DNA of 64,000 nt from the NCBI RefSeq assembly GCF_000763575.1, contig NZ_CP009170.1, positions 2,195,501 to 2,259,500 on the forward strand, read 5' to 3'. Below are positions 1 to 64,000 of this stretch, in pieces; the first letter of the stretch is position 1; the number at the start of each line of letters is the position of its first letter. Position numbers and translations under genes: made by a program. This stretch comes from Thermoanaerobacter kivui (lineage in GTDB: Bacteria; Bacillota; Thermoanaerobacteria; Thermoanaerobacterales; Thermoanaerobacteraceae). The notes beneath the pieces are model-generated. The model searched no databases and was not told the DNA's origin. It saw nothing but the letters and a program-made list of their open reading frames with translations.

Positions 1-508
1 ATACCGTCTGTTTACTTAACTCCTCTGGACATGCTTTTTTACTACTTCTCTCATATGATTCTTCTATCGCGTTTTCTACTAACTTTATTTTTACTCCCTT
101 CTCTATCCTATCGTGCCGTCCTATCTCTAATGCATCATCTATCAAGTATGTATATCTTCCATCCTCTCTGGATTTGTAATATGTCCTCTCATATTCTATA
201 TCCCCAAGGATTGTCGTTAATCTCTTTTTATCTTTCCTCTCTACTACCCATTTTTCTTTCCTTCTCTTATCTTCTTTTATTATCCTATCTAACTCTTCAA
301 TAATTGCTTCTATTGCCTCTCTACCTAGTTTGTCCGTCAGTTCCTTTATCCTTGCTGCAAGCTCTGTAATATTCATTCCTTTATTTAATAAATCACCAAA
401 AATTTCTACTACTTCCTTAGTGAAATTTAGAGCATTTTGTAGTATAATATCCTCAAAGATATTTTTTTTCACAAGAGACACCCCTTTCTGTATTGTTTTG
501 TTTTCCAT
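1..508 (-). CDS. ISLre2-family (UPF0236) transposase, N-terminal part, runs off left edge
   Basis: Reverse-strand reading frame with no stop from 508 to the window edge, about 169 residues, 3' end outside the window. The protein is rich in Lys/Glu/Arg and contains a run of the type [20 protein letters not shown], which matches the N-terminal region of UPF0236/ISLre2 transposases as I know them. The first ATG (508) has no Shine-Dalgarno sequence. An in-frame GTG at 472 has a good AAAGGGG 9-14 bases upstream, so 472 is a serious alternative start. An inverted repeat surrounds both starts. The 509-709 stretch should hold the IS left end; I could not fix its terminal repeat. Family call confident, start uncertain. 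Confidence 0.8.
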
Positions 509-540
509 AATCTATTTTATCACAGGGGTTGTCTCTTGTT
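471..540 (-). promoter_or_regulatory. Inverted repeat enclosing the transposase start region
   Basis: On the minus strand ACAAGAGACAACCCC (540-526) pairs with GGGGTGTCTCTTGT (484-471), a 14-bp stem with one bulged base. The loop holds the ATG at 508. The right arm contains the AAAGGGG that would serve the GTG start at 472. A transcript entering from upstream would fold and hide that site, as known for IS10/IS50 protection from outside transcription. That role is inferred. Confidence 0.6.
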
Positions 541-709
541 TTTTATCACTTAAAAAATCCTACGATAATTTTACACTATGTATTATATCAGTGTATAGGC
601 CTTCTTGTCAATAATCATTTCTATACAAAAAATAAAAAATTTATGCAAGCTATAGAGATATTTGTACATAATCAAAAGATTTTGCTTTAAAAAGGATTAT
701 TTGCGAAAT

Positions 710-1561
710 TTAATATTTGCCCTTAGGTATTCCATACCTAAACTTTCCCATTGTCTGTAACCCTCCAATTCCTGCTGCTCCTGTTATGGTGCTTTCTATT
801 AATTCTTCTATCTTTACAATTTCATTTATATGAGAAAAAGCCACTTTTTCACTAACTAAAACGGGGTCAAGGCAGTGAATCAAAACCCTCTCCGGCGAAC
901 TGGCGTAATTTGCTCCAGCTTTTATTAAAGCTTCGTAATTAGATTGACACGCACCGGCAAAAATTACTAAATTGTCAAGGACGGGTTCATACTTTCTCGC
1001 ATTTTTAACTGCTTCCACAAAATATTTGGAATTTCTATAACTATTCATGTCGCTATAACTTCTGGTACTTTTTATACTGTCATGTCCTGTAAGAACTAAT
1101 ATATCAGGCCCATATTTTTCCAACAGTTCATATACTTTATCTGGTTGTTCCTCTTCATTCACTACTACTCCCACTACATCCATTCCTACTTTTTTGTAAG
1201 CTTCAAGGCATATATTTAAATATTCTTCATCTCCGTCTATGTGAAGGACTTTTCCCGGTTTTCCATACGCCTCTTGACGACTTGACCGCAACAATCCTCG
1301 TATTCGCTGAAGGTTTTTTGAAGAAGCAATTTTTTTTAAAAGGTACTCAGCTTTTTCTCTATAAGGTCTATCGTATTCAGCTATTCTCGCGCGAGACGCT
1401 TCTATAAGGTCTTCCTCCGGTGCATCTGCTATTATCCGCATGTTTACCCCGTGTAAAAGATAATGCCTTACCCCTTTATTATCTATCACATCAATGACCC
1501 TAAACAAAATGTCAGAGCCATAGGACTTTCTCATGACAATGTCATTAATGCAAAAAGCCAT
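710..1561 (-). CDS. yabG: Sporulation-specific protease YabG
   Basis: 283 residues, about the usual YabG length (around 290). YabG is a cysteine-type protease that processes coat proteins such as SpoIVA and SafA late in sporulation. The N-terminus MAFCINDIVMRKSYGSDILF and the internal VLHIDGDEEYLNICLEAYK and DILVLTGHDS segments are typical of the family. ATG at 1561 follows AGGGGGG with a 6-base spacer. It lies directly downstream of spoVT, which fits a late-sporulation role. The ribosome binding site is inside a strong hairpin (1565-1616), so translation may depend on which promoter made the mRNA. Confidence 0.93.
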   Translation of the reverse strand: MAFCINDIVMRKSYGSDILFRVIDVIDNKGVRHYLLHGVNMRIIADAPEEDLIEASRARIAEYDRPYREKAEYLLKKIASSKNLQRIRGLLRSSRQEAYGKPGKVLHIDGDEEYLNICLEAYKKVGMDVVGVVVNEEEQPDKVYELLEKYGPDILVLTGHDSIKSTRSYSDMNSYRNSKYFVEAVKNARKYEPVLDNLVIFAGACQSNYEALIKAGANYASSPERVLIHCLDPVLVSEKVAFSHINEIVKIEELIESTITGAAGIGGLQTMGKFRYGIPKGKY

Positions 1562-1564
1562 ATT

Positions 1565-1616
1565 ATACCCCCCTGCATATCCAGAATTCTATATTTCATA
1601 ATATGCAAGGGGGTAT
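1565..1616 (-). promoter_or_regulatory. Hairpin sequestering the yabG ribosome binding site
   Basis: Two 16-base arms (1565-1580 and 1601-1616) are complementary with one mismatch: ATACCCCCCTGCATAT against ATATGCAAGGGGGTAT, with a 20-base loop. In the yabG mRNA the distal arm is the AGGGGGG Shine-Dalgarno itself. There is no U-run, so this does not look like a spoVT terminator. Confidence 0.6.
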
Positions 1617-1634
1617 ATGTGAGTGTATATAAAT

Positions 1635-2186
1635 TTATTCCTCCATCTGTTTCCCTAAAAAAGCAGCCGCAGTTTCAGCGATTTTGGCTTCAACTTCCGT
1701 CACCGTTTCACCTGTCTCTTTTGTAAATATCACTACACTTCCTATTGTATCACCTCTTGAAATTATTGGGACTATAACTTGTGAAGTGATGGTAAAATCT
1801 TGACCTTCACTTATTTTAATTGGGCCCTTGTCTTTTCCTGTGCCCAACATCACCGTCTTTTTTTCTTCTAAATATTTCTCAAGGTCTTGGCTTATGGGCT
1901 TATCTATTAAATCTTTTTTCGCTACTCCCGCCACTGCTATCACATTGTCAGTATCCGTTATGCAAACAGGATGTTTTGTGGATTGATAAATGCTATCAGC
2001 ATATTCCTGTGCAAAATCACTTAACTCGCTTATAGGCGAATATTTCTTTAAAATTATCTCCCCCTCTTTATCCGTGAAAATCTCCAATGGATCTCCCTCT
2101 TTGATTCTTAAAGTCCTTCGTATTTCTTTTGGAATAACAACTCTTCCAAGGTCATCTATTCTTCGTACAATTCCTGTAGCCTTCAA
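1635..2186 (-). CDS. spoVT: Stage V sporulation protein T (SpoVT)
   Basis: Transcriptional regulator active in the forespore under sigma-G. The N-terminus carries the AbrB/MazE swapped-hairpin DNA-binding domain (TGIVRRIDDLGRVVIPKEIR, about residues 4-23), and the rest is a GAF-like domain, giving the usual length near 180. A frame-consistent ATG lies at 2201, but GGAGG is 3' of that ATG and 8 bases before TTG at 2184-2186. TTG is therefore the likely start, giving the LKATGIVRR N-terminus seen in the family. It is preceded by the prsA terminator region and followed by yabG. Confidence 0.93.
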   Translation of the reverse strand: MKATGIVRRIDDLGRVVIPKEIRRTLRIKEGDPLEIFTDKEGEIILKKYSPISELSDFAQEYADSIYQSTKHPVCITDTDNVIAVAGVAKKDLIDKPISQDLEKYLEEKKTVMLGTGKDKGPIKISEGQDFTITSQVIVPIISRGDTIGSVVIFTKETGETVTEVEAKIAETAAAFLGKQMEE

Positions 2187-2257
2187 AGTAAATACCTCCA
2201 TTTCCTAAAATTTTTAGCTCAAGATTAGTATTTATGTTTTTCCATAAATTTATGCGT

Positions 2258-2297
2258 AAAAAAAAGACACCGTTTAGTGTCCTTTTTCAGTGTCTTT
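2258..2297 (-). terminator. Terminator after prsA
   Basis: On the minus strand AAAGACAC (2297-2290) can pair with GTGTCTTT (2270-2263), and a shorter GACAC/GTGTC stem lies inside. Eight T residues follow. It overlaps the prsA stop codon. Confidence 0.7.
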
Positions 2298-3201
2298 AAC
2301 TTACAGTAACTTTTATGTTTTGTGGAAATTTTTGTATTTTAGCTGCTTTTTCAAGGTCGCTATATTTCTCTTTAATTACCTCGTTTTTCTTATTGTTCAA
2401 AAGATGATTCTCTATGCTGTCTTTTACTTCCTCAAAAGGTTTTACAGTGGCGCCTTCGGATTTTATTATATGATAACCATACGTTGTTTTGACAGGTTTT
2501 GATATTTCTCCTTTTTTAAGTGAGAAAACCACCTGGTCAAACTCAGATACCATAACACCGCGAGGAAATTCTCCTAAATCGCCACCACTATCTTTGGTAG
2601 CAGTGTCAATAGAATACTCTTTTGCTAAAGAAGCAAAGTCCTCTCCTCTCATCAATCTGTTATATATCTCATCTGCAGTCTTTTCATCATTAACCAAAAT
2701 ATGGCTGGCTTTGACAACCTCAAACTGGCTTTTATTGTCATCGTAATACTTTTTCACTTCCTCTGGTGTAACTTTTACGTCTTTTGTGTACTCATCAAAA
2801 AGTTTCGTTATCAAAAGATAATTTTTTACATCCTCTTTTGTAACATCTTTATTAACTTCTTTCTCCTTTTCGTATTCACTGTTTATTTCCTTGTCTGAAA
2901 CTGTGATATTTCTCTTTCTCGCTTCTTGCAAAAGTAACTTTTGCGTTATGAGATTTTCAAGGACGTTTTCTTTAACAACCTCCAAAAATTTTTTACCTTG
3001 GTAGTCTTGATTCCAAATATCTTTTGTGTATTGAGGGCTGCTCTCAATCTGAGCCTTTACTTGGTCAAAAACTTTTTTGTATTCGGCATTAGTGATGTTT
3101 TCACCATTGACAGTTGCAACAACGTCTTTTTTGGTAGAACAGGAAACGGTCAAAAGCAAAATAAACACAAAAGACAAAATTAAAGCGATCTTCCTTTTCA
3201 A
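2296..3201 (-). CDS. prsA: PrsA/SurA-type peptidyl-prolyl cis-trans isomerase lipoprotein
   Basis: Extracytoplasmic foldase of the parvulin class, anchored as a lipoprotein. The start is TTG at 3199-3201, placed 8 bases after CTCAGGAGGATG; the longer ATG frame reaching 3246 would put this site inside the gene. The protein is 301 residues: signal peptide about 1-20, lipobox ending in Cys21 (LTVSC), SurA_N-like helical domain, then a parvulin (PpiC) domain at about 162-255 with VVKASHILV and SGGDLGEFPRG. It is in the minus-strand series after mfd with its own terminator, and probably helps fold exported enzymes such as HtrA substrates. Confidence 0.9.
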   Translation of the reverse strand: MKRKIALILSFVFILLLTVSCSTKKDVVATVNGENITNAEYKKVFDQVKAQIESSPQYTKDIWNQDYQGKKFLEVVKENVLENLITQKLLLQEARKRNITVSDKEINSEYEKEKEVNKDVTKEDVKNYLLITKLFDEYTKDVKVTPEEVKKYYDDNKSQFEVVKASHILVNDEKTADEIYNRLMRGEDFASLAKEYSIDTATKDSGGDLGEFPRGVMVSEFDQVVFSLKKGEISKPVKTTYGYHIIKSEGATVKPFEEVKDSIENHLLNNKKNEVIKEKYSDLEKAAKIQKFPQNIKVTVS

Positions 3202-3259
3202 AATAACATCCTCCTGACTTAAAAAATTCACAAATACATAACTCAATTATATACCACTT

Positions 3260-6200
3260 TTACTCCATCTGCAAATTTTTTATCTTTTCTACAAGCCCAA
3301 TTAGCTCTTTTTGTATTGTTTCTTTTTTGTTGAATTTGTAAGTAAGGTAAGGTGGAATTTGATTTGAAAACATTAGATTCCCCCTATACTCTTTTGTGAG
3401 TTTCTCTATTGTGTCTAAATTTACTGACTTAGTATCTTTAAATTTTAAAATAACATAATTGCCCCTCTCTGTTATTTCAGTTATGCGCAGTTTAGAAGCA
3501 ATGGCTTTCAAATAAGCTATCTCAAGTAGTACTTCAACCGGCTTGGGATAATCACCAAACCTGTCTATAAGCTCCTCTGAAATTTCTTCCATATCCTTTT
3601 TAGATTCAATAGAGGCTATCTTTTTATACATTTCCAGTCTTAAATTTTCATCCTCGATATAGGAAGAATCGATGTAAGCATTGACTTTTATATCCACAGT
3701 AGTAGTGACCTCTTCTTCTATGACTTCTCCCTTTAAATTTCTTATGGCTTCTTCTAAAAGCTTGAGATACATGTCATATCCCACTGCATCGATATGGCCA
3801 TGTTGTTCAGCTCCTAAAAGATTTCCCGCCCCTCTTATCTCCAAGTCTCTCATCGCTATTTTAAAGCCAGAACCAAATTCAGTAAACTCTTTTATCGCCT
3901 CTAATCTCTTCTCCGCAACTTCACTTAAGACTTTGTCCTTTCTGTAAGTAAAGTATGCGTAAGCGAGCCTATTTGACCTTCCAACGCGCCCTCTTAATTG
4001 ATACAGCTGAGAAAGTCCCATTTTATCCGCATCATAAACTATAATCGTATTGACATTGGGTATATCAAGGCCTGTCTCAATAATCGTAGTGCTGACTAAA
4101 ACATCGTATTCCCCGTTTAAAAAGTCTATCATCACTTTTTCAAGGCAGCTTTCTTCCATCCGACCGTGAGCGACAGCTACTCTACAGTTCGGAATCAATT
4201 CTTTTATAAACGAAGCCATTTTTTCTATGCCGTTTATGCGGTTGTATACAAAATAAACTTGTCCTCCTCTCCCCATTTCTCTCAGTATTGCATCTTTTAT
4301 TAATTCTTCATTAAATTCTACTACATAAGTCTCTACCGGATATCTATCTTCAGGCGGATTTTCAAGTATGCTCATATCTCTTATGCCAATCAAGGACATG
4401 TGAAGAGTCCTTGGAATAGGAGTCGCTGACAAAGATAACACATCTATACTTTCTTTAAGCTTTTTTATCTTTTCTTTGTGAACAACCCCAAATCTCTGCT
4501 CCTCGTCTATAATTAAAAGCCCCAAGTCCTTAAACTTTATGTCATTTTGCAAAAGCCTGTGGGTACCAACAATAATGTCAATATTCCCTTCTGCTAAAGC
4601 CTTAACTATTTGCGCTTGTTCTTTAGGAGTTCTAAAGCGGCTGAGCATCTCTATTTTAACAGGAAACTCTTTGAATCGCTGTAGAAAATTTGTATAATGC
4701 TGCTGCGCCAGTATAGTCGTTGGGCACAGAAAAGCAACCTGTTTTCCATCAGCAACCGCTTTGAAAGCAGCTCTTAAGGCCACTTCTGTTTTGCCGTAGC
4801 CTACATCCCCACAAAGCAATCTATCCATGGGCCTATCCTTTTCCATGTCCTCTTTAATTTCTTTTATGCACCTTAACTGGTCTTCTGTCTCTTCATAAGG
4901 AAACTGCTCTTCAAACTCCTTTTGCCATGGTGTATCAGGAGAAAAAGCATGTCCTTTTACCATCTGTCTTTTGGCATAAAGCTTAATCAAGTCTTTCGCA
5001 AGGTCTTCCACAGCTTTTTTAGCTTTTCTCTTTGCCCTTAGCCACTCACTTCCTCCCAGCTTGTTTAACTTAGGAGGATTGTCAGTAGGTCCCACGTATT
5101 TTTGCACGAGGTCCAATTGCTCAACTGGTACAAAAAGTGTATCTCCACCTGCATAGGTTATCTTTAGGTAATCCCTTATAATCCCATCCACTTTTATTTT
5201 TTCTATGCCCTCGTATTTGCCTATTCCGTAATTCACATGAACAACATATGAACCCGCAACAAGCTCTGTAAAACTCTTTATTTTATCTGCATTTTTAATC
5301 TTTACAGTTTTTCTCGCTTTTTTTGTCTGTCCAAAAATTTCGCCGTCGCTTATAACAGCAAATTTTGCATCTACATATTCAAAACCTTTGCTTATCGATG
5401 CAGGATATATCACAACTTGCCCTTTTTGTATATCGTATTCACTGTCTTCAGCCACAATTGCGTCAATTCCATAACTATCAAGGGTTTCTTTGAGAATCCT
5501 TCCTCTCTCTTGATTTCCACTTAATAGTAAAACTCTGTAACCGGTATTCTTGTAATATTTTAAATCGTCAACTAATATATCCATTTTGCCGTGAAAAGGA
5601 TGCATAGTCTTTGCTACAAAATTAACAATTGCTTTTGGCTGTAGTTCACTGTCAGGTTTTGCTAAAGTGTTCATAATCAACAGAAATCTGAACCTGCATC
5701 TTTTTAATATGTCCTCATAGTCAAAAAGAAGTTTGTTTTGCTCAGGTAGTACTTCTCCTTTCTCTAACAAAGTTTTAAAATTTTCGTTAAATTCCATGTG
5801 AATATTGTTTATTCTCTGTTTAATTCGAGAACTTTCGTCCAAAATTACAATCGCATCTTCAGGCAAATAATCGATGATAGAATACACATCTTTATAAAAA
5901 TAATCTATGAGTTCGTTGATATTTTCAACCCTTTTAGACTCTGTTATTTCTTCCATAATCCCTTCAAATTTTTGCTGCAATTTTTCGGCAATACCGCTTT
6001 TTAGTTTTCTTATTTTAGATAAATAAGAATTTAAATGACCTGACACATTCGAGATTCCGTATTTTATGTGCTGGCTTTCTACAATAAATTCTGTTGCTGC
6101 AAAAAGACTCACTTCATTTACATTTTCCAAAGACCTCTGAGTAATAGTATCGAATATCCTTATAGAATCTATTTCATCGTCAAAAAGTTCAATCCTATAA

Positions 6201-6763
6201 GGATATTCTTCAGTAGAAGGGTAAATATCAATTATACCTCCTCTTAAACTAAATTGACCTTTGCCTTCTACCATTTGAACCCTTTCATAACCCATCGTCA
6301 AAAGATTCTTTATAGTATTTTCCAAATTGATAGTATCTCCGACTTTAAAAGTAAATTGATATTTTTTAAACAATTCTATTGGAATAAGCTTTCCAATAAC
6401 CGCATCTATTGAAGCGACAACAGCGTGAGGTTTGCTTTCAACCAGTTTTTTGATGGCTTTAAGCCTTTGCGATGCAAGCTCTTGGCTGGCAGCATCTATT
6501 TTGTAAAACAGCGCTTCTCTTTTAGGATACAATGAAGCATTTCCAAAACTAAAAGAATATAAATCCTCGTAGATTCTCCTCGCTTCTACGTCGTCATAAG
6601 CAATAAATAAAACAGTCTTATTGAATTTGTTCATAATATGGTGAGCAATATGAGCTTTTTGTGAATCGGTAAGTCCATAAGCTAAAACAGGTCCATTGCC
6701 TTCTATTAAAGATTCTTCAATAGTCTTGACTTCTTTTAAATCTTGTATCTGTCGTGTAAACAT
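3260..6763 (-). CDS. mfd: Transcription-repair coupling factor Mfd
   Basis: SF2 translocase that removes stalled RNA polymerase and recruits UvrA. 1167 residues, normal for the family. Order: UvrB-like module (about 1-340), CarD-like RNA polymerase interaction domain around GSYVVHVNYGIGKYEGIEK (about 500), helicase motor with Walker A LLCGDVGYGKTEVALRAAF, a DEEQRFGV box and RGRVGRSNRLAYAYF, then the C-terminal TRCF domain. ATG at 6761-6763 follows GAGGTGATTGAA; the GTG three codons upstream lies in the binding site. It starts 3 bases after the upstream gene stop, so the two are probably coupled. Confidence 0.97.
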   Translation of the reverse strand: MFTRQIQDLKEVKTIEESLIEGNGPVLAYGLTDSQKAHIAHHIMNKFNKTVLFIAYDDVEARRIYEDLYSFSFGNASLYPKREALFYKIDAASQELASQRLKAIKKLVESKPHAVVASIDAVIGKLIPIELFKKYQFTFKVGDTINLENTIKNLLTMGYERVQMVEGKGQFSLRGGIIDIYPSTEEYPYRIELFDDEIDSIRIFDTITQRSLENVNEVSLFAATEFIVESQHIKYGISNVSGHLNSYLSKIRKLKSGIAEKLQQKFEGIMEEITESKRVENINELIDYFYKDVYSIIDYLPEDAIVILDESSRIKQRINNIHMEFNENFKTLLEKGEVLPEQNKLLFDYEDILKRCRFRFLLIMNTLAKPDSELQPKAIVNFVAKTMHPFHGKMDILVDDLKYYKNTGYRVLLLSGNQERGRILKETLDSYGIDAIVAEDSEYDIQKGQVVIYPASISKGFEYVDAKFAVISDGEIFGQTKKARKTVKIKNADKIKSFTELVAGSYVVHVNYGIGKYEGIEKIKVDGIIRDYLKITYAGGDTLFVPVEQLDLVQKYVGPTDNPPKLNKLGGSEWLRAKRKAKKAVEDLAKDLIKLYAKRQMVKGHAFSPDTPWQKEFEEQFPYEETEDQLRCIKEIKEDMEKDRPMDRLLCGDVGYGKTEVALRAAFKAVADGKQVAFLCPTTILAQQHYTNFLQRFKEFPVKIEMLSRFRTPKEQAQIVKALAEGNIDIIVGTHRLLQNDIKFKDLGLLIIDEEQRFGVVHKEKIKKLKESIDVLSLSATPIPRTLHMSLIGIRDMSILENPPEDRYPVETYVVEFNEELIKDAILREMGRGGQVYFVYNRINGIEKMASFIKELIPNCRVAVAHGRMEESCLEKVMIDFLNGEYDVLVSTTIIETGLDIPNVNTIIVYDADKMGLSQLYQLRGRVGRSNRLAYAYFTYRKDKVLSEVAEKRLEAIKEFTEFGSGFKIAMRDLEIRGAGNLLGAEQHGHIDAVGYDMYLKLLEEAIRNLKGEVIEEEVTTTVDIKVNAYIDSSYIEDENLRLEMYKKIASIESKKDMEEISEELIDRFGDYPKPVEVLLEIAYLKAIASKLRITEITERGNYVILKFKDTKSVNLDTIEKLTKEYRGNLMFSNQIPPYLTYKFNKKETIQKELIGLVEKIKNLQME

Positions 6764-6768
6764 TTCAA

Positions 6769-7137
6769 TCACCTCAACATAACCCTATTCCAAAAACCGT
6801 GTACTAAAGATGCTACCGCTATTGCAAAAAATATGTTTGTATGCAAAACCAAATAATATGAAATCCAGCCAAAAAATGTATGACTTAATATACTCAGTAC
6901 AGCAGCTTTTAAATTAATTTTGTAGGAGCTCCTTTTGTAATCATTTACTGCCTCGGCAATTCCAAATATTATATGAGATAGAATGATAGAAGAAGTAATA
7001 TATCCAGCCAATGTTTTACAAGCTTCTTCTATAATAGGAACAAAATATATTATAGCTTTTTCTTTGTATTTATTTACTGCTATTCTATTTAAAAAATATG
7101 CCAAAACAACTCCGCCAATTCCAGACAATAGCCACAT
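6769..7137 (-). CDS. Small PrsW-like multi-spanning membrane protein
   Basis: 122 residues with about four hydrophobic segments. It has an FVPIIEEACKT segment (EExxK type), a following HIIFGIAEAV helix, SHTFFGW and LVHGFWNR. These Glu-Glu and His motifs in membrane helices resemble the PrsW/CPBP intramembrane protease clan. It is shorter than typical PrsW (over 200 residues), so it may be a minimal or partial member. It sits between pth and mfd, a slot where clostridia often have a small conserved membrane protein. Substrate unknown. Confidence 0.5.
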   Translation of the reverse strand: MWLLSGIGGVVLAYFLNRIAVNKYKEKAIIYFVPIIEEACKTLAGYITSSIILSHIIFGIAEAVNDYKRSSYKINLKAAVLSILSHTFFGWISYYLVLHTNIFFAIAVASLVHGFWNRVMLR

Positions 7138-7166
7138 AGATTAGCTTTTCTCCTTTTTTTACTCTT

Positions 7167-7724
7167 TTATCCCCCATTAAACTTGCTCATCGCATGTTCT
7201 ATACCATTTTCAATAATGTCTATAACTGCGTCTGCTGCTTTTATGATAGCCTCGTCAATCAATTTTTTCTCATACTCATTAAATTTACCCATTACATAGC
7301 TTACAAGGTCATTTTCGGGTTTGCCTATGCCTATTCGCACCCGTGGAAAGTCCTCGCTATTTAAAAGATATATGATAGAATTCATACCATTGTGACCGCC
7401 TGAACTGCCTTTTCTTCTTATCCTTATTTTACCCACATCTAAATCTTTATCGTCATAAATTACAATTACATTTTTAAGTGGAATTTTATAAAAATTTACA
7501 ATATCGTATAGGGCTTCGCCACTCAAATTCATAAATGTCTGAGGCTTTTGAAGTACGATCTTTTCTCCTTTGTAATTACCTTCACCAATAAGAGACTTAA
7601 ACTTGAGCTTACCCACATCTATATTTAATTTTTTTGCCAGCTCATCTATAACCATAAATCCCACATTGTGTCTTGTCCCTTCATATTCTTTTCCAGGATT
7701 TCCTAAACCAGCGATTATATACAT
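7167..7724 (-). CDS. pth: Peptidyl-tRNA hydrolase
   Basis: Recycles peptidyl-tRNA released from stalled ribosomes. 185 residues from ATG at 7722-7724 (preceded by AAGGGTGG); the longer frame adds seven unlikely residues. Visible signatures: YIIAGLGNPGKEYEGTRHNVGF with the catalytic His, KPQTFMNLSG, and IVIYDDKDLDVGKIRIR followed by GSSGGHNGMNSI. In many Firmicutes pth lies between prs and mfd, as here. Confidence 0.96.
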   Translation of the reverse strand: MYIIAGLGNPGKEYEGTRHNVGFMVIDELAKKLNIDVGKLKFKSLIGEGNYKGEKIVLQKPQTFMNLSGEALYDIVNFYKIPLKNVIVIYDDKDLDVGKIRIRRKGSSGGHNGMNSIIYLLNSEDFPRVRIGIGKPENDLVSYVMGKFNEYEKKLIDEAIIKAADAVIDIIENGIEHAMSKFNGG

Positions 7725-7792
7725 ATGACCACCCTTTCTTATCACATTTTTTATTATACATAACTAAAACAAAAAAAGCTATAGAGTACATA

Positions 7793-7822
7793 AAATACCG
7801 ACCAGTAAAATCACTGGCCGGT
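7793..7822 (-). terminator. Terminator after htrA
   Basis: ACCGGCCAGT and ACTGGTCGGT form a 10-bp stem (one G-U pair) just past the htrA stop on the minus strand, followed by ATTTTATG. Confidence 0.75.
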
Positions 7823-7823
7823 T

Positions 7824-9197
7824 TTATTGAAAATTAGCACTACTTTGCAATTTTACAGGAACTGTGAAGGTCTTGCCGTTTCTCCAAATAGTTACATTTA
7901 TTACATCTCCAACTTTGTGGCTGCTAATTACACTTTGTAAGTCTTCAAAAGAAGTCATGTTTTTGCCATCAACTTTTATTATAACATCTCCTGGTTGAAT
8001 GCCTGCACGTTCTGCTGCACTATTAGGTTGAACTTGGGCTACATACACTCCTACAGGCAAGTTATATTGGGCTGCATCTTGTTTTGTAATGGTCTGGGCA
8101 CCTATGCCCATCATTGGTCTTTCTACATAACCACGTTTTATTATCTGTTCAATTATAGGTTTTGCTTCGTTTATTGGGATTGCAAAGCCCATTCCTTCAA
8201 CTGGAGTACCTTGGCTTTGGAACAACCCGAAAGGATCTTGCATGCTTGGTCCTGTTGAAGTAAGTTTAACACTTGTTATCCCTACAACTTCAGCTTTACT
8301 GTTTACAAGAGGTCCACCGCTGTTGCCAGGATTTATCGCAGCATCTGTTTGTATGAGTTTGACTGGACCATAATCACTTTGGAGGTTTCTGTTAAGTCCG
8401 CTTATTATACCTGCAGTGACTGTCCCTGCAAAGGAATCTCCCAAAGGATTTCCTATCGCGATTGCCAGTTCACCCGGTTGAAGTTTTGAGGAATCGCCAA
8501 GTTTTACAACAGGTAAATTAGGAAGGTTTATCTTTAAAACTGCAAGGTCTGTTCTCGCATCTTTGCCTATTAACTTAGCTTCTGCACTTCTACCATCCAA
8601 AAGTTTCACTGTAATCTTTGAAGCACCATCAATAACATGGTTATTTGTTACAATATATCCATCAGAGCCTATTATAAAACCAGAACCACTGCCTTTGGGT
8701 ACATATTCTGTTCTATAACCGTTTGTGTAAGCAACGTTTGTATCAATTTCTACCACTGCAGGACTCACTATTTTGTAAATGTTAGGTATTAAATCTAAAA
8801 TGCCGTTTGAGGATGTTTCAGTATCTGACAGTGGCAAATACCTTGTAACGACTTGTGGTGTAGATCCCGTCCCTGTTCCATAATATTTCATTACAGCCCC
8901 TGTAACTCCGCCGCCAATGAGAGCTGCTACCAATGCCACTGCTACAAAGGAAGCTAACATTTTTCTTCTAAATCTCTTTGCCATTTTGCCAAGGCTTTTT
9001 TTATTGTTTCTAAATTCTACTTTGGGATGTATAGCAGTATTTTGATCTTCTTCCGGTTGTTGTTCTTCTGCTTTTAATATTTCTTGACTTGCATCCTCTA
9101 CCGTATACTCCGCCTCTATTTCATTTTTTTGAGAAGGTACCACATTTTCAGGGTCATTCTTTTCGATTTTATTTTCAAAGTCCTTGTCGTAATCCAT
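7824..9197 (-). CDS. htrA: Membrane-anchored HtrA/DegP-type serine protease
   Basis: Extracytoplasmic quality-control protease. About 457 residues from ATG 9195-9197 (AGGAG 9 bases upstream; a GTG two codons earlier is possible). Acidic cytoplasmic N-terminus of about 80 residues, one membrane segment (about 82-105), then a trypsin-like domain. Numbered from that GTG, the catalytic residues are His189 (TNNHVIDG), Asp219 (DARTDLAVL) and Ser295 (NPGNSGGPL); subtract two from the ATG. A single PDZ domain occupies about 365-455. It lies directly downstream of a response regulator/kinase pair and has two repeat-type promoters upstream. The order recalls walRK...htrC of Bacillus, suggesting the two-component system controls it. 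Confidence 0.94.
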   Translation of the reverse strand: MDYDKDFENKIEKNDPENVVPSQKNEIEAEYTVEDASQEILKAEEQQPEEDQNTAIHPKVEFRNNKKSLGKMAKRFRRKMLASFVAVALVAALIGGGVTGAVMKYYGTGTGSTPQVVTRYLPLSDTETSSNGILDLIPNIYKIVSPAVVEIDTNVAYTNGYRTEYVPKGSGSGFIIGSDGYIVTNNHVIDGASKITVKLLDGRSAEAKLIGKDARTDLAVLKINLPNLPVVKLGDSSKLQPGELAIAIGNPLGDSFAGTVTAGIISGLNRNLQSDYGPVKLIQTDAAINPGNSGGPLVNSKAEVVGITSVKLTSTGPSMQDPFGLFQSQGTPVEGMGFAIPINEAKPIIEQIIKRGYVERPMMGIGAQTITKQDAAQYNLPVGVYVAQVQPNSAAERAGIQPGDVIIKVDGKNMTSFEDLQSVISSHKVGDVINVTIWRNGKTFTVPVKLQSSANFQ

Positions 9198-9231
9198 ACT
9201 CACTCACTCCTTTCGTTCTTTCTTGTCTCTA

Positions 9232-9274
9232 ATTATACCCCCTGTTTATTAACAAATTATGAACATCGTGTAAA
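9232..9274 (-). promoter_or_regulatory. Proximal htrA promoter with three 11-bp direct repeats
   Basis: TATAAT at 9237-9232 preceded by GGGG and then, reading upstream, TTAATAAACAG (9252-9242), TTCATAATTTG (9263-9253) and TTTACACGATG (9274-9264). The TTnAnA hexamers recur every 11 bp, the pattern of OmpR/PhoB-class activator boxes. No good -35 hexamer is present, as expected for an activator-dependent promoter. Confidence 0.65.
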
Positions 9275-9317
9275 GATTTTAAGTACTTTTATTGAAATAA
9301 TTTTTAAAAACTGCCAC

Positions 9318-9394
9318 AAAATAAATGTGCGGCCCAATGGGTGGCTTGGGCCGCTATAATAAGGGAGGTCAAGGAGAGGCATTTGTCGCTCTCA
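9318..9394 (-). ncRNA. Candidate small RNA between kinase gene and htrA
   Basis: A transcript from the distal promoter (TATAAT 9406-9401) would begin near 9394. It contains a small GAGAG/CTCTC hairpin, then a CU-rich stretch CCTTGACCTCCC complementary to Shine-Dalgarno sequences, then a GC-rich hairpin with perfect 9-bp arms GCGGCCCAA (9354-9346) and TTGGGCCGC (9337-9329) and a T-rich tail ATTTATTTT. This is the usual layout of a Gram-positive C-rich regulatory RNA. It could instead be only the htrA leader and the kinase terminator. No coding potential seen. Confidence 0.4.
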
Positions 9395-9400
9395 AGTATC

Positions 9401-9443
9401 ATTATATCCTTTATTTATGAATAAAGTGTTAACAAAGTGTAAA
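9401..9443 (-). promoter_or_regulatory. Distal repeat-type promoter upstream of htrA
   Basis: TATAAT at 9406-9401, spacer AGGA, then reading upstream TTCATAAATAA (9421-9411), TTAACACTTTA (9432-9422) and TTTACACTTTG (9443-9433). Number, period and distance to the -10 are identical to the proximal promoter at 9232-9274. It starts 18 bp past the kinase stop. Confidence 0.65.
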
Positions 9444-9460
9444 TATTTTATTGTGATTTT

Positions 9461-10873
9461 TTAAAATTTTTTCACCGGTAAAGTAAAAGTAAATGCTGTA
9501 CCTTTACCGAGTTCACTTTCTACCCATATCTCCTCATTATGAGCATTTATAATGCGCTTTACTATATAAAGTCCAAGGCCTGCTCCATCTTTCCCTCTCG
9601 ATTTGTCCGCTTTATAAAATCTATCCCATATATGCTCTTGGTCTTCTGGAGAAATACCTATTCCATTATCTTTTATAGTAATAAATGCCTTGTCATCTTT
9701 TATTTCAGTAAAAATATGAATTATACCCTTTTCTTTAGAAAATTTTATTGCATTGTCTATAAGATTTGTCAAAACTTGTTCTATCTTATCTTTATCAGCT
9801 ATAACTATTCTTCTGTCTTCTTCAAAATCAACTTTAACGCTTAGATCTTTTTCCACTATTCTTTTTTCAAACTTTATAACAGCCAGTCGAATAAGTTCAT
9901 TTATATCAAATTCAGTCTTATTAAGTGGAAATTGGCCTGACTCAAGTTTAGTCATTTCAAGAAAATCGTCTATGAGTCGAGACATCCTCCTTGTTTCTTT
10001 TTGCACTATTTTAAGATAATCGCAAGCTTTTTCCTTTGGTATAGTTCCATCTAATATTCCATCAATATAGCCTTGTATAGATGTCAATGGGGACCTCAAT
10101 TCGTGAGAAACATTTGCCACAAAATCTTTTCTCATGTCTTCTAATTGTTCTAATTCTTTTGCCATAACATTAAAGGATTTAGCTAAATCCCCTATCTCAT
10201 CATCTTCTTTATGTTGCACCCTTGCAGAAAAATTCCCCTTCGCTACCTGCTGAACAGCTAAGCTCATCTCTTTAAGAGGCTGAGATATTCTACTGGAAGT
10301 ATAAGAAATGAGCACAAAACCTATTATAAGAGCTACTCCTCCAGATAAAAGCATTAAAATAAAAATGTTTATAATGGTTTTATTCATTTCTGTCAAAGGT
10401 GCATGCATAAATATAGCCCCTTCAATACGGCCATTTATAACAAGAGGCACTCCTACTGTCAAAACAGGCTGATTAAATTTACCACCAAAATATCCTTTTT
10501 TTACAACAGATTGTCCATCTAAAATGCTTTTTATTTCTTCTTTACTGAGGCTTACTCCTGTCCACGCTTTGCCCTGCTGCTGTGATTGACTGTAAATTAG
10601 CCCTTCTTTATCCACGATCCATACAGTAGCATTAATCAACCTAGTAACAACATTTAATTCTTGATTCCATTTATCTATATTTATGTCACCTACTGCAAAT
10701 TCATTTAAAATTGCATTTATTTCTTGAGCCTCTTCCAACATTATTTTTTCTTTGTCGGCAAAATAATAGTTTTGAAACATCAGATAAAACATCCCTGAAA
10801 GGATAGACAAAGTAATAAGGATAATAATTATATTGCTTATAAAAAGTTTTTTAAAGAGTCTATTTTTGCTCAA
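9461..10873 (-). CDS. Sensor histidine kinase
   Basis: 470 residues. Membrane segments at about 12-33 and 166-190 flank an extracellular sensor region of about 130 residues; HAMP about 190-243; dimerisation domain with phospho-acceptor His257 in FVANVSHELRSPLTS; ATPase domain with an N-box LTNLIDNAIKFS and G-boxes DNGIGIS and GAGLGLYIVKRI. TTG start (10871-10873) with GAGGTG 7 bases upstream. Its gene follows the response regulator stop by 2 bases, so they form an operon. The architecture is of the PhoR/WalK/ResE group; lack of a PAS domain argues against orthodox WalK. Confidence 0.93.
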   Translation of the reverse strand: MSKNRLFKKLFISNIIIILITLSILSGMFYLMFQNYYFADKEKIMLEEAQEINAILNEFAVGDINIDKWNQELNVVTRLINATVWIVDKEGLIYSQSQQQGKAWTGVSLSKEEIKSILDGQSVVKKGYFGGKFNQPVLTVGVPLVINGRIEGAIFMHAPLTEMNKTIINIFILMLLSGGVALIIGFVLISYTSSRISQPLKEMSLAVQQVAKGNFSARVQHKEDDEIGDLAKSFNVMAKELEQLEDMRKDFVANVSHELRSPLTSIQGYIDGILDGTIPKEKACDYLKIVQKETRRMSRLIDDFLEMTKLESGQFPLNKTEFDINELIRLAVIKFEKRIVEKDLSVKVDFEEDRRIVIADKDKIEQVLTNLIDNAIKFSKEKGIIHIFTEIKDDKAFITIKDNGIGISPEDQEHIWDRFYKADKSRGKDGAGLGLYIVKRIINAHNEEIWVESELGKGTAFTFTLPVKKF

Positions 10874-10875
10874 AT

Positions 10876-11559
10876 TTAGTTCACCTCAAATTTGTAGCCT
10901 ACACCCCAAACAGTAGTAAGTTTCCAGTTGGGTCCATCTCCCATTTTCTCTCTAAGCCTCTTGATGTGGACATCTACAGTACGGCTATCCCCCATGTAGT
11001 CATAACCCCAAACGTTTTCCAGTAATTGGTCTCTTGTAAACACCCTGTTGGGGTGTGTACACAAAAAATACAAAAGTTCCAATTCTTTCGGAGTCAAATC
11101 GATGTTTTGACCTTTGTACCTTACTTTGTACTCACTTAAGCTTACATAAAGGTCGGGATATGTGACCGCTTGTTTATCTTCTCCTACAGGTTCGTATCTT
11201 CTTAAAACAGCTTTTACTCTAGCCACCATTTCTTTCCCATCAAAAGGCTTTACAATATAGTCATCCGCCCCAATCTCTAACCCTAATACCTTATCAAAAG
11301 TGTCTCCTTTTGCAGTAAGTATTATAATAGGCACTTTTGAAAATTTTCTCACTTCCTTGCAAAGGGCTATACCGTCAATACCAGGAAGCATCAAATCAAG
11401 TATAATGAGCCTTGGAAGTCTTTCTTGGATCTTCTTCAAAGCCGTTTGCCCATCGTATATTTGTTCCACTTCAAAACCTTCTTTTTCAAGATACAAAGAA
11501 ACTATTTCACATATATTTTTGTCATCATCTATAACATAAATTTTCTGATTTTCTCCCAC
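10876..11559 (-). CDS. OmpR/PhoB-family response regulator
   Basis: 227 residues. Receiver domain with the acidic pair DDD near residue 11, phospho-acceptor Asp55 (LIILDLMLPG) and conserved Lys in DDYIVKPF; C-terminal winged-helix DNA-binding domain with ELLYFLCTHPNRVFTRDQLLE and SRTVDVHIKRLREK. GTG start 11557-11559 with GAGGGTGG upstream. An extended -10 (TGGTATAAT, 11598-11606) lies just upstream. This family binds direct repeats with 11-bp period, which is what precedes htrA, so self-contained control of htrA is likely though not shown. Confidence 0.93.
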   Translation of the reverse strand: MGENQKIYVIDDDKNICEIVSLYLEKEGFEVEQIYDGQTALKKIQERLPRLIILDLMLPGIDGIALCKEVRKFSKVPIIILTAKGDTFDKVLGLEIGADDYIVKPFDGKEMVARVKAVLRRYEPVGEDKQAVTYPDLYVSLSEYKVRYKGQNIDLTPKELELLYFLCTHPNRVFTRDQLLENVWGYDYMGDSRTVDVHIKRLREKMGDGPNWKLTTVWGVGYKFEVN

Positions 11560-11647
11560 AAAACCACCCTCTAAATTTTCATATAGACTTTACTATAATT
11601 ATACCATAAAGTGCTATAAAGGAAAATGCATTTTAAGTGAAGTGAAA

Positions 11648-11670
11648 CAAAAAAGGCACATCAAGTGCCT
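11648..11670 (-). terminator. Terminator after prs
   Basis: AGGCAC and GTGCCT arms with a 5-base loop followed by TTTTTTG on the minus strand, overlapping the prs stop. Confidence 0.8.
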
Positions 11671-12619
11671 ATACAAATAATTTGCTTACAGACATTCCCT
11701 CATGAATCCTCAAAATCGCTTCTGCAAACAAAGGAGCAACAGACCTTACTTTAATTTTGTCAATTCTCTTTTCTTCTGGAAGAGGAATTGTATCAGTTAT
11801 AACCAATTCTTTAATAGGTGATTCCTTTAACCTCTCAACTGCAGGTCCTGACAGCACTCCATGGGTTGCACATGCATAAACCTCAGTAGCTCCGTTGTCA
11901 ATGAGAGCCTCTGCTCCTTGCACAAGTGTGCCTGCAGTATCAATGAGGTCGTCTACTAAAATAACTTTTTTGCCTCTCACATCTCCTATGATGTTCATTA
12001 TCTCTGCCACATTAGCTTTAGGCCTTCTTTTGTCAATGATTGCAAGAGGCGCATTAAGTTTTTCTGCGAAATACCTTGCCCTTGTCACACTGCCGTGGTC
12101 AGGAGAAACAACTACTACATCATCCCCTAATTCTTTGTCAATAAAATATTTCGCAAGAATAGGTCCTCCTAACAAATGGTCAACAGGAATGTTAAAATAG
12201 CCTTGTATTTGAGGAGCATGGAGGTCCATAGTAACAACTCTATGAGCACCAGCAGCAGTTATGAGGTCTGCCACCAGTTTTGCAGTAATTGGGTCTCTCG
12301 CTTTTGCTTTTCTGTCTTGCCTTGCATATCCATAATAAGGTATAACAGCGTTTATTTCTGCGGCAGAAGCCCTCTTAAAGGCATCTATCATTATTAATAA
12401 TTCCATTAAATTGTTATTAACTGGTGCACAAGTTGACTGAATGACAAAAACACTTGCCCCTCGAACACTTTCTCCAATTCGCACACTTATTTCTCCGTCG
12501 CTAAAAGTCCCAACCTCAGAGACGCAAAGCTTAAGTCCAAGATGCTCTGCTATCTCGCTTGCCAATTTAGGATTTGAATTTCCTGAAAAAATTTTTAAAG
12601 AATTAATATATCTCGCCAT
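11669..12619 (-). CDS. prs: Ribose-phosphate pyrophosphokinase
   Basis: Makes PRPP from ribose 5-phosphate and ATP for nucleotide, His and Trp synthesis. 316 residues, standard length. Signatures: [34 protein letters not shown], the PRPP-binding [13 protein letters not shown], and the ATP-binding [20 protein letters not shown] 12617-12619 with GGAGG upstream. The gene starts inside the last codons of glmU (17-base overlap), the conserved glmU-prs pair, so translation is probably coupled. Confidence 0.97.
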
Positions 12620-13997
12620 TTAATTTAAAGCCTCCTTTTTTTATTTTTTCCTGTACCCAGCCCTCCTTATTAGTCTGTCTGTTTCTCGCTATAGCAAGAG
12701 CCCCTTCAGGAACATCCTCTGTTATTGTTGAGCCTGCAGCAATATAAGCATTGTCCCCAATTTTTACTGGTGACACAAGATTCACATTACATCCCACAAA
12801 CACATTGTCTCCTATTATCGTCTTGTGTTTTTGCTTACCGTCATAGTTAACCGTGATTGAACCACAGCCCATATTGACATTCTTGCCTAATTCTGCATCT
12901 CCAACATAAGTAAGATGCGGAACTTTTGTCCCCTCTCCAATGACAGATTTCTTTATTTCTACAAAGTCACCTATTTTAACTTTGTCATGTATCACGCTTT
13001 CCGGGCGTATTTGCGCAAAAGGTCCAACTTTGATGTCGTTCCCCAATTTCGAAGATAATACAACAGAATACATAATATTGCATCCATCCCCTATTTGAGA
13101 ATCGACGATCCTGCAATTAGGACCTATTTCACAGTCGCTTCCTATAACAGTCTTCCCTTCTATCACACAGCCCGGAAATATGACAGTATCAGGTGCTATT
13201 TCAACATTAGCCCCTATATAAGTGGTCTCAGGGTCGATTATTGTTACACCGTTTTCCATGTGGCGATAATTAATTCTCCTTTTCATGACTCTTTCTGCCT
13301 CAAAAAGCTGGACTCTGGAGTTAACTCCCATTATTTCTTCCGGTGAAGCAGTAAAAGCGCCAATTTTTCCTCCCATTTCTTTTATAATTTCTACAGCATC
13401 CGTCAGATAATATTCACCCTGTGCGTTATTATTTGTGATCATTGTCAATGCTTTTTTTAGTTTGGGTATATCCATAACGTACATGGCAGAATTTATCTCA
13501 TGGATGCCTCTTTCTTCCTCTGTTGCATCCTTATCTTCCACGATTTTTATAACGTTTCCATCTTCATCCCTTATTATCCTTCCATATCCCGATGGGTCTT
13601 CTACCACCGAAGACAAAATTGTAACACTGTTGCCTTCTTCAATATGAAAGTTTACCAAAGCTTTTAATGTTTGTGAAGTGATAAGAGGGGTATCACCTGT
13701 CAAGATCAAAACATTACCTTCTTCCGGTAATAAATCCTGTGCCATCTTTACCGCATGCCCTGTACCTAACTGCGTTTCCTGATATGCATACTTTACCCTG
13801 TCCTTTAATACCTCTTTTACCTCTTCCGCCTTATGGCCAACTACCACAATTACGTCATTGTTGCCCACATCTTTTGCCGCATCTACAACCCATTCTATCA
13901 TTGTTTTCCCGCATATCTTATGGACAACTTTGGGATGTTTAGATTTCATCCTCTTTCCAAGCCCAGCTGCTAAAATCAGTGTCACCAAACCTTCCAA
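12603..13997 (-). CDS. glmU: Bifunctional GlmU (UDP-GlcNAc pyrophosphorylase / glucosamine-1-phosphate acetyltransferase)
   Basis: Last two steps to UDP-N-acetylglucosamine for peptidoglycan. The N-terminal nucleotidyltransferase shows [20 protein letters not shown] and GTGHAVKMA; the C-terminal left-handed beta-helix has hexapeptide repeats and [19 protein letters not shown] chose TTG at 13995-13997, which has AGAGGGTG about 6 bases upstream; a GTG at 14004-14006 inside that binding site gives three more residues. About 464 residues, normal. Promoter at 14041-14069. Its product prs neighbour shares the operon. Confidence 0.96.
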
Positions 13998-14040
13998 TTT
14001 TAACACCCTCTATACCAATTTAATTCTCATACCCTATACT

Positions 14041-14069
14041 ATTTTAACTATAATCGCCACAAAGTTCAA
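14041..14069 (-). promoter_or_regulatory. Sigma-A promoter for glmU-prs
   Basis: TTGAAC (14069-14064), 17-bp spacer, TAAAAT (14046-14041), about 45 bases ahead of the glmU start. Confidence 0.65.
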
Positions 14070-14070
14070 C

Positions 14071-14101
14071 AAAAAAATAAAAAGGAGACAAGCTCCTTTT
14101 T
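14071..14101 (-). terminator. Terminator after spoVG
   Basis: AAAAGGAG and CTCCTTTT arms with a 5-base loop followed by a T-rich tail (TATTTTTTT), overlapping the spoVG stop. Confidence 0.8.
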
Positions 14102-14378
14102 ATTCCCTATGTGCAGCTTCTTGTTCTTTTGCTTTCTCGTATTCTTTAAGAATAGCGTTCTGTAATTTAGATCTGGTATCTGAATTTATAGGGTGAGCAA
14201 TATCTTTAAACTCTCCTTCCGGAGTTTTTCGGCTCGGCATAGCAATGAATAATCCATTTTGGCCCTCTATAACCTTTATGTCGTGGACAACAAATTCATT
14301 GTCAAAGGTTACAGAAACTACAGCCTTCATTTTGCCTTCCTCATTAAGCTTTCTCACCCTTACGTCTGTAATCTCCAT
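14100..14378 (-). CDS. spoVG: Septation regulator / RNA-binding protein SpoVG
   Basis: 92 residues, typical. [20 protein letters not shown] and [15 protein letters not shown], followed by [20 protein letters not shown], are the family signature. SpoVG affects asymmetric septation and binds nucleic acids in other Firmicutes. ATG 14376-14378 follows AAGGTGG. A sigma-H promoter is at 14555-14581, giving a leader of about 170 bases that contains a transposon remnant able to pair with the start region. Own terminator, so probably monocistronic. Confidence 0.97.
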
Positions 14379-14453
14379 AAGCTCACCACCTTCCTGAAGC
14401 TTAAGCCCATATGTTAGCGTTCGTGGAACTACTCTCCCCTTTCGGGTGAGCTT
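14379..14453 (-). promoter_or_regulatory. Complementary segments in the spoVG leader
   Basis: AAGCTCACC (14453-14445) in the leader is the exact reverse complement of GGTGAGCTT (14387-14379), which directly precedes the spoVG ATG and overlaps the end of its Shine-Dalgarno. The same upstream segment can instead form a local hairpin CTC/GAG plus CCC/GGG with a GAAA loop (about 14450-14434). The two folds exclude each other, as in a riboswitch or thermosensor. Folding is predicted by eye only. Confidence 0.45.
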
Positions 14454-14525
14454 CTTGCTTCATTGACTGCTTATTTTTCTTTCGCAATCTCCACAAGCGT
14501 AACTTCGGCGTGTTCCCCACCTACA
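14412..14525 (-). mobile_element. Remnant of an IS605/IS607-type tnpB 3' end (omegaRNA-like region)
   Basis: Reading the minus strand, one frame gives VGGEHAEVTLVEIAKEK then a stop, and the neighbouring frame continues with [14 protein letters not shown]. Phrases of the form VG..TPEVTLVEI followed by SMKQEAH..SS are what I know from TnpB C-termini in Clostridia, where the same DNA encodes the guide RNA scaffold with a GAAGCTCACCC...GGG...TAGTTC hairpin. Here the two halves are out of frame and the rest of tnpB is absent. It sits entirely inside the spoVG leader. Assignment is from memory of the family, not from a search. Confidence 0.55.
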
Positions 14526-14554
14526 TTAAAAACTTCTTACTTTATAAATTAAAT

Positions 14555-14581
14555 ATTCGCCATAAAATCAAAATTTCCTTC
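14555..14581 (-). promoter_or_regulatory. Sigma-H promoter of spoVG
   Basis: GAAGGAAAT (14581-14573), 11-bp spacer, GGCGAAT (14561-14555) matches the published sigma-H consensus RnAGGAwWT-N11/12-RnnGAAT at every defined position. spoVG is a classic sigma-H gene in Bacillus. Confidence 0.85.
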
Positions 14582-14627
14582 ATCAAAATACAAACTTCAG
14601 AAAAATTTTTAAAAAATTTTATTCCCG

Positions 14628-15452
14628 TCATTCCCCCATTATCCAATCACTTATTTCAATATCAATTATATTCTTTTCCTCATCCATATTTTTTAACACA
14701 AAAATTGAAATATAATTGTTTACAAGTTTTTCTTCTGGTTTTTGTGTAGAAATCATAACGCCTGCACCTACCACTTCTGCATCAAACTCTTCCATAAGCT
14801 CCATCATTCCTCTAATTGTACCGCCTGCCTTCATAAAATCATCTATAAGTAAAACCTTAGAACCTTTCTTTAAAGACCTTCGAGATAACGACATAGACCT
14901 TATATGCCTTTGTGAACCAGAAACATAGTTGATAGAAACAAAAGATCCCTCTGTAACCCGGCTATCTTTTCTAATTATAACAAGAGGGACATTGAGCGCC
15001 CTTGCACACATCATCGCTATAGGTATACCCTTTGTTTCCACTGTTACTACCGCGTCAATATTCTTTTCCTGAAAGGGATAAGACAAAATCTCTCCAATTT
15101 TTGAAACGACAGAAGGAGAATAAATCAAATCAGCAGTGTACAAAAAACCTCCCGGAATTATCCTTGATGCATCTTTTAACTTTTCACACATTTCTTTCAC
15201 AAAAGAGCGATAACTATCTATATTAGATATAGATAGATATTTTATGCCTCCACCTGCACCAGGTACAGTTATTAATTTTCCAAAATTAAATTTCTCTATA
15301 ACGTCTTTCAAAATATCTATATCTTCTGAAGCTGTAGATTTAGCTATGCCAAAAAGATTCATAAAATACTCTAAATTGATAAGAGTATTGGGATTATCGT
15401 TAAATATTTTAACGATTGCTGCTAATCGTTCGTACCTTTTGTACTTATTCAT
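14628..15452 (-). CDS. purR: Pur operon repressor PurR
   Basis: 274 residues. N-terminal winged helix (about 1-70, KYKRYERLAAIVKIFNDNPN) and C-terminal phosphoribosyltransferase fold with the PRPP-binding motif VLLIDDFMKAGGT (about 198-210). PRPP relieves repression of purine genes in Bacillus PurR. ATG follows GGAGGTTATTTTTTT. It has a good promoter (15492-15520) overlapping the divergent murC promoter. Gene order purR-spoVG-glmU-prs is conserved in Firmicutes. Confidence 0.95.
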   Translation of the reverse strand: MNKYKRYERLAAIVKIFNDNPNTLINLEYFMNLFGIAKSTASEDIDILKDVIEKFNFGKLITVPGAGGGIKYLSISNIDSYRSFVKEMCEKLKDASRIIPGGFLYTADLIYSPSVVSKIGEILSYPFQEKNIDAVVTVETKGIPIAMMCARALNVPLVIIRKDSRVTEGSFVSINYVSGSQRHIRSMSLSRRSLKKGSKVLLIDDFMKAGGTIRGMMELMEEFDAEVVGAGVMISTQKPEEKLVNNYISIFVLKNMDEEKNIIDIEISDWIMGE

Positions 15453-15491
15453 AAAAAAATAACCTCCAAAAATACAAACTTTTATACTAAA

Positions 15492-15520
15492 ATTATATTT
15501 AAAAGTTCACTCTTCTGCAA
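15492..15520 (-). promoter_or_regulatory. purR promoter
   Basis: TTGCAG (15520-15515), 17-bp spacer, TATAAT (15497-15492). Confidence 0.7.
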
Positions 15521-15533
15521 TATGTGATATAAT
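15506..15533 (+). promoter_or_regulatory. Putative murC promoter
   Basis: TATAAT at 15528-15533 with TG two bases before (TGTGATATAAT) and a weak TTCACT at 15506-15511. It overlaps the divergent purR promoter, so the two may compete. Confidence 0.5.
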
Positions 15534-15632
15534 CTTTTTATAAAATAAAATTGTTTCATTTTAGAAGTCTAAATCATATTTTAACCATGGAAGGGCAATA
15601 ATAACAATAGAATCTGAGAGGAGCGTACAAAT

Positions 15633-17027
15633 ATGGATATAAATCTTGAAAACTTTAAAAGAGTGCATTTTATAGGAATTGGCGGTATAAGTATGAGCGG
15701 TTTAGCTCATATACTTTTAAAAAACGGTCACATTGTAACAGGCTCTGATATAAAAAACTCTCACATAATTGATAGATTAAGGCAAGAAGGCGCTGTTATA
15801 ACAATACCCCATGAAGAAAGTAGCGTAATAGGTGCTGACTTGGTCATTTACACCGCTGCTATACATGAAGATAACCCTGAGTTTAAAAAAGCTAAAGAAT
15901 TAAATATACCAATAATAGATAGAGCAACGCTTTTAGGAATTATAATGAAAAAATACAAATACGGAATTGCCGTAGCAGGAAGCCATGGCAAAACAACTAC
16001 CACATCTCTAATATCCGTAATACTCGATGGTATGGGATTTGACCCAACGGTTTTAGTAGGTGGGGAAGTAGACATAATAGGTGGAAATGTGAGAGTAGGA
16101 AGTAGCGAATATTTTGTTACAGAAGCCTGTGAATATACAGATAGTTTTTTAAAATTTTATCCCTACATAGCTGTTATTTTAAACGTCGATTCAGACCACT
16201 TAGATTACTTCAAAAATATTGACAACATAAAACAGTCTTTTAGGCAATTTGCTAATTTAGTTCCACCAGATGGATTTGTGGTAGCATGCAAAGATGATGC
16301 AAACACCATGTATGTTGTAAATGGGTTAAATAAAAACATTGTGACCTATGGTATTTACCAAGATAGTGATTGGAAAGCAAAAAACATAAGTTTTGATGAC
16401 AAAGGCTGTGCAATTTTTGACGTTTATTATAAAGAGGAATATATGGGCAATTTTAAATTATCAATACCCGGAAAACACAATGTTTACAACGCCTTAGCTG
16501 CTTTGGCAGTAAGTCACCTTGTAGGAATTGACATAAAAAAAGCTTCTCATTATTTAACTGAATTCAAAGGCACTCATAGAAGATTCGAAATAAAAGGAAT
16601 AGTTGATGGCATAACAATTGTGGATGACTATGCTCATCACCCTGCTGAAATTAAAGCAACTTTAGAAGCAGCAAAAAATTATCCTCATAAAAGAATTATT
16701 TGTATATTCCAGCCACATACTTACTCAAGAACTAAATCTTTGCTTAATGATTTTGCAGGATCCTTTGACAATGCGGATAAAATAATAATAGCTGACATAT
16801 ACGCCGCAAGAGAAAAAGACACAGGAATTGTTTCATCTAAAGATTTAGTGGAACTAATCTCTCAAAGAGGAAAGGATGTTTTGTACTTAAAAGATTTTGA
16901 CTCTATAGTTGAGTATTTAAATAAAAATGCAAAAGCAGGCGATTTAGTATTAACAGTTGGAGCAGGAAATATCTACGAAGTAGGAGAAACGTTTTTAAAA
17001 GGCCATGAAAAAGCTGTAGGAATATAA
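15633..17027 (+). CDS. murC: UDP-N-acetylmuramate--L-alanine ligase MurC
   Basis: Adds the first amino acid of the peptidoglycan stem peptide. 464 residues. N-terminal Rossmann-type domain VHFIGIGGISMSGLAHILL, ATP loop GSHGKTTTTSLI (about residues 112-123), central ACEYTDSFL and the C-terminal VDDYAHHPAEI and FQPHTYSRT motifs. ATG preceded by AGAGGAGCG. Only plus-strand gene in the first 19 kb, ending at a hairpin shared with the convergent LacI gene. Confidence 0.97.
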   Translation: MDINLENFKRVHFIGIGGISMSGLAHILLKNGHIVTGSDIKNSHIIDRLRQEGAVITIPHEESSVIGADLVIYTAAIHEDNPEFKKAKELNIPIIDRATLLGIIMKKYKYGIAVAGSHGKTTTTSLISVILDGMGFDPTVLVGGEVDIIGGNVRVGSSEYFVTEACEYTDSFLKFYPYIAVILNVDSDHLDYFKNIDNIKQSFRQFANLVPPDGFVVACKDDANTMYVVNGLNKNIVTYGIYQDSDWKAKNISFDDKGCAIFDVYYKEEYMGNFKLSIPGKHNVYNALAALAVSHLVGIDIKKASHYLTEFKGTHRRFEIKGIVDGITIVDDYAHHPAEIKATLEAAKNYPHKRIICIFQPHTYSRTKSLLNDFAGSFDNADKIIIADIYAAREKDTGIVSSKDLVELISQRGKDVLYLKDFDSIVEYLNKNAKAGDLVLTVGAGNIYEVGETFLKGHEKAVGI

Positions 17028-17045
17028 AGCCCTACAGCTTTTTAT
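17009..17045. terminator. Bidirectional terminator between murC and LacI gene
   Basis: AAAAGCTGTAGG and CCTACAGCTTTT form a 12-bp stem with a 10-base loop across both stop codons. Confidence 0.8.
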
Positions 17046-18055
17046 CTTGCAACACAAGATTTCCTCTCCACAAGCTTTACAGGCACAATGATGTGGTCTG
17101 TGTCTACATCCTTTTGCTTTAACCTTGCAATCAAAAGTTCTGCAGACTTAATTCCCAAATCAAATGTAGAAATATCTATTGTCGTAAGGGGTGGGTTTGC
17201 AAAAGCTGACAAGGGAATGTTGTTAAACCCTACTATTGATATATCCTCAGGAACTCTATATCCTTTATCTATTGCAGCCCTTATAACACCAAATGCCATA
17301 ACATCATCAGTAACCACAACTGCAGTAGGTTTTTCTCTTTCTAATATTCTCATCATCGCTCTGTATCCACCGTCTTCTGAAAACTCGTCTTGTTCCACCA
17401 ACTCTCTCTTAAAAGGTATCCCATTTTCCTCAAGGGCAAGTTTATAACCATCCAATCTATCTAAACTCACTACGTATTCCAATGACCCACTTATAAAAGC
17501 AATTTCTCTATGTCCATGTTTAATAAGGTAATTAGTAGCAAGCTTAGAAGCCCCTATATTATCATTATCAACCCAATACACACCCTTGGCGTCTAAAGGC
17601 TTACCTATAACAACAAAAGGAAATTTCTCATCTCTTAACCACGGTATAAGTTCATCGGTTGTACGGGAAGATAAAAGAATTATTCCATCTACTCGTTTGC
17701 CTTTTACCATATTTATAACCGCTTCTTTTTCCTCTTCTTGATTTCCAGATGTCGACAAAAGCAAATCATACTTTTCTCTATGGGCAACAACACTTATGCC
17801 CCTCATAACTTCAGGGAAAAAAGGATTTGAAAAAGCTTCTTCTGTGGAGCGAGGCATTATAAGTCCCAAAGTATTTGTCACCTTACTTGCAAGGCTTCTG
17901 GCAATGGCATTTGGATAATACCCCAATTCCTCCATCGCCTTCCAAACTCTTTCTTTTGTCTCTTTACTTATACGCGGATTATCAGCAATAACCCTCGATA
18001 CAGTAGAAGGAGCAACATTTGCCTTCTTTGCCACATCTTTAATCGTTACATTCAT
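17042..18055 (-). CDS. LacI-family transcriptional regulator
   Basis: 337 residues. Helix-turn-helix TIKDVAKKANVAPSTVSRV at about residues 3-21 with hinge ARSLASKVTNTLG, then a periplasmic-binding-protein-like effector domain ending in the dimer segment. ATG 18053-18055 with AAAGGTGGTGAT upstream; an in-frame GTG at 18065-18067 lies in that site. It resembles MalR-type sugar regulators. No transport or sugar-catabolic gene adjoins it here, so the effector is unknown. A perfect palindromic operator 20 bp upstream of the ATG indicates self-regulation. Confidence 0.9.
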   Translation of the reverse strand: MNVTIKDVAKKANVAPSTVSRVIADNPRISKETKERVWKAMEELGYYPNAIARSLASKVTNTLGLIMPRSTEEAFSNPFFPEVMRGISVVAHREKYDLLLSTSGNQEEEKEAVINMVKGKRVDGIILLSSRTTDELIPWLRDEKFPFVVIGKPLDAKGVYWVDNDNIGASKLATNYLIKHGHREIAFISGSLEYVVSLDRLDGYKLALEENGIPFKRELVEQDEFSEDGGYRAMMRILEREKPTAVVVTDDVMAFGVIRAAIDKGYRVPEDISIVGFNNIPLSAFANPPLTTIDISTFDLGIKSAELLIARLKQKDVDTDHIIVPVKLVERKSCVAR

Positions 18056-18075
18056 GTATATCACCACCTTTAAAA

Positions 18076-18089
18076 TGAAACCGATTGCA
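18076..18089. promoter_or_regulatory. LacI-family operator
   Basis: TGAAACCGATTGCA has the perfect dyad TGnAAnCGnTTnCA with the central CG diagnostic of LacI-family sites. It lies just upstream of the regulator gene. Confidence 0.7.
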
Positions 18090-18159
18090 TTTCTTCTATT
18101 TATTATTCTATCCTATTCTTTTATTTACGTCAACAGTTTTCATCTTTTTTAAGGATTCT

Positions 18160-19068
18160 TTATATAACCCCAGCTATTTTTAATATCTGTTCAGTAATTC
18201 TATACAAAAATACTAACACTGATAAAAGCACCGGCCAATGCAAGAAAATATATAAGTCTTCTTTTAACTTTGTAGTACCGCGGATAACATATGGGTCAGT
18301 TACTTTCTTCAAATATCTTAATAGCACATACAAAAGAATAGCAGCAAATAATGCAAAAATCCCATAACCAATGACAACAATAAATGGAATATCTACCTGT
18401 TGTAATGGAGTTGTCTTCCCAAAATTTTGTTGTGCTACAAAATATGATAACAACACAGAAATAGTGTTATTTGTAAAATGGCCTATCATTCCCCCATATA
18501 TGGAATTAGTTCTATACACCACATATCCCAATAAACTACCGAGAAAAAGTATACCTAAAAAATTCTGCACATTTAAATGAAGCATTGCAAAGAATATAGC
18601 GGTTATAAAAATACTCTTTATAGAACCTCTCATTTCAAAACTTCTCATAACAAGTCCTCGCATAAATATTTCTTCACAGCAGGCAGCTACAGCTCCAAAT
18701 ATTAGAATTTGCATAAAAAGTTCTTGTGTATTGGAAGCTGCAGGTATTGGCATAACGGGAATTTTACCCAGTTTAGATAGAAAATAATTTGTCAAAAGTG
18801 CAAAAAAACTCGACACTATCCAGCCTAAAATAGCTATTATTATCACTAAAAAAACTTGTTCCCCCTTTATAGGATTTAACCTTAAAACATATTTTACATC
18901 ATATCTTTTAAAAAGAAGGTAAAGAATAACAGGCAGTAAAACAAGAAAAAATTCTGTGATTAGTATACCTATATATAAAGAAGCCTTTTGCACCAAATAT
19001 CCAACTGTTATGAGAAGTAACATGACAAAAAAGTACAACTTACTTACATCTTTTTCATCTGGCCGCAT
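18160..19068 (-). CDS. CPBP-family intramembrane protease (CAAX-type)
   Basis: 302 residues, about eight membrane segments. The CPBP motif 1 CCEEIFMRGLVMRSFEMRG (about residues 130-148), motif 2 ITAIFFAMLHLNVQNF and motif 3 GMIGHFTNNTISVLLSYF carry the Glu/Glu/Arg, His and His/Asn residues of the family. ATG preceded by GGAAGTGG. Stands alone between the LacI gene and hsp20. Such proteins process prenylated or membrane peptides; the substrate is unknown. Confidence 0.85.
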   Translation of the reverse strand: MRPDEKDVSKLYFFVMLLLITVGYLVQKASLYIGILITEFFLVLLPVILYLLFKRYDVKYVLRLNPIKGEQVFLVIIIAILGWIVSSFFALLTNYFLSKLGKIPVMPIPAASNTQELFMQILIFGAVAACCEEIFMRGLVMRSFEMRGSIKSIFITAIFFAMLHLNVQNFLGILFLGSLLGYVVYRTNSIYGGMIGHFTNNTISVLLSYFVAQQNFGKTTPLQQVDIPFIVVIGYGIFALFAAILLYVLLRYLKKVTDPYVIRGTTKLKEDLYIFLHWPVLLSVLVFLYRITEQILKIAGVI

Positions 19069-19172
19069 TCAACCACTTCCTTTTTTACATCATCAATTTC
19101 ACCCTTATAGATTTTAACATATAAAGAATAAAAAAGTAAGAATTAAATGTGAGATTTTTGTGAAACCTAATA

Positions 19173-19201
19173 ATTGAAAATTTCAATCAATGTGATATAA
19201 T
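19173..19201 (+). promoter_or_regulatory. hsp20 promoter with palindrome
   Basis: TTGAAA (19174-19179), 16-bp spacer, TATAAT (19196-19201). A perfect 15-bp palindrome ATTGAAAATTTCAAT (19173-19187) covers the -35 region and may be an operator. It is not a CIRCE element. Confidence 0.55.
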
Positions 19202-19231
19202 AAATAGTAGAAAAATATGGAGGTGATGTAA

Positions 19232-19669
19232 ATGAGCCTTATGAGACGAGGACGCGACTGGTGGGATTGGCCCTTCGATTTCAATATTAGAAATTTGCCA
19301 AGCATTTTTGATGTGAATTTCCCATCTATTTCAGGTCTATTTTCTCGGCCAAGAGTGGACATCACCGAATCTGAAACAGAAATAGTGGCAACAGCTGAAC
19401 TACCGGGCGTTGACAAAAAAGACATTGAAATAAATGTCTATGACAATATACTGGAAATAAAAGGGCAAACCACAGTAGATGAAGAAAGAGAAGATAAAAA
19501 TTATTACATGAGAGAAAGATATTACGGAAGTTTTGCCAGAAGAATAGAATTACCCGCAGAAGTAGACCCTGAAAGAACTACTGCTAAATTTGAAAACGGC
19601 ATTCTCAAAATCACAATGCCAAAATTACATCCAAGCAAACCAAAGGGAAGAAAAATAGATATAGAATAA
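19232..19669 (+). CDS. Hsp20/alpha-crystallin small heat-shock protein
   Basis: 145 residues. Alpha-crystallin domain from about 45 to 135 (DITESETEIVATAELPGVDK, LEIKGQT, RRIELPAEVDPERTTAKFENGILKITMPK) and a C-terminal IDI of the I-x-I type. ATPase-independent holdase. ATG with GGAGGTGATG upstream. Followed after 1 base by a small ribbon-helix-helix gene, suggesting an operon. Confidence 0.94.
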   Translation: MSLMRRGRDWWDWPFDFNIRNLPSIFDVNFPSISGLFSRPRVDITESETEIVATAELPGVDKKDIEINVYDNILEIKGQTTVDEEREDKNYYMRERYYGSFARRIELPAEVDPERTTAKFENGILKITMPKLHPSKPKGRKIDIE

Positions 19670-19670
19670 T

Positions 19671-19982
19671 ATGAACAAAGGTAAGCAAAAAGTGGAGATG
19701 CAAAATATCACATTATCTTTGCCTAAGGGTTTATTACAAAAGATAAAACATATAGCTATAGATAGACAAACATCAGTATCTAGCCTTTTAACAGAAACTC
19801 TTGAGGAAATTGTAAGAAAAGAAAATTCATATGACAAAGCCAAGTCACGCCATATATTAGAAAAAGGTTTTAACTTGGGTACGGAAGGCGAACTTACCTC
19901 GAGCAGAGAAGATTTGTATAGAGACCTAAATTCAGGTCAGTACTCTGGCAAAGTAAAGGTGCAAAATCCTTTTAGCAAATAA
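19671..19982 (+). CDS. Small ribbon-helix-helix-like protein
   Basis: 103 residues. The segment MQNITLSLPKGLLQKIKHIA (residues 10-29) followed by TSVSSLLTETLEEIVRK looks like a CopG/Arc ribbon-helix-helix DNA-binding fold. This is the antitoxin type, but no toxin gene follows; the next element is a terminator. ATG overlaps the hsp20 stop region (TAATATG), so translation may be coupled. Start codon uncertain because no clear Shine-Dalgarno is at the right distance. Possibly an orphan antitoxin or a regulator of hsp20. Confidence 0.6.
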   Translation: MNKGKQKVEMQNITLSLPKGLLQKIKHIAIDRQTSVSSLLTETLEEIVRKENSYDKAKSRHILEKGFNLGTEGELTSSREDLYRDLNSGQYSGKVKVQNPFSK

Positions 19983-19988
19983 AAAACT

Positions 19989-20012
19989 GGAAGGCAACAG
20001 CCTTCCTTTTTT
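19989..20012. terminator. Terminator between the RHH gene and fruA
   Basis: GGAAGGC and GCCTTCC with an AACA loop, T-run on the plus side and A-run on the other, so it can serve both convergent units. Confidence 0.85.
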
Positions 20013-21369
20013 ATTCTACTTTTTTCTTAAGAAGCGCTACCATTAATGCAGTAACTACTGTACCAACTGCTATTACTCCAATGTAAAGAAGAGGATTTGA
20101 CACAGCTATCGGTATTACAAATATTCCTCCATGAGGAGCTCGAAGTTCAATGTGGAAGAGCATTGAAAGAGCACCTGTCACAGCAGAGCCCACCATTATT
20201 GAAGGTATTACCCTGAAGGGGTCTGCTGCTGCAAATGGTATAGCACCTTCTGTTATAAAGGAAGCACCTAAAACCCATGCTGCTTTACCTGCTTCTATCT
20301 CTTCCTTTGTAAATCTATTCTTGAAAAGAACAGTTGCAAGTGCAAGTCCAAGAGGAGGTGTCATACCAGCTGCCATGACCGCTGCCATTGGAGCAAAAAC
20401 ATTTGATGCTAAAAGACCTGTTGCAAAAGTATAAGCTGTCTTGTTTACAGGACCACCCATATCAAAAGCCATCATAAGTCCTAATATTGCTCCAAAAATC
20501 ACTGCATTTGTCGAACTCATACCAGTAAGCCAGTTAGTCAAAGATGTCATTATAGCTTTCATTGGAGAACCTATTACATATATCATTAAAAGTCCAACTA
20601 TTAAAGTTGATAATACTGGCAATATGAGTACTGGCATTAAACCTTCTAATGTTTTAGGAAGCTTTATTAACCTTTTCAGATAAACTATCGTATATCCTGC
20701 CAAAAATCCTGAAATGATGCCGCCTAAAAATCCCGCCCCAGTGGATACTGCCAGCATACCGCCTACCATACCGGGAACAAGACCAGGCCTATCTGCTATA
20801 GAAAATGCTATATAGCCAGACAAAATCGGAACCATCAATGCAAAGGCTGAGCCGCTGCCAATTTTCATCAAAGCCCAAGGAAGAGTTCCTTCTACCTCAA
20901 AGGCTTTATATCCCCAGAAAAAGGAAAGTGCAATTAAGATACCACCTGCAACTACAAAAGGTATCATGTAGGAAACACCTGTCATAAGGTGTTTGTAGGC
21001 ACCTGTCCTTTGCGCTGACCTTTCTTTATGAATCTCCTCTACCTTTTCTACATAATCTTTTGGCTTTTCCATCTTAAGAGCCTTTTCAATAAGCCCTTTT
21101 GCATCCTTTATAGCATCTTCAACTGGTACCTCAAGTACAGGTTTTCCTACAAATCTTGATTTATCAACTTTCGTTGCAGCTGCTATTATGACAGCATCAG
21201 CAGTTTTTATATCTTCTTCAGTAAGCTGGTTTTCTGCACCTATTGACCCTTGAGTCTCTACCTTTATGTCTACTCCCATTTCTTTGGCTGCCATCTGAAG
21301 ATTTTCCGCCGCCATATAGGTATGAGCAATACCTGTAGGGCAGGCTGTAACAGCAACTACCTTTTTCAT
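20011..21369 (-). CDS. fruA: PTS fructose-specific enzyme IIBC
   Basis: 452 residues. The IIB domain (about 1-100) begins [22 protein letters not shown] with phospho-accepting Cys9, followed by a IIC domain of about eight to ten membrane segments (from residue about 125, [39 protein letters not shown]). Imports fructose as fructose 1-phosphate. It is last in the fruR-fruK-EIIA-fruA operon, 23 bases after the EIIA gene, and ends at a shared terminator. Confidence 0.95.
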
Positions 21370-21392
21370 AATTAATCCCCTCTCTTAAAAAT

Positions 21393-21848
21393 TTACTTCT
21401 CAAAAGCCTTTATGACTTCCTCAGGTGTCGAAGCTCTTTCTAACTCTTCTCTCACCTCCTTATGCATCAAAGACCTTGAAAGCTCAGACAAAACTTTAAG
21501 GTGCAGCTCATCAGAGTTGTCTGGCACAGCAATTAAGAAAAATAAATGTGCAGGTTTGCCATCCATTGAGTTATAGTCTATTCCCTGGCGAGACTTTCCA
21601 AATACTATTGCTGGCTTTTTCACAAGACTGCTTTTGCCATGAGGTATTGCAACCCCATAACCTATACCTGTAGAAAACTCTTCTTCTCTTTTTTTCACCA
21701 CTTCTAAAAAGCCTTCTTCATCATCTACAACTCCATTTTCTTTTAAAACACTTACTAACTCTTCCAATACTCCATTTTTGTCCTTTGCCTTTAGGTCAAA
21801 AACCATCATTTTTTCGTTCAATACATCTTTTATTTCCATTTCCCTCAC
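21393..21848 (-). CDS. PTS fructose-type enzyme IIA
   Basis: 151 residues, EIIA(Fru) family. Phospho-accepting His in GYGVAIPHGKSSLVKKPAI (about residue 71); LFFLIAVPDNSDELHLKVLSELSR is the family C-terminal motif. No HPr domain is fused, so general HPr must supply phosphate. Starts 4 bases inside the fruK stop (overlap), showing tight coupling in the fru operon. Confidence 0.94.
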   Translation of the reverse strand: MREMEIKDVLNEKMMVFDLKAKDKNGVLEELVSVLKENGVVDDEEGFLEVVKKREEEFSTGIGYGVAIPHGKSSLVKKPAIVFGKSRQGIDYNSMDGKPAHLFFLIAVPDNSDELHLKVLSELSRSLMHKEVREELERASTPEEVIKAFEK

Positions 21849-22777
21849 CTTTCTATCCTTTCTATTTCAATCTTATCCTTTAATATATTTACCTCATCAA
21901 GGGTACCTGCTCTTGTGCCTTCTTTCATAACAACTGATGTAGATAAAGCTGCTGCTATTTTTATTGTCTCCTCAATGGGAAGTCCTTTGTATATTCCATG
22001 AGCAAAGCCTGCAACAAACGCATCTCCTGCCCCAACTGTCCCTTTTACTTCAACTTTTACAGGCATTACCCTATATATCCCTTCCTTTGTTATCACAACA
22101 CTGCCGCGGCCTCCCATAGAAATCGCAACTATTTCTATACCTGAATCCTTCAGCTTTTTCCCTTCTTCAATAACCTCTTCTAAACTTTCAAGCTTTTTGC
22201 CTACTGCATCTTCTAACTCCTGCACATTAGGTTTTATCATGTAAGGCTTTTCTTCTATGCCGTATAAAAACGCTTCTTTGTCAGCATCGAGAATTATTTT
22301 TAAATCGCCGCTTTTTATTTCTCTAATTATGTCTTTGTAAAAAGTCTTTTGCACTCCTTGTGGTAAACTTCCTGAAAGCACAAGCACTTTTGACTCTTTG
22401 GCGTATTTACATATACTTTTTTTAAGTAGCTCGATTTCTTCTTCGCTTACATGAGGACCATATTCATTCAAATCAGTGACTTCCATCCTTGAAATATCAG
22501 AAATCTTTATATTTGTCCTCGTCTCATTCTTTATTTTCACAAAGTCAGTTTTTATACCTTCATCTTCTAAACAATCGATTATATATTTAGCATTAGGTCC
22601 TATAAAGCCGAGAGCAATAACATCATCTCCAAAATTTTTAAGGTTTTTGGCGACATTTATGCCTTTTCCCCCAGCATCTACTCTTGAGCGAATTACCCTA
22701 TTTACATAACCAAGTTTCAAATCCTCAACAATTATTGTCCTGTCAATCGCTGGATTCGCCGTTACCGTCGTTATCAT
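21845..22777 (-). CDS. fruK: 1-phosphofructokinase
   Basis: 310 residues from ATG 22775-22777 (AAAGGATG 7 bases upstream; a TTG at 22795 gives six extra residues). PfkB/ribokinase fold: MITTVTANPAIDRTIIVE, GGKGINVAKNLKNFG, and the C-terminal GTVGAGDAFVAGFAHG with the catalytic Asp. Converts fructose 1-phosphate to the 1,6-bisphosphate. Begins 35 bases inside the regulator gene, which implies translational coupling. Confidence 0.95.
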   Translation of the reverse strand: MITTVTANPAIDRTIIVEDLKLGYVNRVIRSRVDAGGKGINVAKNLKNFGDDVIALGFIGPNAKYIIDCLEDEGIKTDFVKIKNETRTNIKISDISRMEVTDLNEYGPHVSEEEIELLKKSICKYAKESKVLVLSGSLPQGVQKTFYKDIIREIKSGDLKIILDADKEAFLYGIEEKPYMIKPNVQELEDAVGKKLESLEEVIEEGKKLKDSGIEIVAISMGGRGSVVITKEGIYRVMPVKVEVKGTVGAGDAFVAGFAHGIYKGLPIEETIKIAAALSTSVVMKEGTRAGTLDEVNILKDKIEIERIER

Positions 22778-23573
22778 TATTTTCATCCTTTCCAAAACTT
22801 ACTATATCTATATTTGCCTGTTCATATTTTCGCACTATCTCATAATCAACCTCATCATCTGTTATTATTGCCGTAATGTCTTTTATATCTGCAAATTTGA
22901 CAAAAGATTTTTTACCGAATTTAGTATGGTCAGCCACTATATAAACTTCGTTTGCTACATCACACATCGCTTTCTTTGTATTGGCTTCAATTAAGTCTGG
23001 AGTCATAAGCCCATCCTCAAAAGATATAGCATTGGTCCCTATAAAGGCTTTGTCAACTTTAAACTGCTTTATCACCATTTCAGCAATTGGACCAACTAAT
23101 GCCTTAGTCCTCCACCTCTGTATGCCTCCTGTTACAATAAGTTCAATATCCTCATGTTTTGAAAGTTCTATCGCAATAAGAGGAGAATTTGTGACAACAG
23201 TAAGTTTCATATTTTTAAGATTTCGCGCAATTTCAAGAGTAGTCGTACCAGCATCTAAAATTATAGAATCTCCTTCTTCTATCATTGATGCAGCAATTTT
23301 ACCTATTTTTCTTTTTGCCTCAAGTTCTACATCTTCTTTTTCAAAAAATGCAGGCTCATAATGAGTACCAACATTCAATATCGCACCACCGTGAGTCCTC
23401 TGTATGAAACCCTTTTCCTCCAGCACATGCAAATCTCTTCTTATTGTAGACTCAGAAACATTAAAGATTTTACTAAGCTCCGCAACGCTTATACTTTTAT
23501 CCTTACTTATAATCTCTGCAATCTTTAAGCGCCTTTCCTCGCCAAACATTCTATCAGATATACTCATATTCAT
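22743..23573 (-). CDS. fruR: DeoR-family regulator of the fructose operon
   Basis: 276 residues. N-terminal helix-turn-helix ISVAELSKIFNVSESTIRRDL (about residues 28-48) and effector domain with the sugar-phosphate loop DAGTTTLEIARNLK and GTNAISFEDGLMTPD. In Firmicutes this regulator senses fructose 1-phosphate. First gene of the operon. The C-terminal Asp/Asn-rich tail (GKDENNDNDGNGESSD) is encoded by the stretch that overlaps fruK. ATG 23571-23573; an ATG two codons later is possible. Confidence 0.93.
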   Translation of the reverse strand: MNMSISDRMFGEERRLKIAEIISKDKSISVAELSKIFNVSESTIRRDLHVLEEKGFIQRTHGGAILNVGTHYEPAFFEKEDVELEAKRKIGKIAASMIEEGDSIILDAGTTTLEIARNLKNMKLTVVTNSPLIAIELSKHEDIELIVTGGIQRWRTKALVGPIAEMVIKQFKVDKAFIGTNAISFEDGLMTPDLIEANTKKAMCDVANEVYIVADHTKFGKKSFVKFADIKDITAIITDDEVDYEIVRKYEQANIDIVSFGKDENNDNDGNGESSD

Positions 23574-23583
23574 TCACATCCAT

Positions 23584-23656
23584 TCAATTTTGTCCTGCTT
23601 AATTGTGAATGATTTTGCTCAATTTTGATTATATATTATCATTTTTACTTTGTCAA
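23584..23656 (-). promoter_or_regulatory. fru operon promoter and operator repeats
   Basis: Near-perfect promoter TTGACA (23656-23651), 17-bp spacer, TATAAT (23633-23628). Two identical 9-mers TCAATTTTG (plus strand 23584-23592 and 23619-23627) lie downstream of the -10, 35 bp apart, a plausible FruR operator pair that would block transcription. Confidence 0.7.
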
Positions 23657-23661
23657 TAGGC

Positions 23662-23691
23662 AAAAAAATAAAACAGGCAATGCCTGTTTTA
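23662..23691 (-). terminator. Second terminator after the S-layer gene
   Basis: AAACAGGC and GCCTGTTT with a 3-base loop followed by ATTTTTTT on the minus strand. Confidence 0.8.
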
Positions 23692-23700
23692 AAGCAAATA

Positions 23701-23729
23701 AAAGAGTCCCCCAAGGAGGAGGACTCTTT
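23701..23729 (-). terminator. First terminator after the S-layer gene
   Basis: AAAGAGTCC and GGACTCTTT with an 11-base loop followed by TATTT. Tandem terminators fit a very highly expressed gene. Confidence 0.8.
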
Positions 23730-23740
23730 ATAGTTGAATA

Positions 23741-26029
23741 TTATTGTACTATTTCTATTACAAATACTTTACCTACGTCGTTAGTATAGAGGTTAACTCC
23801 TGTATCCTTTGTAATATCGCTTAATCCTTTGAGATTACCATTTGTATCTACTACTATAAAGTTAGGATCCAAGAGATATCCTTTATTGGTAGTATCAGTA
23901 ATTCTTAAATTAGCTTGATCAATATTTGTTAATTTTACTCCTGAAGCAACCGTTGGCAACGCAATGTTTGCAATTTTTCCATTAGTTAATGTTAATACAA
24001 CCGCTTTATGTGTATAATTTGTAGCTAATTGTGAATTTGCATCATATGTCTTTGTTTGACCATTTTCAAGAACTGTTAATCTAGTAAATGTTGAGCCATT
24101 TACGTACACATCTGCTGTACCTGTTACATATGCATAAACTGTAGATGTTGTAGTTGATACAAAAGATGCATTATTAAATACTACTACCTTTGCCACATTG
24201 TAATTATCCGCTACAATCTTAACGTTCAGGTTTGTAGCATCTTTTAGATCTGTCAGTTTTAATGCTTTATAACCATCACTTGTGTTGTTAAGAAGCACTG
24301 TGTTGTCTGTGATGTAGTATGTCGTACTACCTTCAGTTAATACTTTTGCATCAGCTTTATATGAAGCACTGCTAAATGGTTGATCATTTGCCCTCTGTAT
24401 GTCATTTAATTTACCATTTGCATCAACTGTATAGGTTACTATAGTACCTTCCGCTAAGTTGACTTTATCATATACGTCGCTGTACACCGCATCAAATACT
24501 TTTTCTGCAGCATCTGGCAGTATCAACTTCACTTTTGCAAACCAAGCAGTAAATGGATCTGATTTCTCTTTAAATATAGCATAATTTACAGCTGTTGTTG
24601 TAGTTGTTGAAGATATTCCTACAATTACATTATCTTTATTAAGTATGACTGTTACTTTCTTACCTGGTTCAAGCTGATTCCATACATTATTATCAGCTAC
24701 AGTATAAGAAACATTATCTATGGAAGCCTTATATGTTGAACCACTGACAGACTTTTCTGTAACAGTACCAGTTACCTGATTTCTTACAACGTATATTACT
24801 GTTCCCACAACATTTCCATTTACATCATATTGCTTGCCATAGTAGATATAATCATTAGCTTTAATATCTGTTACTTTTGATACTGCACCTGTTACTGTTA
24901 CTGTTCCTTTCAATTCGTAATTAGAATCTCTATTGAGGTACTTGTCACCACTTTGTACATCATTGTACACAATTGTTGAGTTGTCATAAGAACCATTTAC
25001 AATGAGATAGTTGTTGTTTATAATTGTTACTTCCGCACCTTCTTTTACAGTCACTTTAGAAACTTTTGTCAAATAGCCATTGTAAAGTACATACGCATTA
25101 TCATCAACTTTTATAGCAGTTTTATTATCATCATTCTTATATACTGTTGTACCAACGGAATCTTGACCTTCTGTAAAGCTTACAACATCATTATCTCCTT
25201 CAGCAACATATACTGGGTCACCAAATCTCTCTGAGTATACAATTACTTTTTTGCCAAGATATTCTGAAAAGTCAACAAGACCTGCGTTAATAGTAGTTAA
25301 TTTACCATCCTTGTCTAATACTGCAACTTTGCCTTCCTCAACTGACCTGTCTTGAGCATTTGTAGCTATTACTGTATATTCTGCCTTTGTTGCAACTTTT
25401 GAAATGAGCGGCTCTCCAAGCACTTCTTTGCCATCTACATATTTAACCATTGGTACTTCCAATGCTCTGTCCAATATTAATGCCAAGTCACCACGTTTAA
25501 TTACTCCGTTGTAGGCAAGATTTAAGCCATGTACTAGTCCGAGGTCTTGAGCTTTAGCGAGATAACCATAAGGCCAGTCAAGGTCTTTGAAGCCAAGTGC
25601 TCTTAATACAAATGCCAATGCTTGTGCATATCTCAGCTCGCTATTTGGATCAAATTTACCATTTCCAACACCTTGCGCCAGCCCTAATTTGTAAGCCAAG
25701 TTAATTTGTCCAACTGCCCAGTGATTTTGTGGTACATCTTTAAATGCTGATTTCTCGCTCTTAGCCATTTCAGCTAAGTCTTCATAGCCCAGCATTCTGT
25801 TTACGAATGTAATCATCTGAGCTCTTGTAACTGGCTGATCTACACCAAATTTGCCATCTCCTACACCATTCGTGATATTAAGAGCATACAGACGAGCCAC
25901 TGCTGATGCATAAGGTGCATCATCTTTCACATCGGTGAACGGTGTCGTTGCAGCAAACCCTACTGCCATCGCACTGAACACCAATGCGAACGTGAGAACC
26001 ACTGCTATTAACTTTTTGAGGTTCTTCAT
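23741..26029 (-). CDS. S-layer protein with N-terminal SLH domains
   Basis: 762 residues. Signal peptide (MKNLKKLIAVVLTFALVFSA...AVGFAA, about 1-27), then three SLH repeats (about 28-200: TPFTDVKDDAPYASAVARLY, GVGDGKFGVDQPVTRAQMI, GVGNGKFDPNSELRYAQALA). The rest is Thr/Val/Asn/Asp-rich beta structure without cysteine, typical of a self-assembling surface lattice. SLH domains bind pyruvylated secondary wall polymer. The strong promoter, AAGGAGGAGG binding site, 5' hairpin and tandem terminators suggest this is the main S-layer subunit. Confidence 0.92.
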   Translation of the reverse strand: MKNLKKLIAVVLTFALVFSAMAVGFAATTPFTDVKDDAPYASAVARLYALNITNGVGDGKFGVDQPVTRAQMITFVNRMLGYEDLAEMAKSEKSAFKDVPQNHWAVGQINLAYKLGLAQGVGNGKFDPNSELRYAQALAFVLRALGFKDLDWPYGYLAKAQDLGLVHGLNLAYNGVIKRGDLALILDRALEVPMVKYVDGKEVLGEPLISKVATKAEYTVIATNAQDRSVEEGKVAVLDKDGKLTTINAGLVDFSEYLGKKVIVYSERFGDPVYVAEGDNDVVSFTEGQDSVGTTVYKNDDNKTAIKVDDNAYVLYNGYLTKVSKVTVKEGAEVTIINNNYLIVNGSYDNSTIVYNDVQSGDKYLNRDSNYELKGTVTVTGAVSKVTDIKANDYIYYGKQYDVNGNVVGTVIYVVRNQVTGTVTEKSVSGSTYKASIDNVSYTVADNNVWNQLEPGKKVTVILNKDNVIVGISSTTTTTAVNYAIFKEKSDPFTAWFAKVKLILPDAAEKVFDAVYSDVYDKVNLAEGTIVTYTVDANGKLNDIQRANDQPFSSASYKADAKVLTEGSTTYYITDNTVLLNNTSDGYKALKLTDLKDATNLNVKIVADNYNVAKVVVFNNASFVSTTTSTVYAYVTGTADVYVNGSTFTRLTVLENGQTKTYDANSQLATNYTHKAVVLTLTNGKIANIALPTVASGVKLTNIDQANLRITDTTNKGYLLDPNFIVVDTNGNLKGLSDITKDTGVNLYTNDVGKVFVIEIVQ

Positions 26030-26077
26030 ACAGTCAATCCTCCTCCTTGTATTTGTATTTTAATTTTTATATTATTG

Positions 26078-26103
26078 TTTTGAAAGGCATAAGCCTTTCA
26101 AAA
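26078..26103 (-). promoter_or_regulatory. Hairpin in the S-layer mRNA leader
   Basis: Perfect 11-bp arms TTTTGAAAGGC and GCCTTTCAAAA around a 4-base loop, about 50 bases before the start codon and not followed by a T-run in the gene direction. A stabilising 5' stem-loop is likely; it could stop transcription on the plus strand. Confidence 0.5.
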
Positions 26104-26167
26104 ATTTTTTACCTATGTAAGTACATTTTAGAGTATGTAGTATGTTTTGGATAAACAACCTGATTAT

Positions 26168-26196
26168 ATTATAGCATCAGGTATTTAATGAGTCAA
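26168..26196 (-). promoter_or_regulatory. S-layer gene promoter
   Basis: TTGACT (26196-26191), 17-bp spacer, TATAAT (26173-26168), giving a leader of about 130 bases. Confidence 0.8.
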
Positions 26197-26278
26197 TAAT
26201 TGTTACCAATTTGTAATATTTCTGTAATATTAATTTAACATTTCTTTGAGTATTTTTTTGAATCTGGGATGAGTAGCT

Positions 26279-27637
26279 CTATGATGATAAAGATACTTTA
26301 ATCAGCTTTTCTTTCCCATCCCATTTAACTTTATATCCTATTTGTGGAGCTACTTCTGTTAAAGGAAAATAGGAGCTACCGTTTAGAATAAATGCACCTT
26401 TTTTGCCGTTTACAATAACTTTATAGGATTTTATATCAAATGTAGTGGTGTTACTTCCTTTTAAAAGGGTTAATCTATTGTTTTGTGAATCCCAAAATAC
26501 TTTCGCTTTCATGTATTTTTTCAATACAGACGAGGATATAAAGGTTTTTCCATTTAAGACTAAAATTCCGTCTTTTACTACCATAAATTCATTGTTTACA
26601 GTGCCTTCAAGGTTAGGACCTACATCACTTAAAAAGTATGGGTCACTGATTAAATTAGAATAGGTTTTTAAAATTCTTTCATCGTCCGTTATGGCATAGT
26701 TGTTTATTCTTCTGCCTTGAGGTGCATTTACCAAGTTATTTACATCAAAATAAAATATAGATTTGACCCTCGGATATTTTGTTTTTAAGCCATTGTACAT
26801 GCGGGTTATTTTCTCAATTGCAAAGTCTACATAGTATTTTCCATCAGTTATAGTATAGTGAGTAGCGCCAAATTCAGAGATCTGGATAGGCTTTCTTTCA
26901 CTGAAGGTGTCATAGACATAATCCAAAAGTTCCAACGGGTCTTCATGGTCTGCTTTTAAGTTTATGTTATTATTGTGATAAACTACATTGTATATATTTA
27001 CTCCTACCCAATCTACATAATCATCACCAGGGTAATAGGACAATATGTTTGACTGTGGAAAGGTAAATACAGTCCATACCATCATAACGTTTGGCGCTTC
27101 TTCTTCCATCACATCGTGAACAAGTCTCCATTTTTCTATGTATTTTTTGGGATTGCCACTATAGGCAGTCCAATCCCCATTCATTTCTGAGGCAAATCGC
27201 AAAAATACAGGTATGCCAGATTCTTTTAATTTTCTTGCAAAGTTTCTTAAATATTGGTCGTCTTTTACTTGGTCCAATCCGTTATTTGGTTCGAAAGCTA
27301 TATGAGCAGCTGCGCCTACTTCCTTTAACTGGTCAATCCATTTTTGAGGAAAGGGGCTTCCGTATCCAACATAAATGAAAAACGATGCATGTTTTTTGCC
27401 TGTAATCTCGTTAAATTTCTTCATGTCTCCATTTATTAAAGTGTCTTGGTATACATAAGCTCCAAGGTATACACCTTTTTTAGGCTCGTATTTTGACAGT
27501 TTGTAGTCATTTACTTCAATTAGAACTCTTATGTTTGAATTCGCAGCAAATGTTTGTTCTGCCTTTGCAGAAGTAAAAGATGCACAAGTAAAAACAAAAA
27601 TTAAAATCCATAATGCAAGCTGTTTAATTTTTGTCAT
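26279..27637 (-). CDS. Secreted GH26-like glycosidase with copper-amine-oxidase-type stalk domain
   Basis: 452 residues. Signal peptide about 1-27. The (beta/alpha)8 region shows the GH26 pattern: candidate acid/base Glu151 in FASEMNGDW and nucleophile Glu255 in IQISEFGATH, with VDWVGVNIYN between them. Residues about 350-450 form a stalk domain (MVVKDGILVLNGKTFISSSV and GSSYFPLTEVAPQIGYKVKWD). GH26 enzymes mostly cut mannans or mixed glucans; the substrate is not readable. Nineteen bases separate it from the DUF4127 gene upstream, suggesting an envelope operon. Confidence 0.8.
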   Translation of the reverse strand: MTKIKQLALWILIFVFTCASFTSAKAEQTFAANSNIRVLIEVNDYKLSKYEPKKGVYLGAYVYQDTLINGDMKKFNEITGKKHASFFIYVGYGSPFPQKWIDQLKEVGAAAHIAFEPNNGLDQVKDDQYLRNFARKLKESGIPVFLRFASEMNGDWTAYSGNPKKYIEKWRLVHDVMEEEAPNVMMVWTVFTFPQSNILSYYPGDDYVDWVGVNIYNVVYHNNNINLKADHEDPLELLDYVYDTFSERKPIQISEFGATHYTITDGKYYVDFAIEKITRMYNGLKTKYPRVKSIFYFDVNNLVNAPQGRRINNYAITDDERILKTYSNLISDPYFLSDVGPNLEGTVNNEFMVVKDGILVLNGKTFISSSVLKKYMKAKVFWDSQNNRLTLLKGSNTTTFDIKSYKVIVNGKKGAFILNGSSYFPLTEVAPQIGYKVKWDGKEKLIKVSLSS

Positions 27638-27655
27638 CTCCCTACCTCCACAACT

Positions 27656-29080
27656 TTATCTTTGGTTTTGTAAAATTACTTGAGGCATAACCTCTATTTC
27701 AAACATTCTACTCCAAGGGTATTTTACTTTTACTTCTATATCTTTTATACTAAAAGAGCTATTTCCCGTCTTTACTATTTCTCCAACATATTTTTTCTTT
27801 ATTGTATCAATAAGGGGTTTCATCTTTATTGTAAGTTCCTCGTCGGCAGTTTTTTTATCTATGCTATCTTTACTCATGTGGTTTGACTCTGCCCATTTGT
27901 ACATTTTATTTCTTACATCAGCTTGATAGGCAAAGTCATCCGCATAACGTATAAATGAAAAAGAAATAAAGCTTTTTATGGCATTTTCCTCCGCGTAAGG
28001 AGGAAGTATGCTTTTGTCAAGGATCATTTTTAAAGACATTTCAGATATAACTGTCCCTATTGTGTTGCTGGGTGTGTTCCAACCTGCATAAAGAAAAGTC
28101 AATGGGTTTAAGTCAAAGAGCACGTTGATTAGCTTTTTATCCGCCATATTAACATATGCGACATCTGCTATTCCGAAAATTTGTCCTTTACTTTTATATT
28201 TTTGTATTTCGTTTTTTATTCCTAAATTTTCATGTGTGTGGACATATAGTATACATTCACCACTTAAGTCGATTTTTCCTCCTATAAAATTAATTTTTTC
28301 TTCAACAATTTTCTTAAGGTTTGCACCTTCATAGGGCAAAATAATTTTATCAGGGTCTTTTACGTCATAAACGACTTGAAAACGAGGAACTTGCTTGTAG
28401 TACTCATTTGCAAGCCTTGCCGTTATCTCCATGCCAATTTCATCAGCACCATGGAGTACATACACATTATCAGATACTTGCCGTGCTTTCGCATAGTATT
28501 CAAGTTTTCGCGCAATCATGTTTGACATACTAAACTCTTGTGTGTCGTCAATACCTATAACTAATGTTTTTATATATCCCTCTTTCGTCCATTCAATGAG
28601 TTTTTTATTTATTACTTCGTTTAACTCAAAAAGTTCAGTATAACTAGTAAGCACATCAGTTGGTATACTTTTTCTTATTTCTTCAAGCCTGACTTTATCT
28701 TTCTCTTGGTTAAAAAGGTCAACTTTATCAGATAACATTGAGAATTCTTTTATCATATCACTGTATTTTATATACTGGTAGTCGGAAAATTGTGTAGGTG
28801 TAAGGCGAGGTATTATTGAAAATATGATTATATTTTTGTTTTCATTCTCTGTCAAAAATTTGTAAAGTAGCGAAAGTCTTTCTTCATAATCTTTATAGTT
28901 TTTGATATCACGGGATGCTATAAGGCCCCCGTTCAAATACTGTTGCAGTGATATTACAACAGCATAAACATTACTTCTATGAATAACCTCATTAAGCCAT
29001 TTATTTAGCCCTTCAAAGTTTCCCGGCTTTGTGTAGTCATCAAGTACATTTTGTGGAGGCAAAATCAAGTTTTCCCCCAC
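27656..29080 (-). CDS. DUF4127 protein, main part (frameshifted from its signal peptide)
   Basis: 474 residues from a GTG at 29078-29080 that has no good binding site. Matches what I know of DUF4127: VYAVVISLQQYLNGGLIASR, TLVIGIDDTQEFSMSNM, YVLHGADEIGMEITARLA, FGIADVAYVNMADKKLINVL and YAGWNTPSNTIGTVISEM. The first about 58 residues, including an export signal, lie in another frame at 29065-29241. Adding one G to the G5 run at 29074-29078 restores a single frame through MWGENLILPP. Function of the family is unknown; the setting suggests a wall-linked enzyme. If the shift is real the protein would not be exported. Confidence 0.75.
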   Translation of the reverse strand: MGENLILPPQNVLDDYTKPGNFEGLNKWLNEVIHRSNVYAVVISLQQYLNGGLIASRDIKNYKDYEERLSLLYKFLTENENKNIIIFSIIPRLTPTQFSDYQYIKYSDMIKEFSMLSDKVDLFNQEKDKVRLEEIRKSIPTDVLTSYTELFELNEVINKKLIEWTKEGYIKTLVIGIDDTQEFSMSNMIARKLEYYAKARQVSDNVYVLHGADEIGMEITARLANEYYKQVPRFQVVYDVKDPDKIILPYEGANLKKIVEEKINFIGGKIDLSGECILYVHTHENLGIKNEIQKYKSKGQIFGIADVAYVNMADKKLINVLFDLNPLTFLYAGWNTPSNTIGTVISEMSLKMILDKSILPPYAEENAIKSFISFSFIRYADDFAYQADVRNKMYKWAESNHMSKDSIDKKTADEELTIKMKPLIDTIKKKYVGEIVKTGNSSFSIKDIEVKVKYPWSRMFEIEVMPQVILQNQR

Positions 29081-29241
29081 ATATTTGTCAGAAGGCTTAC
29101 ATTTTGGGTATTTACAGGCCGGCTGTCAAGAGGAATAAAAATTATGTCGTCTTTAGGTACTGTAAATTTTTCATTGTAAGTAGAAGCTGGCAAGGAAAAT
29201 ATACATAAAGTCAGTACAAACCACAAAGCTTTTTTAAACAT
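29065..29241 (-). pseudogene. 5' fragment of the DUF4127 gene (signal peptide and first motif)
   Basis: ATG 29239-29241 with GGAGAAGG upstream. Encodes MFKKALWFVLTLCIFSLPAS, a signal peptide, then DDIIFIPLDSRPVNTQNVSL, the expected N-terminal DUF4127 motif (PLDxRPVN), and stops at TGA 29065-29067. Continues in the next frame as the gene at 27656-29080. Confidence 0.75.
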
Positions 29242-29356
29242 ATCCTTCTCCTGCTTGTCTTTTTGTATAAATTATACCATAACAAAAGGGAATTTTCATT
29301 TTATTAATCTTTTTTGGGCTTGGGGATTTTTCTGAGTGCGGATTATAATTACAAAT

Positions 29357-29442
29357 CAGACTGATGACAAACTTTCGTAAAGTAGATATTTTACATAAGT
29401 TGCGACTTGTGACAAAGCGTTAACAAAGCTTAGCAAGACTGA
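29357..29442 (+). repeat. Interspersed intergenic repeat, copy 1
   Basis: Shares with 39688-39848 (opposite strand) the blocks GACAAACTTTCGTAAAG, GATATTTT, ACAAAGCG and TTAGCAAGAC in the same order. Lies in the 340-base gap between the divergent DUF4127 and polysaccharide deacetylase genes. The rest of that gap (29443-29582) is AT-rich with TTAAC/TAACA/TGATA motifs and the deacetylase binding site. Confidence 0.55.
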
Positions 29443-29582
29443 TTTAAATAATTTTTGACTTTGTCAACAAGCTGCCAAATGTTTTTTTATAAAAAATTTA
29501 ATGTTTTGTTAACTTTTTTGTAACATATTTGTGATAATTGTGTGATATATTTATGGTAAATTTGTGTGAGAGGTTGGAAAAC

Positions 29583-31016
29583 ATGAGTAAAAAAGCGTTA
29601 ATCATCCTTACAATCATGGTAACAATCGTACTTGCTGTATCAATTCCAGTGCTACATTCAAAGGCACAATCTAAAAAGCCATTCGTACCTGTTTTAATGT
29701 ACCACCATCTTCAAAAAGAAGGTACATTTGATTCTAAAAAGTATGGTGGTGTGATAATCGACCCAGAAAGATTTGAAAAGCAAATGCTTTACCTTAAAGC
29801 TACAGGATATCACACTATAACCTTAGAACAGCTCAGAGATTTTGTACTGTACAACAAGCCTTTGCCACCAAAACCTATTGTAATAACTTTTGATGACGGA
29901 TATTTAAGCAATTACACGTATGCATATCCTATACTTAAAAAATTAGGAATGAAAGCTGAAATAAATATTATAGTAAGTTATGTGCCAGATGAAGTAAACA
30001 AGCAAAAACCCGAAGTTGTTATACCGCATTTTACGTGGCAACAAGCAAAAGAAATGGCAGACAGCGGAGTAATAGAGATTGAGAGTCACACATATGACCT
30101 CCACGGTTACAGGTCAAATGATTTTAAGAAAATCCCAATGGTAATGGGACCTGTAATCATTAATGGACATCTTGAAACAATGGAACAGTATAAAGAAAGG
30201 CTATATCTAGATTTCTTGCGCTCACGAGAAATAATTAAGGAAAAAATAGGTAAAGCGCCTATATGTTTAGCATATCCTTTTGGTTCAGGAAATAAAATAA
30301 GCGACGAGATAGCAAAAAAAGTAGGTTTTGAAATGGCATTTGGCATTAAAGAAGGAGTAAATTATTATGGCGATAATATTATGAAGTTAAAACGAATTAC
30401 TGTGAAGGATTCCGATACAGGTCAAGACATTGTTGAAAAAATAAACAAGTTGAGTAGGGATACGGGATTTATTCCTTTTTGGGATATTAAAAATATGTGG
30501 TCTGAAAAGAATATACTTAGTTTGGTAATAAAAGGAATTTTTGCAGGATATGAAGACGGATCTTTTAGGCCAAACAAAATTATATCTAGAGCAGAATTCG
30601 CTTCTTTGATAGATAGAGCATTTTTAAAAGATAAACCGGTATTGCAGCAAGAAATTTCCTTCAAAGATGTTTCTCATAATGCATGGTACTATAAACCTAT
30701 TGCAAATATAGTAAATAATGGAATTATGAAAGGATACGAGGATAACACTTTTAGACCTCATAATCCCATAACGCGAGAAGAAGCCATTAGCGTTCTTATG
30801 AAATTTTATGAGCCAAAAGAGAATGTTGATTTTGCTATTTTTGATCCCGCAGACAAAAATGACATTTCATCATGGGCATATGATTTCATTAAAATAGCTT
30901 ATGAGAATAATTTAATAGCTGGTACAAATATAGATGGTAAAATATACATTTATCCTAAAAAGCCTTTGACCCGAGAAGAAGCAGCAGTACTATTAGATAA
31001 AATAGTGAAGGAGTAG
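29583..31016 (+). CDS. Polysaccharide deacetylase with C-terminal SLH domains
   Basis: 477 residues from ATG 29583 (GAGAGG 9 bases upstream); a longer frame starting 29538 lacks a site. Signal/anchor about 7-27; NodB-type domain about 35-300 with VPVLMYHHLQ, ITFDDGYLSNYTYAYPIL (metal-binding Asp-Asp), ESHTYDLHGY and CLAYPFGSG. Three SLH repeats at about 310-477 (GYEDGSFRPNKIISRAEFAS, GYEDNTFRPHNPITREEAIS, IYPKKPLTREEAAVLL). A surface-anchored deacetylase of peptidoglycan or secondary polymer. Confidence 0.92.
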   Translation: MSKKALIILTIMVTIVLAVSIPVLHSKAQSKKPFVPVLMYHHLQKEGTFDSKKYGGVIIDPERFEKQMLYLKATGYHTITLEQLRDFVLYNKPLPPKPIVITFDDGYLSNYTYAYPILKKLGMKAEINIIVSYVPDEVNKQKPEVVIPHFTWQQAKEMADSGVIEIESHTYDLHGYRSNDFKKIPMVMGPVIINGHLETMEQYKERLYLDFLRSREIIKEKIGKAPICLAYPFGSGNKISDEIAKKVGFEMAFGIKEGVNYYGDNIMKLKRITVKDSDTGQDIVEKINKLSRDTGFIPFWDIKNMWSEKNILSLVIKGIFAGYEDGSFRPNKIISRAEFASLIDRAFLKDKPVLQQEISFKDVSHNAWYYKPIANIVNNGIMKGYEDNTFRPHNPITREEAISVLMKFYEPKENVDFAIFDPADKNDISSWAYDFIKIAYENNLIAGTNIDGKIYIYPKKPLTREEAAVLLDKIVKE

Positions 31017-31040
31017 CGAAAAAGCCACTCCTTCATTTTT
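31006..31040. terminator. Terminator between convergent envelope genes
   Basis: TGAAGGAGT and ACTCCTTCA with a 12-base loop followed by TTTTT on the plus strand; also covers the stop of the minus-strand gene. Confidence 0.8.
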
Positions 31041-32232
31041 AATAATTAGCAAATACGTCTTTTAATTCATCATTTAGTGTATTCCAAGTATATATTGAAT
31101 ATCCAACTGCATCTTTTGAAGCATCAAGAGCTCCCTTTAATTCATCTGCAGAGGGAAGTCCATAGCCATCATCATAACCGTGCAAAATGACTTCTATGTT
31201 GACGTTGTTTCCTGCTAAAAATTGTACTTTTTTAATGGAATCAGATACAAAATTTTTTGCATCATCATAGGTGTAGTTGGCGCTTGATACGTGCCAGTAG
31301 TCCATTAAAGCAATTGCATCAAAATATTTTGCCATTGTAGCATAAGGGTAGTTAGGCCTGTATTGAGGTGGATAAGTGATCGCAATAAAAGGCATTCCTG
31401 CAGGTAAATTTTTTATAGTTTGCGTCGCATAGTCTTCTACCATTTTTGACGCTGTAACCGGATCTTTTTGAGGCAATTCTTCAATATCTGCAGCAACCCC
31501 ATCTACGCGATAACCGTTTGGAGTGACATAGCTGGCAACTTGTGCTGTTAGAGATGCATCATATGTGGTATCTTTTAAGTCTGTGTACAGCCACGCTATG
31601 ACCTTTATTCCGGCTCTGTGAGCCGCAGGAAGTAAGTCATCTAACCATTTTTTCCATTTGTCTGGAAATCCCGCTTTTGATGTAGCAACTTCAAGGTAAA
31701 TATGAGTTACTCTGGCAGTTACAAAACGGCTTAAATCATTTGCAGTAGGCATCGCAGAATATATGCTGTACCATACTCCTTTTCCTGCATAGGGTAAAGA
31801 CGTAAGAGCTTGACCAATACCTCCTCTTGAAGGTTGACTGCCACCAGCTGTCAACGTCCTTCTATCAAAATTAGAAATATCACTCGCTATTTGATTAGGA
31901 TTGTTATATGCAATTGTAAGCCATCCTGCAATCCAACCTACTACTCCGTTTTGAAGTTTGACTTTATACCAATCACCTGATTTGTCAATTACACTTAACA
32001 TGTCCCCATTATTGACCTGCGTTATGATGTCATACTGTGTACCTGGGCCTGTCCGTATATTTACTACATCAGCGTTTACCATTAAAGAGGAAGGTAGAGT
32101 TGTAACAATTTGATCGCTCAATTTTGCAGAAGCAATTTGCGTGTCTGTCCCTGTTTTACTGTCTATATACACAGTGTTTGTATTTTCATCCCAATTGACG
32201 TTATTTTTGAAAGCTTCACTTATAAATCGCAA
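31039..32232 (-). CDS. Stalk-domain/SH3b protein, N-terminally truncated
   Basis: 397 residues from a TTG at 32230-32232. Begins in the middle of a copper-amine-oxidase-type stalk domain: the open frame upstream still reads SSTYVPLRFISEAF, the end of that domain, with no start or signal peptide. Then an SH3b domain (about 48-108, ADVVNIRTGPGTQYDIITQV) and a glycosidase-like (beta/alpha)8 region (KVIAWLYTDLKD, VDGVAADIEELP, MPFIAITYPPQYRP, FDAIALMDYWHVS) resembling GH18/DUF4015-type folds. A PIN toxin gene occupies the missing 5' end. Probably a non-exported remnant. Confidence 0.7.
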   Translation of the reverse strand: MRFISEAFKNNVNWDENTNTVYIDSKTGTDTQIASAKLSDQIVTTLPSSLMVNADVVNIRTGPGTQYDIITQVNNGDMLSVIDKSGDWYKVKLQNGVVGWIAGWLTIAYNNPNQIASDISNFDRRTLTAGGSQPSRGGIGQALTSLPYAGKGVWYSIYSAMPTANDLSRFVTARVTHIYLEVATSKAGFPDKWKKWLDDLLPAAHRAGIKVIAWLYTDLKDTTYDASLTAQVASYVTPNGYRVDGVAADIEELPQKDPVTASKMVEDYATQTIKNLPAGMPFIAITYPPQYRPNYPYATMAKYFDAIALMDYWHVSSANYTYDDAKNFVSDSIKKVQFLAGNNVNIEVILHGYDDGYGLPSADELKGALDASKDAVGYSIYTWNTLNDELKDVFANY

Positions 32233-32636
32233 TGGGACATATGTACTGCTTTTACTATTTTAATATTTTTATACTCTTTAAGTTGAAGCAAATGATTGTC
32301 ACCTGTGACTATGAAGTCACAACTTCCTTCTAAAGCACACTCTAAGAAAATATTATCTTTTGGGTCTTCTTTTATAACCTCTATTTTTTGTTTTGGATAT
32401 ACAAATAAAACCCAATCAAAAGATAAAAGCCTATTTAGCAAGTCAAGTCTTTTTTCAATAGTGCCAAAAACAGCAAACTTATCTCGTGTCAACACAACGG
32501 CATATTCTTCCACAATTTCTTTGCTTACTACCGGGTCAAATTTATTTAAGACCCAGTAATCAATAACTTTTGCAGGATAGCTTTTTTTGCTAATAAAAGA
32601 TGAAATTAAAACATTAGTATCAATTACTGCACGCAT
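32220..32636 (-). CDS. PIN-domain toxin of a toxin-antitoxin pair
   Basis: 138 residues. PIN nuclease acidic residues: Asp6 (AVIDTNVLISSF), Glu in VSKEIVEEY, and EDPKDNIFLECALEGSCDFIVTGD. Belongs to the VapC-like COG1569 group of RNA-cleaving toxins. Overlaps the antitoxin by 13 bases. The last residues (HMSHCDL) are read from the stalk-domain gene in another frame, so the natural C-terminus has been replaced by the junction. Confidence 0.85.
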   Translation of the reverse strand: MRAVIDTNVLISSFISKKSYPAKVIDYWVLNKFDPVVSKEIVEEYAVVLTRDKFAVFGTIEKRLDLLNRLLSFDWVLFVYPKQKIEVIKEDPKDNIFLECALEGSCDFIVTGDNHLLQLKEYKNIKIVKAVHMSHCDL

Positions 32637-32905
32637 TTTCGTGCTTCCTCTATCTCTTTTTGTACGTCTTCCTCAGATAAGCCTGCTGTTTCGGCTTTAC
32701 TTCTAAATTCGTTTAAAATTTGCATAATCTCTAATTGTTTTGCCTTCTTTTCAAGTTCTTTTAATTGATTGTACATAGAATAACTGATTATAACTCCTTT
32801 GGGTTCAGATCGAGAAGAAACTATTATCACATCGCCTTTTTCTACTTTTTCTAAATATTCACCTAATTTGGGTCTTAATTTGTCTACTCCAATGACTTCT
32901 TCCAT
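32624..32905 (-). CDS. Phd/YefM-type antitoxin
   Basis: 93 residues. MEEVIGVDKLRPKLGEYLEK and GDVIIVSSRSEPKGVIISYSMYNQL are typical of the Phd/YefM DNA-binding fold; the C-terminal Glu/Lys helix would bind the toxin. GGAGGTG upstream of ATG. Directly followed by the PIN toxin. Confidence 0.85.
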   Translation of the reverse strand: MEEVIGVDKLRPKLGEYLEKVEKGDVIIVSSRSEPKGVIISYSMYNQLKELEKKAKQLEIMQILNEFRSKAETAGLSEEDVQKEIEEARKCVQ

Positions 32906-32921
32906 CTGTTTTCACCTCCAG

Positions 32922-32978
32922 ATTAATTTTAAAATTAATTTCTAGATATATTATAACCTTTTTGTTCATAACTATCAA
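32922..32978 (-). promoter_or_regulatory. Promoter and operator of the toxin-antitoxin pair
   Basis: TTGATA (32978-32973), 17-bp spacer, TATAAT (32955-32950). A perfect 18-bp palindrome ATTAATTTTAAAATTAAT (32922-32939) lies between the -10 and the binding site, a likely autoregulation operator. Confidence 0.7.
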
Positions 32979-32980
32979 GT

Positions 32981-33010
32981 AAAATTTAAGGGCTGGATAT
33001 TCACCAGCCC

Positions 33011-33012
<2 letters not shown>
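32981..33012 (-). terminator. Terminator after pyrG
   Basis: AAGGGCTGG and CCAGCCCTT with a 7-base loop followed by AAATTTT on the minus strand. Confidence 0.75.
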
Positions 33013-34666
<1,654 letters not shown>

Positions 34667-34675
34667 TTAACCCAT

Positions 34676-34705
34676 AAAAAAATCTCTATTTTGGAAAAAT
34701 AGAGA
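34676..34705 (-). terminator. Attenuator-like terminator in the pyrG leader
   Basis: TCTCTATTTT and AAAATAGAGA, perfect 10-bp stem with a 3-base loop followed by seven Ts, 65 bases upstream of pyrG and downstream of its promoters. It must be bypassed to express pyrG. Confidence 0.75.
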
Positions 34706-34722
34706 CTCGTATCCCTTTAAGT

Positions 34723-34764
34723 TTAAATAAATTTTTTTAAATTTTTGTCATCTCGCCAGTTCAT
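34723..34764 (-). CDS. Possible 13-residue leader peptide of pyrG
   Basis: ATG 34762-34764 with GAGGTG 7 bases upstream; encodes MNWRDDKNLKKFI and stops 18 bases before the attenuator stem. Its position is right for a leader peptide, but the peptide has no obvious regulatory codon run. Confidence 0.35.
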   Translation of the reverse strand: MNWRDDKNLKKFI

Positions 34765-34797
34765 AAAAAAGCACCTCGTAAAAATAAATACTTATTT

Positions 34798-34826
34798 ATT
34801 ATATAGGATTTTAAAGTGATTGTAAA
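34798..34826 (-). promoter_or_regulatory. Proximal pyrG promoter
   Basis: TTTACA (34826-34821), 17-bp spacer, TATAAT (34803-34798). The start would lie near 34791 and does not begin with GGG, so the Bacillus reiterative-G mechanism is not evident. Confidence 0.65.
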
Positions 34827-34871
34827 GAGGATAAAACATCTCACCTCACAAATTAAATCAATCACTTTAAA
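34810..34871. repeat. 13-bp inverted repeat in the pyrG/PHP intergenic region
   Basis: TTTAAAGTGATTG (34810-34822) and CAATCACTTTAAA (34859-34871) are exact complements 36 bases apart. One arm covers the -35 and spacer of the proximal pyrG promoter; the other touches a distal extended -10 (TGTTATAAT, 34879-34874 on the minus strand). Confidence 0.6.
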
Positions 34872-34886
34872 TTATTATAACACAAA

Positions 34887-34915
34887 TTGCATTAGTTTTT
34901 GCAAAATATTATAAT
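34887..34915 (+). promoter_or_regulatory. Promoter of the PHP phosphatase gene
   Basis: TTGCAT (34887-34892), 17-bp spacer, TATAAT (34910-34915), divergent from and adjoining the pyrG promoters. Confidence 0.6.
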
Positions 34916-34968
34916 GTTGTAAGATATTAAAATTTTAAAGTTTTATATTGTTGAAAAGGAGGAAAAAT

Positions 34969-35787
34969 ATGGCTGCAGATTATCACGTACACATAGAAAA
35001 CGGCCCTTATACTATAGAATGGCTTAAAAAGTTTATAGATTCTGGTTTAAGTAAAGGTCTGGTTGAGATTGGCATTTCTGAACACGGACATAGATTTAAA
35101 GAAGGATATAGCGCTTATAAAAGTGACGATTTCAGAGGAGAATGGATAAAAAGTTACATGGACCAAAGCATTTCTAATTATGTTGAATTGATAAAGGAAG
35201 CAAAAGCAATGGGACTGCCTGTAAAATTAGGTATAGAGGCAGACTACTTCCCCGGAAAAGAAAAAGAATTGAAAGAATTTCTTGAACCTTATCCATGGGA
35301 TTATGTGATAGGGTCTGTTCATTGGATTGAAGATTGGGGAATAGACCTTGAAGAATCTATAGAAGAATGGAAAAGGCGTGATATTGATGAGGTTTATCTT
35401 GAGTATTTTAATATAATTGAAAAAATGGCTAAAACAGGTCTCTTCGATATTATAGGGCATATTGACCTTGTGAAAATTTTTGGATTTATGGCAAAGCCTT
35501 ATACTTTTGATAAGATAAATCGGAATATTGAGGAAATCTCTAAAACAGGTATAGTAATTGAAGTTTCTACGGCAGGGCTTAGAAAGCCTGTTGGGGAAAT
35601 ATACCCTTCAAAAGAAATAATGGGAATGATCAAGAAATATAATATACCTATTGTAGTAAATTCTGATGCCCATAATCCTTACGATGTGGCAAGAGATTTT
35701 GACAAAGCTTATGCTTATGTAAAATCATACGGGATAAATACTCTTTATTATTTTGAAGGGAGAAAAAAACTGCCCTATAATATTTAA
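34969..35787 (+). CDS. PHP-domain phosphatase (HisK-like histidinol phosphatase family)
   Basis: 272 residues from ATG 34969 with AAGGAGG upstream. Metal-binding PHP motifs: DYHVHIEN, EIGISEHGH, KLGIEADYF, IGSVHWIED, IIGHIDLVK and VNSDAHNPYDVA. The length and motif spacing match class III histidinol phosphatases, but no histidine gene adjoins, so another phosphate ester is possible. Ends at a GC hairpin (35787-35814). Confidence 0.85.
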   Translation: MAADYHVHIENGPYTIEWLKKFIDSGLSKGLVEIGISEHGHRFKEGYSAYKSDDFRGEWIKSYMDQSISNYVELIKEAKAMGLPVKLGIEADYFPGKEKELKEFLEPYPWDYVIGSVHWIEDWGIDLEESIEEWKRRDIDEVYLEYFNIIEKMAKTGLFDIIGHIDLVKIFGFMAKPYTFDKINRNIEEISKTGIVIEVSTAGLRKPVGEIYPSKEIMGMIKKYNIPIVVNSDAHNPYDVARDFDKAYAYVKSYGINTLYYFEGRKKLPYNI

Positions 35788-35814
35788 AAGGAGCAAGAAA
35801 GACTTTGCTCCTTT
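35787..35814 (+). terminator. Hairpin after the PHP gene
   Basis: AAAGGAGCAA and TTGCTCCTTT with an 8-base loop overlapping the stop codon; the T-run is weak. The right arm also opens the interspersed repeat that follows. Confidence 0.55.
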
Positions 35815-35874
35815 CAGTTTGTTAACAAAGTTAAAAAATATTCAAAGGAGATATTTTGCATCGTCGCTCCGATG
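35806..35874 (+). repeat. Interspersed intergenic repeat, copy 3
   Basis: Shares TGCTCCTTTCAG and an exact 18-mer AAAGGAGATATTTTGCAT (35844-35861) with the copy at 39688-39848 on the other strand, in the same order. Confidence 0.55.
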
Positions 35875-36012
35875 TTCCAACTTAAAGATAAACTTCTGGG
35901 GAAATGGTATTTTGGCATAGGTACATATCCCGATAACGGGAAAAATAAAGAAGAGCTAATTAATTTTGCAAAAGAAAGCCTAATGAAGGAAATATCAGAT
36001 TCATGTCAATAA
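35872..36012 (+). CDS. Short open frame, 46 residues, possibly a gene remnant
   Basis: ATG 35872 to TAA 36012 gives a peptide with WYFGIGTYPDNGKNKEELIN, which has protein-like composition. No binding site at the right distance (AAAGGAG is 21 bases away). It may be the 3' end of a lost gene. The rest of the 35.8-36.2 kb gap (36013-36178) shows nothing recognisable apart from the AAAGGGG site of the next gene. Confidence 0.25.
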   Translation: MFQLKDKLLGKWYFGIGTYPDNGKNKEELINFAKESLMKEISDSCQ

Positions 36013-36178
36013 AAAGTGGAAACAAAGGGAATATAAAATGAAAAGAGTTGTATGTTACTGTTTCATTGTGCATAGATGTAAAAATTTACAGATCCTTTGA
36101 TTAATTTACATTACAAAAATAAAGGAAATTTTTAAGATGTGATTAAAATACTTCTAATAGAAAGGGGATTGTTTTTAT

Positions 36179-36730
36179 ATGAATAAAAACAAGAAAGTTA
36201 TAATTGCAATATTTATATTTGCTTTTGGAATAATTATAGGACTTTTAGGAAGAGAGAATATCTTACAAAAATTTTTTTCTGCTGTTTTAGCACTTGTAAT
36301 CTTTACTACAATATGGGATATATACGATGTATTTAAAGCCAAAAAACATTTTGGAAAAACAAAGTGGAATATCAAAACTACTAATAATTCATTGGTGTTA
36401 GCAATGAGTATATATATTATTTTAATAGCAGCAATTTCTAATACTAATTTAAAAGACACGTTGCACACAAAACTCCTTGCAATGATTTTTATAGCCGGGA
36501 TAATTCCTTTGGCTCATTCGTTAATACCAAACGGAATCAACGAAAAAGGCATAATGCACTGGGGAGTATTTCACAGGTGGGATGATATTGATAGCTATAG
36601 TTTTACAGACAAGTACCTTGTAGTTACTTTAAAACCGAATAACAAGAAAATTACATTTATTGTTGCCAAAGATGATAAAGAAATGATAAAGGATTTTTTA
36701 AAAAGAAAAATTTGGGAAATAAGGAGTTAG
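36179..36730 (+). CDS. Membrane protein, DUF5673-like
   Basis: 183 residues. Four hydrophobic segments (about 8-25, 32-46, 72-90, 102-120) then a cytoplasmic domain with NGINEKGIMHWGVFHRWDDI and SYSFTDKYLVVTLK, the pattern of DUF5673 (small membrane proteins of unknown function). ATG with AAAGGGG upstream. Followed after 6 bases by another small membrane protein, probably an operon. Confidence 0.6.
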   Translation: MNKNKKVIIAIFIFAFGIIIGLLGRENILQKFFSAVLALVIFTTIWDIYDVFKAKKHFGKTKWNIKTTNNSLVLAMSIYIILIAAISNTNLKDTLHTKLLAMIFIAGIIPLAHSLIPNGINEKGIMHWGVFHRWDDIDSYSFTDKYLVVTLKPNNKKITFIVAKDDKEMIKDFLKRKIWEIRS

Positions 36731-36736
36731 ATCAAA

Positions 36737-36922
36737 ATGATAAAATCTATTATAAGAGCTTTATTTTCAGGCGTACTCTTTATATTTTTACTACTTTTAT
36801 TATCTGAAGAAGCAAGAAATGATTATAAGCAAAGAGGTTTAAAACCTTTTATTTACATGTTTTTAGTTTATGTTGCAGTATATATTTTTATTGGATTGAG
36901 CATTAATGTTTTTTGTAAATGA
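36737..36922 (+). CDS. Small two-helix membrane protein
   Basis: 61 residues. Two membrane segments (about 9-22 and 41-57) separated by a charged loop EEARNDYKQRGLKP. ATG with GGAG upstream in the end of the preceding gene. No family recognised. Confidence 0.55.
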   Translation: MIKSIIRALFSGVLFIFLLLLLSEEARNDYKQRGLKPFIYMFLVYVAVYIFIGLSINVFCK

Positions 36923-37419
36923 AGATTCCCCACTTTTGCAAAATGAGTAATGGAAAATTTATCAGCAACTTACACCATTATAATTGTATTTAAAAATCCT
37001 TCAGGGATTCGCTAACGCTAACCCCTACGGGCTTTGTCCTTGACATGATTTTCAAAAATAATTACTAAAACATTGTCCTGCTTGTTCAAAAAAACTGGGA
37101 ATTTCCCGCTACAATTCTGGGGAATTTTATTTTGCAACTTACAACATACCCTACAAATAAATCTAAATATGGCCCCTGTTTTCGCAATATGAAGACAGGG
37201 GCTTAAATTTTGTTTTATTAACACAAATTTAACAAAAAATTTCACGGAAAAACTAAACTTAATAAAGAATTTACCACTTCCGGCTTTACCTATCAAAGTT
37301 TTTTCAAAACAGGAAAAATATCTAATCAAAAAATATAACATGATACTGGTGGAGTTTAAAGACATATGATAAACATAAATTTTAAAACGAATTACAAGAT
37401 TTTTATACTTTACAAATGA
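36923..37419. other. AT-rich gap with one terminator-like hairpin
   Basis: No convincing gene. A reverse-strand frame at 37018-37545 is rich in Phe/Cys/Ile and looks like a shadow. A hairpin GCCCCTGT/ACAGGGGC (about 37172-37204) is followed by TTAAATTTTGTTTT. The stretch 37240-37420 has short broken frames compatible with decayed coding DNA. Confidence 0.4.
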
Positions 37420-37557
37420 AATAGGCAAATATATAAAATAAATACAAAAACTCCAGTAATAACAAGCAGAAATGGAAGAATTTCTGAAATTATAGGGGAC
37501 TACAAATACACATTTGACCCTTACAGCAAAAAACCAGCATGTCAATTCTCAAATTAA
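37420..37557 (+). pseudogene. Decayed coding fragment interrupted by a transposon end
   Basis: Open frame after a TGA at 37417 encoding PVITSRNGRISEIIGDYKYT then FDPYSKKPA before it enters the transposon end at 37540 and stops. The composition is protein-like and slightly reminiscent of Rhs/YD-repeat or polymorphic-toxin tails, but I do not recognise a family. Confidence 0.3.
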
Positions 37558-37721
37558 ATCTCTAAAGATTTTCAAATTATAATGGCATTTTTTAAGTGCA
37601 TAAAAGTATTTTTTCTCAAATTATTACAGCCTGATTAAAAATTTTTTTCACTTTCCAAAAGCATTACCGCTAAAATATGTTAATATCTGTTATTGGCAAT
37701 TTGGGTTAATTGAAGTATAAT

Positions 37722-37755
37722 AAAAAATGAGAGTAGCGAAAGCTACTACTCTCAT
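37722..37755 (-). terminator. Terminator after the transposon ATPase gene
   Basis: ATGAGAGTAG and CTACTCTCAT, perfect 10-bp stem, followed by TTTTTATTA on the minus strand. Confidence 0.85.
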
Positions 37756-38552
37756 AAACTTATTTCATTTTGTGCCTGGTATATTACTTCTTCATCTATT
37801 TCTCTTAGCCTTTTAGAATACGCATAGAGTAAAGAAGCTGTTACCAGGTTATTTATTATCCTTGGCAGCCCTTTTGTTAGAGAATATATTGCTTCATATG
37901 CTGATGGTGTAAATATATCATCCATCATTCCGGCTATTTTCATTCTTGTTTTTATATAATCTTGAATTTCTTCTTTTTTTAGCCCTTGCATCATATACTT
38001 TACGGTAATTCTTTGCCTTAGTGCACTGTTTACATTGAGAGCTAATTTGTTTCTTATGTGTGGTTGCCCCGAAAGTATCAGTATATACGGGTTTTGAGAA
38101 TCCATATTAAAGTTAAATATTATTCTCAAATCTTCGAGAACATCATTAGAAACCAGTTGTATTTCATCTAATATTATGACAGGAGTTATCTTCTGGCTAT
38201 AGTAAAGTTCTGTTATCGCTCTTTGTATCTGGTGAAAGAGCGTTACTTTTTTGTATGAGGGTGTTTCGCCTAAAATCATAGCCAATGCTTGATAGAATTC
38301 TCTCACTGTGAGCGTAGACAGAGCAAAATAACACGGCTTATACGAAGAACGGTTAAGGCTTTCAACATATTTTCTTAATGCGGTAGATTTGCCTGAACCG
38401 GCCTCACCAATGATAAGTCCTATACCTCTTGTTTCTTGTAAATATTTTAGCCTGGCATTTAATTCAGCAATGTCTTCACTTATGTATAGGTCGTTTACAC
38501 TTATCTCTTTGGAAAATGGATTAAATTTCATTCCAAAATATTGAGTGAACAT
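37752..38552 (-). CDS. TniB/ExeA-type AAA ATPase of the transposon
   Basis: 266 residues, complete. Walker A GLIIGEAGSGKSTALRKYV (about 41-59), Walker B TPVIILDEIQLVSND, sensor-1 ILILSGQPHIRNKL, arginine-finger region NSALRQRITVKYMM, and a C-terminal GLPRIINNLVTASLLYA. These are the features of ExeA/TniB/MuB-like transposition ATPases that deliver transposase to target DNA. ATG with GAGGTG upstream. Without its transposase it is probably inert unless a related copy exists elsewhere. Confidence 0.85.
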   Translation of the reverse strand: MFTQYFGMKFNPFSKEISVNDLYISEDIAELNARLKYLQETRGIGLIIGEAGSGKSTALRKYVESLNRSSYKPCYFALSTLTVREFYQALAMILGETPSYKKVTLFHQIQRAITELYYSQKITPVIILDEIQLVSNDVLEDLRIIFNFNMDSQNPYILILSGQPHIRNKLALNVNSALRQRITVKYMMQGLKKEEIQDYIKTRMKIAGMMDDIFTPSAYEAIYSLTKGLPRIINNLVTASLLYAYSKRLREIDEEVIYQAQNEISL

Positions 38553-38569
38553 TTAAAACACCTCTTTTT

Positions 38570-38722
38570 TTAATCAATGATATCATTAAAGGATATTACT
38601 GTGGGATTAGGTTTTGCAGCAAAATCCACAGTATCTTCATTTTCGTTTACAACCTTTCTGTCTTTGATATATTCTACAGGAATTTTAGCATTCTCATGAA
38701 AATTTACCTTATAAGTAGTGTC
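38570..38722 (-). pseudogene. C-terminal fragment of the transposon DDE transposase
   Basis: Frame reading YKVNFHENAKIPVEYIKDRK and later FAAKPNPTVISFNDIID, then stop at 38570-38572, 18 bases before the ATPase start. This is the position and style of a transposase C-terminus preceding its ATPase partner. The catalytic core is missing; it is joined out of frame to the DUF6431 fragment near 38720. Confidence 0.6.
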
Positions 38723-38940
38723 TCTTTTAAAGACTTTACAATCATATTGAAAGAATACTGAAAATGAGGAATACAGAAATCAGGAAGATAGGAAAGAGTC
38801 CTTTTGCACACAGGGCATATATATCTTCTAATGGTGATCTTTATGCAGACGGCTCCATCTAAATAGTAACGATGGTAAAAGCCGTGTTTTTTTAATTTCA
38901 CTTTGCATTTGCAATCAGGATGTGGGCATCTATCTTTAGG
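38704..38940 (-). pseudogene. DUF6431-like zinc-finger fragment
   Basis: Open frame after a TAG at 38941-38943: CPHPDCKCKVKLKKHGFYHR, then YICPVCKRTLSYLPDFCIPH. Paired Cys-x-x-Cys motifs fit the DUF6431 protein found as first gene of such transposons. It has no start codon, is cut at its 5' end by the transposon terminus, and at its 3' end by the deletion. Confidence 0.6.
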
Positions 38941-38957
38941 CTAAATTAATTTGAGAA

Positions 38958-39137
38958 ATGACATTGTTAAAACAAAATGATGATGGTACATGGATAGTGT
39001 ATTACCAAGATGAGAGAGGGAATAAAGATACAATAAAAACTTTTACATCAGAAGAAGATGCATGTGAATTTTTTTATAATCTTGTAACTACAAGATATGA
39101 AAAAGCAAAGCCATATATTAGGAAAAACATAGAATAA
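38958..39137 (+). CDS. 59-residue protein, possible immunity-type small protein
   Basis: ATG 38958 (inside the transposon terminal repeat) to TAA 39137. Contains NDDGTWIVYYQDERGNKDTI and TSEEDACEFFYNLV. Small acidic proteins of this look, with a G-x-W-x-V-Y-Y start and an EEDACEFFY helix, often follow polymorphic toxins as immunity proteins; that assignment is weak. The transposon end supplies the ATG, so the natural N-terminus may be lost. A terminator follows (39148-39185). Confidence 0.45.
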   Translation: MTLLKQNDDGTWIVYYQDERGNKDTIKTFTSEEDACEFFYNLVTTRYEKAKPYIRKNIE

Positions 39138-39147
39138 TATTCTAAAG

Positions 39148-39185
39148 CAGCACCATAGTATAAATTTAAGCTGTGGTGCTGTTTT
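39148..39185 (+). terminator. Terminator after the 59-residue gene
   Basis: CAGCACCA and TGGTGCTG arms with an 18-base loop followed by TTTTAG. Confidence 0.65.
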
Positions 39186-39288
39186 AGAAAGATGGGATAG
39201 TAGCACTCTATAAAGGATGGAAAAAGTCGGGAGGAGCAAGACAGATATTTATGTCCAATTCAGAAGTATTAAAGGAGGGGAAGAACAC

Positions 39289-39521
39289 ATGGTACTTAAA
39301 AGGAACAAGCTATACGAAGTAAGAGAATTAATAGAAGCACTAGACAATGTAATACCATACCTTGAAAAAGAAATAGAGAATAGAAAAAAGGCATACCAGC
39401 ATATGGAGAAGTAAGGCAGCTTGAATTTATAAAAAGAGAATTAGAAGAGTTAAGGAAAATAGCAGTAGAGAACAGATTACCACCGAAAAATAAAAGGGTA
39501 TTGCAATATCTATTGATATAG
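39289..39521 (+). pseudogene. Small helical protein split by a frameshift
   Basis: ATG 39289 with a strong AAAGGAGGGG upstream encodes MVLKRNKLYEVRELIEALDN and IPYLEKEIENRKKAYQHMEK, stopping at 39414. The neighbouring frame continues as YGEVRQLEFIKRELEELRKI and AVENRLPPKNKRVLQYLLI to TAG 39521. Together they would make one helical protein of about 77 residues with coiled-coil character. Family not recognised. Confidence 0.5.
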
Positions 39522-39576
39522 TATTAAACCAATTAATCATAATGTATCCTGGAAGACTTGAAAAATACCTATAGGT

Positions 39577-39601
39577 GGGCGAAGCCCGAAAAAATTTTTT
39601 T
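39577..39601 (+). terminator. Terminator-like hairpin
   Basis: GGGC, GAA loop, GCCC, then GAAAAAATTTTTTT. Placed after the small plus-strand genes. Confidence 0.5.
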
Positions 39602-39605
39602 CTCT

Positions 39606-39681
39606 AGGCAGGGTACCTACGTCAGGTGGCATCCATGCCTTAAGCTGCCCGCCTTCGCCATCCATGGCTTCGTCCCTGCCT
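39606..39681. other. GC-rich element with cloverleaf-like symmetry, unknown class
   Basis: AGGCAGGG (39606-39613) and CCCTGCCT (39674-39681) close a 76-base block that contains three short perfect hairpins: ACCT/AGGT, GGCA/TGCC and GCCA/TGGC, the last two with the same TCCA loop on the plus strand. It is far more GC-rich than its surroundings. It lacks tRNA invariant bases. It may be a structured RNA, a recombination site or part of a mobile repeat. Confidence 0.45.
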
Positions 39682-39687
39682 CCACCC

Positions 39688-39848
39688 TCGGTCTTGCTAA
39701 GTTTCCGGCACTCAAGTAAGAAAGTTTATAAAGCAAAAATAGAAAAAATAAGCATACTTACTTGAGTGCCGGGCCGCTTTGTAACAACTCGCTCCTTATG
39801 CAAAATATCTCCTTTACGAAAGTTTGTCTACAGTCTGAAAGGAGCAAG
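39688..39848 (-). repeat. Interspersed intergenic repeat, copy 2, with an inserted palindrome
   Basis: Read on the minus strand it carries TTGCTCCTTTCAGACTG, GACAAACTTTCGTAAAGG, AGATATTTTGCATAAGG, ACAAAGCG and CTTAGCAAGACCGA. The first and third blocks recur at 35806-35874 and the second, fourth and fifth at 29357-29442. Between ACAAAGCG and CTTAGCAAGAC this copy contains the 68-bp palindrome at 39705-39772, which copy 1 lacks. Confidence 0.55.
39705..39772. repeat. 68-bp palindrome with perfect 16-bp arms
   Basis: CCGGCACTCAAGTAAG (39705-39720) and CTTACTTGAGTGCCGG (39757-39772) around a 36-base AT-rich loop. Its position inside a repeat whose other copy is uninterrupted suggests insertion of a small mobile element. 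It is too long-looped for an ordinary terminator. Confidence 0.6.
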
Positions 39849-39873
39849 GCATAAAAATTTCACTATGTTTTTA

Positions 39874-40347
39874 CTATGTTCGCAATGTTGCTTTTAGACG
39901 ATTGGGGTTTAATAATAAATCCATAGCATCAATTATATCATTTACTACAATATCTGCATAAACTAATGCTTTCGTATAGCAACCTTCTTTGCCCAATACT
40001 GCTATAGCCAGCCTACTGTTTTTAAACATCTCTACATCATTTCGCCCATTTCCTATTACAATGGTATTTTCTTTCCCCAGTTTATCAACTATTCTTTTCT
40101 TATCTTCTGCTGCATTATCTTTATCAAATATTTCTATTTTAATCGGTAGTTCTTTGCATTGTTCTTTTACAGTTCCATACGTGTCTGATGTAAGAATATA
40201 AATGTCTACACTTTTGTATGATAACTCCTTTATTTTCTCTTTTACTCCATCGATTAAAATTCCATCTTTAGCAAGTGTCCCATTAAAATCAAAAACCAAA
40301 TTTTTTATTTCAAGGTTTTTATCTCCTGGAATATTAATCTTAATCAT
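39874..40347 (-). CDS. HAD-family hydrolase
   Basis: 157 residues. HAD motif I is VFDFNGTLAKDG (DxNGT variant of DxDGT, so the second Asp is Asn), motif II IYILTSDTYG, motif IV VIGNGRNDVEMFKNSRLAIAV. Resembles the small soluble P-type-ATPase-like phosphatases found in thermophiles. The Asn may alter the general acid and so activity. ATG near 40347; a decayed toxin-antitoxin locus lies upstream. Confidence 0.8.
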   Translation of the reverse strand: MIKINIPGDKNLEIKNLVFDFNGTLAKDGILIDGVKEKIKELSYKSVDIYILTSDTYGTVKEQCKELPIKIEIFDKDNAAEDKKRIVDKLGKENTIVIGNGRNDVEMFKNSRLAIAVLGKEGCYTKALVYADIVVNDIIDAMDLLLNPNRLKATLRT

Positions 40348-40401
40348 ATTTAATCATCCACTCATTTCATAATAATTTCACATCAGCAAAAGCACTATAT
40401 A

Positions 40402-40580
40402 TTAACCTTTATATATATCTTCTCTTGTATCAAAAGCTTTCACTTTAATAGCAAAATCAACGTTGTCAATCTCAAAAATCAATCTATAGTTTCCAACTTT
40501 TAACCTATATAAACGCTCCTTTTTAGATGTTTTTAGTTTTTTTACATCTCCCTCAAAAGGCAATCTACTGCCTTCTTTGC
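40402..40580 (-). pseudogene. RelE/ParE-type toxin, C-terminal fragment
   Basis: Frame ending TAA 40402-40404 reads RLPFEGDVKKLKTSKKERLY, RLKVGNYRLIFEIDN and later KAFDTREDIYKG, the C-terminal two thirds of a RelE toxin. The usual first 30 or so residues and a start codon are missing; the frame runs into the antitoxin gene, out of phase. A deletion seems to have joined the two genes. Confidence 0.7.
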
Positions 40581-40805
40581 TTCTTCTAAAGTTATATATT
40601 CTCCCTCGCTTTCTTTTAATAATTTTTCCTCTTCGTGGGTTATTTGTTCTACTTCTAAAGATTTATCCCAATCGTTAAATTTTTTTATAAGCTCTTTCTT
40701 TTTTTCTTTAAGATACTCAGCAAAGTCAATCACTTCAGCAATTTCCTTCTCCGTTAAAGAATCTATAATTTCATTTAATTTTTTTATCATGCTACTATTT
40801 TGCAT
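40542..40805 (-). CDS. Antitoxin-like protein (DUF2281/VapB-like), probably altered C-terminus
   Basis: 87 residues from ATG 40803-40805 with AAGGTGAT upstream. MIKKLNEIIDSLTEKEIAEV and IDFAEYLKEKKKELIKKFND are typical of DUF2281-type antitoxins partnered with RelE. The end (AKKAVDCLLREM) is encoded by DNA that also encodes RelE residues in another frame, so it is likely a junction product. Confidence 0.7.
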   Translation of the reverse strand: MQNSSMIKKLNEIIDSLTEKEIAEVIDFAEYLKEKKKELIKKFNDWDKSLEVEQITHEEEKLLKESEGEYITLEEAKKAVDCLLREM

Positions 40806-40879
40806 TTTTATCACCTTAATAAAATTTACTTTACATATATTATATCATCTTTATAATATTCTGACAACAATCCATATCT

Positions 40880-42481
40880 CTATATCAATCCTTTAACCGC
40901 TCTTGCTTTTATTATGCTATTTAATTTATTTAGAGACTCTACTGCTTCATCAGGGATTTCTTTGTCTGTGCTTACAATCATTAATGCTGTTCCATCATTT
41001 TTATTTGGGCTTACTTGCATGGTAGAAATGTTTATTCCAAAGTCTCCTAACACATTCCCTATGTGACCTATAACCCCTGGTACATCTTTATTCTTAACAA
41101 ATAGCATGTGTTCTGTAGGCTCAAAATTTACTTTATGATCCATATATTCTACAATTCTTATTTCTTCCCCATATGTGGTGCCAGCAAATTGTGTCGTTTT
41201 ACCATTGGTGTCTGTAATTTTAAGTATGATAAGGCTTGAATAGTGGTTTATTTCTTCGATTTTTCCTTCTACAACTTCTATTCCCATTTCTTTTGCCCTT
41301 AATTTTGCATTTACAACACTTACATCCTCTTCTAATACAGGCTTTAAAAATCCTTTAAGTGCATAAAGAGTTACAATTTCTGTATTAGTTCTCGAAATGT
41401 CTCCCCTATATATCACTTCAATCAATCTAACAGGAGTGTCATTTATCTGGTAATAAAGTGCTCCCATCGCTTCGGCTAATTTCATGTACGGCTTAAGCTG
41501 TGAAAATTCGTCTGATTTTACCCCTGGTAAATTTACTATATTTCCATACAGATTACTGTTTAAAGCCGAAATTACTTCTTGAGCAATGGATATACCTATG
41601 TTTTCTTGCGCTTCATAAGTTGAAGCTCCAAGATGAGGCGTAAAAACGACATTTGGTAGTTCAAGAAGAGGATTGTTAAAATCTTGATGTTCTATGTTAT
41701 ATTTTGGTTCTACTTCAAGAACGTCTAATCCTGCTGCCGCTACAATGCCCTCTTTAATGGCATTGTAAAGAGCTTTTTCATCAATGATGCCTCCTCGTGC
41801 GGCATTTACTATTCTAACTCCCTTTTTCATTTTTTTGAACTCTTTTTCGCTGAGCATTTTTTTGGTCTCTTCCGTTTTCGGAAGGTGAATTGTTATAAAG
41901 TCTGATTGCTGAAGTAATTCATCCAAAGTAACTTTTTCCACACCGTATTTTTCAAAACGGCTATCAGGCATATAAGGGTCGTAAGCAATTACTCTCATGT
42001 TGAATGCTGCCAACCTTGCAGCAACAAGGGAACCGATTCGACCCAAACCTATTATGCCTACAGTTTTTCCGTTCAATTCAACGCCTTTGAATTTATCCCT
42101 TCTAAAGTCTCCATTAAGACCAGCATGATATGCCTGCGGTATATTTCTGGCTATAGCCAGCATAAGGCCAATGGTCAATTCTGCAGCAGCTACAGTATTT
42201 CCAGCAGGAGTATTTACAACAAGAATTCCTTTTTCAGTAGCTGCTGTCACATCAATGTTGTCAACGCCATTTCCCGCACGACCTACGACTTTTAATCTTT
42301 CACCTTTTTCGATGAGTTCTCTATCTACTTTTGTAGCACTTCTAACAATAATAGCGTCATAATCTTTAATAATTTCTAAAAGCTCATCTCTTGAAATATT
42401 AGTTTTCACGTCTACGTCGGCGTGTTTTTTTAGATATTCAATGCCATTTTCTGATATTTTCTCTGTGACAATTATTTTCAA
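40880..42481 (-). CDS. serA: D-3-phosphoglycerate dehydrogenase
   Basis: First step of serine synthesis. 533 residues, the long form with substrate/NAD domains (about 1-315; GKTVGIIGLGRIGSLVAARL, PKTEETKKMLS, VVFTPHLGASTYEAQ), an ASB-type intervening domain and a C-terminal ACT domain (about 460-533, MLFVKNKDVPGVIGHIGNVL) for feedback by serine. TTG start 42479-42481 with AAGGAGGG upstream. It follows the aminotransferase gene by 13 bases, forming a serine operon. Confidence 0.95.
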   Translation of the reverse strand: MKIIVTEKISENGIEYLKKHADVDVKTNISRDELLEIIKDYDAIIVRSATKVDRELIEKGERLKVVGRAGNGVDNIDVTAATEKGILVVNTPAGNTVAAAELTIGLMLAIARNIPQAYHAGLNGDFRRDKFKGVELNGKTVGIIGLGRIGSLVAARLAAFNMRVIAYDPYMPDSRFEKYGVEKVTLDELLQQSDFITIHLPKTEETKKMLSEKEFKKMKKGVRIVNAARGGIIDEKALYNAIKEGIVAAAGLDVLEVEPKYNIEHQDFNNPLLELPNVVFTPHLGASTYEAQENIGISIAQEVISALNSNLYGNIVNLPGVKSDEFSQLKPYMKLAEAMGALYYQINDTPVRLIEVIYRGDISRTNTEIVTLYALKGFLKPVLEEDVSVVNAKLRAKEMGIEVVEGKIEEINHYSSLIILKITDTNGKTTQFAGTTYGEEIRIVEYMDHKVNFEPTEHMLFVKNKDVPGVIGHIGNVLGDFGINISTMQVSPNKNDGTALMIVSTDKEIPDEAVESLNKLNSIIKARAVKGLI

Positions 42482-42494
42482 ATTATATCCCTCC

Positions 42495-43577
42495 TTACTC
42501 CTTTATTGCGTCTTTCAGCGCCTCAAGAGTTTTAGTAAGCATTTCTTCAGTCACATAACCCATGTGACCTATTCTTATAATTTTCCCTTTTAAAGGTCCT
42601 TGCCCTCCTGTTATCAATACCCCATGTTTTTCCTTCATGTGATTTATAATCTCTGATGCTTTGTATTTTTCAGGAACTTTTATAGCAGTTATTAAATCAG
42701 AAGCTATGTCTTCTTCCGGCAACAGTTCTAATCCCAAGCTCTTTACGTATTCTCTCACTCTTTTTCCATAGGTGGCTTGCCTTTTGTATACATTATCCAA
42801 CCCAAATTCTAAAAGCATATTTGTCGCTTTTGCTACAGCCATTATTGTAGAAACAGCAGGAGTAGCAGGAGTATCGGGATTGGGTTTTAAAACACCTTCT
42901 CTTGCTTTTTTTAAGTTAAAATAATATTTTGGAAGATTAGAAGTTTCCGCCATTTTCCATGCTCTTTCACTTAAAGCAACAAAGCTAAGTCCAGGAGGGG
43001 ACATAAGACATTTTTGAGAACATGTTATTACTGCATCAATACCCCATTCGTCCATTTCAAGTGGTATGCCACCTAAAGAGCTTACAGCATCAACGATGAC
43101 TGCCACACCGTACCTATCAGCAATTTTTGCAATTTCTTTTACGTTATTTGTAACTCCTGTAGAAGTTTCATTGTGTGTGACTAAAAGGGCTTTGTAATTA
43201 CCATTTCTTAATTTGTCTTCTAATACATTAGGGTCTACGGCGTTTCCCCAGCCAAAGTCTTGAAGTTCTGCATCAAGGCCATAAGCTTTCGCTATATCAT
43301 AAAACCTCTCTCCAAAGTAACCTATACTGGCGACTAATACTTTATCACCGGTAGAAAAAAGATTTGCAATGACAGCTTCCATTCCACCTGTTCCTGATGA
43401 GGTCAAAGTTATAACTTCATTTTTAGTTTTAAATATTTCTTTTAAATTTTTATTGAGATTAGAGAATAATTCATAAAACTCTTCCGTTCTATGGTGTAAG
43501 GGTTGTGCACCTGCAACTTTTTTTACCTCCTCCGGCACCATTGTAGGCCCCGGTGTCATCAATATCATCTCTTTCAT
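42495..43577 (-). CDS. Class V aminotransferase, serine-biosynthesis type
   Basis: 360 residues. MTPGPTMVPEEVKKVAGAQP, THNETSTGVTNNVKEIAKIA, VDAVSSLGGIPLEMD and the PLP-lysine segment CSQKCLMSPPGLSFVALSER place it in the serine-pyruvate/alanine-glyoxylate group. Coupled to serA, it likely acts as the phosphoserine aminotransferase, as suggested for the equivalent gene pair in Thermotoga and archaea. It is not the canonical SerC fold subgroup, so substrate specificity is inferred. Confidence 0.85.
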   Translation of the reverse strand: MKEMILMTPGPTMVPEEVKKVAGAQPLHHRTEEFYELFSNLNKNLKEIFKTKNEVITLTSSGTGGMEAVIANLFSTGDKVLVASIGYFGERFYDIAKAYGLDAELQDFGWGNAVDPNVLEDKLRNGNYKALLVTHNETSTGVTNNVKEIAKIADRYGVAVIVDAVSSLGGIPLEMDEWGIDAVITCSQKCLMSPPGLSFVALSERAWKMAETSNLPKYYFNLKKAREGVLKPNPDTPATPAVSTIMAVAKATNMLLEFGLDNVYKRQATYGKRVREYVKSLGLELLPEEDIASDLITAIKVPEKYKASEIINHMKEKHGVLITGGQGPLKGKIIRIGHMGYVTEEMLTKTLEALKDAIKE

Positions 43578-43611
43578 CTTATCACTCCCTGTTACTAGAT
43601 ATATATTTAAT

Positions 43612-43640
43612 ATGATAAATCAATAAAGTAAAAAATGCAA
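43612..43640 (-). promoter_or_regulatory. Promoter of the serine operon
   Basis: TTGCAT (43640-43635), 17-bp spacer, TATCAT (43617-43612). No T-box or other riboswitch signature was found between it and the gene. Confidence 0.55.
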
Positions 43641-43770
43641 TAGCAAAAAATACATTTGTCCACGCAAAGTGGATATTGTTAAAAAAATATCGATTACTGA
43701 TATGCAAAAATGAAAATATATCATCCAAAAGGTAAGAATTATTAAAAATCATCCATTAAATAATTAGAAT

Positions 43771-43796
43771 AAAAAGAAAAGCGCCCATTGGGGCGC
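43771..43796 (-). terminator. Terminator after the SLH subtilisin gene
   Basis: GCGCCC, CAAT loop, GGGCGC followed by TTTTCTTTTT on the minus strand. Confidence 0.9.
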
Positions 43797-43808
43797 ATTA
43801 GCTCCATC

Positions 43809-46800
43809 TTATATATTTCCTGTTTTCTCTAAAATTCTGTAAAGCATAGCTGCTGCCTCTGCTCTTGTAGCGTTGTCTTTTGGCTTGAAAGTGTTATCTT
43901 CATATCCTCTTACTATTCCAAGTTTTACTGCATTCGCTACTACATTCTTTGCCCATTCACTTATCTTGTTGTTATCACTGAAAGTGGTATTGCCTATGTT
44001 CTCCTCTTTGTACTCTGCAAGCTTTCCGTATACCCTCATTATTACTGCTGTCATCTCTTCTCTTGTTATTGGGTCATCCGGCCTCATATTCTTGCCGTCT
44101 CCTAACATTATCCCTGCTTTGTATGCTGCTTCTATCGCGTTTGCATACCATTCTCCTTCTTTTACGTCATTGAATTCTCCTTTGTATGGCTCTTCTTCTA
44201 TTCCTAATGCCCTTATCATTAATGCTGCAAATTCTGCTCTTGTTATTTTTGCGTTCGGTACAAATGTTTCACTGTCTACTCCTTTTATTATGTGCCTTGA
44301 TGCAAGGACATTTACTACGTCATATGCCCAATTGTCTTTTGTTACGTCTTTGAATTCTTTGTTGTATTCAAAGACTCCATAGGTTGAGAAGTGTTTGGCT
44401 TCAAAGGTTATTGTGTTTGTTCCTTTGTCAATTTTTCCTCCTACGTATTCCCATTGATTTGTCTTCTCGTTTAAGTAGTATACTCCTGCTTTTCTTATGT
44501 CTTTTCCACCTTTTATGTTAAATGTCATTTTTACTGGTGACCCTATTTTTATGTCTTTGTCTCCTGCTTTTATTGTTATGTCATAGGCACTTGTTATTGG
44601 CTCGAAAGATGATGCTTCCTTTTTGCCTTTGTTGTGTATGTTAAGTTTTATTGTTCCTGCTTTGTTTATGAGGTCAATTGCTTCTTGTGATACTGCTAAA
44701 GTTTTTGCATCAAATTGAAGAGCTACTTCGTCTGATTTTACTACTACGTTTTTGTTGTTCTCTGCTATTAAATTAAGTACAGTTACAGGTATTTCTAATG
44801 CTTTTTGAGGTGTAGTTCCTATATTTGTTAAGTCAAATTGTATTTCTTTCTTTGAAGTGTCTTTTATGTCTTTTGCTACTTTGTTTTCGTCTATTGTAAG
44901 TGTTGTTGTGTTATTTTCTACAACTACTTTGCCTTGTGATACTTCTTGAGTTGGCTTTGCTGTTTCTTCAGTGCTTGCAGGTGGAGTCACTGGGGGTATA
45001 ATAGGTGTAATACCTACGCCTCCGCCAGAAGAAGATACTTCTTTTACTGTAACATTGACAGATGCAGTTTTGTCGCCATAACTTATTTCAATTGTGGTAC
45101 TGCCTGCTTTAACCCCTTTAACAAGCCCTTGGTTTACTGTAACAATACTTGAATCTTTGGATGTATAGGTAGCATCTTTTGTCACATCTTTTGTTGTACC
45201 ATCAGAATAGTTTGCTGTAACTTCTATTTGTGTAGTTTCCCCCACTTTTATTTCAATAGAAGAAGGTTGAACTTGTATATTTTCAAGAACTGGGTCTGTT
45301 ACTGTAATTGGAACATTTAACGCACTATTGTTATACACAGCAGTAAGCACAGTGCTTCCTTTAAAAAGGCCTTTTACAACTCCCATAGTGTAGTTGTAGT
45401 CAGCAATAAGCGGATTTGCAATTATAAATTTAGTGTAATTTGTCACATCTACTTGACTACCATCTGAGAAATGATTATAAACTGCAACGGGCATTGCTTT
45501 GCCTGCTGGAACTTTTATAGATGCCGGGTCAACACTAATACCCAATGGTACAGCTTCTGAAACTACAACTTTTATATCAACAGATTTATTATCATATATT
45601 GCAGTTATTGTAGTTTCACCTGGATTCATTCCAACTACAATTCCATTACCCTCTACTTTGGCAATGTCCCCATATACAGATTCAAACACTGCTTTATCTG
45701 TTATATCTTTTGTTGTACCGTCTGTATATATTGCATTAACGGTTATTTTGCCTGTTCCCCCAATCGGTATATAAAGTGGATTTGGATTAGCATTAAGTGA
45801 GTTAAGCATGACTTCTTCAAGCTGTATTGTCTTTTGTGATCCATTATAGGTTATTGTAACGTAATTTTGTGTATCTGAAGTATATACATTTGCAGCTACT
45901 GTAGCTTCTGCTTTATTCGTCGCCACATCTACTGCACTTATCGAAATGATATTATTTCCCACGTTAAGAGGTACTCTGGCAATAAAGTTATCATTAAATG
46001 TTGTGTAATCATCAGCTTCTTTGTTAAGTATATTGTTGCCATTGATAAACAGTTTGTATCCAAATCCTGTATCGTACACATTGCCTGCTACTGTAAGGCT
46101 TACTCCTTCAGGTGAAATAAAGCCTTTGAAATTATCTACATTTAAAGTAATTTCGGGTGTTGTAATGTCTATATAAATGGGTATTGCAAATTCTGTCTTG
46201 TGTTCATATGTTGATGGGTCATTTGGGTCATACAATTTATCAAATGCAAGGAATTTTATTTGTTTCTTTCCATCACTGTCAAAATGTATTGTTGTTGTGA
46301 AATTATTGTTCTCATCAACTGGTACTAGTTTACCGTTAATATAGAGCTCGCCCATAAATGTCGTCTCATCTTCTATGGTTCCTGAAACAACAATATCTCT
46401 TGTATTAAATATTTGTGCTACTTGAGGTTCTTTTACAGTAATTACAGGTCCAAAATTGTCTTTTATTTCTGGGTTAAATGCAATACAGCTATTATTTACA
46501 CCCATTATATCAGAAATATTTCCTGCATAGTCTACACCAAGTACAGCAATAAATGTATAGCGGTTTGGAAGAGGGACTTCTGCTGAAGTCACATCATTTG
46601 GTAAGACTTTTGCTTCAATATTTGCTACGTTATATGTCACAGGGTCAATCTTTCCTGTAAAGAGAACATAATAATCTATACCTGAACCTTCTTTATCAGT
46701 AGCTGTCCATTCAATTATTGCTTTTCCGTTTGAAATGTAATTTTCGTTTAAATATCCATATTGATCGACATAGCCATCATTTATCATAACTTCAGGTAAT

Positions 46801-48584
46801 ATTGTGTCAACTTTAACAGGCATTTGAAGAACTTGTGTCTTTGCATTCGGATAATCTATCTTAGATTCAAAGCGCATATAATATTGTCCATCAGGAACTG
46901 CTTCAAATTGTCCTGTCGCAGGGTTAAATGCTTTGCCGTCCCATATCCAAGAATCAGAAATCTGAGCTTTGGATGTCTCTGCTACGTTCTTTCTTAAATA
47001 TTTCTCTTGGGATATTTCTCTTATTACATTTCCATTGCTGTCTACAACGCTTACTTTAAATTCTCTTGCATTTCTCATAAATGAAAGCACTGGCTGTGCA
47101 AAATCAAATACACCATCACCATTTGGCGATATAGCAATTGTAGATGGATCAGGTTTTTCTTCCTCGCGTCCCAAGTTACCTAAGAAATACAAATCTTCAT
47201 CTATAACTCCTGCCATACCTGTAAGTCCATAATAAGTGTCATCTTCCCAAAGAGGTGAATCTATAATTCTTGGTTCATCCCAACTTCCATAAAAAGCTGT
47301 ATAAGGTACGCTTAGTTTGGGAAGATTGTTGTCCTGTGGAATAAAGCTTAAAAAGCCTTCTGCAAAAATATTTTGTGGCGCATTTTGAGGAATTATCAAT
47401 GTGACATTTACAGTTGCTTGTCCGTTTGCAGGAACTGTTACAGAATCTCTGTCAAAGTTAACCATTGCGCCCGTAAGAGGTACTGTTTCAGCAAAGTTAA
47501 ATCCCCAAAGAACATAGTCTGTCAAAACTCCATATTCATCTTTTATATTATATGTGACATCACTATTCCCATAATTTTTAAGAGTCAATGTAAAGTTAGC
47601 ACTATTTCCAATACTTCCAAGGGCAATACCTGCTTTCCCATTTGAATCTGTAATTGTAACGGGTGTTTTTATTGCCTTATCTATTTGAATCATACCTGCT
47701 CCCTGTTGCCTTGGAGAATAAGGCTTAGGACTTCTTAAAATTTTACCTGTATAAATAGCAGCATTGTCGTTTGTGTCAATAATAGGTCTTGCTGTATTCA
47801 TAGCTACTATTTTTGCTAATTCTACAAAGTCTCTTCCTTCAACATTTAAAGTACCTTCTTTAACTTTTTGCTTTAGCGCTTCTGCAATTAATGCCATAGC
47901 ACCTGCCACATGAGGTGATGACATAGATGTACCGCTCATCAAACCGTAGGAATCTTTGTTAAGTGTTGAATATATTCCACCGCCAGGTGCCATTATTTCC
48001 GGTTTAAAGTCAAAGCTTGGTGTAACACCCCAGGATGAAAAGTCTGTTACATTGTCTCCCGGAGGAACTCCTAATTTATTTGTTCCTATAGCACCATCAA
48101 ATTTTACTGTGACTTTTTGCCCTTGATCTAACAAAGCTTTAATTGCAAGACCTGCATCTCTTAAAATAGACACAGAAGGAATTTTCGTACCTTCTCCTAA
48201 TGCCATTGAAATTGTTCCTGTAGTATTATTGAAAATTACTGCAGCTACAGCACCAGCATTTTGTGCATTTATCGTCTTTGCGTTAAATGTAATAGAACCT
48301 CTTGAAATAAGGGCAACTTTACCTACTACATCTTTACCTTGAAAATCCTCGGGTCTACCTAATCCACAGTATACTACCTCATACTCTCCTTTCAAGACAT
48401 CTGCAGGGTCAATAGGGTCATGGTCTGTAGGACTTCCTACAGAATATACTACTCTGGCAAAATCTTGTGGAGCAGGATTTACAGAAAAGCTTTTTCCTGT
48501 AAGTCCAGGATTTATAGAAGCAGCCACTTGAATAGCATCAAGCCACAATCCAGGCGAGCCGACAGTTCCTATATCTGGATCCAT
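43809..48584 (-). CDS. SLH-anchored subtilisin-like protease, C-terminal part (frameshift)
   Basis: 1591 residues from an internal ATG; really the continuation of the gene at 48647-49777. Order: PA domain inserted in the peptidase (VVYCGLGRPEDFQGKDVVGK, AVIFNNTTGTISM), catalytic Ser in LMSGTSMSSPHVAGAMALI, Fn3-like and Ig-like segments, a flexible Pro/Thr linker (about 1190), and three SLH domains (about 1395-1591; GVDSETFVPNAKITRAEFAA, GYEDNTFKPKDNATRAEAAA). Big-2-type bacterial Ig repeats are at about 920-1180. A cell-surface S8 protease of C5a-peptidase-like layout. If the frame break is real this part lacks a start and signal. Confidence 0.85.
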   Translation of the reverse strand: MDPDIGTVGSPGLWLDAIQVAASINPGLTGKSFSVNPAPQDFARVVYSVGSPTDHDPIDPADVLKGEYEVVYCGLGRPEDFQGKDVVGKVALISRGSITFNAKTINAQNAGAVAAVIFNNTTGTISMALGEGTKIPSVSILRDAGLAIKALLDQGQKVTVKFDGAIGTNKLGVPPGDNVTDFSSWGVTPSFDFKPEIMAPGGGIYSTLNKDSYGLMSGTSMSSPHVAGAMALIAEALKQKVKEGTLNVEGRDFVELAKIVAMNTARPIIDTNDNAAIYTGKILRSPKPYSPRQQGAGMIQIDKAIKTPVTITDSNGKAGIALGSIGNSANFTLTLKNYGNSDVTYNIKDEYGVLTDYVLWGFNFAETVPLTGAMVNFDRDSVTVPANGQATVNVTLIIPQNAPQNIFAEGFLSFIPQDNNLPKLSVPYTAFYGSWDEPRIIDSPLWEDDTYYGLTGMAGVIDEDLYFLGNLGREEEKPDPSTIAISPNGDGVFDFAQPVLSFMRNAREFKVSVVDSNGNVIREISQEKYLRKNVAETSKAQISDSWIWDGKAFNPATGQFEAVPDGQYYMRFESKIDYPNAKTQVLQMPVKVDTILPEVMINDGYVDQYGYLNENYISNGKAIIEWTATDKEGSGIDYYVLFTGKIDPVTYNVANIEAKVLPNDVTSAEVPLPNRYTFIAVLGVDYAGNISDIMGVNNSCIAFNPEIKDNFGPVITVKEPQVAQIFNTRDIVVSGTIEDETTFMGELYINGKLVPVDENNNFTTTIHFDSDGKKQIKFLAFDKLYDPNDPSTYEHKTEFAIPIYIDITTPEITLNVDNFKGFISPEGVSLTVAGNVYDTGFGYKLFINGNNILNKEADDYTTFNDNFIARVPLNVGNNIISISAVDVATNKAEATVAANVYTSDTQNYVTITYNGSQKTIQLEEVMLNSLNANPNPLYIPIGGTGKITVNAIYTDGTTKDITDKAVFESVYGDIAKVEGNGIVVGMNPGETTITAIYDNKSVDIKVVVSEAVPLGISVDPASIKVPAGKAMPVAVYNHFSDGSQVDVTNYTKFIIANPLIADYNYTMGVVKGLFKGSTVLTAVYNNSALNVPITVTDPVLENIQVQPSSIEIKVGETTQIEVTANYSDGTTKDVTKDATYTSKDSSIVTVNQGLVKGVKAGSTTIEISYGDKTASVNVTVKEVSSSGGGVGITPIIPPVTPPASTEETAKPTQEVSQGKVVVENNTTTLTIDENKVAKDIKDTSKKEIQFDLTNIGTTPQKALEIPVTVLNLIAENNKNVVVKSDEVALQFDAKTLAVSQEAIDLINKAGTIKLNIHNKGKKEASSFEPITSAYDITIKAGDKDIKIGSPVKMTFNIKGGKDIRKAGVYYLNEKTNQWEYVGGKIDKGTNTITFEAKHFSTYGVFEYNKEFKDVTKDNWAYDVVNVLASRHIIKGVDSETFVPNAKITRAEFAALMIRALGIEEEPYKGEFNDVKEGEWYANAIEAAYKAGIMLGDGKNMRPDDPITREEMTAVIMRVYGKLAEYKEENIGNTTFSDNNKISEWAKNVVANAVKLGIVRGYEDNTFKPKDNATRAEAAAMLYRILEKTGNI

Positions 48585-48646
48585 TGCATATGGATAAAAT
48601 TCTGCGCTCGTCGAATAACTGGAGTTACCAGCTGAAACGACAACTA

Positions 48647-49777
48647 TTACGCCATTGTCAACAGCATTTTTATCGCCAGGTGCTCAGGGTCATCAGGGCG
48701 AACGAAACCTGCTGTTGAACCTAAGCTCATGTTTATAACATCTGCACCAAATGCAACGGCATGGTCAATACCTGCTACTATATCGTCCGAAAAAGCAGAT
48801 GCAAAATTAGGGTTATTTGAAAATACTTTTTCAGCTATAAGCTGTGCCTCAGGTGCAACGCCTTTAATATTGCCATTTGCTGCAACTATACCTGCAACGT
48901 GCTGTCCGTGCATTGACTGTGTAGCACCAATATCTATAATTTGATCATTGTTGTCTGCCCAGTTCCAACCAACCGGCACTTTATCTGTGAAATATTTATA
49001 AGGTTTTCCAGTTTCCTTCGCTATTTCTTCTACTTTTTCCTTTGTCAACTTCACTTTTGTGGGATCTGTAATCTTCATATCTTGATGTCTATAGTCTATT
49101 CCTGTATCAATTATAGCAACAACCATTCCTTCACCTTTATATCCCAAGTCATTCCACACGGTTGGTGCATTTGTTGAATAGATTGCTGTTGTCATGTCAA
49201 GGAAATACTCATTTGCAATTCTTACATCTTTTACTCCAGGCAATGTTTTAATTTTTTCTATGTCTTTAACTTTTACCTCGCCACTTATGCCATTCAAAAC
49301 AGTTTTATATGTATGTCTTGGTTTAAAATTGAAATTTTTGCTCAATACGCTTTTTAATTGAGTTTGTTCTTGAGTAATTTTGTTTAAAACAGTCGTTTTT
49401 TCATTTTGCGTCAAAGTTTTGAGAGTCTTGTTAGACTTTAATGCAAAAGAAGCAAGACTATCCTTTTCTAATTCCACAATAACTCGTACAGTTTCATCAG
49501 GATTATATTTTTCAATCTCTTGCTTGGAACCATCTCTTAAATTTTGCATCTCTTCTCCAAATTGTTTCACAACTTTTGACTTGCTTTGATAGGGTTTAGC
49601 AGTTTCTTTAAAATTATCTTTAGCAATCTGTTTTACAAGATTATAATCGATTTTTAGCGAATCTAAAGTAAGTTTTGGGTTATCTGATGATGGCATTTGC
49701 TGAGAATAACCAAAAGAGCTAAAAGCACTAAATACCAATGTAAATGCAATCAGAAAAACTAAAAACCTTTTGCCCAT
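48647..49777 (-). CDS. SLH-anchored subtilisin-like protease, N-terminal part (frameshift)
   Basis: 376 residues. Signal peptide (about 1-25), inhibitor I9-type propeptide (KTVLNGISGEVKVKDIEKIK), then the S8 catalytic domain with Asp in MVVAIIDTGIDYRHQDM and His in SMHGQHVAGIVAANG. The frame goes wrong after PEHLAIK: the next frame gives NAVDNGVIVVVSAGNSSYST, which holds the oxyanion-hole Asn and leads straight into the gene at 48584. One extra A in the A5 run (about 48685) would restore the frame. A full-length protein would be about 1990 residues. Confidence 0.85.
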   Translation of the reverse strand: MGKRFLVFLIAFTLVFSAFSSFGYSQQMPSSDNPKLTLDSLKIDYNLVKQIAKDNFKETAKPYQSKSKVVKQFGEEMQNLRDGSKQEIEKYNPDETVRVIVELEKDSLASFALKSNKTLKTLTQNEKTTVLNKITQEQTQLKSVLSKNFNFKPRHTYKTVLNGISGEVKVKDIEKIKTLPGVKDVRIANEYFLDMTTAIYSTNAPTVWNDLGYKGEGMVVAIIDTGIDYRHQDMKITDPTKVKLTKEKVEEIAKETGKPYKYFTDKVPVGWNWADNNDQIIDIGATQSMHGQHVAGIVAANGNIKGVAPEAQLIAEKVFSNNPNFASAFSDDIVAGIDHAVAFGADVINMSLGSTAGFVRPDDPEHLAIKMLLTMA

Positions 49778-50144
49778 AAAATCTTAACCCCCTTGTTTTT
49801 CATCTTCCTTATGTTTCGACAAAAAGATACAATTTTCTCCCCTTCATCCCCCCATTTTATGAAATATCTATAATCCAAGGGAATAAACCCTTAGATAGCA
49901 TATGTTTAATAATTATAAATAAAATTTGTAATTATTGTTGAATTTGAGACATTTTATTTAAAATATAATATACTAATCCTTTGTATATCTTTTGCTTGGC
50001 TATTTGTATGATTACTATTTAATGTTGCATAAATTTCATATTCAATATTATTCTACATAAATTACATTTTTCCTTCTTTGGAAAAATAAAATTTTTTATT
50101 TATAAAACACACTCTTTGCAAGAAATTATTCATTTTATAAAATT
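49778..50144. other. AT-rich intergenic region upstream of the subtilisin gene
   Basis: No gene or known RNA seen. Contains a short hairpin TTTTTCC/GGAAAAA near 50070-50090 and, next to the subtilisin start, AAGGGGG as ribosome binding site. No promoter could be assigned with confidence. Confidence 0.4.
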
Positions 50145-50171
50145 AAAAAACCACATGCTTCGCATGTGGTT
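50145..50171 (-). terminator. Terminator after the S41 protease gene
   Basis: AACCACATGC, GAA loop, GCATGTGGTT followed by TTTTAATTTT on the minus strand. Confidence 0.85.
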
Positions 50172-50208
50172 CGAAAACGCTTCTATAATATTAAAGTATT
50201 TTTAAATT

Positions 50209-51582
50209 TTATATTTTCTTTAACACTTCTATTGCTTTATCTAATTGAACATCTCTATTATTTAATTCTTCAAGCATTTTAACCATCGCATCGTATGTGT
50301 TTTTATCAAAAACCCCTGTCGGAGTTAATCCCGCTTTCTTTTGCAGTTCTTTTACAGCGTTTGCCGTTTTAGGTCCAAAAATACCATCTTCTGGGCCCGC
50401 ATTAAACTTCAATATATTTAAATTCTTCTGTAAAATTTTCACATCATTTCCTCTGGAACCTACCTTCAATGTGCCATTAAATTTAATTGAAGGAGTATAT
50501 TGAGTATTTACCACATATATATCTGGCTTCAAGCCTTGTTTGTCAATATATCTGCCTGAAGGGAGTTTATACCTTGCAATTGTAAGCTTAAAACCACTTC
50601 CATCTGGCAATGGCACTACTGATTGGACAGTCCCTTTCCCAAAAGATTTTTCTCCCACTAATATACCCGCTTTGGTATCCTGTATAGCCCCTGCTAATAT
50701 TTCAGCTGCAGAAGCAGTATTGCCGTTAATTAATACTGCTAATTTATACTTAGGATTATTGAGATAAGAATAATATATTTCATTTTCTCCATTTTTTCTC
50801 TCTACAGTCAATACAACTCCTTTTGGAACAAAAAAGTTTGCAACGCTTACCGCCTCTGTAAGGAGTCCACCGGGATTATCTCTTAAATCAAGAACAATTT
50901 TATTTATACCATTATTGTCCATATACATGAGGGCTTTTGTTATGTTAGATGTGGTATTTTCATTGAATTCTTGTATTTTTATGTATCCAATTCCATCGAT
51001 TATTTTATAAGAAACTGGATTGACACGAATTATTTGTCTGGTAAGTTCAAATTCTTTTATTGACCCACCTACGTCAAAAGTGACCTTTACTTTTGTACCT
51101 TCATCCCCAATTATCATGTTTACTACGTCATTTATATTCATTCCCTCAACGCTTTTGTCATTTACCGCTTTTATAATATAACCGCTTTTGATTCCAGCTT
51201 TTTCAGCAGGTGAACCTTCTAAAACGGAAGTTACAACAATTTTCCCGTCCTTTTCAGTCAAGACCATTCCTGTTCCGCTGAAAGTCCCAGAAGTATTTTT
51301 GGTAAAATCTTTAAACTCTTCTTTTGTAAAATATGTACTATATTCATCAAGGCTTGAAAAAATTCCTTTTAAAGCTGCTTCTTTGAGTTGATCGTACGTC
51401 ACATCTCCAATGTAATTATCTGTTATATACTTCATAATGGAACCAATGTCTGCAAGGTTATCATATAGTTGTTGATCTGTCGTGGTTTGTGTTGAAGATT
51501 CAGCAAAAACATGTACTGGAACAGTAAAAGCAAGACTTGCAGCAATTAAAAATGTCAAAATTAGCGTCAAAAATCTTTTCAC
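50209..51582 (-). CDS. S41 C-terminal processing peptidase (CtpA-like)
   Basis: 457 residues. GTG start 51580-51582 with GGAGG upstream (the ATG at 51597 lies before that site). Signal peptide about 1-26; PDZ (about 100-170, GIKSGYIIKAVNDKSVEG); tail-specific protease core with LDLRDNPGGLLTEAV and catalytic Ser in GNTASAAEILAGAIQD and Lys in GEKSFGKGTVQ; C-terminal peptidoglycan-binding domain (about 370-440, SRGNDVKILQKNL and FGPKTANAVKELQKKAGL). Cleaves C-termini of exported proteins at the wall. Confidence 0.93.
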   Translation of the reverse strand: MKRFLTLILTFLIAASLAFTVPVHVFAESSTQTTTDQQLYDNLADIGSIMKYITDNYIGDVTYDQLKEAALKGIFSSLDEYSTYFTKEEFKDFTKNTSGTFSGTGMVLTEKDGKIVVTSVLEGSPAEKAGIKSGYIIKAVNDKSVEGMNINDVVNMIIGDEGTKVKVTFDVGGSIKEFELTRQIIRVNPVSYKIIDGIGYIKIQEFNENTTSNITKALMYMDNNGINKIVLDLRDNPGGLLTEAVSVANFFVPKGVVLTVERKNGENEIYYSYLNNPKYKLAVLINGNTASAAEILAGAIQDTKAGILVGEKSFGKGTVQSVVPLPDGSGFKLTIARYKLPSGRYIDKQGLKPDIYVVNTQYTPSIKFNGTLKVGSRGNDVKILQKNLNILKFNAGPEDGIFGPKTANAVKELQKKAGLTPTGVFDKNTYDAMVKMLEELNNRDVQLDKAIEVLKKI

Positions 51583-51687
51583 AATATATACCTCCATTTC
51601 TAATATATTGAGTTATAATCTCTCCGCTACTAAGTTTAATTATATCACATTGGTTTATCATAAAAATTTATCATATGATAAAATTTC

Positions 51688-51722
51688 AAAGGTTTCCCTA
51701 TACTGATAGAGAAACCTTTGAA
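51688..51722 (-). terminator. Terminator after thrB
   Basis: AAAGGTTTC and GAAACCTTT arms (with further A/T pairs in the loop) followed by GAAATTTTA on the minus strand, overlapping the thrB stop. Confidence 0.7.
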
Positions 51723-52612
51723 ACTTGAGCACCGTTATTTTCACAATGGAGTTTATATACTCTATAATCTATCTCCATGCTAGTATACACACTTCCTACT
51801 CCTTCTACTACTGTATCTACCTTATCTTCCGAGCAAATAGCCATAATTGTGGGGCCTGCTCCACTTAAAAAAACAGAATAAGCGCCTGCTTCTAAAGCTT
51901 TTTCAAAACAGGCATGCATTTCAGGTATAAGTTTAGAGCGGTATTTTTGATGGAGCATATCTTGAGAGGCAATCTTTAACAAGTCGTACCTTCCACTAAA
52001 CAAAGCAGCTGTCAAAAGAGAAGACCTACCTGCATTGAATACAGCATCTTTAAAATCTATTTTTTGGGGCAACATACTCCTTGCAATCTCTGTTTTTAAA
52101 AGTTTTTTGGGAGTAAAGGCAATAAATTTTAATTCTTCTTCTAATTCTTTTTTTACATAATAAGTAGTATTACCATCAAAAACCGTTACATTCAGTCCTC
52201 CATTTAGAGCAGGAGCTACATTATCGGCATGTCCTTCCATAGAAGCCGCAAGGTCTAAAATTTCCTCATGTGTTAAAATACCTCCTGCAAGTTCATTTGC
52301 TGCTAACATCCCACCAATTATCGCCGCCGCACTACTTCCAAGACCACTGCCTATGGGAATACCATTTCTTATCTCTATTTTTAATCCCTCATATTGTGTC
52401 TCAGTTTTTTCAAAAACTCTTTTAGCCGCTTTATAGACGAGATTATCCTCAGTTGTTTCTATTTCTTTATAGTCCTCTCCTGAAACCTCTATCAAGAGCC
52501 CTTCTTCTATAAATCCCATAGAAATTTCTGTATACAAATTTAGTGCCACTCCTATGCAGTCAAAGCCCGGTCCCAAATTTGCTGAAGAAGCGGGAATTCT
52601 CACTTTTACCAT
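51698..52612 (-). CDS. thrB: Homoserine kinase
   Basis: 304 residues from ATG 52610-52612, 1 base after the thrC stop with GGAG in the end of thrC. GHMP kinase: VRIPASSANLGPGFDCIGVA, ATP loop IPIGSGLGSSAAAIIGG, and C-terminal SVFLSGAGPTIMAIC. Phosphorylates homoserine for threonine synthase. Last gene of the threonine operon. Confidence 0.95.
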   Translation of the reverse strand: MVKVRIPASSANLGPGFDCIGVALNLYTEISMGFIEEGLLIEVSGEDYKEIETTEDNLVYKAAKRVFEKTETQYEGLKIEIRNGIPIGSGLGSSAAAIIGGMLAANELAGGILTHEEILDLAASMEGHADNVAPALNGGLNVTVFDGNTTYYVKKELEEELKFIAFTPKKLLKTEIARSMLPQKIDFKDAVFNAGRSSLLTAALFSGRYDLLKIASQDMLHQKYRSKLIPEMHACFEKALEAGAYSVFLSGAGPTIMAICSEDKVDTVVEGVGSVYTSMEIDYRVYKLHCENNGAQVSKVSLSV

Positions 52613-52613
52613 G

Positions 52614-53669
52614 TCACTCTCCATATAAAACTTCCTCCAATGCTTTTAGATTCGCCTCTATCGTTTTTATCTCTCCACCTAATTTAACAGCAGTATCTGG
52701 ATCCTTTAATCCATTTCCCGTTAAAACACAAACAACAGATTCTCCTTCTTTAAAAAATCCTTCCTTGTATTTCTTAATAACCCCTGCAATAGAAGCCGCT
52801 GAAGCAGGTTCTGCAAAAATACCTTCACTTTTGGCTAAAAGCGCATAAGCTTCCAGTATTTCTTCATCTGTAACTTTGTCAATGATTCCACCCGACTCAT
52901 CTCTCGCAGCGACAGCCTTTTCCCAGCTGGCAGGGTTACCTATTCGTATCGCTGTTGCAATAGTCTCAGGGTTTTCAATTACTCTGTTTTCAACTATAGG
53001 TGCAGCCCCAGCTGCCTGAAAACCTAACATTTTAGGAAGTTTCTTTATTTTCCCCGCATTATAATATTCTTTAAAACCCATCCAATAAGCTGTTATATTT
53101 CCCGCATTTCCTACAGGAAGTGCAACATAAGAAGGTGCATCTTTAAGTTCGTCACATATTTCAAAAGAAGCTGTCTTTTGCCCTTCTAATCTATAAGGAT
53201 TTATAGAATTTACCAACGTTATAGGAAATTTTTGTGAAATCTCTCTAACTAACCTTAAGGCATCATCAAAATTCCCATTTATAGCAATGACTTTTGCCCC
53301 ATAAGCAATGGCTTGGGCAAGCTTTCCTAAGGCGATTTTGCCACCCGGTATAAGTACGATGCTTTTAAGCCCTGCTTTTGCCGCATAAGCAGCCGCAGAA
53401 GCAGAGGTATTCCCTGTTGAAGCGCACACTACGGCATTAGAACCCTGCTCTTTCGCCTGTGACACTGCTACAGTCATCCCCCTGTCTTTAAAAGAACCTG
53501 TTGGGTTTAACCCTTCGTATTTTAAATATATTTTTATACCAGGAAAAGCTTTTTCAAGATTTACAGCTTCTATAAGGGGGGTGTTGCCTTCTTTTAATGT
53601 GACTATGTTTTCCTCTTTTATTTTAGGCATAAACTCTCTATAAGCTTTTATTACACCTTCACAGCGCAT
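52614..53669 (-). CDS. thrC: Threonine synthase
   Basis: 351 residues from ATG 53667-53669 (GAGGGGG upstream in the end of hom; TTG one codon earlier possible). PLP enzyme: Lys in [20 protein letters not shown], glycine-rich [14 protein letters not shown]-type loop ([19 protein letters not shown]) and [12 protein letters not shown]. Operon position between hom and thrB. Confidence 0.95.
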
Positions 53670-53672
53670 CAA

Positions 53673-54929
53673 TTATTCCCCCTCTACCCTTATAACGCTC
53701 TCGATACTCTTTACTTCTTTGAGATTTTGTATTTCATCCAGTGCTTCAAATACTTTTCCTGTATTCGCAATATGAGTAATCAAAACAATCTCTGCAGTAT
53801 CTCCCAAAACTCCTTTTTGTACAACAGACAAAAGGCTTATTCCTTTGTCTCCCAGTATTCCTGTGATTTTACTCATCACTCCCGATTTATCAAGAGCTAT
53901 AAGTCTTATATAATATTTGGATACAGTATCCACAATAGGAAGAAGGTCAGCATCTTCACATCCATTTTGAATTACAATATGGTTTTTCACATCCATTATG
54001 TCCGCAACAACAGCACTGGCAGTAGGCATCATACCTGCACCCTGCCCATAAAACATGACTTCTCCTACCGCATTTCCATCTACTAAAATAGCGTTAAAGA
54101 CACCATTTACCCCATTTAAAGGATTGTCTTTCTTTATCATGACAGGATGTACCCACGCTTCTAAACGGTCTTCTTCATCAATTTTTGCGTAAGCTATGAG
54201 TTTTACATTATGCCCCAATTCTTCTGCATACTTTATGTCAGATTTAGAGACAGATCTTATACCTTTTGTATAAATTTTTTCAGGCAAAATGAATTTGTTA
54301 AAAGCTAAAGTGCACAGTATGGCAAGCTTTCTTGCAGCATCGAAGCCTTCCACGTCGTCTGTTGGATCTGCTTCTGCATATCCTCTTTGTTGGGCATCTT
54401 TTAAGACTTCTTCAAAGTCAAGGCCTTTTTCTTTCATCTCTGTCAATATATAATTTGTAGTTCCGTTTAATATTCCTTTGATTTCGTATATTTTATTTGC
54501 CGCAAGACATTGTTTTAATGGCCTGATGATGGGAATACCACCACCAACCGATGCTTCATAGAGAAGACTTACTTTATTTTCTGTCGCAAGTTTTATTAGC
54601 TCTTTACCGTGAACTGCTATGACTTCTTTGTTTGCAGTGACAACATGCTTACCTTTTTTGAGAGCTTTTATGATATATTCCAAAGCAGGGTGTTCTTTTC
54701 CCATAACTTCTACTACAACATCTATTTCTTCATCTTCTAAGATGTCATCTGCATTAAAAGTTATTTTTCCCTCTGCAAGGGGTGTCCTCTTTTTATTGAG
54801 GTCTTTTACAAGTATCTTTTTTATCTCGATTTTTTCACCTATCTTTTTTTCAATGTTTTTACCATTTTGATTGATTAAATGAACTACACCTGTTCCAACT
54901 GTGCCAAGACCCATCAATCCTATTTTCAT
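53673..54929 (-). CDS. hom: Homoserine dehydrogenase
   Basis: 418 residues. NAD(P) domain IGLMGLGTVGTGVVHLINQN; catalytic domain GILNGTTNYILTEMKEKGLD and GYAEADPTDDVEGFDAARK; C-terminal ACT domain (about 345-418, YYIRLIALDKSGVMSKITGI) for threonine feedback. It begins 11 bases after the ACT-domain gene stop. Branch point from aspartate semialdehyde to threonine and methionine. Confidence 0.95.
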   Translation of the reverse strand: MKIGLMGLGTVGTGVVHLINQNGKNIEKKIGEKIEIKKILVKDLNKKRTPLAEGKITFNADDILEDEEIDVVVEVMGKEHPALEYIIKALKKGKHVVTANKEVIAVHGKELIKLATENKVSLLYEASVGGGIPIIRPLKQCLAANKIYEIKGILNGTTNYILTEMKEKGLDFEEVLKDAQQRGYAEADPTDDVEGFDAARKLAILCTLAFNKFILPEKIYTKGIRSVSKSDIKYAEELGHNVKLIAYAKIDEEDRLEAWVHPVMIKKDNPLNGVNGVFNAILVDGNAVGEVMFYGQGAGMMPTASAVVADIMDVKNHIVIQNGCEDADLLPIVDTVSKYYIRLIALDKSGVMSKITGILGDKGISLLSVVQKGVLGDTAEIVLITHIANTGKVFEALDEIQNLKEVKSIESVIRVEGE

Positions 54930-54940
54930 TTATATCCCCC

Positions 54941-55381
54941 TTATTCTCCTAAAATTTCGACTTTCCTCACACCATTTTGACTGAACAATTTCTCAAGAAA
55001 ATTTTCTAAGCTTATTTCCATGTACTGGGTGTCAATAGAAATAGTAACACTTGCAACGCCCATTGAAGGAATACTTTGATTTATAGTGACAACATTACCC
55101 CTCACATTTGCCACCACGTCCAAAATAGACGAGAGCACTCCTGGCATATGTTCTAAAACCATAGAAAGAGTTATGATTTTCCCTTTGCTAAATTTTGAAA
55201 AAGGAAAGACATAATCTCTATACTTGTAAAAAGCGCTGCGGGATATCCCTACTTTTTTGACTGCTTCGTTGATGGTTTTTACTTTACCTGATTCCAGCAA
55301 TTCTTTTACCTTTAGGGTTTTTTTGAGAGAGTCAGAAAGAATTTCCTCTCTTATGATATAAAGTTTGCCGTCCTCTCCCAC
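54941..55381 (-). CDS. ACT-domain protein (UPF0735, PheB-like)
   Basis: 146 residues. GTG 55379-55381 is chosen because GGAGG lies 8 bases before it; the ATG at 55396 precedes that site. N-terminal helix-turn-helix-like part ([20 protein letters not shown]) and C-terminal ACT domain (about 70-146, [20 protein letters not shown]). First gene of the threonine operon; probably an amino-acid sensor or regulator. Confidence 0.88.
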
Positions 55382-55435
55382 AAATTCCACCTCCATTGTT
55401 TTTGTTGTATAAACATTATTCCATATATGAGATAC

Positions 55436-55464
55436 ATTTTACCACATAAAATTATAAAAATCAA
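55436..55464 (-). promoter_or_regulatory. Promoter of the threonine operon
   Basis: TTGATT (55464-55459), 17-bp spacer, TAAAAT (55441-55436). A palindromic GTTTACGTTTACTAAAC lies just upstream (55472-55488) and could be an operator. Confidence 0.6.
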
Positions 55465-55488
55465 TAGCGGTTTACGTTTACTAAACAA

Positions 55489-55905
55489 AAAATTAATACT
55501 AAAAAAGTAAGATAAGGGTTAATGTATTTACATAAGGAGTTCCAAATAAAAAATTTTCAGTAATAAATATTCACTAAAAAATCATTAAAAACTCAATTTT
55601 TTTCTTTATTTTTCGCTGTAGTATAACATATTGGCATACTTATTCACTAATATGCATTTTTTATTGTTAACACCTCACAAATTTTTTGTATTTAAGAAGG
55701 ATTTTTTAAAAAAGCGTCGAATATATTGTTTGTAAAACTATTACCCATTAATTTATCAACATTTTGCATTTTTACCTTCATCTTATCTATCTGTTACATT
55801 AATGAGCGTCAGGGAAAGTATATTTATCAGAAAGAGGGGGGTGTATTGATTTTTTAATTTATTTAAAATTTTGTAACTAAGCGAGCAAATTTTTAAAAAT
55901 GGGGG
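55489..55905. other. AT-rich gap upstream of the permease gene
   Basis: No gene, T-box or known riboswitch recognised. The only clear element is the GGGGG ribosome binding site at the right end. A promoter for the permease must lie here but no pair of hexamers stood out. Confidence 0.35.
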
Positions 55906-55922
55906 TTGACATTTAATGTCAA
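55906..55922 (+). promoter_or_regulatory. Palindrome over the permease start codon
   Basis: TTGACATT, T, AATGTCAA; the ATG is inside the right arm and GGGGG ends right before the left arm. It may be an operator or an mRNA stem that hides the start. Confidence 0.45.
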
Positions 55923-57223
55923 AATCAAATCTATTTAGAAAGAAAACTTTAGAGATGGTATTGTCAGAAACGGAAGCTGCTGAATACAAATTGAAGAAAA
56001 CTTTAACTGCAATTGACTTAATCGCATTAGGATTGGGCGCAATCATAGGTACTGGTATATTTGTTATTACTGGTGTTGCCGCCGCTGAAAAAGCTGGTCC
56101 CGCAATTGTGCTCTCTTTTATTTTAGCAGGATTGGCTTGTGCTTTTGCAGCAATTTCTTACGCAGAATTGGCATCAATATTCCCAATTGCAGGTTCTACT
56201 TATAACTACACTTATATTGCAATGGGAGAATTTATAGCTTGGATAATAGGATGGGACTTAATACTTGAGTACGTCTTTGCTCTTCCAGCAATTGCTTTAG
56301 GTTGGTCTGGTTATTTCACTAACCTCCTGGCAAGTGTGGGAATAAATATTCCTGCTTGGGCAGCTAACTCTGCATGGCAAGCACCCGGAGGACTTATTAA
56401 TCTTCCAGCAATAGGAATCCTTCTTGTCATTGCAATCTTAAACTACATTGGAGTAAGAGAAACTGCTACTGTTAACAACATTGGCGTTGCCTTTAAAGTG
56501 TTTGTAATTCTCTTCTTTATCTTTGTCGCTGTATGGCATGTAAAACCATCTAATTGGCAACCCTTTATGCCTTATGGATGGCAAGGAATATTCCATGGCG
56601 CAGCAATTATCTTCTTTGCATATATAGGTTTTGATGCTGTTTCCACAGCTGCTGAAGAGACAAAGAATCCAGCAAAAGATATGCCTATTGGAATTTTAGG
56701 ATCTCTTGGAATCAGTACCCTTTTGTACATCGCTGTTTCAGCAATTTTGACAGGTGTTGTTTCATACACTGAGTTGAACGACCCAGCTCCTGTTGCAAAA
56801 GCTCTTAACTTGATAGGTCTAAACTGGGCAAGAGGACTTGTATCTTTGGGCGCTATAACAGGTATTACAACAGTGTTACTCGTTATGTTCTACGGATCTA
56901 CAAGAATAATCTTTGCTATGTCTCGTGATGGATTACTTCCACCCGCTTTTTCAAAAGTTCATCCAAAATTTAGAACACCTACTCTGGCTATATATCTCAT
57001 AACGATTGCAACAACTTTAGTGGCAGGATTCTTACCAATTGGCATAATCGCAGAACTTGTAAATATAGGAACTATGTTAGCTTTTATACTCACTTCTATC
57101 GGTGTAATAGTATTAAGATATACACAACCAGACTTACCAAGAAAATTCAGAGCACCTGGTGTACCATGGACACCTCTTTTGGCAATTCTTTTCGTACTTT
57201 CACTCATGCTATCTCTGCCATGA
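55916..57223 (+). CDS. APC-family amino acid permease, truncated by an in-frame stop
   Basis: 435 residues. Starts with ETEAAEYKLKKTLTAIDLIA and GLGAIIGTGIFVITGVAA, the cationic-amino-acid-transporter type of the APC family; also IFPIAGSTYNYTYIAMGEFI and FFAYIGFDAVSTAAEETKNP. Eleven or so membrane segments remain. After ...LSLMLSLP comes TGA, and the same frame continues with ETWVRLIVWLVIGLLIYFGY to TAG 57332-57334. A TGG to TGA change would explain this; the last membrane helix is lost. Function as a transporter is doubtful. Confidence 0.85.
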   Translation: MSKSNLFRKKTLEMVLSETEAAEYKLKKTLTAIDLIALGLGAIIGTGIFVITGVAAAEKAGPAIVLSFILAGLACAFAAISYAELASIFPIAGSTYNYTYIAMGEFIAWIIGWDLILEYVFALPAIALGWSGYFTNLLASVGINIPAWAANSAWQAPGGLINLPAIGILLVIAILNYIGVRETATVNNIGVAFKVFVILFFIFVAVWHVKPSNWQPFMPYGWQGIFHGAAIIFFAYIGFDAVSTAAEETKNPAKDMPIGILGSLGISTLLYIAVSAILTGVVSYTELNDPAPVAKALNLIGLNWARGLVSLGAITGITTVLLVMFYGSTRIIFAMSRDGLLPPAFSKVHPKFRTPTLAIYLITIATTLVAGFLPIGIIAELVNIGTMLAFILTSIGVIVLRYTQPDLPRKFRAPGVPWTPLLAILFVLSLMLSLP

Positions 57224-57334
57224 GAGACATGGGTAAGACTTATTGTATGGCTTGTAATAGGGCTTCTCATTTATTTCGGTTACGGAAGACATCACAGTAT
57301 ACTATCCAAAACATCAGAAGGACAGCAACAATAG
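57224..57334 (+). pseudogene. 3' remainder of the permease gene after the premature stop
   Basis: In frame with the permease: ETWVRLIVWLVIGLLIYFGY then GRHHSILSKTSEGQQQ and TAG. Encodes the expected last membrane helix and cytoplasmic tail of CAT-type permeases. A strong terminator follows directly, as expected for the original gene end. Confidence 0.8.
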
Positions 57335-57375
57335 AAAAAACGCGGCAAAGTTTCATACTTTGCCGCGTTTTTTTT
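57335..57375. terminator. Bidirectional terminator between permease and MBL gene
   Basis: AACGCGGCAAAG and CTTTGCCGCGTT, perfect 12-bp stem with T-runs on both sides. Confidence 0.9.
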
Positions 57376-58154
57376 TATATTTCCATCACATCACTTTCAA
57401 TGTTTCTCAAAGCCATCCTCACTTCAAATTTTACCCTTGACTTTTTAAGCATATCCGTTACAGTAGCAAAAGCAAGTTCTGGCTTGTTGTTATTCTGGCT
57501 TAAATGACCTAAAAAAGCTATCCCTATAGCTTTCATTTTAAACAGTTTCATGAGAACATCCGCAGCTGCGTCATTAGAAAGATGGCCCAAATTAGATAAA
57601 ATCCTTTTTTTAAGTGGCCAAGGATATGAACCATTAATAAGCATTTCTACATCATGGTTTGCTTCTAAAAGTACCACATCAGAATCTATGAGATGATTTG
57701 CCACACCTCTTGTCATGTACCCTAAATCAGTAGCAATGGAAATTTTTTTGTCTCCGCATTTAAATGAAAAACCTACTGGCTCTACGGCATCATGGGGTTT
57801 TTTGAAGGACATTATTTTTACATCCCCAATTTCAAATTCTTCACCTGTGGTAAAATAGAGTTTGTTTTTTTCGGAAATTTCTTTTATGTCTTTCTCCATC
57901 GCATCCCACGTAGCTTTATTGGCATATATAGGTATATTGTATCTTCTTGAAAGTATCCCTGCACCGATAATATGGTCTTTGTGCTCGTGGGTTATGAGGA
58001 TAGCAGATAGGCTTTTGGGGTTTACGCCTATATTAAGTAACGCTTTTTCAATTGTTCTACCGCTTAAACCCGCATCAACAAGTATATTCACATCTTTATG
58101 ATTTATGTAAATAGCATTTCCACTGCTTCCTGACCTCAATGAACAAAACTTCAT
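57375..58154 (-). CDS. MBL-fold hydrolase, WalJ/YycJ-like
   Basis: 259 residues from ATG 58152-58154. MKFCSLRSGSSGNAIYINHK and ILITHEHKDHIIGAGILSRR (metal-binding HxHxDH), VVLLEANHDVEML, GHLSNDAAADVLMKL and IAFLGHLSQNNN are typical of YycJ (WalJ), linked in Bacillus to coordination of replication and division. Here it stands alone, without walRK. Its binding site GGGGG is separated from the ATG by a hairpin. Confidence 0.88.
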   Translation of the reverse strand: MKFCSLRSGSSGNAIYINHKDVNILVDAGLSGRTIEKALLNIGVNPKSLSAILITHEHKDHIIGAGILSRRYNIPIYANKATWDAMEKDIKEISEKNKLYFTTGEEFEIGDVKIMSFKKPHDAVEPVGFSFKCGDKKISIATDLGYMTRGVANHLIDSDVVLLEANHDVEMLINGSYPWPLKKRILSNLGHLSNDAAADVLMKLFKMKAIGIAFLGHLSQNNNKPELAFATVTDMLKKSRVKFEVRMALRNIESDVMEI

Positions 58155-58161
58155 AACCAAT

Positions 58162-58180
58162 ATACCCGCATTGCGGGTAT
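58162..58180 (-). promoter_or_regulatory. Hairpin between ribosome binding site and start of the MBL gene
   Basis: ATACCCGC, AAT loop, GCGGGTAT: perfect 8-bp stem placed between AAGGGGG (58187-58181) and the ATG. The linear distance is 26 bases; with the stem formed, 7 bases remain, an ideal spacing. Confidence 0.6.
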
Positions 58181-58353
58181 CCCCCTTTCACTTGTTTTCA
58201 GATTAATTATACCAATTTCTATAAGGTAAGTGAAGAAATTTTATTCTTTCGCGTAAAATAAAATTATATACAAGCAACTTGTGTGCAAAATTTTCACGTT
58301 TTAAAAAATGCCTATGTTTTAACCAATGACTTACATGATTTTTTAACATCAAG

Positions 58354-58385
58354 TTGTCAACATATTCACACACATTTGTGGATAA
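58354..58385. other. Cluster of DnaA-box-like sites
   Basis: One perfect DnaA box (TTATCCACA, minus strand 58385-58377) with two 7-of-9 matches on the plus strand, TTGTCAACA (58354-58362) and ATATTCACA (58362-58370), within 32 bp. Confidence 0.4.
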
Positions 58386-58400
58386 GTTGCTTAAATAATA

Positions 58401-58420
58401 AGAGGGGATAAATCCCCTCT
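58401..58420 (-). terminator. Hairpin at the end of the flavin-oxidoreductase pseudogene
   Basis: AGAGGGGAT and ATCCCCTCT with a 2-base gap followed by TATTATTT on the minus strand. Confidence 0.6.
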
Positions 58421-59471
58421 TATAGTGAAAGACCTAACTTACGTCCTTCAGAAATAGCGTTGACAATTTTTTTACTTCTTTAGCATCTCCATATAACATG
58501 AAGCTTTTCTTGTGGCAAAACCTTACTGACCACTTCGTAAAGAGAAGAATCCGGTTTCAAACCCACCGCTAAAACTATAGTATCGGGAAGCAGCAGCTCT
58601 TTTTCACCTTCGGGTGTCTCCACCAAAAGCGCTTTTCCTACTTCCTTTAAACGAGTTTTTACATAGATTTCCACACCCCGTTCCTTTAAGCGCTAACTTT
58701 ATGTCCTCTCACGGCAGCAGTATAAGCCGCTTCCAAGCCGGCAAGTCCAGCGCCAATGATAAATACTCTCTTTCCAGGTTGAGTTGCTTTAGGTATTTCG
58801 ATTTCTTCCTCCATGCCAACAAATGGGTTGAAATTACAGCCAAAGCGGCGTCCTGCTCTCAATTCGTCCAGACAGCCCTGGTGGCAAGCAGCACAGCGGC
58901 GTATTTCCTTGCTGCGTTCTGAGGTAGCTTTTTCTACAAATAGCGGATCAGCCACCAAAGGACGTCCAAGAGCAACTAAATCAGCTTTGCCTGAAGTCAA
59001 TATCTCTTCTGCCAATTCTGGAATCATTGCCTATCTCTTTCTTTATTTCCTCTAATATTTCCATCACAAAGCGAACTCTATTTTCAAAACTTCCACCGTA
59101 TTCGTCCTCTTTTTTGTTGGTATATGGTGACAAAAACTGGTGAATGAGATAACCATGTCCAAACTGGATTTCCAATGCATCTGCACCAGCTTCATAAGCT
59201 CTGACAGCAGCTTTTACATAAATATTTTGCCATTTCTTTATGTCCTCATGAGGTATTCCTTGTGGTGCGGAATTTCTTTGCCGGATGGGGCCACGTATGC
59301 GGATTCTAAAACAATTAAACCCACCCCTCCCTTTCCTCTGTTAAGATAATATCCTATCAATTCTTCCGTAACCTGCCCCTCTACTGTAGCATACCCTGTT
59401 TTAACAGGAGCCATTACAAGGCGGTTTTTAAGCTCTATCCCCCCGAGTTTTATGGGTTTTGTAAGCTCCAT
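58420..59471 (-). pseudogene. NADH:flavin oxidoreductase (2,4-dienoyl-CoA/2-enoate reductase type), degraded
   Basis: Pieces of one gene in shifting frames: N-terminus IKLGGIELKNRLVMAPVKTG (59471-59238), LEIQFGHGYLIHQFLSPYTN (59175 on), then after a deletion near 59020 DLVALGRPLVADPLFVEKAT with the Fe-S cysteines CAACHQGCLDELRAGRRFGC and FAD motif VFIIGAGLAGLEAAYTAAVRG, a second deletion near 58685, then VEIYVKTRLKEVGKALLVET and a last shift to IVNAISEGRKLGLSL. The intact enzyme would be about 640 residues; about 350 remain. Clearly non-functional. Confidence 0.9.
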
Positions 59472-59587
59472 ATTCTCACTCCTTCTCTGCTATGAGTTTT
59501 AAAATAATGTTCATAATTTATTTATTCGACACAAAAAAGACAATTCCTTCTTGTTTTTTTCTCTATCAAAGGGAGGGGTATACATTT

Positions 59588-60520
59588 TTAAGCGTTTTTC
59601 TCACTTTTCAGATAATCTAAAATATCTTTTAAGCTTGCAAAAGCTACTCCAATGCTTGTATCTGCAGCACCATAGTAAATTATAAGCTTATCTTCTTCTT
59701 TTCTGTATATTGCCCCTGTTGGAAACACTATATTCACTGCATTGCCAATCCTTTCATATTCTTCCTGCGGCGCAAACACCCACTCTTTACTTCTCCTTAT
59801 CACCTTTTGTGGCTCTTCTAAGTCCAAAAGTGCGAGTCCTACTCTGTAAACAGCTGTAGAAGCAGTGTAGCGAATACCGTGATAAATTATAAGCCATCCT
59901 TCTTCAGTTTCAATAGGAGGTGCTCCTAATCCCACTCTGTGGCAGTCCCACATTCCCGGCCTTGCGGGCAGCAAAATCTGGTGCTTGCCCCAGTAGGTTA
60001 GGTCATGAGAAAAGGAAATCCAGATGTGTCCCTCTCCTCTAATTATTGGCCTATGTATAAGGGCATATCCGTCTTTAAATTTTTTGGGGAAAAGACAGCC
60101 GTCTTTGTCTTCTGGCGGCACCAAAACTCCTTTCCTTTCAAATCTTTTAAAGTCCTCTGTAAGCATTAATGATATTACAGGACCACCTGGAGAAAAAGAA
60201 ACATAAGTTATGGCGTACTTTCCCATATCCTCTAAGTACACAATCCTAGGGTCCTCAAGCCCCCACATCTCTTCATTGTAATTTTCATCTGGCAAGAGAG
60301 TGGGCTTATCTGGTATCTCCCAATTTGTAAGGCCGTCCCTGCTTTTGCAAAGTGTAAGATGAGAAAATCCGTCTTTGGTCTCTACTCGGCATAAAAGATA
60401 GACATAGCCGTCAAATTCTATTACTCCTGGATTAAACACTGCATTTGCATCATAGGGAATATTATCTCTTGTCAGTATGGGGTTTTTCTCATACCTTACA
60501 AAAAGCTCCTTATCGCGCAT
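59588..60520 (-). CDS. GH130 beta-mannoside phosphorylase-type enzyme
   Basis: 310 residues from ATG 60518-60520 (GGAGTGATAAAA upstream). NPILTRDNIPYDANAVFNPG with the Asn/Asp signature, WGLEDPRIVYLED with the catalytic Asp, IRGEGHIWISFSHDL, GAPPIETEEGWLIIYHG and YRVGLALLDLEEP are GH130 features. These enzymes split beta-1,2- or beta-1,4-mannosides with phosphate. It overlaps DUF4416 by 11 bases, a pairing I have seen in thermophilic clostridia. Substrate not readable. Confidence 0.88.
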   Translation of the reverse strand: MRDKELFVRYEKNPILTRDNIPYDANAVFNPGVIEFDGYVYLLCRVETKDGFSHLTLCKSRDGLTNWEIPDKPTLLPDENYNEEMWGLEDPRIVYLEDMGKYAITYVSFSPGGPVISLMLTEDFKRFERKGVLVPPEDKDGCLFPKKFKDGYALIHRPIIRGEGHIWISFSHDLTYWGKHQILLPARPGMWDCHRVGLGAPPIETEEGWLIIYHGIRYTASTAVYRVGLALLDLEEPQKVIRRSKEWVFAPQEEYERIGNAVNIVFPTGAIYRKEEDKLIIYYGAADTSIGVAFASLKDILDYLKSEKNA

Positions 60521-61058
60521 TTTTATCACTCCTCAGTTTTTCTATTTGGAAGGAATACACTTCTCTTAATTTTATAAAAAATTCCGTATACTCTTTTGTC
60601 TTGTAATCTGGATAGGTCCAAGGAAGAAATTCATATTTGCCCTTCGTATAGTAAAGGGTCACCTCTGCAAAGATGCCTTTCCCAAGGTATATCCTGTGGT
60701 AGAAGTTTTTCGTCGAAAAAAGCACTACTTTGGCCATGTCTATGTAACCAGGGTCTATATTAACTTTTCTTTTTCCCTCCTTAGAAAAAATTTCTTCTGC
60801 AGAATTTGTAAATAGCTTCCATTCATACGATTCATCTGGACTAAGAAGTTTTTCAAAGGATACAAAGCGCTTTTTTAAATCTTTTCCCATCTTTTCTTCA
60901 TAGTAATCAGTAAAGTCAAAGGGAAAAGGGCCTGCTTCAAGGTCTATTTCTCCCCATTTTTCTTTTAATTTCTCTATCGCTTCTTCCACTACATCTTCTT
61001 CTTTATATATAAAGCCGCAAAAAAGTTTTACAGGCAGCACTTCTTTCACTTTCCCCAA
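60510..61058 (-). CDS. DUF4416 protein
   Basis: 182 residues. TTG start 61056-61058 with GGAGGG upstream. VKLFCGFIYKEEDVVEEAIE, PFPFDFTDYYEEKMGKDLKK and YIDMAKVVLFSTKNFYHRIY are typical of DUF4416, function unknown. Coupled with the GH130 gene; a role in the same sugar pathway is a guess. Its 5' end is overlapped by the transporter fragment upstream. Confidence 0.85.
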   Translation of the reverse strand: MGKVKEVLPVKLFCGFIYKEEDVVEEAIEKLKEKWGEIDLEAGPFPFDFTDYYEEKMGKDLKKRFVSFEKLLSPDESYEWKLFTNSAEEIFSKEGKRKVNIDPGYIDMAKVVLFSTKNFYHRIYLGKGIFAEVTLYYTKGKYEFLPWTYPDYKTKEYTEFFIKLREVYSFQIEKLRSDKNAR

Positions 61059-61302
61059 TTTTAATTCCCTCCATAAAAGTAAAAGCTCGAGTGTAAAGCA
61101 AATACTTCCACGACCACAGAGGTAAGGAAAAAGATTGCCTCAACACTGCAATAATAGAAAAAGCAAGTAAAGCCCCAAAAAACATGCGCAGAAAAGCTAC
61201 ATCAGCAGTAGTAAAACCCAATTTAACTATCAGCCTGACAAAAAGACCTGTCGTCCCCCACAGTGCACCTGCCGAAAAAGCAAGCACTTCCCCTTTTCGC
61301 AC
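61003..61302 (-). pseudogene. EamA/DMT transporter, N-terminal fragment
   Basis: GTG 61300-61302 with AGGAG upstream. MRKGEVLAFSAGALWGTTGL and AFLRMFFGALLAFSIIAVL are the first two helices of an EamA-type transporter (about 300 residues when whole). After about residue 72 the frame runs into the DUF4416 leader and gene out of frame and stops. A deletion has joined this gene to DUF4416, which may now depend on this gene's promoter. Confidence 0.8.
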
Positions 61303-61304
61303 TC

Positions 61305-61937
61305 TTATTTTCTCCTTTCTTTTCTCCTGGCAATTATGTCATTATTCCACTTCATTATAATTTCTTCAATTTCCTTTTCTGAAAGGGTTGGCTTTAAATA
61401 CATGCCTTTATCAAGCCTCTGCTTTAAAGCCTCATAAAGTATTATGCCTGTCGCCACAGATACATTCAGGCTTTGCACCATACCCATCATAGGTATAACA
61501 ATTCTTTCATCCGCAAGATTTAATATATCCTCCGACACGCCTTTTAGTTCATTCCCAACCACCAATAAAGTAGGCTTTGTATAATCTATTTCCCGGAAAT
61601 CTTTTGAGGACTCATCCAGCCAAGTGACAACAACCTGCAAATTTTCCCTTCCTTTTAGCTCCTTTATCGCCTTTTCTCTGTCATAAACCCTTTCAATAAA
61701 GAGCCACCTGTTTGCTGCCATTGACACCGCTTCATTTATTTCTATGCCGTTTTTTGCTTCAGAAAAATAGTATACTCTCATCACTCCAACAGCATCGCAT
61801 GTCCTTAATATCGCCGAAAAATTGTGCTCGTTCGTCACATCATCCACAAAGACGACAAGGTCTTTTTGCCTTTTCTGCAAGACTTCATAAAATCTTTTCA
61901 ATCTGCCTTCTAGAACTATTATTTTATTAGACTGCAT
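61305..61937 (-). CDS. trmH: tRNA (guanosine-18-2'-O)-methyltransferase TrmH
   Basis: 210 residues. SPOUT fold: VFVDDVTNEHNFSAILRTCD, LVVGNELKGVSEDILNLADE, and the knot motif IPMMGMVQSLNVSVATGIIL. TrmH-type C-terminal helix with basic tail (DIIARRKERRK). Methylates Gm18 in tRNA, useful at high temperature. Stop is 3 bases before the transporter fragment start. Confidence 0.9.
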   Translation of the reverse strand: MQSNKIIVLEGRLKRFYEVLQKRQKDLVVFVDDVTNEHNFSAILRTCDAVGVMRVYYFSEAKNGIEINEAVSMAANRWLFIERVYDREKAIKELKGRENLQVVVTWLDESSKDFREIDYTKPTLLVVGNELKGVSEDILNLADERIVIPMMGMVQSLNVSVATGIILYEALKQRLDKGMYLKPTLSEKEIEEIIMKWNNDIIARRKERRK

Positions 61938-61950
61938 AAGCTATCCCTGC

Positions 61951-62033
61951 CTTGTGTGAAATTCATACTTTTAGAATGTCACCTGCTACAAAAGGTGTGT
62001 TTGAAAGTAGCTCATTATGCCCTTTCACACAAG
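61951..62033. repeat. 11-bp inverted repeat between trmH and cmr6
   Basis: CTTGTGTGAAA (61951-61961) and TTTCACACAAG (62023-62033) are exact complements. An alternative stem AAAGGTGT/ACACCTTT (62041-62034 and 61998-61991, minus strand) followed by TTG could end cmr6 transcription. Contains the trmH upstream region. Confidence 0.5.
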
Positions 62034-62060
62034 ACACCTTTATTTATAATTTAGCATATT

Positions 62061-63041
62061 TTAGAGGATTTTGAAATATCCATATCCTAATCTTGTCTTT
62101 GCACCTATACCAAATTCAGTAAGAGCTTTCTTTACCCAGTTTTCTACCAATTCTTTTAAGAAAGTATCATCTTTTAAAAAATCTATTGCCCCTTTCACTT
62201 CTGATGGAATTTCTTTTTTTATGAGTTCTTTAAAACGGATTTTATCAAAAAGCACACTAAAGTTAAAACTGGTGTTTTCCTTCACTGTCAGAAAAGGTAT
62301 AGGAATAGGGTTCTCCCAATCGCCTGGTGGCGTTTTCCCTGTATCATCGCTGTAATAACTTTTATAATGTACATTTATTATATCCACATCGAAAAGCGAA
62401 ACATTGTTATTGATAACCGGAAAGGCATCAAGGAAAAGAAACAATCCTTTAAAATCTTGGGTACCAAAAAGCAATTTATGTAAAACTCTTTTTGGCGAAT
62501 CTTCTTTCCCTTTATCTTTAGAAGAAGATCTATCAAAAATCAAACCTTCATAAAGCTCCTTTTGTAAATTCTCAATTTCCCCTTCTTCTATCTCTTCACC
62601 CCTTGCTTCTTCTATTGCTATATCCCAAAAACTTACCATCCTACAAACACCTTTTAAAGCAGTACCAGGAATATAAGGTATTCCAAATAGATGATGTATT
62701 GTAAGAGAAGTTTCTAAAGGATGTTCTACACCTAAACCTATTACCAATCTGGAAGCAGTTGTAATCTTGTATTGTCTTAAAATTGGTTGGTAGCCTTGCT
62801 TAGAAAGGTCTTCAACTTGAAGATTAACTTTGGAAAGATAAGCATCAAAATCTAAACTCCTCATGGAGTAGCTGGCAAGGCTAGTTAGAAATGCATTTTT
62901 GGCTCCTTCTTTCCCGCTTTCGATTAATTCCCTTCTTATTAGCTTTGAAAATGCTAGAGAAAAATTTTCACACTTATCCCAAGCAATCTTAGAATCATCT
63001 TTGTACACAACCCTTACCAAATCCGAAAAACTTTTTATCAT
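62061..63041 (-). CDS. cmr6: Type III-B CRISPR RAMP protein Cmr6
   Basis: 326 residues. RAMP fold with the Gly-rich loop GIPYIPGTALKGVCRMVSFW near residue 125 and a C-terminal GIGAKTRLGYGYFKI, both typical of Cmr6. Part of the Cmr effector that binds crRNA and cleaves target RNA. Overlaps the cmr5 stop by 4 bases; end of the operon in this window. Confidence 0.92.
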   Translation of the reverse strand: MIKSFSDLVRVVYKDDSKIAWDKCENFSLAFSKLIRRELIESGKEGAKNAFLTSLASYSMRSLDFDAYLSKVNLQVEDLSKQGYQPILRQYKITTASRLVIGLGVEHPLETSLTIHHLFGIPYIPGTALKGVCRMVSFWDIAIEEARGEEIEEGEIENLQKELYEGLIFDRSSSKDKGKEDSPKRVLHKLLFGTQDFKGLFLFLDAFPVINNNVSLFDVDIINVHYKSYYSDDTGKTPPGDWENPIPIPFLTVKENTSFNFSVLFDKIRFKELIKKEIPSEVKGAIDFLKDDTFLKELVENWVKKALTEFGIGAKTRLGYGYFKIL

Positions 63042-63445
63042 TGTCCCTCCCTCTCTCCAAGCGAATTAGCTTTTTCTTCCTTTATTTCAATTTCAACTGT
63101 TCTCTTCAGCCAATTTGCTAAGGCTAAAATTTCTGTAGTAGCTAATCGCAGAATTTGAAAATCTTTGTTGACAAATTCTTCAAGAGCATCCTTATCCCTT
63201 GGTATGTATCCTCTTTTTTGCAACCACTTGTTTAGCGTATAATATACTGGCTTAGTTTCCTCTTTGGATTTGTAAAAAGCAAGGGTGGAAATCAAACCAT
63301 TTGAAACGATAAAAGCTGGCAACCTTCTGGCATTTGCCTTGTATTTGTCTCTTTTATCTTTTTCTTTGGGTAAATTTTTTACTTCTTCAAGGCAAAAATT
63401 CGCTCTTTCTTGCTCGAGGGTTTTAACTTTCAAACCTTCAACCAT
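63038..63445 (-). CDS. cmr5: Type III-B CRISPR small subunit Cmr5
   Basis: 135 residues, all-helical: ARRLPAFIVSNGLISTLAFY and TLNKWLQKRGYIPRDKDALE, with LRLATTEILALANWLKRTVE at the end, the Cmr5 signature. Forms the minor filament of the Cmr complex. Lies between cmr4 and cmr6 as expected. Confidence 0.9.
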   Translation of the reverse strand: MVEGLKVKTLEQERANFCLEEVKNLPKEKDKRDKYKANARRLPAFIVSNGLISTLAFYKSKEETKPVYYTLNKWLQKRGYIPRDKDALEEFVNKDFQILRLATTEILALANWLKRTVEIEIKEEKANSLGEREGQ

Positions 63446-63470
63446 CTTTCTTATCCTCCCTTTTAGAGAT

Positions 63471-64000
63471 TTATGGATAAATCTTTACTCTCATAAACCC
63501 TTTTCCCGTAGTTTCATCTCCTCCAAGCTGGAGAATAGTTCCATTTAATATTTCATGCAAATTATCTAAAACTTCTGCAGAGTTAAAATAATTCCCTTCC
63601 CAAGCTTTTTTAAGATAAAATTCTTTATTTTTTACCTTTTCCAGCCATTCTTTTTTCTCAATCTTATTCTTTGCTTCTTCCCAGTTAAGTTTTCCCTGGG
63701 TCTTTTCTTTCACTTCAAGAAGGCAGCTATAAAATTCATCATCTATTCCAAAATAAGGGTCACTAATAAATAAAAGTGAATAAAATACGCTCTCAGAGGG
63801 TATGAGTTCTTCAGTAAACAATGCTCCCTCCTTCACCGTCCCTGTCTTTTGGTCAATTCTCACTCTTGTCCTCACCTCAACGGCATAATTTACAAAATCT
63901 CTGAAGGTATCATCTGACACAATGGCAAAATGTTTTTCAATATCTGTTGTAAGGAAAGTTTTAGGAAGCAAATTCTTTATAAACTTGACAACTTCTGAAA
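63471..64000 (-). CDS. cmr4: Type III-B CRISPR RAMP protein Cmr4, C-terminal part, runs off right edge
   Basis: About 176 residues visible; the frame is open to the window edge, so the start is outside. VEVRTRVRIDQKTGTVKEGA followed by LFTEELIPSESVFYSLLFIS and ILQLGGDETTGKGFMRVKIY match Cmr4 C-termini. Cmr4 is the backbone RNase subunit; its catalytic Asp lies in the missing N-terminal part. The rest of the locus (cmr1-3, possibly the array) should be to the right. Confidence 0.9.
   Translation of the reverse strand, partial: SEVVKFIKNLLPKTFLTTDIEKHFAIVSDDTFRDFVNYAVEVRTRVRIDQKTGTVKEGALFTEELIPSESVFYSLLFISDPYFGIDDEFYSCLLEVKEKTQGKLNWEEAKNKIEKKEWLEKVKNKEFYLKKAWEGNYFNSAEVLDNLHEILNGTILQLGGDETTGKGFMRVKIYP

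Follow-up and report, generated by a model that had tools for sequence, protein, structure and literature searches.

A small RNA gene lies between a sensor histidine kinase gene and an htrA-type serine protease gene of Thermoanaerobacter kivui, within the 64,000-nucleotide stretch of DNA analysed here (the window), and it keeps its position, core sequence and promoter type across 20 genomes of the family, which include Thermoanaerobacter wiegelii, T. thermocopriae, Caldanaerobacter subterraneus and Thermoanaerobacterium species. The element was recovered by DNA search in these 20 genomes; a covariance model built on it matched 20 of 20 family genomes and none of 17 more distant members of the class, and the kinase and htrA genes flank it in all 20, the end of the response regulator gene being visible only in loci long enough to reach that gene. 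The initial annotation had proposed a candidate small RNA at 9318-9394 without assigning a strand, and the analysis bears this out, on the minus strand (Table 1). Its remark that such an RNA had not been described also holds, given that no comparable regulatory RNA, curated or described in the open-access literature, was found for these thermophilic clostridia and that Rfam yielded no match. The small RNA represents a new family, an obvious candidate for its regulator adjoins it, and judging from complementarity and promoter layout it probably acts in trans as an antisense RNA under the adjacent two-component system, blocking translation of extracytoplasmic function (ECF) sigma factors and some membrane proteins.

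Table 1. Features of the small RNA locus of T. kivui (positions in the window).
Feature	Position	Strand	Basis and remarks
OmpR/PhoB-family response regulator gene	10876..11559	-	Nearest MtrA/YycF(WalR) models, under their cut-offs
Sensor histidine kinase gene (HAMP, HisKA, HATPase)	9461..10873	-	WalK/PnpS-like kinase core, under every curated cut-off
Direct-repeat box of response-regulator type, TTTACA-N5-TTAACA-N5-TTCATA	9416..9443	-	Upstream of small RNA; kept in 20/20 loci
Small RNA -10 element TATAAT	9401..9406	-	Sequence
Small RNA gene, ~77 nt	9318..9394	-	Predicted start ~9394, end ~9318; fold, covariance model, alignment
5' hairpin GAGAG...CTCTC, 5 bp	9374..9393	-	Fold and alignment; not retained in macAB-linked paralogs
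Invariant C-rich core CCTCTCCTTGACCTCCCTTAT	9359..9379	-	18 consecutive columns without variation in 20 genomes; 19/21 overall
Intrinsic terminator hairpin, 9 bp, GC-rich	9329..9354	-	T-rich tail 9328-9318; terminator scan
Second repeat box TTTACA-N5-TTCATA-N5-TTAATA, htrA promoter	9247..9274	-	Own TATAAT at 9237-9232
htrA-type serine protease gene (trypsin-like and PDZ)	7824..9203	-	Profile matches

Structure and conservation of the small RNA

The minus-strand sequence, read 5' to 3', is TTGAGAGCGACAAATGCCTCTCCTTGACCTCCCTTATTATAGCGGCCCAAGCCACCCATTGGGCCGCACATTTATTTT, and its minimum free energy of -24.2 kcal/mol (z = -4.2) was not equalled by any of 200 shuffled sequences. All three elements that had been described from the letters, a small 5' hairpin, an unpaired C-rich linker and a 9-bp stem, are present in the computed fold, in which the linker between the two hairpins reads CCTTGACCTCCCTTATTATA, and the earlier length estimate of about 77 nt is correct provided that the transcript starts some 7 nt past the TATAAT. 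The 9-bp terminator stem (GCGGCCCAA/TTGGGCCGC) is followed by ACATTTATTTT, and a terminator scan returned a single site (stem 9354-9329) against 0.3 expected by chance; since the tail is T-rich but interrupted, this terminator is plausible rather than ideal. The plus-strand reading was rejected, its fold being weaker (z = -2.3) and no promoter or terminator being correctly ordered on that strand.

In the 20-genome alignment, the 18 contiguous bases CTCTCCTTGACCTCCCTT show no variation between genera, and mean column identity is 1.00 in the core, 0.78 in the terminator and 0.64 in the spacer before the htrA box. The initial annotation had let its candidate depend on conservation of the hairpin and the C-rich stretch, both of which are conserved in 20 of 20 family genomes, and had suggested a covariance analysis, according to which the terminator helix is paired in 97% of cells and four of its pairs show compensatory changes on both sides. 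The 5' hairpin is paired in 73% of cells with zero compensatory changes, because its 3' arm belongs to the invariant core.

Within the core, the part CCTTGACCTCCC is single-stranded in the fold and complementary to GGGAGGTCAAGG start sites, so that fold and alignment together give the mark of C-rich anti-SD regulatory RNAs as a functional class, a conserved unpaired C-rich stretch complementary to Shine-Dalgarno (SD) regions. The 16S rRNA of such bacteria ends in CACCUCCU, and the small RNA core GACCUCCC differs from this tail in two bases, one on either side of CCUCC. As these two bases favour GGGAGGUC over AGGAGGUG, pairing is predicted with selected targets and not with every ribosome binding site, and the core, judged by its sequence, is a specific element and not a generic copy of the 16S anti-SD tail.

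Promoter boxes, neighbouring genes and additional copies

The response regulator, kinase, small RNA and htrA genes follow one another in this order on one strand. The direct repeat that precedes the small RNA (9443-9416) has an 11-bp period, and a scan with fixed -35/-10 spacing detected no classical sigma-70 promoter for the small RNA; from the repeat and the TATAAT below it, the RNA is predicted to be transcribed. The second box, in the htrA promoter (9232-9274), begins only about 44 bp past the small RNA end, and since htrA has a repeat box and a TATAAT of its own so close, it looks as if one regulator acts on both genes in parallel. The initial annotation had also let its candidate depend on the transcript not simply running on into htrA; the separate htrA promoter speaks against this, although some readthrough may occur. 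Only four exact matches to the pattern TTTACA-N5-TTMAYA-N5-TTMAYA occur in the 2.4-Mb genome, two of which are the small RNA and htrA promoters, and both boxes are conserved in the 20-genome alignment. Going by this box pattern, it is reasonable to suppose that the small RNA is controlled by the adjacent two-component system. The kinase and regulator were not named WalRK, because both fall under every curated cut-off.

Tandem repeats of the TTAACA type also occur elsewhere in the genome (L163-L165, L167 and L160; G000 at 1.463-1.466 Mb, 43.6 kb and 293 kb), where they precede pst-like transporter, alkaline-phosphatase-like and nucleotidase-like genes. Because those repeats adjoin pst-like genes and phosphatases, membership of the small RNA locus in the Pho regulon was rejected, and the locus has a box type of its own; judged by their promoters, the TTAACA-repeat genes of G000 belong to a Pho-type regulon of their own, whose box is related. 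In one further genome (G011, L026 2675-2745), a promoter resembling the repeat-type promoter of the small RNA directly drives a gene which, from its translation, we take to encode an LmbE-type deacetylase and which is possibly a further member of the regulon. In an order-level relative lacking the core (L027 2560-2700, minus strand), the htrA leader carries similar TTAACA-type repeats and, just before the gene, the C-rich hairpin CCCCCTGGGGGCTTTGCCCCCCTCCTTTT, possibly an unrelated C-rich leader RNA.

Elsewhere in five Thermoanaerobacterium genomes (loci L021-L025 in G019, G010, G014, G012 and G015), six extra copies of the small RNA were found, four of these genomes having a second copy and the fifth (G015) two more, in tandem. 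Every extra copy carries a box of the TTTACA/TTCATA/TTCATA type. The extra copy of G010 (L022) has an FtsW/RodA-type gene on one side and a membrane-fusion-protein/ABC (MacAB-like) efflux operon on the other, names that we assume from reading the translations.

These copies bear on the simplest alternative, namely that the element merely terminates the regulator-kinase operon, or serves as a leader or attenuator of htrA, with no separate function. Its place between kinase and htrA, on one strand and with a terminator-like hairpin, would fit such a role; however, the element has its own promoter while htrA has another downstream, conservation is far higher in the core than in the terminator, and a mere terminator or leader of kinase and htrA cannot account for copies distant from both, so that we regard this explanation as very improbable. 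A small protein gene (ATGCCTCTCCTTGACCTCCC...) deserves still less credence, close to none: an ATG does precede the core in Thermoanaerobacter, but it is not retained in the Thermoanaerobacterium copies or in G011, has no ribosome binding site before it and is accompanied by no codon rhythm in the conservation, and the small open reading frame was rejected since its ATG is not conserved.

Candidate targets among ECF sigma factor genes

Targets were predicted by pattern searches and from fetched loci, start sites of the T. kivui genome being sampled by pattern and start codons of the sigma factor genes being set by script. A search for long complementarity (AAGGGAGGTCAAGG, up to two mismatches) gave no clear target and fewer matches than the reversed-pattern control, and the pattern GGAGGTCAA followed by a start codon gave scattered candidates without family-wide conservation, presumably SpoVAE-like, IspH, PspC and TyrS genes according to their translations. 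The AAGGGAGGT search yielded many sites, part of them before ECF genes, and GGGAGGTC placed before a start codon in the 20 genomes left about 11 credible start-site gene families once in-gene matches had been removed. Three of these families are ECF sigma factors, A (SigW-like), B (BldN/SigZ-like) and C (SigM-like), whose sigma domains were confirmed by Pfam and NCBIfam at scores under the equivalog cut-offs; the others include a Thermoanaerobacter membrane protein, a TM2 protein, a YcdB/PepSY protein, encoded near the ECF gene of group A in C. subterraneus, along with strain-specific genes.

Because the AAGGGAGGT and GGGAGGTC searches both pointed to ECF genes, the ECF start sites were tested as a class, and the enrichment of complementary start sites in ECF genes proved to be confined to genomes that have the RNA. 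GGGAGGT is present in 17 of 46 ECF start sites of the family against 0 of 25 in RNA-free order- and class-level relatives (Fisher p 1.7e-4, an approximate and optimistic value, since ECF genes share ancestry and orthologues are not independent), and in none of 50 start sites of window genes; the ECF idea came from the same searches, which makes the RNA-free relatives the fairer control. Group A genes carry the motif in all seven genomes where the group was found, and ECF orthologues outside the family carry other SDs, such as AAGGAGG in group B. When counted by ortholog group, the excess of small RNA pairing over 16S pairing is borderline (approximate p 0.054).

As regards individual mRNAs, the ECF_B and ECF_C interactions were matched by none of 100 shuffles in three of four cases and by 4 of 100 in the fourth. 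The predicted pairing with ECF_C mRNAs involves the two conserved C-rich segments, of which one meets the SD and the other the codons just past the start. In T. kivui itself the ECF_A interaction is unremarkable (9 of 100 shuffles as good) and the group B gene has lost GGGAGGT, and for these reasons species appear to differ in their target sets. No single target has a perfect 8-mer in all genomes, and htrA itself was rejected as a target, because the interaction energy (dG_int) at its start site equals that of shuffles. Among the T. kivui partners compared with shuffles, the strongest is a membrane protein gene with GGGAGGTC (dG_int -17.1, 0 of 100 shuffles), and the same 8-mer precedes this gene in several other Thermoanaerobacter genomes. 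The protein (L188, L187, L195, L340) has a repetitive C-terminal half and no Pfam match, and is conserved in Thermoanaerobacter. Taken on complementarity, the ECF sigma factor mRNAs appear to be the best-supported target class of the small RNA.

That this membrane protein gene is the best candidate in the T. kivui genome, and that ECF SDs are somewhat stronger for 16S too (approximate p 0.04), would also agree with a trans-acting C-rich antisense RNA with broad or other targets, acting as a general SD blocker, on membrane proteins or on one strain-specific gene, in which case the ECF enrichment would be a by-product of strong sigma gene SDs. We consider this rather unlikely, given that GGGAGGT is not the 16S optimum and does not occur in the RNA-free ECF and window gene sets, and that the core and the 16S tail differ on either side of CCUCC. 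The C-rich stretch might instead be bound by a protein (Hfq or some other chaperone) or serve as a sponge of another RNA, with mRNA pairing being secondary; conservation does reach past the SD-complementary part (CUCUCCUU), and a conserved nonamer of the streptococcal csRNAs has been suggested as a protein site (PMC3091779). However, complementary sites track the presence of the RNA across genomes and the CCUCUCC part also pairs in ECF_C mRNAs, which makes a protein site or sponge improbable.

If the small RNA is an antisense RNA directed at ECF mRNAs, as we favour, the kinase would sense envelope or protein stress and activate the response regulator, which would bind both boxes so that HtrA and the small RNA rise together. 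The invariant single-stranded CCUUGACCUCCC(UU) would then pair with SD regions of the GGGAGGU(C) type and keep ribosomes off the ECF mRNAs of groups A, B and C and some membrane protein mRNAs; HtrA would thus be raised directly, while rival ECF stress pathways would be held down via the small RNA. The regulator step is proposed because of the shared promoter boxes, and the target step because of complementarity and comparative enrichment. More tentatively, and with somewhat less than even confidence, we postulate a lineage-specific RNA through which an envelope-stress two-component system represses several unrelated ECF sigma factors at once, silencing parallel branches, with the evolution of their SDs to GGGAGGU(C) confined to genomes that have the RNA. 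Should the ECF link hold, an RNA would directly connect two main classes of stress signalling in bacteria.

Comparison with known C-rich regulatory RNAs

The initial annotation placed the RNA among C-rich RNAs under two-component control and named FsrA and RsaE as parallels; the kind seems well chosen, but the csRNAs and LhrC come closer than these two. FsrA, RsaE/RoxS and IsrR of low-GC Gram-positives share with the new RNA a single-stranded C-rich stretch that pairs, in the new RNA by prediction, with the SD, and differ from it in regulators (Fur in the case of FsrA and IsrR), structures and sequences. Rfam 15 covariance models, including those of LhrC, FsrA and RsaE, gave no gathering-level match in the window and chance-level matches only in the region (approximate E 0.49-8.9).

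In streptococci, CiaR of the CiaRH system activates htrA and five anti-SD csRNAs via an 11-bp direct repeat with the consensus NTTAAG-N5-TTTAAG upstream of the -10 element (PMC3091779); the csRNAs of this regulon were described in Streptococcus (PMC3091779, PMC8186281), and CiaRH has been reported only in streptococci (PMC3091779). The T. kivui locus resembles this regulon in its OmpR-family regulator and 11-bp direct-repeat box, in htrA being part of the same putative regulon, in the two stem-loops with an unpaired anti-SD linker, the 5' hairpin being weaker in the macAB-linked copies, and in the several copies per genome. Unlike the streptococcal system, the box is TTTACA-N5-TTAACA-N5-TTCATA, the local regulator is MtrA/YycF-like, the gene lies between kinase and htrA, the core is invariant whereas that of the csRNAs is variable, and the predicted targets differ. 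Two further csRNA marks are absent, the nonamer [A/C]UCCUAAA[A/C] from all aligned small RNA copies and the anti-start-codon CAU from the linker CCUUGACCUCCCUUAUUAUA.

LhrC of Listeria comprises five CU-rich RNAs that are LisRK-dependent and block translation (PMC4132741). LhrC1-5 and the new RNA are alike in being multicopy and CU-rich, in blocking translation via UCCC-type motifs and in two-component control linked to envelope stress, the last two being predicted here; LhrC has three redundant CU-rich sites as opposed to one core here, and its loci and the predicted targets are other ones. Given that box, nonamer, anti-AUG and Rfam match all fail, the small RNA would work like the csRNAs and LhrC but is assigned to neither, and a functional parallel with both, unrelated in sequence, is the best reading. 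This suggests that the tie of a C-rich small RNA to a stress two-component system, which in CiaRH and at the T. kivui locus also serves htrA, has arisen independently more than once.
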